NCBI GenBank assembly: GCA_002698365.1
Contig: NZWM01000047.1
Coordinates: 2,390 to 36,801, forward strand
Direction: 5' to 3'
Origin: Flavobacteriales bacterium
GTDB taxonomy: Bacteria > Bacteroidota > Bacteroidia > Flavobacteriales > TMED113
Length of the DNA stretch: 34,412 bases
Position 1 is the first letter of the stretch; the number at the start of each line of letters is the position of its first letter. A program made the translations under genes and the position numbers. Positions 1 through 34,412 of the stretch are shown piece by piece. Below the pieces are notes generated by a model, which did not search any database, had not been told where the DNA came from, and saw only the letters and a program-made list of their open reading frames with translations.

Positions 1-1379
1 TGGTTATTCTAAATGATAATTGTATGTCTATTGATCCAAATGTAGGGGCCTTAAAAGAATACTTATTAAAAATAAGTACTTCGAAAACATATAATAAGAT
101 GCGAAATGAAATTTGGGATTTATTAAGTAGTCTCAGCAAAATAGGAGATAGTGCAAAATCGATTGTACAAAAAGTAGAGCAAGCGTTAAAGGTTGCATTA
201 TTAAAAAATAGTAATTACTTTGAATCTTTAAATTTCCGATATTTTGGACCTATAGATGGGCACAATGTTTCTTTATTAGAAGAAACTCTACGAGATTTAA
301 AAGACATTCCCGGACCAAAAATTTTACATTGCTTAACAACAAAGGGGAAGGGTTATGATTTAGCTGAAAAAAACCAAACTAAATGGCATGCTCCAGGACT
401 ATTTGACAAAGAATCTGGTAAAATAAATATTATCCAAACTAAAGAATCACCTTTTACTAAATATCAAGATGTATTTGGTAAATCTATTGTAGAATTAGCT
501 GAAAAAAATGAAAAAATTATTGGGATTACCCCAGCAATGCCATCAGGGTCATCATTAAAATATATGATGAAAGAAATACCAAATAGAGCTTTTGATGTCG
601 GAATCGCAGAACAACATGCTGTGACTTTTTCTGCTGGATTAGCCACACAAGGATTTGTTCCTTTTTGTAATATTTATTCTACTTTTTTACAACGAGGATA
701 TGATCAGTTAATTCATGATGTTGCATTACAAAAACTACATGTTGTTTTTTGTTTAGACCGAGCTGGACTCGTGGGAGAAGACGGGGCAACACACCAAGGA
801 GTTTTTGATTTGGCATATTTAAGATGTATTCCAAACCTTATTATTGCAGCACCATTAAATGAAATAGAATTAAGAAACCTAATGTATACAGCTCAACTGC
901 CGAATGGCCAACCTTTTGCTATAAGATACCCCAGAGGGAAAGGGGTCTTGACAAATTGGCAAGTACCATTTCAAAAAATCCATATTGGTCAAGGAAACAC
1001 AATCTGTGAAGGCAATGAAATTGCAATTATTTCTATTGGACACATTGGCAATATGATTATTGAAATCACTACAGAATTTCAATCTAATAATATAGAAATT
1101 GGTCATTACGATATTCGATTCCTAAAGCCATTAGATGAAAAATTATTACATCATGTCTTTAAAAGATATAAAACAATCTTAACTATTGAGGATGGTTGTC
1201 TATCTGGTGGAATGGGTGCGGCAATATTAGAATTCAAAAATGAATATAATTATAACCAACAAATCATACGATTTGGTGTCCCAGATAAATTTATTGAACA
1301 TGGATCACAAAAAGAACAAAGAGAAGAATGTGGATATGATAAGCAAAGTGTTATAAATAAATTAAAAGAATTATTATAA
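1..1379 (+). CDS. dxs: 1-deoxy-D-xylulose-5-phosphate synthase, 5' truncated by window start
   Basis: Frame is open upstream of the ORF-track Met ([17 protein letters not shown]); DXS motifs [51 protein letters not shown]. Confidence 0.96.
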
Positions 1380-2708
1380 TTTATTTTCTTCCATAAATTT
1401 TGTTGTGTAATTACCCTCAATAAAATCTTTATGATTCATTAATTTTTTATGAAAAGGAATGGTTGTTTTTACACCTTCAAGGATAAATTCACTCAGTGCT
1501 CGCTTCATTTTTGAAATAGCTTCTTCTCTAGTTTGAGCTACAGTAATTAACTTCGCAATCATAGAATCATAATAGGGTGGAATAACATAACCAGTATATA
1601 CATGAGTGTCTATTCGAATACCATGACCACCTGGTTTATATACGTTAGTTATTAAACCTGGACATGGCATAAAATTATTTTCAGAATCTTCCGCATTAAT
1701 TCTACATTCAATAGCATGTAAGACAGGTGTGTAATTTTTGCCTGATATTTTAATACCAGCGGCAACCTTTATTTGTTCACAGATTAAGTCATAATTAATA
1801 ACCTCTTCAGTGACTGGATGCTCAACTTGTATTCTTGTGTTCATTTCCATGAAGTAAAAGTTGCGATTTTTATCTACTAAAAACTCTACTGTTCCAACGC
1901 CTTCATATTGAATACTTTTAACTGCTTTAATAGCAGCATCCCCCATCTTTTTTCTCAATCCATCAGTCATAAATGGAGAAGGAGATTCTTCTACTAATTT
2001 CTGGTGTCTTCTTTGAATAGAGCAATCTCTTTCAGATAAATGACATGCATTGCCATATTGATCACCAACAACTTGTATTTCAATATGACGTGGTTCTTCT
2101 ATTAATTTTTCTATATACATGTCATCATTCCCAAAACCAGCAAGTGCTTCTTTTTTAGCACTATCCCAAGATTTTTTTAAATCATTCTTATTCCAAACTG
2201 CACGCATGCCTTTACCACCACCTCCTGCTGATGCTTTTAACATTACAGGGTAACCCATTTCATTAGAAAGTGTTTCAGCTTCTGAAAAATCTTCTATTAC
2301 CCCCTCGGATCCTGGGATTACCGGTACACCTGCTTTTTTCATAGTTTCTTTAGCAACTGCTTTATCACCCATCTTATTAATCATGTTCTCAGATGCTCCA
2401 ATAAATTTAATTTCATGTTCTTCGCAAATTTTTGAAAACTGAGCATTTTCTGCAAGAAAACCATATCCAGGATGTATGGCATCCGCATTAGTAATTTCAG
2501 CAGCAGATATAATCTTAGGAATACTTAAATATGATTCCGAACTTTGCGGAGGACCTATGCAAACTGCTTCATCAGCAAACTTAACATGTAAACTATCTGC
2601 ATCGGCCGTAGAATATACAGCAACTGTTTTAATATTCATTTCTTTACACGTATTAATTATACGTAATGCTATTTCACCTCTATTTGCAATTAATATTTTA
2701 TTAAACAT
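1374..2708 (-). CDS. accC: acetyl-CoA carboxylase, biotin carboxylase subunit
   Basis: [42 protein letters not shown]. Converges with dxs with a 6-nt overlap. Confidence 0.97.
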
Positions 2709-2719
2709 CTGATTATATC

Positions 2720-3226
2720 TTAATTAGGATCGACTAAAAATAATGGCTGATCATATTCAACTGGAGACATATCATCTACCAACACTTTCACAATAGTTCC
2801 AGATATTTCTGACTCAATTTCATTAAACAATTTCATTGCTTCCACAATACCCACTACTTCACCAACACTTATAGAATCACCCACATTAATAAATGGATCT
2901 TTATCTGGGCTTGGCCTTCTATAAAATGTCCCAATAATAGGAGATTTAATAGTAATATGATTTGTGCTTGCAAGACTATCTGGAGTGTTTACTTCAGCTG
3001 ATGGTGGTGAAGCCACTGGTGGTGGTGAAGCCACTGGTGGTGGTGAAGCCACTGGTGGTGGTGAAGCCACTGGATTAATAGGTGTCACAGCAGTTACATC
3101 TGTGGTTATTTTTCCTTTAGGTGGAGATTTAATACAAATTTTTACATCTCCCATTTCTAAATCGACTTCTGTTGCCCCTGATTTAGCAACAAATTTTATA
3201 AGTTCTTGAATTTGCTTAAGATTCAT
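2720..3226 (-). CDS. accB: acetyl-CoA carboxylase biotin carboxyl carrier protein
   Basis: C-terminal biotinyl domain with [13 protein letters not shown]; Pro/Ala-rich linker made of tandem VASPPP repeats. Confidence 0.96.
3000..3073 (-). repeat. 18-bp tandem repeat (about 4 copies) in the accB linker, encoding VASPPP
   Basis: Direct repetition of ggtggtggtgaagccact on the + strand. Confidence 0.95.
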
Positions 3227-3267
3227 ATATAATAGTATTTTCTACAAACATAAATCAAAAAATCTCA

Positions 3268-3332
3268 TTTTTTGAGAAAAATGGATGTTTTTTGAGAAAA
3301 ATGGATGTTTTTTTGAGAAAAAATGGATATTT
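3268..3332. repeat. Tandem repeat, about 3 copies of 20-21 bp (tttgagaaaaatggatgttt)
   Basis: Read directly: tttgagaaaaatggatgttt at 3271-3290 and 3291-3310, then a diverged copy. Confidence 0.95.
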
Positions 3333-3354
3333 TAAGCACAAAATAAATGCAAAT

Positions 3355-3450
3355 AAAAATAGCTGTTTTTGATGAAAAATAGCTGTTTTTGATGAAAAAT
3401 AGCTGTTTTTGATGAAAAATAGCTGTTTTTGATGAAAAATAGCTGTTTTT
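3355..3450. repeat. Tandem repeat, about 4.8 copies of 20 bp (agctgtttttgatgaaaaat)
   Basis: Identical units at 3361, 3381, 3401 and 3421, plus partial ends. Confidence 0.98.
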
Positions 3451-3456
3451 AAAAAA

Positions 3457-4443
3457 TTAATAAGCCCACTTCAAATATATTGCACCCCATGTAAAACCAC
3501 CTCCAAAAGCTGCTAAAATCAAATTATCATTTTTCTTCAGCCTAGACTCCCAATCAGCCAAACATAATGGTATTGTTGCAGCTGTAGTATTCCCATATTT
3601 ATTTATGTTAACCATAACCTTCTCTGATCCCACCCCCATCCTTCTAGCGGTCGCATCAATTATTCTAAGATTAGCTTGGTGGGGCACAAGCCAAGAAATA
3701 TCATCACCGGTTAGATTATTTTGCTCCATAATTTGTGCTGAAACATCTGCCATTTTAGTAACAGCAAATTTAAAGACCGTTTTGCCATCTTGATAAATAT
3801 AGTGCTGCTTCCTGTTGACAGTGTCTGTAGTTGCAGGATTTAAAGAGCCACCAGCTATCATTTTTAAATACTCTGCACCAGAACCATCAACACGCAAAAT
3901 AGCATCCATAATTCCTAATTTGTCTTGTTCTGGCTCTAATAAAACAGCCCCAGCACCATCTCCAAAAATCACACATGTCTTTCTATCTGCATAATCTACA
4001 ATTGAAGACATTTTGTCAGCACCCACAACAACAACTTTTTTATAAATACCTGATGATATATATTTTGAACCACAATCTAAGGCAAATAAAAAAGCTGAAC
4101 ATGCTGCTGATAAATCAAACCCAAAAGCATTTGAAGCACCAACCTTATCAGCAATTAAACAAGCTGTAGAAGGAAAAAGCATGTCAGGTGTAACAGTAGC
4201 GCAAATAATCAAGTCAATTTCAGCTGCTGATATATTTGTTTTTTCTAATAACAGCTTAACCGCATTAGCGCCCATGTCAGAAGTCGCCTTGGTCGGATCT
4301 TTTAAAATTCGTCTTTCTTTAATACCTGTCCTAGTGGTAATCCATTCATCTGAAGTATCTACCATGTTTGCTAATTCTACATTAGTTAAAACATCGTCCG
4401 GCAACCACCCAGCAACTGCAGATATTTTTGTGTTTATTTTCAA
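3457..4443 (-). CDS. fabH: beta-ketoacyl-ACP synthase III
   Basis: TSDEWITTRTGIKERR; FDLSAACSAFLFAL; LVPHQANLRIIDA; NKYGNTTAATIPL. Confidence 0.96.
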   Translation of the reverse strand: MKINTKISAVAGWLPDDVLTNVELANMVDTSDEWITTRTGIKERRILKDPTKATSDMGANAVKLLLEKTNISAAEIDLIICATVTPDMLFPSTACLIADKVGASNAFGFDLSAACSAFLFALDCGSKYISSGIYKKVVVVGADKMSSIVDYADRKTCVIFGDGAGAVLLEPEQDKLGIMDAILRVDGSGAEYLKMIAGGSLNPATTDTVNRKQHYIYQDGKTVFKFAVTKMADVSAQIMEQNNLTGDDISWLVPHQANLRIIDATARRMGVGSEKVMVNINKYGNTTAATIPLCLADWESRLKKNDNLILAAFGGGFTWGAIYLKWAY

Positions 4444-4535
4444 TTACTATATAACTAAAATTAACAATAATGATTTCAAATTAAATATATCTTAAAATAC
4501 AGTAATAAAAAAATTAAATTGAAAAAGTATATTAT

Positions 4536-4712
4536 TTATTCTGAAACAAGTTTGCCCTTATAATACAATTTCCCCTCATGGGTATATGCTCTGTGAAAGA
4601 TGTGGGAAACACCTGTAGTAGGACATATTGCCACCACTGGAGAGTCTGCTTTATAATGAGTTCTCCTCTTATTTCTTCTGGTTTTAGATATTTTTCTCTT
4701 TGGATGAGCCAT
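4536..4712 (-). CDS. rpmF: 50S ribosomal protein L32
   Basis: Not in the ORF track (58 aa). Translated by eye: [58 protein letters not shown]. Confidence 0.96.
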
Positions 4713-4736
4713 TACAATACTTTTATTTTAGGTTTG

Positions 4737-4744
4737 CAAATATA
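4737..4744 (-). promoter_or_regulatory. Candidate Bacteroidota -7 box (TATATTTG) upstream of rpmF
   Basis: CAAATATA on + strand, 25 bp upstream of the rpmF start; matches TAnnTTTG. Confidence 0.4.
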
Positions 4745-4766
4745 TATAAAAAACTAAACAACTATA

Positions 4767-5804
4767 TTATTTGTTGGCTGTTTTTCGAATATTTGTAAGA
4801 TATAGTAATCTATTTTTATAGATTTCTAAAGATAAAAATATAGCAGACAATAAAGAATTTATTTTTGCCGCCTCTTTACCTGCTATATCATAACCAACAC
4901 CATGATCTGGTGAAACCCTAATAATTGGCAATCCTGCAGTATAATTAACTCCGTTTCCAAATGACATAGATTTGAATGGAATTAATGCCTGATCATGATA
5001 CATCGCTAAAATAGCATCGAAATTTTTATAATTACCTGAACCAAAAAAGCCATCAGCAGAATATGGGCCGTAAATTAAATTTCCGGCATTAAAAAAATTA
5101 TCAACAACTGGTGCAATAATCTTACGGTCCTCATCACCTATCAACCCATTATCTCCACCATGAGGATTAAGACTTAAAACAGCTATTTTAGGTTTTGATA
5201 TTAAGAAGTCTATTTTCAATGTTTTAATTAAAATTATTATTTTTTCTTCTAACAAAGAGCTACTAATACTATCCGACACTTTAGAAATAGGGATATGATT
5301 AGTGGCCGTAGCTATTTTTAGATTGTCATTACACAATAGCATTAAATTAGGCGTGTTGCTATATGCTTTGGAAAAATGCTCTGTGTGGCCAATAAAATTT
5401 TTATCTATCAATGAAATATTCTGCTTATTAACTGGTAAAGTTACAATCACATCAATACTATTTTTTTTTAAATCACTTATTGCTAAGTCAATCGATGTTA
5501 TGGCAATTTTCCCCGCCAACAGAGTGTTTTCTCCAGGCTTAACGGTTATGTCGCTTTCATTGATGTTAATTATATTTAATTGTTTTGGAGACGCATTTTT
5601 TGGGTTTCTAATCACATGGTAATTACAGTCTTGCCACTTATATAATTTCTTATAATAATTAACAGCAGATATTGGAGCATAAAGAATGGGAGTACAAAAA
5701 TCAAAAAGAGTATTATTAGAAAATGCTTTTATTAATACCTCTAAACCAACACCATTAATATCTCCGCACGATATTCCTAAAATAATTTTCTTTTTGTCAG
5801 TCAT
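4767..5804 (-). CDS. pdxA: 4-hydroxythreonine-4-phosphate dehydrogenase
   Basis: ILGISCGDINGVGLEV; FIGHTEHF; AMYHDQALIPFKS; RVSPDHGVGYDIAGK. Confidence 0.96.
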   Translation of the reverse strand: MTDKKKIILGISCGDINGVGLEVLIKAFSNNTLFDFCTPILYAPISAVNYYKKLYKWQDCNYHVIRNPKNASPKQLNIININESDITVKPGENTLLAGKIAITSIDLAISDLKKNSIDVIVTLPVNKQNISLIDKNFIGHTEHFSKAYSNTPNLMLLCNDNLKIATATNHIPISKVSDSISSSLLEEKIIILIKTLKIDFLISKPKIAVLSLNPHGGDNGLIGDEDRKIIAPVVDNFFNAGNLIYGPYSADGFFGSGNYKNFDAILAMYHDQALIPFKSMSFGNGVNYTAGLPIIRVSPDHGVGYDIAGKEAAKINSLLSAIFLSLEIYKNRLLYLTNIRKTANK

Positions 5805-5817
5805 AATCTAAAATTAT

Positions 5818-7182
5818 TTAATCATCCGATTCTCTATATTTATTCTCGAAAAAAGCCAATAACAACCGAACCCCCACACCTGTTCCTCCTCTTTTTTGGT
5901 ATATGTAGTCTTGCTTTAAAAATGCTGATCCTGCTATATCTAAATGCATCCAAGGGTAGGCGACAAAATGCTCAAGAAATTTTCCTGCAGTAATATGCCC
6001 CGCTTCTGCCCCACCTAAATTTTTAATGTCTGCAACAGAAGAATTTAAATCGTCTTTATAATCATCCCAAAAAGGCTGTACAGCAACTCTTTCACCTACA
6101 AGATTACCAGAAATTAATAATTTCTTCATGCTATTACTAAAATCAGTAAATACTTCATTATTATAATTTTCCATAGCCACAACGCCATATTTACCAATTG
6201 CTCTAGATGCAGCACCAGTTAAAGTGGCTAAATCTATTACTAATTCTGGCTTATAGCGCTTAGCATAATGAAGTGCATCAGCTAAAATCAACCTGCCTTC
6301 TGCATCCGTATTTAAAACTTCTACTGTGGCACCACTCATCATCGTAATTACATCACCCGGAACATATGCTTCACCACCTGGTCTGTTTTCAACTGCAGGA
6401 ATTAGCCCAACAACATAGCAATTTACTTTAGCGCGAGCCAGAGCATATATTGTTCCTATAACAGCAGCAGCCCCCCCCATATCACATTTCATCATATCCA
6501 TAGAGTTTGGTGTTGGCTTTAAACTCAATCCTCCAGTATCATACATAACCCCTTTGCCAACTAAAACTGTTGGAACTTTCTTTTTGGATGTTTTTGATTT
6601 ATATGTTAATATATTAAAAGTTGGTTTCGCAATCGATCCTTTGTTAACACTGAGAACACCACCCATTTTTAATTTATGTATGGTCGTCTCTTCCAACACC
6701 TCTAGCTTAAAACCAGCTTCTTTTGATAATTTTTTAATTGATTTTGAAAGTTGTTCAGCATTTAGGTGAGAAAGTGGCTCATTAACCAAATCACGTGCAA
6801 CACAAACACCCCTAACAACTGACTCTGTAATATTATCTAGTTTAGTTTTTATTGAAAACCCATTTTTTTTGAAAGTTGTTTTATGTCTATTAAAGTCATA
6901 ATTTGACAAATAAAATCCCTCTAAAAACCTTGATTTAAAAATTGAAGATTGCTTTTTATTCTCAAAGTTTACATTTACAGCAACAGTTTTTATTCTATCC
7001 CTCTTGCTATAGCCTTTGTTTAGGTTAACTAGAAAAGTGTGGATCTTGGATCCTTCTGCACAAATATGATCTCCATTTCTACACCACTTTACAGGCATAT
7101 GACATTCTAATGTATATTTATCCTGCAAATTCCAATTTGATTTTTCATCATCAGATTTAAATAATAAGATTTTAAAGTTCAT
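5818..7182 (-). CDS. pepA: M17 leucyl aminopeptidase
   Basis: VGKGVMYDTGGLSLKP; NTDAEGRLILADAL; metal-binding and active-site motifs of M17. Confidence 0.94.
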   Translation of the reverse strand: MNFKILLFKSDDEKSNWNLQDKYTLECHMPVKWCRNGDHICAEGSKIHTFLVNLNKGYSKRDRIKTVAVNVNFENKKQSSIFKSRFLEGFYLSNYDFNRHKTTFKKNGFSIKTKLDNITESVVRGVCVARDLVNEPLSHLNAEQLSKSIKKLSKEAGFKLEVLEETTIHKLKMGGVLSVNKGSIAKPTFNILTYKSKTSKKKVPTVLVGKGVMYDTGGLSLKPTPNSMDMMKCDMGGAAAVIGTIYALARAKVNCYVVGLIPAVENRPGGEAYVPGDVITMMSGATVEVLNTDAEGRLILADALHYAKRYKPELVIDLATLTGAASRAIGKYGVVAMENYNNEVFTDFSNSMKKLLISGNLVGERVAVQPFWDDYKDDLNSSVADIKNLGGAEAGHITAGKFLEHFVAYPWMHLDIAGSAFLKQDYIYQKRGGTGVGVRLLLAFFENKYRESDD

Positions 7183-7201
7183 ATAATATTATTTTTTAAT
7201 T

Positions 7202-7209
7202 TACTTTTG
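7202..7209 (+). promoter_or_regulatory. Candidate -7 box TACTTTTG upstream of ribE
   Basis: Matches TAnnTTTG; 38 bp before the ribE ATG in a divergent intergenic region. Confidence 0.4.
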
Positions 7210-7247
7210 TATCTAAAATAGACAATAATATCCTCAATAAGAAAAAA

Positions 7248-7838
7248 ATGTTTACTGGAATTATCGAAGAACTTGGAGTAGTAAAAAACATCAAAAAAGA
7301 TAACAACAATCTACTGCTTGATATAAGTGTTTCTTTTATCTCTGAACTAAAGATTAATCAAAGTATATCTCACAATGGGATTTGCTTGACTGTTACAGAT
7401 GTAGAAAAAGATTACTACAGAGTTTGTGTGATAAATGAAACAATAGAAAAAACTAATATTCAATCAGTAGTTGAAGGAGATTTAATTAATTTAGAAAGAT
7501 GCCTTGTTGTTGGAGGTCGAATTGATGGACATATTGTGCAGGGTCACGTTGACGGAGTGACTGAATGTGTAAATATTTCCGAAACAGGAGGTAGCTGGCA
7601 TTTTACTTTTAAATGTCCACAAGACTATACTAAATATCTATCTAACAAAGGGTCTATTTGTATAAATGGTGTGAGTTTAACAATTGCAAATATTCATGAA
7701 ACTCAAGATGAATTTTCTGTTGCAATCATTCCATATACATTTGAACATACTAATTTTAAAACAATGAAAAAAGGTGATTTTGCTAATATTGAATTTGATG
7801 TTTTAGCAAAACAAATTGAAAAATTAATAAAAAAATAA
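7248..7838 (+). CDS. ribE: riboflavin synthase alpha subunit
   Basis: MFTGIIEELG start; GHIVQGHVDG; NGVSLTIANI; two lumazine-binding repeats. Confidence 0.96.
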   Translation: MFTGIIEELGVVKNIKKDNNNLLLDISVSFISELKINQSISHNGICLTVTDVEKDYYRVCVINETIEKTNIQSVVEGDLINLERCLVVGGRIDGHIVQGHVDGVTECVNISETGGSWHFTFKCPQDYTKYLSNKGSICINGVSLTIANIHETQDEFSVAIIPYTFEHTNFKTMKKGDFANIEFDVLAKQIEKLIKK

Positions 7839-7914
7839 CTTTATGAGAACTGATTGCAATTGGTGTGGAAATCAAAATGATGCAATCCGTCTCAGGAGAA
7901 AGATAAAATGCTAC

Positions 7915-10644
7915 TTACTTATCTTTTGTAAAAACAGAAATATTCCCTGAATAAAATTCTTTTACATGGTGGGCCTTGTTATAAACCTCTAAAGTATAGA
8001 AATATACTCCATCTTGAACATAGCCATCATTCTTGTCATAATAATGCTCTGGTAAAAAAGAAGACATTGGTCTATCACTATATGTAGTTTGACCATCCCA
8101 CCATTCACCATCAATACCATAACGAGGATTTATATACATAACCACACCCCATTTATTATATATATATAACACGCTTTCTTCGTGGACATTTGGATTTAAA
8201 TCCGGTATTACAAAGAAATCATTAACACCGTCACCATTAGGAGAAAAACTGTTAGGAATATTCATAGGGCATGAAACACCTATTTCAATAGTATCGCTTG
8301 TATTACAAGATGTAAATGCAAATTCATATATACCATATTCTGAAATTATAGCCTGAGTAGAATTCGAATACGGAGCTACTATCTCAGCTACTGAAGGTGC
8401 ATAGTCTGGGTTCAATTGCACCCAAGGGCCTCCATTAGAATCTGGGGTCATAGCATATAAATCAATCGTGAAAATACAATTTTGATGATCTGATGCTATA
8501 ATATATGGATCAACTACTGTAAAGGTTAAAGTTAGTGTGTCAGTTACACCGCAACTAGAAAAAACAATATTATAATCTCCATAATCTGGAACTATAACAC
8601 TTGCTGTATTGCCTTCACTATTAATAATCATGGTGTTATCTAACTCTCCGTCTCCAGGGCTCCATTCTCCACCGAACGAGGCGCTTGCAGTCAACTCTGT
8701 TTCAAGAGTGCAATAAATAATACCAGGATCCTCTATGTATGGATTGGGATTAATCAACTCAACCATAATAGTAGAGGTGGCCCCACAACCATAATAAATA
8801 AATTCATACGTTCCAAAATTGTCTGCTGTTACAAAAGTGTTTACGCTTTCCGGATTGCTAAAATCAACGCTTCCTGGACCAGAAAAATCCCAATAACCAG
8901 GATCTCCTTCAACAACAGCTTCTAATTGAAATGTTTCTAAACAATAGACCTCCTCAGGACCTGATAAAATTGGAGGAATTGATGACATATTAATTGTTTC
9001 TGAATCAACACCATTACAACCTTCAAATGTAAATACATAACTACCATAATCTGGAACAGAAGCAAATGTGTTAGTATTAAATGGATCATCAATAATAACT
9101 CCACCTGAAGGATTCACGGTCCACTGACCTTCTCCATTTTCGACATTTACTGAAAGAGGAATATTTTCAAGACAAGATAAATTGCCTGGATTATTAATCG
9201 TTGGAATTCCATTAATCACTGTTATTGTAATCTCATCTGAACTAGTTCCACATTCATTCTCTAAAGTCCAAGAAAAAGTGTTGTCTCCAAAAGCTAAATT
9301 TGACACTGAAATATCTGAACTACTTGCAGATGATATGTTTCCTTGACCAGATATCAAAGTCCATTCGCCTGTTTCTCCTATACCCGGTGGATTCCCCGAT
9401 AAATTATAACTTGTTTCACACGTTTCTATATCTTCACCTGTTTGAGCTGGAGTGACAGGGTCCCCATCAGTATCAATAAATATATCTATTGTGTCTTCAC
9501 AGCCATTCTCTGTAGAAATTGTAAACTGATAAGTGTCTGATGCAAGATTTCCTAATGAAGCACTAAATGTCGAGATTATTTCCCCATTACTATTTTGCCA
9601 TTCATAGCTGAACGGACCAGTCCCATCTATATAAACTATAGCACTACCTCCATTCTCATCATCACAAGGTGTATCTTGAATATCTATATTAGTAATGCTT
9701 ACAGACTCGAATATAATATTAACATCGTCTCCCTCAATTCCACCTTCAAAACCACACCAATCTCCGGCATCTCCGCATAATGACGCCCCTGCTGTATAGG
9801 TAGCATTCTCTGTTGGGTATACTGTAATTTCTCCACCAGTACCAATTTGATTTCCAAATTCATCTTGCCAAATAATATCTGTCCCTGCCACAGCTGGTGA
9901 AAATTCAATATTTTCAAGTATATAGTCATTGGCTCCGCTTGGAGTAAATCTCCATCCATCATCTTCACAAGTCCATGCATTTGGAAAATTTCGTTCTATT
10001 CCATCTAATCCAGTGACAACATGTGCAATACTACCATCATCATTGTGTAATGCATGTATAGCAGCACCATCATTCCAAGTACTACAAAGTACTTTTTGAG
10101 CAATATGTGTTTCTATAATATTTGTGCTTTCAAATAATTTGATTTGACTAGAATAACAAATATCTGTACAAGAAAACATTGGTATTCCGCAAAAAGATGC
10201 AATAAACACTCGATTAGGAGCCTCACCAATAGTAGCATATTGAATAGTTCCATTGCCATTAACACCTGGATATATGTCTTGCCAAGGACAGAGAATAGCA
10301 TTCATGGGGGCATCAAAATTATTTGGAACAGCAGCGCCTATATTCCAGCCTGAGTAACCACCCGCATTAGCTGTATTAAAAGACAAGTAGTTGTTAGAAG
10401 ATAGAACCACTTGATTATAAGTATTACCATAAAATTCAAAATCAAACCCCATATTAATAACACCACCAAAAATATCATCTGTATATATATTTGCATCTGT
10501 TAAATCAACGGCAAAAGAAGTGGCAGTTAGAACGACAGGAGTTCCTTCATCACCTTCGCATAAAACAGCATCCCCCTCAGCTACAACTTGTGAAAAAGCA
10601 TATGTGTGAATTAAAAAAAGAAATGAAAGAAACTTAAATCTCAT
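7915..10644 (-). CDS. Secreted multidomain protein with a gliding-motility-associated/T9SS type B C-terminal domain
   Basis: Signal peptide MRFKFLSFLFLIHTYAFSQ; C-terminal NIPNSFSPNGDGVNDFFVIP...YIYNKWG...GEWWDG...DGVYFYTLEV...GNISVFTK. Confidence 0.92.
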   Translation of the reverse strand: MRFKFLSFLFLIHTYAFSQVVAEGDAVLCEGDEGTPVVLTATSFAVDLTDANIYTDDIFGGVINMGFDFEFYGNTYNQVVLSSNNYLSFNTANAGGYSGWNIGAAVPNNFDAPMNAILCPWQDIYPGVNGNGTIQYATIGEAPNRVFIASFCGIPMFSCTDICYSSQIKLFESTNIIETHIAQKVLCSTWNDGAAIHALHNDDGSIAHVVTGLDGIERNFPNAWTCEDDGWRFTPSGANDYILENIEFSPAVAGTDIIWQDEFGNQIGTGGEITVYPTENATYTAGASLCGDAGDWCGFEGGIEGDDVNIIFESVSITNIDIQDTPCDDENGGSAIVYIDGTGPFSYEWQNSNGEIISTFSASLGNLASDTYQFTISTENGCEDTIDIFIDTDGDPVTPAQTGEDIETCETSYNLSGNPPGIGETGEWTLISGQGNISSASSSDISVSNLAFGDNTFSWTLENECGTSSDEITITVINGIPTINNPGNLSCLENIPLSVNVENGEGQWTVNPSGGVIIDDPFNTNTFASVPDYGSYVFTFEGCNGVDSETINMSSIPPILSGPEEVYCLETFQLEAVVEGDPGYWDFSGPGSVDFSNPESVNTFVTADNFGTYEFIYYGCGATSTIMVELINPNPYIEDPGIIYCTLETELTASASFGGEWSPGDGELDNTMIINSEGNTASVIVPDYGDYNIVFSSCGVTDTLTLTFTVVDPYIIASDHQNCIFTIDLYAMTPDSNGGPWVQLNPDYAPSVAEIVAPYSNSTQAIISEYGIYEFAFTSCNTSDTIEIGVSCPMNIPNSFSPNGDGVNDFFVIPDLNPNVHEESVLYIYNKWGVVMYINPRYGIDGEWWDGQTTYSDRPMSSFLPEHYYDKNDGYVQDGVYFYTLEVYNKAHHVKEFYSGNISVFTKDK

Positions 10645-10677
10645 AGCAATCTATTTAAAATTAAAAAGATTTTCCAT

Positions 10678-10711
10678 ATTATAAAATACGCTAAATAGCG
10701 TATTTTATAAT
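10678..10711. repeat. Perfect inverted repeat, 16-bp arms, 2-nt spacer
   Basis: ATTATAAAATACGCTA-AA-TAGCGTATTTTATAAT. Confidence 0.97.
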
Positions 10712-10787
10712 GACCTTATTCTATAAACCTTATTAAACAAATATAATAAAATCACTGCTGAGGTCTAAATATATTAGACAGAAAAGT

Positions 10788-10795
10788 TAACTTTG
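10788..10795 (+). promoter_or_regulatory. Candidate -7 box TAACTTTG upstream of lepA
   Basis: Matches TAnnTTTG, 17 bp before the lepA ATG; no clear -33 TTG seen. Confidence 0.3.
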
Positions 10796-10812
10796 ACTTG
10801 TAAAGCTCAATT

Positions 10813-12615
10813 ATGAAGTCTAAACAAAATTTGATTCGAAATTTCTGCATTATTGCACACATTGATCATGGCAAAAGCACTCTCGCAGATCGATTATTGG
10901 AATTTACAAAAACTATTTCAACTCGGGATTTGCAAAATCAATTATTAGATGACATGGACCTTGAAAGAGAACGTGGTATTACAATAAAAAGTCACGCAAT
11001 CCAAATGGAATATCTTTTTGAAGGAATTAATTATACTTTAAATTTAATTGACACCCCAGGACATGTTGATTTTTCTTATGAAGTTTCTAGATCTATCGCA
11101 GCTTGCGAAGGAGCTTTGTTGGTAGTAGATGCAGCACAAGGAATAGAGGCACAAACTATTTCAAACTTATATCTAGCACTAGAAAACGACTTAACAATTA
11201 TACCAGTATTAAATAAGATTGATTTACCAAATGCCGATCAAGAGGCTATCAAGGATCAAATAATTGATTTATTAGGTTGCGAACCCGAAGAAATCATTGG
11301 AGCATCTGGAAAAACCGGTGAAGGGATACAGAATATCATAACTGAAATTATTAAAAAAATACCAGCACCAAAAGGAAACGATTCTGGTAATCTACAAGCT
11401 TTAATTTTTGACTCTGTGTATAATCCGTTTAGAGGCATAGAAGCTTATTATAAAGTTGTAAATGGAAAATTGAAAAATGGACAAAAAGTAAAGTTTTTTT
11501 CTACCGGGAAGGAATACTCTGCAGAAGAAATTGGAACACTGAAATTGAATAAAGAGCCTAAAGACATCATTCAGACAGGAGATGTGGGATATATTATTTC
11601 CGGCATCAAAAATGCTAAAGAAGTAAAAGTGGGAGATACTATTACTTCTTTTGAAAACCCATGCGATTCTCCAATTGCGGGATTTGAAGAAGTTAAACCG
11701 ATGGTTTTTTCAGGAATTTACCCTGTTGATACAGATGATTATGAGGAACTGCGCAACTCTATCGAAAAATTACAATTAAACGATGCATCATTAACATTTG
11801 AACCCGAATCTTCAATTGCTTTGGGCTTTGGGTTTCGATGTGGTTTCTTAGGGATGCTACACATGGAGATTATTCAAGAAAGACTCGAAAGAGAATTTAA
11901 TATGACTGTTATTAATACAGTTCCAAATGTATCGTACTACGCAACAACAAAAAAGGGAGAAGAAATACAAATCAACAACCCTTCAGACTTCCCATCATTA
12001 GACAAAATCGAATCAGTCACAGAACCATATATAAAAGCTCAGATTATTACAAAAAGTGATTTTATTGGTCCTGTTATGAACCTATGTATCGAAAAAAGAG
12101 GTGTCTTAACATCACAAATTTATTTAACAACTAATAGAGTAGAGTTAGCATTTGAAATGCCACTTGCAGAGATTGTTTTTGATTTTTATGATAAATTAAA
12201 AAGCATTTCAAAAGGATATGCGTCTTTTGATTATCAAGCTGATGGATACAAAACAACCCACCTAGTAAAGCTTGATATCATGTTAAATGGTGATCAAGTA
12301 GATGCATTATCATCCTTATTACACAGAAAACATGCTTATGATATTGGTAAGAAAATTTGTGTCAAATTAAAAAACCTTATCCCAAAACAACAATTTGATG
12401 TAGCAATCCAGGGTGCTATTGGATCTAAAATAATTGCAAGAGAAACCGTTAAAGCTTTACGAAAAGATGTTACTGCAAAATGTTATGGTGGTGATATCAC
12501 GAGAAAACGAAAACTATTAGAAAAACAAAAAAAGGGAAAGAAAAAAATGAAGCAAATTGGAAGTGTAGAAATTCCACAATCTGCATTTCTAGCCGTTTTA
12601 AAATTGAATGATTAA
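10813..12615 (+). CDS. lepA: elongation factor 4 (LepA)
   Basis: [54 protein letters not shown]-terminal [24 protein letters not shown]. Confidence 0.98.
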
Positions 12616-12662
12616 AATTTGCTTTTTATATTTACATTATTAAACTTAATTTAAACGTAACC

Positions 12663-13019
12663 ATGACAAAAAAAACAAACAAGAAAACCATTAGAAAAAA
12701 AAAGACGATAAAAAAAGAAGATAATTTTGAGTCTTCTGGAATATTAATCCTAAGTGTTATTGGTATTGTTGTATTAATTTATTTTGGAGCCAATACAGAT
12801 ATTAAAGGAGACAATAGCCCAAGTAAGACTGAACTCGAAACCAAACAACCTACAACTGAACAAATAGACAAAATTCCAGAACAAAATTCTATTATGATCG
12901 ATGGTCTCATATACCCCTCAAAAGAGTATGCGTTAAAAAAATTGAAAGACATACCTCAGACAAAATTAACAGAAGAACAAAGAAGGTTTGTAATAAATCC
13001 TAATGGCTTTAAAAATTAA
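12663..13019 (+). CDS. Hypothetical single-TM protein with Lys-rich N-terminus
   Basis: 118-aa ORF in gene order; TM segment GILILSVIGIVVLIYFGA after a basic leader. Confidence 0.65.
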   Translation: MTKKTNKKTIRKKKTIKKEDNFESSGILILSVIGIVVLIYFGANTDIKGDNSPSKTELETKQPTTEQIDKIPEQNSIMIDGLIYPSKEYALKKLKDIPQTKLTEEQRRFVINPNGFKN

Positions 13020-13027
13020 ATACACTT

Positions 13028-13780
13028 ATGGCAGGGCATAGCAAGTGGGCTAATATAAAACATCGAAAAGGGGCGCAAGACGCAAAGCGAGGAAAAGTTT
13101 TCACCAAAATAATAAAAGAAATTTCTGTAGCTGTAAAACAGGGCGGAGATGACCCATCTTCTAACCCCAGATTGCGTGCAGCAATACAAAATGCAAAGGC
13201 AGTAAATATGCCAAAAGATAATGTCCAACGTGCTATTAAAAAAGCTGCTGGAGACGATGACACTTCCTATATGGAAGTTACGTACGAAGGATATGCTCCA
13301 CATGGAGTTGCTATTTTCATTGAATGCACCACTGACAATATTAATAGAACTGTCGCTGATGTAAGAGCAATATTTAATAAAACAGGTGGCGAGTTGGGGA
13401 AAAATGGATCATTAGAATTCTTGTTTGCTAAAAAAGGAGTTTTCCTTATTACACGAGACAAAATTAAAATAGATTTAGAAGAATTTGAAATTGAATTAAT
13501 AGATTTTGGATTAGAAGAGTTCGAGGTTGAACAAAATATGTGTACCATTATTTGTGATTTTGCAAAGTTTGGAGTAATACAAGACAAATTAGCTGAAATG
13601 AATATAGACACTCATTCGGCTGGTATTCATCGCATACCACATGAATCAAAAACATTGTCGCTAGATGAAGCATTAAAAATATTAAATATTATTGAAAGGT
13701 TTGAGGAAAATGATGATGTACAAGAAGTTTTTCACAATTTAAATATAACAGAGGAGATAATTACTGAATTAAATGGATAA
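13028..13780 (+). CDS. yebC: YebC/PmpR family protein
   Basis: MAGHSKWANIKHRKGAQDAKRGKVFTKIIKEI; NPRLRAAIQNAKAVNMPKDNVQRAIKKA. Confidence 0.96.
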   Translation: MAGHSKWANIKHRKGAQDAKRGKVFTKIIKEISVAVKQGGDDPSSNPRLRAAIQNAKAVNMPKDNVQRAIKKAAGDDDTSYMEVTYEGYAPHGVAIFIECTTDNINRTVADVRAIFNKTGGELGKNGSLEFLFAKKGVFLITRDKIKIDLEEFEIELIDFGLEEFEVEQNMCTIICDFAKFGVIQDKLAEMNIDTHSAGIHRIPHESKTLSLDEALKILNIIERFEENDDVQEVFHNLNITEEIITELNG

Positions 13781-15059
13781 ACTAAATGTTTTAATTTTAG
13801 GATCTGGTGGGAGAGAGCATGCTATTGCTTGGAAAACACACCAAAGTTCAATGCTAAATAAATTATATGTTGCACCAGGGAATTCTGGAACACTGAGTTT
13901 GGCTGAAAACCTAGATATCAATATTCATGATTATGAGTCAATTAAAAATTGTATTGTAACTAAAAACATTAATTTATTAATTATTGGCCCCGAAGATCCT
14001 TTGGTAAATGGTTTACATGATCAATTAGAAAATGACTCTGAAGTACACAATTTAATTATAATTGGTCCAAAAAAAGCTGGAGCTCAATTGGAGGGCAGTA
14101 AGTCATTTGCAAAAAGATTTATGTTAAAAAATGCTATCCCTACTGCTAATTTTAAAAGTTTTAACATAGATAATTTAAGTGAAGCTAAAATTTATCTGGA
14201 ACAATCAGCTGCACCATTTGTAATAAAAGCTGATGGCTTGGCGGCGGGCAAAGGAGTATTTATTTGTAAAACACTAGAAGAAGCAAATGCTATAGTTGAA
14301 GATATTCTGGTAAACAAAAAATTTGGTTCTTCGGGAGAAAAAGTTGTCATTGAATCTTTTTTAGAAGGGATAGAGCTTTCGGTATTTATCTTAACAAATG
14401 GAACAGACTATAAAATACTACCAACAGCTAAAGATTATAAAAGAATAGGGGAAAATGATGTGGGATTAAATACTGGGGGAATGGGCGCTATATCCCCAGT
14501 TCCATTTGCAGATAAAATGTTTATCGAAAAAATAAAAACAAAAATTATAGAACCAACTTTAGTGGGATTAAAAAAAGAGAATATTGAATATACTGGTTTT
14601 ATCTTTTTTGGATTAATAAAAGTAGAGAATGAACCCTTTGTAATTGAATATAATGTTCGTCTTGGTGATCCTGAAACACAAGCAATAATGCCCAGAATTA
14701 AGTCAGATTTACTATCATTGCTATCAATGATTAATAAGCAAAAAGCTTTTAAAAAAATGGAATTAAATATTGATCATTCCGTCGCAACAACAGTAATTTT
14801 AACTTCAGGGGGATATCCAGAGAAATATAAAAAAGGATATCCTATAAAAGGATTGGACAATCTTACAGATTCTATTGCTTTTCATGCTGGATTAAAATTA
14901 GAAAATAATAAATACTTAACCAATGGAGGGCGTGTAGTTGCTATCACAACAGTTGATAAAAATATTCCTACAGCAATTAATAAAACATATAAGGATATTG
15001 AAAAAATATCTTTTCAAGACATGTATTTTCGAAAAGACATTGGAAAGGACTTGATTTAA
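13773..15059 (+). CDS. purD: phosphoribosylamine--glycine ligase
   Basis: MDKLNVLILGSGGREHAIAWK; KADGLAAGKGVFI; DYKRIGENDVGLNTGGMGAISP; NVRLGDPETQAIMPRI. Overlaps yebC by 8 nt. Confidence 0.97.
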   Translation: MDKLNVLILGSGGREHAIAWKTHQSSMLNKLYVAPGNSGTLSLAENLDINIHDYESIKNCIVTKNINLLIIGPEDPLVNGLHDQLENDSEVHNLIIIGPKKAGAQLEGSKSFAKRFMLKNAIPTANFKSFNIDNLSEAKIYLEQSAAPFVIKADGLAAGKGVFICKTLEEANAIVEDILVNKKFGSSGEKVVIESFLEGIELSVFILTNGTDYKILPTAKDYKRIGENDVGLNTGGMGAISPVPFADKMFIEKIKTKIIEPTLVGLKKENIEYTGFIFFGLIKVENEPFVIEYNVRLGDPETQAIMPRIKSDLLSLLSMINKQKAFKKMELNIDHSVATTVILTSGGYPEKYKKGYPIKGLDNLTDSIAFHAGLKLENNKYLTNGGRVVAITTVDKNIPTAINKTYKDIEKISFQDMYFRKDIGKDLI

Positions 15060-15235
15060 ATAAATTTCCTCAAGGAGACAAAAAATGCGAATGAAAATAA
15101 TAACACTAGTAGCAAATTAAAATAATTGCCTAAAAGCGGTAGAACGGTAAAAGAGGCTTGGAATAAATCACCTAACCAATAAAAGAAACTTGTCATTTTA
15201 ATAAAATTTAAAGAGCATAAAATTAATAATTAAAA

Positions 15236-15249
15236 TTTTGTATACAAAA
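15236..15249. repeat. 14-bp perfect palindrome TTTTGTATACAAAA
   Basis: Read directly; ends 8 bp before the ATG at 15258. Confidence 0.9.
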
Positions 15250-15257
15250 CGATTATA

Positions 15258-16043
15258 ATGTTAAAAACAATTCTATTTATTTTTATTTCTATGTTTAATG
15301 CGGCTTTTTTCAACAAAATTGTTGTAACAAATAAATTAATTAAGATTCCATCTTATTTATTTAGTTTGATACTTATTATTGTATCCTTACCTATGATTAC
15401 TCACCCATCATCTTTAATCATTTTAACAACAATCATTCTATTAATTGCAACATATAATGAAATAATCCAATTCAACAATAAAAATAAAAAAACAACAATA
15501 CTTAAAAGTGGATTTTTTATAGGATTAATGACAACAATAGATCTAAATTTTTGGATATTTTATCTGCTCATATTATTTGGATTATTTTACTATCAAGAAT
15601 TTAATTGGAGAAACTTTGTGATCCAATTACTTGGTCTGATATTGCCTTTAATATTTTATTATAATTTAAAATTATTAGATTTTGAATTCATAAACTTAAT
15701 GTACACTCAGCACTACTCCACCAAACCTTCGCTGAATATTTTAGACGAATATCCGGTATTTTTATCTCTTCTTAGTATTCTACTAATACTATCAGGAAAA
15801 GAGTTATATAACAACTATTATAAAAAAACTGAACATGCAAAAAAGGGATTTATAATTATTTTAATAATAATACCAATTGTTATTGTTAATATTATACTCT
15901 ACCAAAAACTCCAATTCGGTTATCTTCTAGCTCTTCCAATCACAATGTTGATCGGGAATTATTTAATCTATGTTAAGCAAGTATATTTTCGAACATTTTT
16001 ATTAGGTTTGTTGTTTGTATCATTTTTATTTGACATTTTTTAG
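15258..16043 (+). CDS. Polytopic membrane protein, DUF6427-like
   Basis: Multiple hydrophobic helices; position after purD fits the flavobacterial DUF6427 neighbourhood (from memory, not searched). Confidence 0.6.
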   Translation: MLKTILFIFISMFNAAFFNKIVVTNKLIKIPSYLFSLILIIVSLPMITHPSSLIILTTIILLIATYNEIIQFNNKNKKTTILKSGFFIGLMTTIDLNFWIFYLLILFGLFYYQEFNWRNFVIQLLGLILPLIFYYNLKLLDFEFINLMYTQHYSTKPSLNILDEYPVFLSLLSILLILSGKELYNNYYKKTEHAKKGFIIILIIIPIVIVNIILYQKLQFGYLLALPITMLIGNYLIYVKQVYFRTFLLGLLFVSFLFDIF

Positions 16044-16045
16044 TT

Positions 16046-16747
16046 ATGAAATTTGGCATAGTTGTTTTTCCCGGCTCGAATTGTGATGAAGATGCAGTAT
16101 ATGCACTTGATAAAATTCTAAAACAAAAGGTAGTTAAGCTTTGGCATAAAGACACTGACTTACAAAATGTAGATTTCATTATTTTACCCGGTGGATTCTC
16201 ATATGGTGACTACTTACGATCTGGTGCAATTGCACGATTTTCACCAATTATGGAAAAAGTAATTGAATTTGCAAATAAAGGTGGATTTGTGTTGGGTATT
16301 TGTAATGGCTTCCAAATATTATGTGAAGCCAATTTATTACCCGGCACATTAATTAGAAATGAAAATCATAATTTTATTTGTAAAAACGTATTTATTAAAC
16401 CTCAACATAATTTAACTATTTTCACTGAAAACACCGGAGAAAAGGGTGTTTTTAAAATTCCCATAGCACATGCAGAGGGGCGATATTTTGCAGATGCAAA
16501 AACACTACAAAACATTGTTGACAATAAGCAGATTATTTTTAAGTACTGCGATACTAATGGTGAAATTAACAAAAAATCTAACCCCAATGGTTCATTAAAA
16601 AATATTGCGGGGATTTGTAATGAAAAAAGAAATGTGTTTGGCATGATGCCTCATCCAGAAAGAGCATGTGACCCATCATTAAACAACATCGATGGCAAAT
16701 TGATCCTTGAAGGAGCAATCAAAATGTGCGAAAACATGGGGAAGTAA
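16046..16747 (+). CDS. purQ: phosphoribosylformylglycinamidine synthase, glutaminase subunit
   Basis: MKFGIVVFPGSNCDEDA; LPGGFSYGDYLRSGAIARFSPIM; VLGICNGFQILCE; MMPHPERA. Confidence 0.97.
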   Translation: MKFGIVVFPGSNCDEDAVYALDKILKQKVVKLWHKDTDLQNVDFIILPGGFSYGDYLRSGAIARFSPIMEKVIEFANKGGFVLGICNGFQILCEANLLPGTLIRNENHNFICKNVFIKPQHNLTIFTENTGEKGVFKIPIAHAEGRYFADAKTLQNIVDNKQIIFKYCDTNGEINKKSNPNGSLKNIAGICNEKRNVFGMMPHPERACDPSLNNIDGKLILEGAIKMCENMGK

Positions 16748-16854
16748 TTAAATCATATTATAGCACCGATTAATTATATATTAACTACTCCCCCACCCCA
16801 ATACTATCTCTAACCAATATAAAACAAAGATTGTGCCAAACTAAAAAACCCACC

Positions 16855-17445
16855 CTATTGTTTCTTAGGATAGTATATCTTTTTAGCTTTTATATATTCT
16901 TGTACAAGTGGTGGTAAAGGCTGTTGTTGAACTTCATCGAATGAAAGTAATAGTGATGATCTAATAGATGTTGAAGATGTTGCAATTAAATCAGATTGAA
17001 GTACTGTCAAGCAAGTATTTGATTTTATAATTTTCTGATCTCTTGGATAGACAATAATTCGAAAATTATTTAAAATATAATCTGACTTATACCAATCACC
17101 ATTTACCAAGCTAATATAATTATCTGAGCCCATAATAATTTCAAAACCATAATGAGAATATTTGTCTTGTAAAAAAGATAATGTGTTTGCAGTATAATAG
17201 GGTGGGGGCAATTGTCGCTCTAAGTCTGATACAATAATTTTTTTTTTATTACCAACTCCGAGTTTAACCATCTGCAGTCTATCATCAAAGGAAGCAATCA
17301 CTTGCCCCTTCTTAAAAGGACTTTCAGGTGTAACAATAAACCAAATTTGATCGAATAGAGAAAAATGTGAATTATTAATGATCTGTATATGACCATTGTG
17401 TATTGGGTCAAAACTACCGAAAAACAATCCGATTTTTTTCTTCAT
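16855..17445 (-). CDS. nadD: nicotinate-nucleotide adenylyltransferase
   Basis: KIGLFFGSFDPIHNGHIQI; IMGSDNYISL; SSTSIRSSL. Confidence 0.95.
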   Translation of the reverse strand: MKKKIGLFFGSFDPIHNGHIQIINNSHFSLFDQIWFIVTPESPFKKGQVIASFDDRLQMVKLGVGNKKKIIVSDLERQLPPPYYTANTLSFLQDKYSHYGFEIIMGSDNYISLVNGDWYKSDYILNNFRIIVYPRDQKIIKSNTCLTVLQSDLIATSSTSIRSSLLLSFDEVQQQPLPPLVQEYIKAKKIYYPKKQ

Positions 17446-18017
17446 AAGAATAAAAAGGATTTAACATAATTATATATTTCTGATTTAGCAATTGATAAAT
17501 CATCATTGACTAGCTCCCAATCCATTTTATCAGAGAACATCATCTCCACTCCCATTTTTTCAATTCTTAAAAGTAAGTTTTTATTTGATTCTGTTTTTCT
17601 TTGAATCAATCTTTTTTTTACGACTTCAATTGAAGGAGGTTGAATAAAAATTGTCCGAGCTTTATCTTTAAAATATTGCTTTATGGACAGAGCTCCCTTA
17701 ACGTCTACATCAAATAAAATATTTTTACCACTGCCCAGAAGATCTTGTGTTGAAGATTTCAGTGTACCATAAAAATGGTCTGGATAAACTTCCTCCCACT
17801 CCAAAAATTCATTCATTTTTATTTTTTCCTTAAACTGATTTAGAGATAAAAAAACATATTGCTCACCTTCTTTTTCCATTGGTCGTTTTAAGCGGCTAGA
17901 TGCAGATATTGAAAAAGCCAGATTTAAATCCTTTTTAGAAAGTAAATGATTAACCAAAGTTGTTTTTCCTGAACCACTGGTTCCACATACAACAATAATT
18001 TTGCCGTCTTTTTTCAT
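17442..18017 (-). CDS. gmk: guanylate kinase
   Basis: VVCGTSGSGKTTLVNHLL; SASSRLKRPMEKEGEQYVFLS; ILFDVDVKGALSIKQ. 4-nt overlap with nadD. Confidence 0.96.
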   Translation of the reverse strand: MKKDGKIIVVCGTSGSGKTTLVNHLLSKKDLNLAFSISASSRLKRPMEKEGEQYVFLSLNQFKEKIKMNEFLEWEEVYPDHFYGTLKSSTQDLLGSGKNILFDVDVKGALSIKQYFKDKARTIFIQPPSIEVVKKRLIQRKTESNKNLLLRIEKMGVEMMFSDKMDWELVNDDLSIAKSEIYNYVKSFLFL

Positions 18018-18877
18018 TATAAAATATTTTGAAGTTGTTCTTTTGTTTTATCAATGTCTTCTTTCATTTGAACAACAATTTTTTGTATTTCAAAATGATG
18101 AGCCTTTGAACCGATTGTGTTAATTTCTCTTAAAATCTCTTGCGACAAAAAGTTTAATTTCCGGCCTACTATTTTTTCGGATTTTAATATCTCAAGAAAA
18201 AAATCACAATGATACTTTAACCTTACACGCTCTTCGGTAATATCATGTTTTTCAAAATAATAAATCATTTCCGACTCTAATCTTCCGGGATTATACTCCA
18301 CATCTTTTGAAATAGATTGGAGTTGGTCTAGAATTTTTTGTTTTTTTATTCTTGTTCTTTGCTGTTCTAATTGAACCAATCTTTTGGACTGTGTTAAAAT
18401 ATTATTAATATATTTTTTTATTGATTTTGCCATCTGACGACCCTCTTTTTCTCTATATTTCACTATTTCTGAAACCACTCCATTAATAATTTTTAAAAAA
18501 TCTTTTTTCAAAGATGCTGTCATATTAAAATACTTGGAGGTAAAAACATCCGGCAAAGAAATAGCAGCATTAAGTAATTGTGTAGGATCAGATTCAGGAG
18601 AAATTTTTTTCAAAATTTTTATATAACTTCTTACTTTTTTTTCATTTAAATCAACTGAATCATTTGTAGACAATTCTGAAAGTTTTATATCTATCTTTCC
18701 ACGAACTAATTTTGAGGTCAATATTTTTTTAATATCTGGTTCTAGATCCAATAAATAACGTGGTGTTTTAATAGACATATCCAGTCCCTTGTTGCTATTT
18801 AATGATCTTATCAAAACAAAGAAACTGGTGTTGCGAATTTTAAAAACTTTTTTTGCATAACCTGTCATAGAAATCAT
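18017..18877 (-). CDS. yicC: YicC family endoribonuclease-like protein
   Basis: MISMTGYAKK start chosen over the upstream ORF-track Met; C-terminal REINTIGSKAHHFEIQKIVVQMKEDIDKTKEQLQNIL. Confidence 0.93.
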   Translation of the reverse strand: MISMTGYAKKVFKIRNTSFFVLIRSLNSNKGLDMSIKTPRYLLDLEPDIKKILTSKLVRGKIDIKLSELSTNDSVDLNEKKVRSYIKILKKISPESDPTQLLNAAISLPDVFTSKYFNMTASLKKDFLKIINGVVSEIVKYREKEGRQMAKSIKKYINNILTQSKRLVQLEQQRTRIKKQKILDQLQSISKDVEYNPGRLESEMIYYFEKHDITEERVRLKYHCDFFLEILKSEKIVGRKLNFLSQEILREINTIGSKAHHFEIQKIVVQMKEDIDKTKEQLQNIL

Positions 18878-18922
18878 AAAACACACGTATTTTAATATAA
18901 ATACAATATACAAAAGAGTATT

Positions 18923-19798
18923 TTATATTTTTTCTCTTTTGATTACAAAATATACACCAATGAATATAAATAGTGCTGATGTGATTTTAATAAAGGTTAA
19001 CGCATCTTTACCAAAAAAAATAGAAAATGCTGTGGCTAATAGAGGTTGCAAATAAATATAAAATGCAACTGTTGATGGTCGAAGTCTACTAATGGCATAT
19101 ATGTTGAAAAAATATGCTACACATGTAGTAAAAATAATTACAAATAATAATTTCAGAACAATATCAATAGGCATAAGAGAAAATTTAACATCTGAAACAT
19201 CTGTAAAGGCTATTGGAAAAACAATAATAAACCCAACTAAAAAAATTGTTTTTAATATTGTAATTGGGTGATACTTCTTCATCATAGATTTAATTAAAAT
19301 TAAATATAAAGCATAAGAAACCGCATTGAAAAATATCAACAAATCGCCAATGTTCACACTTAAAGAAAAAGACCCATTAGTAATAAGAAAGCCTGCTCCA
19401 AATAACCCAAACAACACTCCAACAAATCTTTTCAAAGTGCGTTCTTTTTTTTCTAAAAAACAAGATATTAAGTATACTATTAAAGGTGTCGTAATCATAA
19501 TTAATGAAGCATTAATCGGGGTTGTAATATTCAATCCTTCAAAAAAACACAACATGTTAATTACTACGCCAAAAATAGCACATATTATAATATAGAATAA
19601 ATCAGTTTTTTGGATTTTTTCTTTTACGAAAAATGAATGAATAATAAAAAATATGAGGCTAGCTCCAAAAACTCTTAACAGTATGAAACCGGTAGGAGTG
19701 ATATAATCTGGCATCACGTCTTTAGCAAAAAGATAATTAATTGCATATATAGTATTAGCTAAAAATAATGCAATATGTGGAAGTATAATTCTTGTCAT
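18923..19798 (-). CDS. EamA/DMT family transporter
   Basis: Ten hydrophobic segments; EamA-like repeats (GFILLRVFGASLIFF; YIYLQPLLATAFSIFFGKDALT). Confidence 0.88.
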   Translation of the reverse strand: MTRIILPHIALFLANTIYAINYLFAKDVMPDYITPTGFILLRVFGASLIFFIIHSFFVKEKIQKTDLFYIIICAIFGVVINMLCFFEGLNITTPINASLIMITTPLIVYLISCFLEKKERTLKRFVGVLFGLFGAGFLITNGSFSLSVNIGDLLIFFNAVSYALYLILIKSMMKKYHPITILKTIFLVGFIIVFPIAFTDVSDVKFSLMPIDIVLKLLFVIIFTTCVAYFFNIYAISRLRPSTVAFYIYLQPLLATAFSIFFGKDALTFIKITSALFIFIGVYFVIKREKI

Positions 19799-19824
19799 TT
19801 AATATAATAACAATTAGTTTTTTC

Positions 19825-19832
19825 TAAATTTG
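19825..19832 (+). promoter_or_regulatory. Candidate -7 box TAAATTTG upstream of the trans-sulfuration gene
   Basis: Matches TAnnTTTG, 18 bp before the ATG. Confidence 0.4.
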
Positions 19833-19850
19833 ATTAAAAAATAATTTAAC

Positions 19851-21005
19851 ATGAAATTTGGAACAAAAGTTATTCATTCTGGTCTTCAAACTGACCCTGC
19901 AACTGGTGCAATCATTACACCAATATATCAAACATCAACCTATGTGCAAAAAAAACCTGGGGAAAATATGGGGTTTGAATATTCTAGAACAAAAAATCCA
20001 ACCAGAAGTGCTCTTGAAAAAAGTATTGCAGCACTAGAAAATGGAAAATTTGCAATATGTTATTCGAGTGGGATGGGGGCAGCAGATGCAATAATTAAAT
20101 TATTGAAACCTGGCAATACCATCATTTCTAATAATGATATTTATGGTGGAACTTACAGAATGTTTGAAAAAGTGTTTTCAAATTTTGGACTAAATTTTAA
20201 ATACACTGACTTAACAAATACTACCAACCTTAATAGTTTAATATCCGAAGACACAAAACTTATCTGGATTGAAACTCCTTCAAATCCATTAATGAATATT
20301 ATTGATATTGGTGCCATAAAAGAAGTGGTAAAACACCGAAAGGATATTTTACTTGTCGTAGATAACACATTTGCCACACCTGTTCTTCAAACCCCATTAG
20401 ATTTAGGAGCAGATATAGTACTGCACTCGGCAACCAAATATTTAGGTGGCCACTCGGATCTCATTATGGGTGCATTAATTATAAATAATTCCGAACTCTA
20501 TGATCAGCTTTTCCTAATCACTAAAAGTTGTGGAGCTGTACCGGGTCCCATGGATTGTTTCTTAGCTCTTAGAGGTATCAAAACATTAGATGTAAGAATG
20601 GCTAAGCATTGTCAAAATGCAATTAAAATAAATGAATTTTTATCATCCATTGAGATGGTTGACAGAATTTATTGGCCCGGCAGAGAATCACATAAAAATC
20701 ATAAAATAGCAAAAAAACAAATGAGAAAATTTGGCGGCATGCTATCATTTACACTGAAAAACAATTCTTTTGAAGATGCTATTACTATAATTTCAAATAC
20801 AAAATTATTTAAATTAGCTGAATCATTAGGTGGGGTGGAATCACTAATATCTCATCCTGCATCTATGACGCATGCAAGTATTCCAAAAGAAGAAAGAGAA
20901 AAAAATAATTTATCTGATTCTTTAATTAGGATAAGTATAGGTATAGAAGATGCTGAAGATTTAATAAATGACTTAAAACAAGCATTTAATGGCGCAAAAA
21001 GATAA
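19851..21005 (+). CDS. PLP-dependent trans-sulfuration enzyme (cystathionine gamma-synthase/lyase family)
   Basis: [76 protein letters not shown]. Confidence 0.95.
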
Positions 21006-21232
21006 AATTAATTGAAATTCAACATTACAACAAAAAACAGGACCTATACGAGCACCTTTTGCTTCTCAAAACACTGAGCATAAGTCTTTTAGGCTTCTTA
21101 TTATTCAATAAACAATACAATGTTAATAACATCATGTGATTTATGATAAAAAAAAGACATTAACAGATTTAGATCTTCAAAAAGATAAAAATATTATCTA
21201 ATTCCAAATAGGAGACCAATTATGAAAAATTA

Positions 21233-21265
21233 TTTGGAAGTAATTAGCAATCATACTTAAATTTG
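21233..21265 (+). promoter_or_regulatory. Candidate Bacteroidota promoter: TTTG, 21-nt spacer, TAAATTTG
   Basis: TTTG at 21233-21236 and TAAATTTG at 21258-21265, 28 bp before the ATG at 21294; fits TTG-N17-23-TAnnTTTG. Confidence 0.6.
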
Positions 21266-21293
21266 GCCTTGTAATAACTAAAAAATTTTTGTT

Positions 21294-21518
21294 ATGAATA
21301 ATGCGTTTAAAAATTTAGGTGATTTCATTGGTGGCTTAACTGGCTTACTAATGTCTTTAATTGGTTTAGCAATTATTGCTGAAATTGCAGGTTTGGGCTT
21401 TTTGCCTGACGGTGGTGTTATCGGTTCTATCCAAGGATATGTTTCTGATTTTGCTAACGGAGGATTTGCAGGTTTAGTAACGTTACTTGTAATATTAGGA
21501 CTTGCTAAAATGAAATAA
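21294..21518 (+). CDS. Small two-TM Gly-rich membrane protein, family unknown
   Basis: 74 aa, two hydrophobic segments with Gly/Asp loop (GLGFLPDGGVIGSIQG); own promoter and terminator. Confidence 0.8.
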   Translation: MNNAFKNLGDFIGGLTGLLMSLIGLAIIAEIAGLGFLPDGGVIGSIQGYVSDFANGGFAGLVTLLVILGLAKMK

Positions 21519-21535
21519 TTACCTGTTTGGATAAG

Positions 21536-21563
21536 AAAAGCCCGCAGTTGCGGGCTTTTTTTT
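21536..21563 (+). terminator. Rho-independent terminator
   Basis: AAAAGCCCGCA-GT-TGCGGGCTTTT followed by further T residues. Confidence 0.95.
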
Positions 21564-21606
21564 ATTTAAAAGAGAAAAACAAATCAACCTAACCAATATA
21601 ATTCAC

Positions 21607-21819
21607 ATGAAAAATATTTATCAAAAAATCAAAGATATTATTACTCAAGCTCTTGACATAGCTGTCCCATTTTTATGCTTGGCTTTAGTAACGCAAGTAA
21701 TGGTGGGAGGAAAATTGGGTAGCTGGGATCCTGTAGGGAACCTAAAATCATTTGGTGCTGAAACTATCATTGGCATAGCAGCTATATTAATATTATATCA
21801 CTATATACAAAAAAAATAA
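21607..21819 (+). CDS. Small two-TM membrane protein, probable paralogue of the upstream 74-aa protein
   Basis: 70 aa; same layout and loop (GGKLGSWDPVGNLKSFG), similar N-terminus MKNIYQKIKDII and basic C-terminus. Confidence 0.75.
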   Translation: MKNIYQKIKDIITQALDIAVPFLCLALVTQVMVGGKLGSWDPVGNLKSFGAETIIGIAAILILYHYIQKK

Positions 21820-21824
21820 CACTG

Positions 21825-24533
21825 TTAATGAGCTTCTAGCCAATTTTGACCAAATCCAATATCTACCTTAAGGGGAACGCTCGTTGGATATACATTTTCC
21901 ATATTTCTTTTTACAATCTCCTTCACAATATCTTGTTCAGAAGAATAAACATCAAATACTAATTCATCGTGTACCTGCAAAACCATTTTAGATTTTAATT
22001 CCATATTATGGAATTCCTTGTGAATTTTAATCATGGCTAATTTAATCATATCTGCGGCCGAACCCTGTATCGGCATATTAACTGCATTTCGTTCATCATG
22101 TCCTCTTATAAAAGAATTTCTGGAATTTATATTTCTTAAATATCTTTTTCTACCTAAAATTGTTTCCACATATCCATGCTCTTTAGCAAAAGAAATTTGA
22201 TTATTAATGAATGATTTTAATTTGGGATATGTTTTAAAATAAGTCTCAATTAAATCTGCTGCTTGTTTTCTATTTAAACTACTTTGTTCACTTAATCCAA
22301 ATGCTGACACACCATAAATAATGCCAAAATTAACTACTTTAGCATTTGATCTCATTTCTTGCGTAACTTCAGATAATTTGACCTGGAAAACTTTTGAGGC
22401 AGTGGCAGTATGTATATCCTCATTGTTTAAAAATGCATCAATCATATTATCCTCCTTACTAAATTCTGCAATTAGCCTTAATTCAATTTGTGAATAATCG
22501 GCACACATTAAAATGTGATCTTTCGATGGGATGAAAGCCCTACGAACATCTTTTCCAGACTGTCTTCTAATTGGGATATTTTGGAGATTTGGATTACTAG
22601 AACTTAAGCGACCTGTGCTAGCTACAGTTTGATTAAAAGTAGTGTGTATTTTCCCATCTAAAGAACTAATTAACAATGGAAGAGCATTAACATAAGTAGA
22701 TAATAACTTGTTGTATGTCCTAAATAATAAAATAGAATCTATAATAGGATGACGGCCTTTTAATTTGATTAGTTCTTGCTCTCCTGTTGCAAACTGTCCA
22801 GATTTAGTTTTTTTAGGCTTCTCCGACAATTTCATTTTATTAAATAATATATCACCTAATTGTTTTGGTGATCCAATATTAAATTTTTCAGATGCAAAAT
22901 CATATATATGACTCTCTAATTTCTGTATTTCTTGATTTAAAACATTAGAGTATTGATTCAATAAATTTGTATCTAAAGATATGCCAGCCTGTTCCATGTC
23001 ACATAAAACATGGACTAGTGGAAGCTCAATGTTATAAAATAAGTTGATGAAATTATTTTGTTGTAACAATAAATTTTGTTGACTTTTAATTTTCATTAAA
23101 ACACTTACACCCTCTATTAAATATGATATCTTATCTTTTTCTATGGAGATGTTTAATAAATCCAAATTTATCGTATCTAAATTATATTTTTGAATGAGTG
23201 TTGGGAAACTTCTATTAGAGTCTGGATGTATTAAATAATCTGCAATACTAATGTCAAAATATGTTCCAGCACACAATATATTATCTTGAGATAAAAGGTG
23301 TCTGATTTTTTTGGAATCTAAAAAATTTTTATCAATAATTTCAGAATTAAAGATAGTAGTGAATTCCCTCAAGACTGTCGACAATGATAATGAATTATTG
23401 AAAATAATGTAAAAAATACTATCTAACGAATCCGAAAAAGACATCCCAACTAAATTATCTTTATCACTAGCAAGAAAAAAAGTAAGTTCTTTTTTTGTAC
23501 TCATCTTTTTTATTACATCTTTTAATTCCGACAAACTAGAAATACGATGCCCTTTTTCAATAATGGAATTTGTCAAAACCGTATCAACAGCAAACATATC
23601 TAATTGAATGGAATTAGATGATGCTTGTGCTGTTCTGTTATTACTGGAAAACTTTCTGCTTATTCTTTCATAAATTCTTCTAAACTCTAACGCATCGAAA
23701 ATTTTTTTCAACTCAATTAAATTTGGAGTATTACACTTTAAGATAGATACGTCTAATTGAATTGGGACATCAGTAATGATGGTCGCTAATTTTTTAGATA
23801 AAAAAGCTGATTCTTTACCATTCTCAACTTTTTCTTTTAATTTACCCTCTAATTCTTGAACTGAAGTGTATAAATTTTCTATAGAACCATAAGTTTTCAG
23901 TAGTTTGGATGCCGTCTTGGGCCCAACTCCAGCAATACCTGGAATATTATCGACTGAATCACCAACCATGCCTAAAAAATCTATCACTTGATTAGTATTT
24001 TTAACATCAAATTTTTCACAAACTTTTTTTACATCCCATATTTCATTGGGATTGCCTCGATTACCTGGACGAAACATGAATATTTTCTCAGAGACTAATT
24101 GAGCAAAATCTTTATCTGGTGTCAACATGTATGTTTGGAAATTAATTTTTTCAGCCTGTTTTGCTAAAGTTCCTATAACATCATCCGCTTCAAATCCGTC
24201 TACAAATAAAATTGGAATATTAAATGCATTTAATATCTCCTTAATATATGGTATGGCTGTTGATATCCCCTCTGGCATTGCATCTCTATTAGCTTTATAT
24301 TCTACATACTCAACATGTCTATGGGTCTTCTGTGGAGTATCAAACACAACACCTAAGTGTGTGGGGTCCTCAGTATTAATTAAATCAAATAAAATATTTG
24401 TAAAACCATAAATGGCGGATGTATCAAATCCTTTAGAGGTTATTCTAGGGTTTTTTGAAAAAGCAAAGTAGGCTCTATATATTAGGGCATATGCATCAAT
24501 CAAAAATAACTTTTTATCTCCTTTACTAAGCAT
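21825..24533 (-). CDS. polA: DNA polymerase I with 5' nuclease and polymerase domains; 3'-5' exonuclease domain degenerate
   Basis: LFLIDAYALIYRAYFAF; GFEADDVIGTLA; polymerase motifs STGRLSSSNPNLQNIPIR, ADYSQIELRLIAEFS, QVHDELVFDV. Confidence 0.97.
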   Translation of the reverse strand: MLSKGDKKLFLIDAYALIYRAYFAFSKNPRITSKGFDTSAIYGFTNILFDLINTEDPTHLGVVFDTPQKTHRHVEYVEYKANRDAMPEGISTAIPYIKEILNAFNIPILFVDGFEADDVIGTLAKQAEKINFQTYMLTPDKDFAQLVSEKIFMFRPGNRGNPNEIWDVKKVCEKFDVKNTNQVIDFLGMVGDSVDNIPGIAGVGPKTASKLLKTYGSIENLYTSVQELEGKLKEKVENGKESAFLSKKLATIITDVPIQLDVSILKCNTPNLIELKKIFDALEFRRIYERISRKFSSNNRTAQASSNSIQLDMFAVDTVLTNSIIEKGHRISSLSELKDVIKKMSTKKELTFFLASDKDNLVGMSFSDSLDSIFYIIFNNSLSLSTVLREFTTIFNSEIIDKNFLDSKKIRHLLSQDNILCAGTYFDISIADYLIHPDSNRSFPTLIQKYNLDTINLDLLNISIEKDKISYLIEGVSVLMKIKSQQNLLLQQNNFINLFYNIELPLVHVLCDMEQAGISLDTNLLNQYSNVLNQEIQKLESHIYDFASEKFNIGSPKQLGDILFNKMKLSEKPKKTKSGQFATGEQELIKLKGRHPIIDSILLFRTYNKLLSTYVNALPLLISSLDGKIHTTFNQTVASTGRLSSSNPNLQNIPIRRQSGKDVRRAFIPSKDHILMCADYSQIELRLIAEFSKEDNMIDAFLNNEDIHTATASKVFQVKLSEVTQEMRSNAKVVNFGIIYGVSAFGLSEQSSLNRKQAADLIETYFKTYPKLKSFINNQISFAKEHGYVETILGRKRYLRNINSRNSFIRGHDERNAVNMPIQGSAADMIKLAMIKIHKEFHNMELKSKMVLQVHDELVFDVYSSEQDIVKEIVKRNMENVYPTSVPLKVDIGFGQNWLEAH

Positions 24534-24596
24534 TCATCATATTATTCATTAAGTAAATGTAAACTATTTAATGAAAAATTAATTATTTTGAATACA

Positions 24597-25979
24597 ATGG
24601 ATTTTCAAAAAATTATTTCTTGGCTAAATAATCCGGTTCCAAATATTTCTATCACCTTATTTAGAACCGCATTTTCTTTTATTCTATTAATCCAAACATA
24701 TTATTTTATTAATAATGAATTTATTAAATACAATATTACTGAGCCATTTATGCTTTTTCCTTTTATTAATGGATTGGACCCCATGCCTGAAGTATATTTG
24801 ATTATTTTAAGCTATAGCATGCTTATCTCAAATATTGGAATGCTGTTTAATAAAACAGCAAGAATATCAACATTTTTTTTCCTCTGCTCCTTCACATATT
24901 TTTGGCTACTAGATAAAACATATTTTAACAATCATTATTACTTTATGTCTTTAATATGTTTTATCCTTCTTTTAGTTGAACATAAAAGTTCATTTAAAAA
25001 AATAGCCTATGTTAATAGATGGTCCCTTTTTGCTTTACAGGCAATGGTCCTTATTACATATTTAATTGCTGGGATTAACAAACTCAATCCATACTGGCTA
25101 ATAGACTTACAACCTATTGCTTTTATTTTAGAAAACAAGTGCGATGTGACTGAAAACACTTTTTTCATCAATCCTTTATTAATTATTTTAATAACATATG
25201 GTGGGTTATTGTTTGATTTATTCATCGGCTTTTTATTATTCTACAAACCAACAAAACCTTTAGCATTTATATTAATAATTGTGTTTAATATTATGAATCA
25301 CTTCTTGTTTCTAAATAACGGTGAAATTGGAGTTTTTCCGTTTATTATGATATCAACATTAATTCTTTTTATAGACCCAAAATACTTAACCAAGGTATTT
25401 ACAGGTACACAAGACATAAAGTATAAACATAAAAGCCCGCAATTATTAAAATATTGTATTACGGTGTTTTTAATAGTTCAAATAATTCTACCATTTCGAC
25501 ATATACTTTTTAAAGGATATGTTGATTACAATGGTATTGGGCAACGATTTTCTTGGAGAATGAAAAGTATGTGTAAAAATCCCACAACTGAAGGAATAAT
25601 TCAATTTTCTGTTTTTGAACAAAAAAGCAAAAAACAAATTGCTCATTTTCACTTATTAAATATGCAAGAACAATTTAAACAAAGTGGAATACATGAAAAT
25701 ATTTACTTAACTGAAAATCAAATAAAAAAATTATTATACTACCCTGACCTACTACCCATTTTTACAAAAAAAATAGAATCTATTATAAGTAATCACACTA
25801 AGGAAAATTACAATAAAAAATTAAAATTTAGAATATCGGCCAACTGTCACATTAAGTTTATGGAAAGACCCTCGCAAGCACTTATTAATACATCAATAGA
25901 TCTTACTGAGATGTCTGGGCTAAATACTAATAAATGGCTAAATAATTTAGAACAAAAACCATGGAGCGTTCAGCAATAA
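24597..25979 (+). CDS. HTTM / vitamin K-dependent gamma-carboxylase family protein
   Basis: FNNHYYFMSLICF; IAGINKLNPYWL; NGEIGVFPFIMISTLILFIDPKYL; GIGQRFSWRMK; C-terminal FRISANCHIKFMERPSQALINTSIDLTEM. ATG chosen over the upstream TTG. Confidence 0.88.
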   Translation: MDFQKIISWLNNPVPNISITLFRTAFSFILLIQTYYFINNEFIKYNITEPFMLFPFINGLDPMPEVYLIILSYSMLISNIGMLFNKTARISTFFFLCSFTYFWLLDKTYFNNHYYFMSLICFILLLVEHKSSFKKIAYVNRWSLFALQAMVLITYLIAGINKLNPYWLIDLQPIAFILENKCDVTENTFFINPLLIILITYGGLLFDLFIGFLLFYKPTKPLAFILIIVFNIMNHFLFLNNGEIGVFPFIMISTLILFIDPKYLTKVFTGTQDIKYKHKSPQLLKYCITVFLIVQIILPFRHILFKGYVDYNGIGQRFSWRMKSMCKNPTTEGIIQFSVFEQKSKKQIAHFHLLNMQEQFKQSGIHENIYLTENQIKKLLYYPDLLPIFTKKIESIISNHTKENYNKKLKFRISANCHIKFMERPSQALINTSIDLTEMSGLNTNKWLNNLEQKPWSVQQ

Positions 25980-25981
25980 TA

Positions 25982-26974
25982 CTATTCGTTATATAACACT
26001 CCTAACACAGTTTGACCTACTGCATGCAAGGTGGTTTTATCAATAATACTCATATTATCTGAATGTTTATGATGATGTTTATTAAATTTATTGTGTGTAG
26101 TATTATCGTATTCAACTATATTAATGGTTGGAATATGAATGATACTATTAATATATAGATGATCATCAATAATACCCGGGGTTTTTTCGTCAACAAAAAA
26201 ATTAGAAAAACCTATTTTTCGACCCATCTGCCATACTTTATCAACAATCCTGGATGCAAATTTTTCAGACACACCCTCTCTGGTGAATCTAGCATTTTCA
26301 CCTGCAACCATGTCTAATAAAATACCATAGTCGGCAAAATAATTTGTTTCATGTGGATTTTTAGCCCAATATTGTGAACCAAGACACCAAGAGTCAGAAC
26401 TACTTTTGTTGAATTCCCCGTTAGGTTGTCCTTGGTCTTCAACATCAAAGAAAATAATATCTATTCCTATTTCCAGTGGTGAGATCTGTATTTGTCGTGC
26501 AATTTCTAATAAAACACCTACTCCACTTCCACCATCATTTGCACCCATAATTGGTTTTGTTACCTCCACTGTATCATTATCTGCTAAAAATCTAGTATCC
26601 CAATGAGCACAAAGTAAAATTCTTTTATAGGATTCTGGATTAAATGAACCAATTATATTTTTCATATTCATATTTACACCATCATATCTATTTACAAAAG
26701 CCTCCTGCACTATAACACTGGCCCCAAATCTCTCTAATGTTCTTGCCAAATAATTTGCACATTTTTCATGTTCTATCGTATTGGGTACACGTGGGCCAAA
26801 ATCAACTTGCTTTTGAATATATAGGTAGGCCGAATCAACATTAAATTTTGGAACGTCAATTTTAGCAGAAACAATATTAATTTCCGTGTTTGTTTGTTTC
26901 TTGTCTATACAAGACAACAACAATACCGCTAGCAATAAAACAATACTATTTCTTATAATTCCAAGTTGAACCAT
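25982..26974 (-). CDS. M28 family zinc peptidase (glutaminyl cyclase-like), predicted lipoprotein
   Basis: Lipobox [53 protein letters not shown] chosen over TTG at 26995. Confidence 0.9.
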
Positions 26975-28412
26975 CTTTTGTATCCTTAATTTCAATATGC
27001 AATTGATTTAAACCATCTCTTATTTGATCTGCCATTTCCCAATTTTTGTTTGCTTTAACATTAGACCTAATTTCCAAAATTAATTTCATTAAATTATTAA
27101 ATTCCGAATTTGTACTTTCTTTTTCGATAGCATAAAGACCAAAAACACCTATCACATACTTATCAAATAATAACTTTAATATTTGAATATCTGAGTGCGA
27201 CAAACTATGTTTACCTTCATATGTAGCATTTATTAACTTAACGGCATCAAATAGATGTGACAATACTATTGGAGTGTTTAAATCATCATTCATAGCATCA
27301 TCACACTTAGACTGTAATAATGAGATATCTACACTAGACATACTACTAGATGTTAAATTATTTAACACGTTTATACCATTAAATAATCTTAAAAGACCCT
27401 TTTCTGCAGCTTGCAAAGCAGCATTCGAAAAGTCGATAGTACTTCTATAGTGAGCTTGTAAAAGGAAAAACCTAATTACCATCGGATGATAAGCCTGATC
27501 TAATTTTTCATGTGTGCCATTAAAAAATTCATCAAGAGTTATAAAATTACCTAAAGATTTTCCCATTTTTTGGCCAGCAATTGTAATCATGTTATTGTGC
27601 ATCCAATATTTAGCTGCAGGCTTTTTATTAGCCGCACAACATTGCGCTATCTCTGCTTCGTGGTGAGGAAAGACTAAATCCATACCACCTCCATGAATGT
27701 CAAATTCTTCTCCTAAATACTTACAACTCATCGCTGAACACTCAAGATGCCAACCGGGAAAACCATCCCCCCAAGGAGATGGCCATCGCATAATATGTTC
27801 TGCAGATGCTTTTTTCCAAAGAGCAAAATCAACTGCATTCTTTTTATCTGACTGCCCATCTAAAACTCTACTATTATCCATTAGATCTTCTATTTTTCGT
27901 CTAGATAAAACTCCATAATTATTAGTTTTATTATATTTTATGACATCAAAATACACCGAACCATTTACCTCATAAGCAAAACCATTATCAAGGATTTTTT
28001 TTATCATTTCTATTTGCTCAATTATGTGGCCGGATGCTATTGGTTCTATGCTTGGGTTTTCTACATTTAATTTGTGCATAGATTCATGATATTTTTTTGT
28101 ATAAAAATGGGCCACCTCCATAGGTTCTAATTGTAAAGCTCTTGCTTTTTCCCCTATTTTATCTGCTCCTTCATCAGCATCATTCAATAAATGGCCAACA
28201 TCTGTAATATTTCTAACGTAACGCACTTTATAACCCAAGTGTTTTAAATACCTAAATAAAACATCGAATGTGATAGCTGGTCTAGCATGCCCCAAATGAG
28301 GCTCACCATATACTGTTGGGCCACACACATACATGGTGACAGATTCCGAATCAATTGATTTAAATAATTCCTTATTTCCAGTTAAAGTATTATGTATGTA
28401 TAAATCTTGCAT
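26946..28412 (-). CDS. cysS: cysteinyl-tRNA synthetase
   Basis: [61 protein letters not shown]. Confidence 0.97.
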
Positions 28413-28421
28413 TTAAAATGT

Positions 28422-29375
28422 TTATTTTTTATATCTATTTCTCAAATTTAAGACAATATCACTAACCATTTGTGATAAATTAAAGTTTGGCTTCCATCCC
28501 CAATCATTTCTAGCATGCTTATCATTAATAGAAGCTGGCCACCCCTTAGCCAATTGATCTCTATCATCAGGTTTATATGTTATCTGAAAACTTGGGATAT
28601 ATTTTTTTATTTCTTCTGCGAGCTCATTTGGGCTAAAGTGACACGCAGATAAATTATAAGAAGTTCGGATTTGTATTTTATTAGCTTGCGCCTCCATAAT
28701 CAAAATTGTTGCTTTAATAGCATCGTCCATATACATCATAGGCAGTGTTCTGTCTTTGGATAAAAAACACGTGTATTCTTGATTCTTCAGTGCTTCATGA
28801 AATATATCAACTGCATAATCTGTTGTTCCTCCTCCAGGCATTGAATCCCAGCCAATAAGTCCAGGATATCGAATACTTCTAACATCGATACCAAATTTAT
28901 TGTGATAATAATGGCATAAACTTTCTCCTGCTAATTTACTAACACCATAAATAGTAGTTGGTTCTGTAATCGCATACTGTTGAACATTGTTTTTAGGGGT
29001 GCTGGGGCCAAATACAGCTATAGAGCTTGGCCAAAATATTTTTTGAATTTTCTTCTGCTTTGCAAAATTTAAAACATTTAATAATCCGGTCATATTTAAA
29101 TCCCAAGCCTTGTCAATATTTTTTTCTCCTTTTGCTGACAAATATGCCGCTAATAAATAAACATCTGAAATCTTATGTCTATAAATTATATCTTCTAATT
29201 TTTCTTTATTCAGAACACTACACTCTTCAAAAATAAATTTAGTGGGGGCATCTGGCATTCTTAAATCACTTCCTATTACATTTTCAAAACCAAATTTTTG
29301 TCCTAACTTTTTAGTTAAAACAGTGCCTATTTGACCATTTGAACCAATAACTAAAATTTTTTTTTGTGATGACAT
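28422..29375 (-). CDS. NAD-dependent epimerase, SDR-type L-threonine 3-dehydrogenase
   Basis: KILVIGSNGQIGTVLTKKL; FWPSSIAVFG; TIYGVSKLAGE; SIRYPGLIGWDSMPGGGTTDYAVDIFHEAL. Confidence 0.9.
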   Translation of the reverse strand: MSSQKKILVIGSNGQIGTVLTKKLGQKFGFENVIGSDLRMPDAPTKFIFEECSVLNKEKLEDIIYRHKISDVYLLAAYLSAKGEKNIDKAWDLNMTGLLNVLNFAKQKKIQKIFWPSSIAVFGPSTPKNNVQQYAITEPTTIYGVSKLAGESLCHYYHNKFGIDVRSIRYPGLIGWDSMPGGGTTDYAVDIFHEALKNQEYTCFLSKDRTLPMMYMDDAIKATILIMEAQANKIQIRTSYNLSACHFSPNELAEEIKKYIPSFQITYKPDDRDQLAKGWPASINDKHARNDWGWKPNFNLSQMVSDIVLNLRNRYKK

Positions 29376-29413
29376 AAATATGAATATAATTCACAAATAT
29401 ATAATCTATTAAT

Positions 29414-29421
29414 TATCTTTG
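29414..29421 (+). promoter_or_regulatory. Candidate -7 box TATCTTTG upstream of trhO
   Basis: Matches TAnnTTTG, 7 bp before the ATG at 29429. Confidence 0.3.
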
Positions 29422-29428
29422 ATTTAAG

Positions 29429-30490
29429 ATGGGTGAAAAAAATGAAATTCTATATAATAAATATGGGAAGGAGGATTTAATAAAACAATTGTCTCAAGAG
29501 GATTTTAAAAGGACAACTCTTTCTTTTTACAAATATGTTATAATTACAAACCCTGTCGCTCTACGCAACAAATTATTCAAACAATGGGGTGATTTAAATA
29601 TAAAGGGGAGAATTTATGTTGCAAAAGAAGGGATTAATGCACAATTATCTTGCCCTACACCAAACTTGAATAAATTTATTAATTCTGTTCAATCTATTGA
29701 GGCTTTCAAAAATATTCCATTTAAAAGGGCAGTAGAAGAGAATCAAACCTCTTTTTTAAAATTAGTAATCAAGGTGAAAAAACAAATTGTTGCGGACGGG
29801 CTAGAAGAAAATGAATATGATGTCACAAACGTTGGGACTCATCTTTCAGCAAAAGAATGGAATGATTGCATAAATAATGGGGCCACTGTCGTAGATGTGA
29901 GAAATCATTATGAGAGTCGAATTGGTCACTTTAAAGGAGCTATAAAACCAGATGTTGATACATTTCGAGAAGAATTACCATTAATAAAAGAAAAACTCAA
30001 AGATAAAAAAGAAGAAAAAATTTTACTCTACTGCACAGGGGGAATCCGGTGTGAAAAAACCAGTTCTTACCTAAAACATCATGGCTTTAAGGATGTAAAT
30101 CAATTGCATGGTGGCATTATTCATTATGCCACACAAATCAAAGAATATAATCTAGAGAATAAATTTGTTGGTAAAAATTTCGTTTTTGATGACAGGCTGG
30201 GCGAAAGAATATCTAACGACATTATTGGAAGATGTGATCAGTGTGGTAGTCCTTGTGATGATTACACAAATTGTAATTACGTGGATTGTAATTTGCTGTT
30301 TTTACAATGCAAAAAGTGTCAAGATAATTATGAGGGATGCTGTACCACAAGATGTCAAGACATGTCAAAACTTCCAAAGTTAGAACAGAAAAAAATCCGA
30401 AAAAATAGGAAAAGATCATCATTACACTCATTTACAAAAAGTATTCGACCGCAAGAAAATATTGCTGAAAGAAAAAGAAAATCAGGATAA
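29429..30490 (+). CDS. trhO: tRNA uridine(34) hydroxylase / rhodanese-related sulfurtransferase
   Basis: GRIYVAKEGINAQLS; VVDVRNHYESRIGHFKGA; LLYCTGGIRCEKTSSYL; Cys-rich C-terminus. Confidence 0.94.
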   Translation: MGEKNEILYNKYGKEDLIKQLSQEDFKRTTLSFYKYVIITNPVALRNKLFKQWGDLNIKGRIYVAKEGINAQLSCPTPNLNKFINSVQSIEAFKNIPFKRAVEENQTSFLKLVIKVKKQIVADGLEENEYDVTNVGTHLSAKEWNDCINNGATVVDVRNHYESRIGHFKGAIKPDVDTFREELPLIKEKLKDKKEEKILLYCTGGIRCEKTSSYLKHHGFKDVNQLHGGIIHYATQIKEYNLENKFVGKNFVFDDRLGERISNDIIGRCDQCGSPCDDYTNCNYVDCNLLFLQCKKCQDNYEGCCTTRCQDMSKLPKLEQKKIRKNRKRSSLHSFTKSIRPQENIAERKRKSG

Positions 30491-30519
30491 TAATTATATT
30501 TACAAATAATAATTGAACT

Positions 30520-31677
30520 ATGCCTTTTTATCATACCCTCGGTAACATTCCCCCCAAAAGACACACTGTATTTAAATCAGATTCAGGAAATCACCGATAC
30601 GAAGAACTTTTTGGGACAATTGGTTTTGTTGGGATGTCTTCTTTAGTATACCATTCACAAAGACCAACTCAAATAAAAGAAGTGTTGAAACAAGAAAACA
30701 TACATCCTAAAATTGCTGTAGATAACAATATAAAATCCCGACTTCTGAAAGGATTTGATTTACCTAAAGGCAAAGGTTATTTACAAAGTCGAACCCCTAT
30801 TTTAGTAAATAATGATTGTCACATTTCACTTGCAGCGCCTAGTGAATCTATGCTAAATAATTTTTACAAAAACACTGATGCCGATGAGCTGCTTTTTATT
30901 CATAAAGGTTCTGGCACATTAAAAACAATGCTTGGAAATCTGAGTTTCTCTTATGGCGACTACCTTTTAATCCCTCGAGGAATTATATATCAAATTGAAT
31001 TTGATACGGAAGATAATCGACTTTTTATAGTCGAATCTTTTCACCCTATGTATACCCCGAAAAGATATCGAAATCATTTTGGGCAATTACTAGAACATGC
31101 CCCTTATTGCGAAAGGGATATTAGAAGACCGGAAAATTTAATTAGCAAAGACCAAAAGGGGGATTTTTTAATAAAAATAAAAAAAGAAGGGATAATGCAT
31201 CATGTTATTTACGGGTCTCACCCCTTTGATGTTGTTGGATGGGATGGATATAATTATCCATATGCTTTTTCAATTCATGATTTTGAACCAATTACTGGAA
31301 GAATTCATCAGCCACCCCCAGTCCATCAAACTTTTGAAACAGATGCGTTTGTAGTATGTTCATTTTGCCCTCGCCTATATGACTATCATCCTGATTCAAT
31401 ACCTGCCCCTTATAACCACAGTAATATAGATTCTGATGAAGTTCTTTATTATGTTGATGGGGATTTCATGAGTAGAAATCATGTTGAAAAGGGATATATT
31501 AGTTTGCATCCTGCGGGCATCCCGCATGGACCCCACCCTGGCGCAATGGAACGAAGTATCGGCCAAAAAGAAACACAAGAATTAGCCGTCATGGTAGACA
31601 CTTTTAGGCCTCTAAAGTTAACTGAATCTGCCATCAAATTAGATGATGGTAAATATTATAAATCTTGGATAAAATAA
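30520..31677 (+). CDS. hmgA: homogentisate 1,2-dioxygenase
   Basis: YGDYLLIPRGIIYQIEF; VVGWDGYNYPYAFSIHDFEPITGRIHQPPPVHQTF; FCPRLYDYHPDSIPAPYNHSNIDSDEVLYYVDG. Confidence 0.96.
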   Translation: MPFYHTLGNIPPKRHTVFKSDSGNHRYEELFGTIGFVGMSSLVYHSQRPTQIKEVLKQENIHPKIAVDNNIKSRLLKGFDLPKGKGYLQSRTPILVNNDCHISLAAPSESMLNNFYKNTDADELLFIHKGSGTLKTMLGNLSFSYGDYLLIPRGIIYQIEFDTEDNRLFIVESFHPMYTPKRYRNHFGQLLEHAPYCERDIRRPENLISKDQKGDFLIKIKKEGIMHHVIYGSHPFDVVGWDGYNYPYAFSIHDFEPITGRIHQPPPVHQTFETDAFVVCSFCPRLYDYHPDSIPAPYNHSNIDSDEVLYYVDGDFMSRNHVEKGYISLHPAGIPHGPHPGAMERSIGQKETQELAVMVDTFRPLKLTESAIKLDDGKYYKSWIK

Positions 31678-32804
31678 TGGGCAAAGAACAAAAAAAAATA
31701 TTTTCAGAAGCACAAGATTTTCTGCCTATTAATGGAACTGATTATGTAGAGTTTTATGTGGGTAATGCGAAGCAGGCGGCTCATTTTTATAAAACAGCAT
31801 TCGGATTTCAATCTTTAGCTTATTCAGGATTAGAGACAGGTGATTCAACTAAAACATCATATGTTTTAGTACAAGACAAAATAAGAATTATTCTTACCAC
31901 CCCCATGTCTGGAAACACCGAAATTGAAAACCATATTTTAAAACACGGTGATGGTGTCAAAGTGATAGCTCTCTGGGTGGATAATGCAACAAAAGCATGG
32001 GAAGAAACTACTAAACGTGGTGCAAAATCCTATATGGAACCCAGTAAATTGGAAGACGAAAATGGTGTAGTAATTCGTTCTGGCATTCACACATATGGAG
32101 ACACTGTACATGTATTTGTTGAAAGACATAATTATGATGGAATATTTTTGCCCGGTTTTGAAAAATGGGATTCCACATATAATCCTTCATCAATTGGATT
32201 AAAATATATTGATCATATGGTGGGTAATGTTGGATGGAATGAAATGAACATCTGGGAAGATTTTTATAAAAATGTAATGGGATTTGCAAACCTAATCACA
32301 TTCGATGACAATGATATTTCTACAAAATATACAGCATTAATGAGTAAGGTGATGACAAATGGTAACGGCAGAATAAAATTCCCAATTAACGAGCCGGCAA
32401 AAGGTGCTAAAAAATCGCAGATTGAAGAATATTTAGAATTTTACAATGGACCCGGATGCCAGCACATTGCAATTGCAACAGACGATATTATTAAAACTGT
32501 AACTGAAATGAATGCTAGGGGAGTAGAGTTTTTACATGTTCCAAAAACATATTATAATACCGTCACAAATCGTGTTGGGAAAATAGATGAAGAAATAGCT
32601 AAATTGCGTGACTTAAGTATTTTGGTTGATCGAGATGACGAAGGTTACTTACTTCAAATATTTACAAAACCAGTCGAAGATAGACCTACATTATTTTTTG
32701 AAATTATTCAAAGGAAGGGGGCCCAATCATTTGGAAAAGGTAATTTTAAAGCCTTATTTGAAGCAATAGAATTAGAACAACAAAAAAGAGGAACTTTAAT
32801 TTAA
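31677..32804 (+). CDS. hppD: 4-hydroxyphenylpyruvate dioxygenase
   Basis: GTDYVEFYVGNAKQAAHFYKTAFGF; IDHMVGNV; GPGCQHIAIATDDI; DDEGYLLQIFTKPVEDRPTLFFEIIQRKG. Start overlaps the hmgA stop (TAATG). Confidence 0.96.
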   Translation: MGKEQKKIFSEAQDFLPINGTDYVEFYVGNAKQAAHFYKTAFGFQSLAYSGLETGDSTKTSYVLVQDKIRIILTTPMSGNTEIENHILKHGDGVKVIALWVDNATKAWEETTKRGAKSYMEPSKLEDENGVVIRSGIHTYGDTVHVFVERHNYDGIFLPGFEKWDSTYNPSSIGLKYIDHMVGNVGWNEMNIWEDFYKNVMGFANLITFDDNDISTKYTALMSKVMTNGNGRIKFPINEPAKGAKKSQIEEYLEFYNGPGCQHIAIATDDIIKTVTEMNARGVEFLHVPKTYYNTVTNRVGKIDEEIAKLRDLSILVDRDDEGYLLQIFTKPVEDRPTLFFEIIQRKGAQSFGKGNFKALFEAIELEQQKRGTLI

Positions 32805-32810
32805 ACGAAT

Positions 32811-34412
32811 ATGGATCCATTAATTGTTATCATTGCATTAGGAGCAATAATTATTATTTCTCACTTCTTAAACATATACTCTGAAAACACAGGAGTTCCA
32901 TCTGTATTAATTTTAATATTCTTTGGTGCCATCTTACAACTGGATACTCAAATAGCTGCAATATTATTTCCTGAATGGATATTAGAGTATGAATCTAACT
33001 ATAATAAACCTTGGTCTGGTGTGCTTGGAGATGATAATGTGAAGGGTAATTTATTAGAAATCCTAGGGGTGGGTGGGTTGATTCTTATCTTATTAGAAGC
33101 TGCACTCGATCTGAAAATTAACAAAACAATGATTGTCTCATCATCAAAAGCATTTTTTGTTGCATTATTTGGTTTATTAGGCTCATCATTTTTAATGGCA
33201 TATTTAATTTCATCTATTTTTGCGCCAGAACTAGATTTACTACATGCATTATTATACTCGGTGCCTCTTTCAATTATAAGTAGTGCAATTATTATTCCTA
33301 GTATTGAATCCTTTAGTGAAGAAAAAAAATCTTTTTTAATTTATGAAAGCACCTTTTCTGATGTCCTAGGGATATTAATGTTTCAAGTGGTGGTGGGTTC
33401 TCTAGCTACAGGAGCTATAATGAGCTCAAGTGAAATAATTGGCAAATTAGTGTTATCCATTATATTCTCTATTGTAATTAGTATAATTTTAATCTATTTG
33501 TTTCAAAAAATAAAAGGGCACACAAAATTATTTTTACTTTTTTCTATTTTAATCTTATTATATGCTGTAGCTGAAAAGCTTCATCTATCAGCCTTGCTAA
33601 TCGTATTAATTTTTGGAATTATCTTAAATAATTACAAGTCCGTTTTTGTAGGATTTTTGGCAAAAATCATTAAGCCTGAAAAAGTAGACGCTATTCAAGA
33701 TGACTTTAAAATGATCATGAGAGAAAGTGCATTTGTTGTAAGGACTTTTTTCTTTGTCTTATTTGGATATTATGTGTCATTTGAATCCTTATTTACAGGA
33801 TATGGACTGGTGATTTTCTACAGCCTTATACTTTTTGCTGCTATTTATTTTATTAGATTTATTCTTATTTTCCCAACTTTTAAAGGACGTTACTGGCCGG
33901 AAGTTTTTTTGTCCCCAAGAGGTCTTATCACCATATTATTATTTTTTCAAATCACAGACCAATATATATGTGACTTAACATGGCATAATCAAGCTGAAGG
34001 TGTCCTTTTATTTATTATTCTGGGATCAGCATTTACAATGAGTAATGCTTTAATTGGTGTTAAAAAAATAGAATCAGATAAAAGAAGAAAAAAAGAAAAA
34101 GCGATTTCAAAAGAAAAAAACAAGCATCTAAATAAGACATGGCTGAAAGAAGAGCATAATAAGCAGATGCATAAGTTACAGGATAACCAAGATGCTGACA
34201 CAAAATCCAATGATCAAGATGGTGACACAAAAGCCGATAATCAAGATGGTGACACAAAAGCCAATGATCAAGATAGTGACACAAAAGCCGATAATCAAGA
34301 TGGTGACACAAAAGCCGATAATCAAGATGGTGACACAAAAGCCGATAATCAAGATGGTGACACAAAAGCCAATGATCAAGATAGTGACACAAAAGCCGAT
34401 AATCAAGATGGT
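32811..34412 (+). CDS. CPA-type cation:proton antiporter with acidic repeat tail, 3' truncated
   Basis: Not in the ORF track because no stop lies in the window. MDPLIVIIALGAIIIISHFLNIYSENTGVPSVLILIFFGAIL...LIYESTFSDVLGILMFQ...PEVFLSPRGLITILLFF; frame stays open into the NQDGDTKAD repeats. Confidence 0.9.
   Translation, partial: MDPLIVIIALGAIIIISHFLNIYSENTGVPSVLILIFFGAILQLDTQIAAILFPEWILEYESNYNKPWSGVLGDDNVKGNLLEILGVGGLILILLEAALDLKINKTMIVSSSKAFFVALFGLLGSSFLMAYLISSIFAPELDLLHALLYSVPLSIISSAIIIPSIESFSEEKKSFLIYESTFSDVLGILMFQVVVGSLATGAIMSSSEIIGKLVLSIIFSIVISIILIYLFQKIKGHTKLFLLFSILILLYAVAEKLHLSALLIVLIFGIILNNYKSVFVGFLAKIIKPEKVDAIQDDFKMIMRESAFVVRTFFFVLFGYYVSFESLFTGYGLVIFYSLILFAAIYFIRFILIFPTFKGRYWPEVFLSPRGLITILLFFQITDQYICDLTWHNQAEGVLLFIILGSAFTMSNALIGVKKIESDKRRKKEKAISKEKNKHLNKTWLKEEHNKQMHKLQDNQDADTKSNDQDGDTKADNQDGDTKANDQDSDTKADNQDGDTKADNQDGDTKADNQDGDTKANDQDSDTKADNQDG
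34185..34412 (+). repeat. 27-bp tandem repeat, about 8.4 copies, encoding (N/D)QD(G/S)DTKA(D/N); continues past window
   Basis: Read directly; reaches the window edge. Confidence 0.98.

Follow-up and report, generated by a model that had tools for sequence, protein, structure and literature searches.

Genes A and B, which lie in tandem in a 34,412-nt stretch of Flavobacteriales DNA (hereafter, the window), encode small paralogous membrane proteins with a conserved promoter and terminator layout. The pair is a core feature of the chromosomes of several Flavobacteriales families and evolves under purifying selection, and related genes have been gained by several phage lineages. As an explanation, we tentatively favor a two-subunit inner-membrane assembly, with A as the major and B as the minor subunit, that was taken over by phages and belongs to the core physiology of several small-genome Flavobacteriales families from marine metagenomes. 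What had been observed at this locus in a preliminary description is confirmed and strengthened by the present analysis, and the interpretation offered there proved right in part. Both genes are borne out by the reading of the open reading frames of the window (Table 1).

Table 1. Elements of the A/B locus, given as positions within the 34-kb (34,412-nt) Flavobacteriales window
Feature	Position	Strand	Description
Gene A	21294-21518	+	ORF, 74 aa, two-TM; proposed major subunit
Gene B	21607-21819	+	ORF, 70 aa, two-TM paralogue of A; proposed minor subunit
polA, DNA polymerase I	21825-24533	-	convergent neighbor of B; context only, outside the system
A promoter -33 element TTTG	21233-21236	+	fits the published Bacteroidota consensus
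A promoter -7 element TAAATTTG	21258-21265	+	fits the published Bacteroidota consensus
A leader motif ATAACTAAA (consensus WTAAYYA[M]A)	21274-21282	+	conserved in relatives
A/B terminator hairpin	21533-21563, core 21540-21555	both	palindrome with A-tract and T-tract

Several other features of the window deserve mention. Beyond polA, 24588-25979 encodes an HTTM protein whose lumenal domain is of the vitamin-K-dependent gamma-carboxylase type (E 5e-18), and a related gene was found in seven of the compared loci. A tandem repeat with a 27-bp unit (consensus GATAATCAAGATGGTGACACAAAAGCC; at least 8.6 copies) occupies 34182-34412, up to the end of the window, and yields repetitive ORFs on the minus strand. 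Short tandem repeats are located at 2998-3073 and 3268-3450: an 18-bp repeat lies within a gene for a biotin carboxyl carrier-like protein, and perfect 20-bp repeats (4.8 copies) occupy the intergenic region beside the same gene.

Comparison of the A and B family alignments using hhalign yielded a probability of 98.7 and an E value of 3.4e-16 over 74 columns. Because membrane proteins can match through composition alone, the columns of B were shuffled with hydropathy classes preserved; the A-B profile score was 79.8, against a maximum of 20.4 in 30 such shuffles. In addition, searches initiated with the B profile recover A, and those with the A profile recover B. By these profile comparisons, A and B, which had earlier been judged by eye to be diverged paralogues, are true paralogues. 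Assignment of the two proteins to different known families and a lack of profile similarity between them were both looked for and did not occur. Neither protein showed a significant match in Pfam, NCBIfam, PHROGs, PADLOC, PDB or the fold libraries, and Foldseek and fold searches likewise returned nothing significant. A literature search, which excluded preprints and most subscription papers, retrieved no description of the pair. Thus, A and B, for which no family had been recognized from the start, represent an undescribed family as judged by every library searched.

Both proteins have basic ends and an acidic loop, so that, by the positive-inside rule, both termini are likely to be cytoplasmic. 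The predicted topology is a two-helix hairpin, N-in/C-in, which backs the two TM segments previously assigned to each protein and would fit any of the scaffold, pore and holin-like roles considered at that stage. In the AlphaFold (AF2) models, a long first helix is followed by a loop helix and then the second TM helix; the helices span residues 2-31, 42-55 and 57-73 of A (pLDDT 69, moderate confidence) and residues 2-33, 42-47 and 51-69 of B (pLDDT 80). Across the family, A has a median dN/dS of 0.049 and B one of 0.10, and, on the strength of these substitution ratios, both are genuine genes subject to purifying selection. The A protein of the window genome is typical of the family, unlike its B, which is by far the most diverged B of the family, with a short loop deletion and a branch length of about 1 in trees. 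Given this unusual divergence, the pairing of A with B may be relaxed in the window genome.

The layout of the regulatory elements around A is conserved among the relatives. The consensus of Bacteroidota promoters is TTTG/TANNTTTG (PMC6847099), and the two elements found upstream of A in the window, TTTG and TAAATTTG, agree with it, as had been proposed. The TTATTTGGAA context of the -33 TTTG also occurs in several relatives within the family of the window genome. Among 62 distinct A/B pairs, TANNTTTG is located 35-39 nt upstream of the A start in 60, the other two being truncated or misread at the start; by chance, it is found in about 10% of shuffled upstream regions. In all 60 complete host leaders (6% of the shuffles), WTAAYYA[M]A is found 19-23 nt upstream of the A start, and promoter and leader are both kept in 60/60 homologous pairs with complete upstream DNA. 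A wider regulon using the A leader was considered and rejected: in the host genome, the longer leader pattern is no more common than its reversed control.

In the window, A is followed by the hairpin GCCCGC-AGTT-GCGGGC with a T-run, which qualifies as a terminator on either strand. The preliminary description identified it as the sole strong GC-rich terminator of the window, and the hairpin with its core at 21540-21555 indeed stands alone at such strength across 34 kb, although a simple hairpin scan missed it, probably since the stem continues into the T tract. The A-B gap holds a strict hairpin and T-run in 56 of the 62 distinct pairs, compared to 0/1240 shuffles; in the remaining six pairs, from family f15, the hairpin is kept without the T-run. 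On the far side of B, the distance from its stop to the convergent stop is between -4 and +20 nt in 54 of 56 pairs and equals 5 nt, to the polA stop, in the window. The conservation of the palindrome between A and B may be partly due to its terminating polA transcripts that arrive from the other side.

The strong, conserved promoter and terminator of A are consistent with an abundant A product. Within the A-B gap, TANNTTTG is present in just 23 of the 62 pairs, and this scarcity, together with the arrangement of promoter and terminator, suggests that A is produced at a high level and B at a low level, by read-through. The earlier notion of a monocistronic transcript is supported for A alone; B usually lacks a promoter of its own and leaves no space for a terminator ahead of the polA stop.

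The A and B profiles match the same 68 of 298 Flavobacteriales genomes, all of which belong to families f1, f8, f11 and f15 and are represented by assemblies of 0.8-2.0 Mb. In f11, the best-sampled family, the pair is present in each of the 15 high-quality genomes (completeness of 90% or more, contamination of 5% or less). A/B were absent outside the order in a phylum-wide sample of 396 genomes, and a pattern scan of 84,980 species, the sensitivity of which is limited by the use of a single pattern, gave matches in Flavobacteriales only. The named records that contain the pair are all Flavobacteriales metagenome-assembled genomes, which are taken, in part from the record titles, to be of marine origin.

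The pair adjoins the 3' end of polA in families f1, f8 and f11 and is one gene away from it in f15. In two close relatives from which the pair is missing (G007 and G025), the polA region is broken or missing, and inspection of the DNA beside polA in non-carrier families revealed no convincing hidden A/B candidate. The polA tree splits the carrier families over more than one clade, a pattern that points to losses or old transfers of the pair. No virus, secretion or linked complex genes were recognized near the host pair, and the neighboring genes look housekeeping. Residence of the host pair on a virus or plasmid was rejected, given that there is no plasmid match and that the place beside polA is fixed. 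The viral-type character suggested earlier is partly right with respect to homologues in T4-like phages, but the host pair itself is a stable chromosomal locus and not a virus remnant. Elsewhere in one f15 genome (G074:C6:14584-15052, a different contig), there is a further, weak A/B-like pair with an internal stop in one member, perhaps a decayed duplicate.

A profile scan of viral contigs identified a 74-aa homologue in a T4-like phage (L071), encoded between the tail tube and baseplate hub genes and retaining, some 20 nt upstream of the start codon, a leader of the host type, ATTAACTAAA. The possibility that this gene originated as a tail protein was rejected: in 144 related modules, the tube and hub genes are either adjacent or split by unrelated inserts, and the lack of the homologue there marks it as an insertion. 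A second group of T4-like phages carries A-like genes at a constant site, immediately before a gene for a 117-aa protein and close to baseplate genes. Such a gene is present in 33 of the 54 assessable contigs, that is, those with enough upstream sequence at the site, and missing in the other 21; Flavobacterium phage immuto, an isolate, has the syntenic block without an A-like gene. The fixed-site genes are equipped with a ribosome-binding site and a hairpin terminator of their own, and their median dN/dS is 0.19. In L348, L352 and their relatives, the phage A gene is preceded, at a distance of about 25-50 nt, by a short palindrome such as GGCAATATTGCC. The third group, of five contigs, carries a B-type gene whose start codon overlaps the stop codon of the gene before it and which follows a phage lysozyme gene and one further gene, in a region rich in metabolic genes. 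One of the phages with a B-type gene, L346, encodes a DUF2828/DUF7788 protein (8101-9534) and a glutamine synthetase (5721-6764), an unusual auxiliary set. Each phage contig seen has a single copy, which may be A-like, B-like or mixed. No lysin was found near the phage A copies that were read, and two of the three phage sites read had no recognized lysin nearby. A tblastn search with host and phage versions against isolate phages gave no match.

Because the respective sites are empty in related phages, the phages must have gained these genes. In the best tree, the phage A group is placed among the host A proteins, phage B among the host B proteins, and the L071 copy beside all A; however, host A and host B as single clades are not rejected (p-AU 0.47 and 0.46, respectively). 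The host-to-phage direction of transfer, which we infer, therefore draws its support from the empty sites and the leader, not from the tree. The copies carried by several T4-like phages suggest that the proteins play a part of some weight in phage infection. A gene is retained by phages when it is of benefit in the infected cell, and the repeated gain therefore marks the family as functionally important.

Under the two-subunit explanation, A and B would be subunits of a small inner-membrane assembly built of helical hairpins whose termini are cytoplasmic and whose periplasmic loop is short and acidic. A would be abundant by virtue of its own strong promoter, the conserved leader and the immediate terminator, and B would be scarce, being expressed by read-through of the terminator or, in some lineages, from its own promoter. 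Oligomers formed by packing of the glycine-rich helices could determine a feature of the inner membrane, such as its permeability, energization or local organization. Phages that infect the carriers or related hosts would have acquired genes of A or B type, with which they preserve or modify the assembly in the course of infection. A bolder version, which we consider rather unlikely, is that the major and minor hairpin paralogues form a membrane gate or pore of a novel type, on which the physiology of marine Flavobacteriales centrally depends and which was taken over independently by at least three phage lineages, whose A-type, B-type or mixed single subunits reprogram the host membrane.

Part of the evidence can be read differently. 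The size of the proteins, their two TM segments and the predicted N-in/C-in topology are shared with class II holins (PMC9327680), the phage B gene comes after a lysozyme gene and one further gene, with its start overlapping the preceding stop, and the phage A genes are near baseplate genes. A and B could thus be holin-like proteins that form triggered hairpin lesions or pores, with the phage copies acting in lysis and the host pair being a domesticated holin and antiholin-like protein involved in lysis or vesicle release. However, the phage copies are missing from the same site in related phages and so are not the universal lysis protein, neither the phage A copies that were read nor the host pair had a visible lysin gene nearby, there is no PHROG holin match, and a very strongly conserved core gene with a strong promoter would make an odd holin. 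We regard this possibility as unlikely, and as less likely still a role for A/B on the host side of a conflict with phages, whereby they would block or sense phage entry or infection and the phage homologues would be decoys or superinfection-exclusion factors that enter the assembly and disable it. Small phage membrane proteins often exclude other phages, and single A-like, B-like or mixed copies occur at different phage sites. Nevertheless, PADLOC gave no match, and the pair is not patchy in the manner of defense systems, considering its presence in 15/15 f11 genomes, its fixed polA-side locus and very low dN/dS.

Lower again in probability, A/B might serve as small accessory subunits in some abundant membrane complex (respiratory, transport or secretion) whose genes lie elsewhere. 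The strong promoter and terminator, the tiny size and the core status of the pair would all fit. Yet no linked complex genes were recognized among the housekeeping-like neighbors, and rhodopsin, the obvious candidate, does not track with the pair: it is found in 27 of the 68 carriers and in 44 genomes without A/B, and a role of the pair as accessory proteins of rhodopsin is refuted by this distribution. Finally, the anatomy of A and B, short hydrophobic hairpins in a paralogous pair, resembles that of the VP1/VP3 capsid proteins of spindle-shaped archaeal viruses (PMC9608457, PMC10866085), and the top Foldseek match of A, a weak one, is a 74-aa transmembrane protein of a spindle-shaped virus. 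A virus-derived membrane coat or scaffold that packs in this manner and makes vesicles or tubules nevertheless appears highly improbable: the Foldseek match has an E value of 6.6, far from significant, there is no profile match in PDB or PHROGs, and no virus genes were recognized near the host pair.

The principal interest of the family lies in the combination of a kept host locus with presence in several phage lineages. It is absent from the curated libraries searched, yet strongly conserved and present in every well-sequenced genome of one or more Flavobacteriales families. The repeated gain by phages offers an experimental handle on the family, and the sharp layout of promoter, leader, A, terminator and B makes the idea of major and minor subunits testable with existing metatranscriptomes and metaproteomes.

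Among known systems, the class II holins of the S21 and SPP1 types are small proteins with two TM helices and both ends in the cytoplasm (PMC9327680). A/B resemble them in size, in the number of TM segments, in the predicted cytoplasmic location of both ends and in the proximity of one phage B copy to a lysozyme gene, but differ in the lack of a match to Pfam, NCBIfam or PHROG holin families and in being a core bacterial pair with a strong promoter that is optional in phages. The VP1/VP3 proteins of spindle-shaped archaeal viruses are paralogous small hydrophobic hairpins (PMC9608457), as A and B are, but there is neither a sequence match nor a significant fold match (best Foldseek E 6.6), and A/B are host-chromosomal. 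With the conjugative pilins VirB2/TrwL, A/B share two hydrophobic helices, and TrwL is the best PDB match of the B profile, but the E value of 0.62 is not significant and no secretion genes were recognized near the pair. Known anti-phage defense proteins, as represented in PADLOC, did not match A/B. A further comparison is with auxiliary host genes borne by phages, for example, psbA in cyanophages. In the same manner, A/B are found both at a stable locus of the host chromosome and in several lytic phages, the phage A genes are kept by selection (dN/dS 0.19), and their sites are empty in relatives; the distinction is that A/B are small membrane proteins, with one copy, A-type, B-type or mixed, per phage contig seen.
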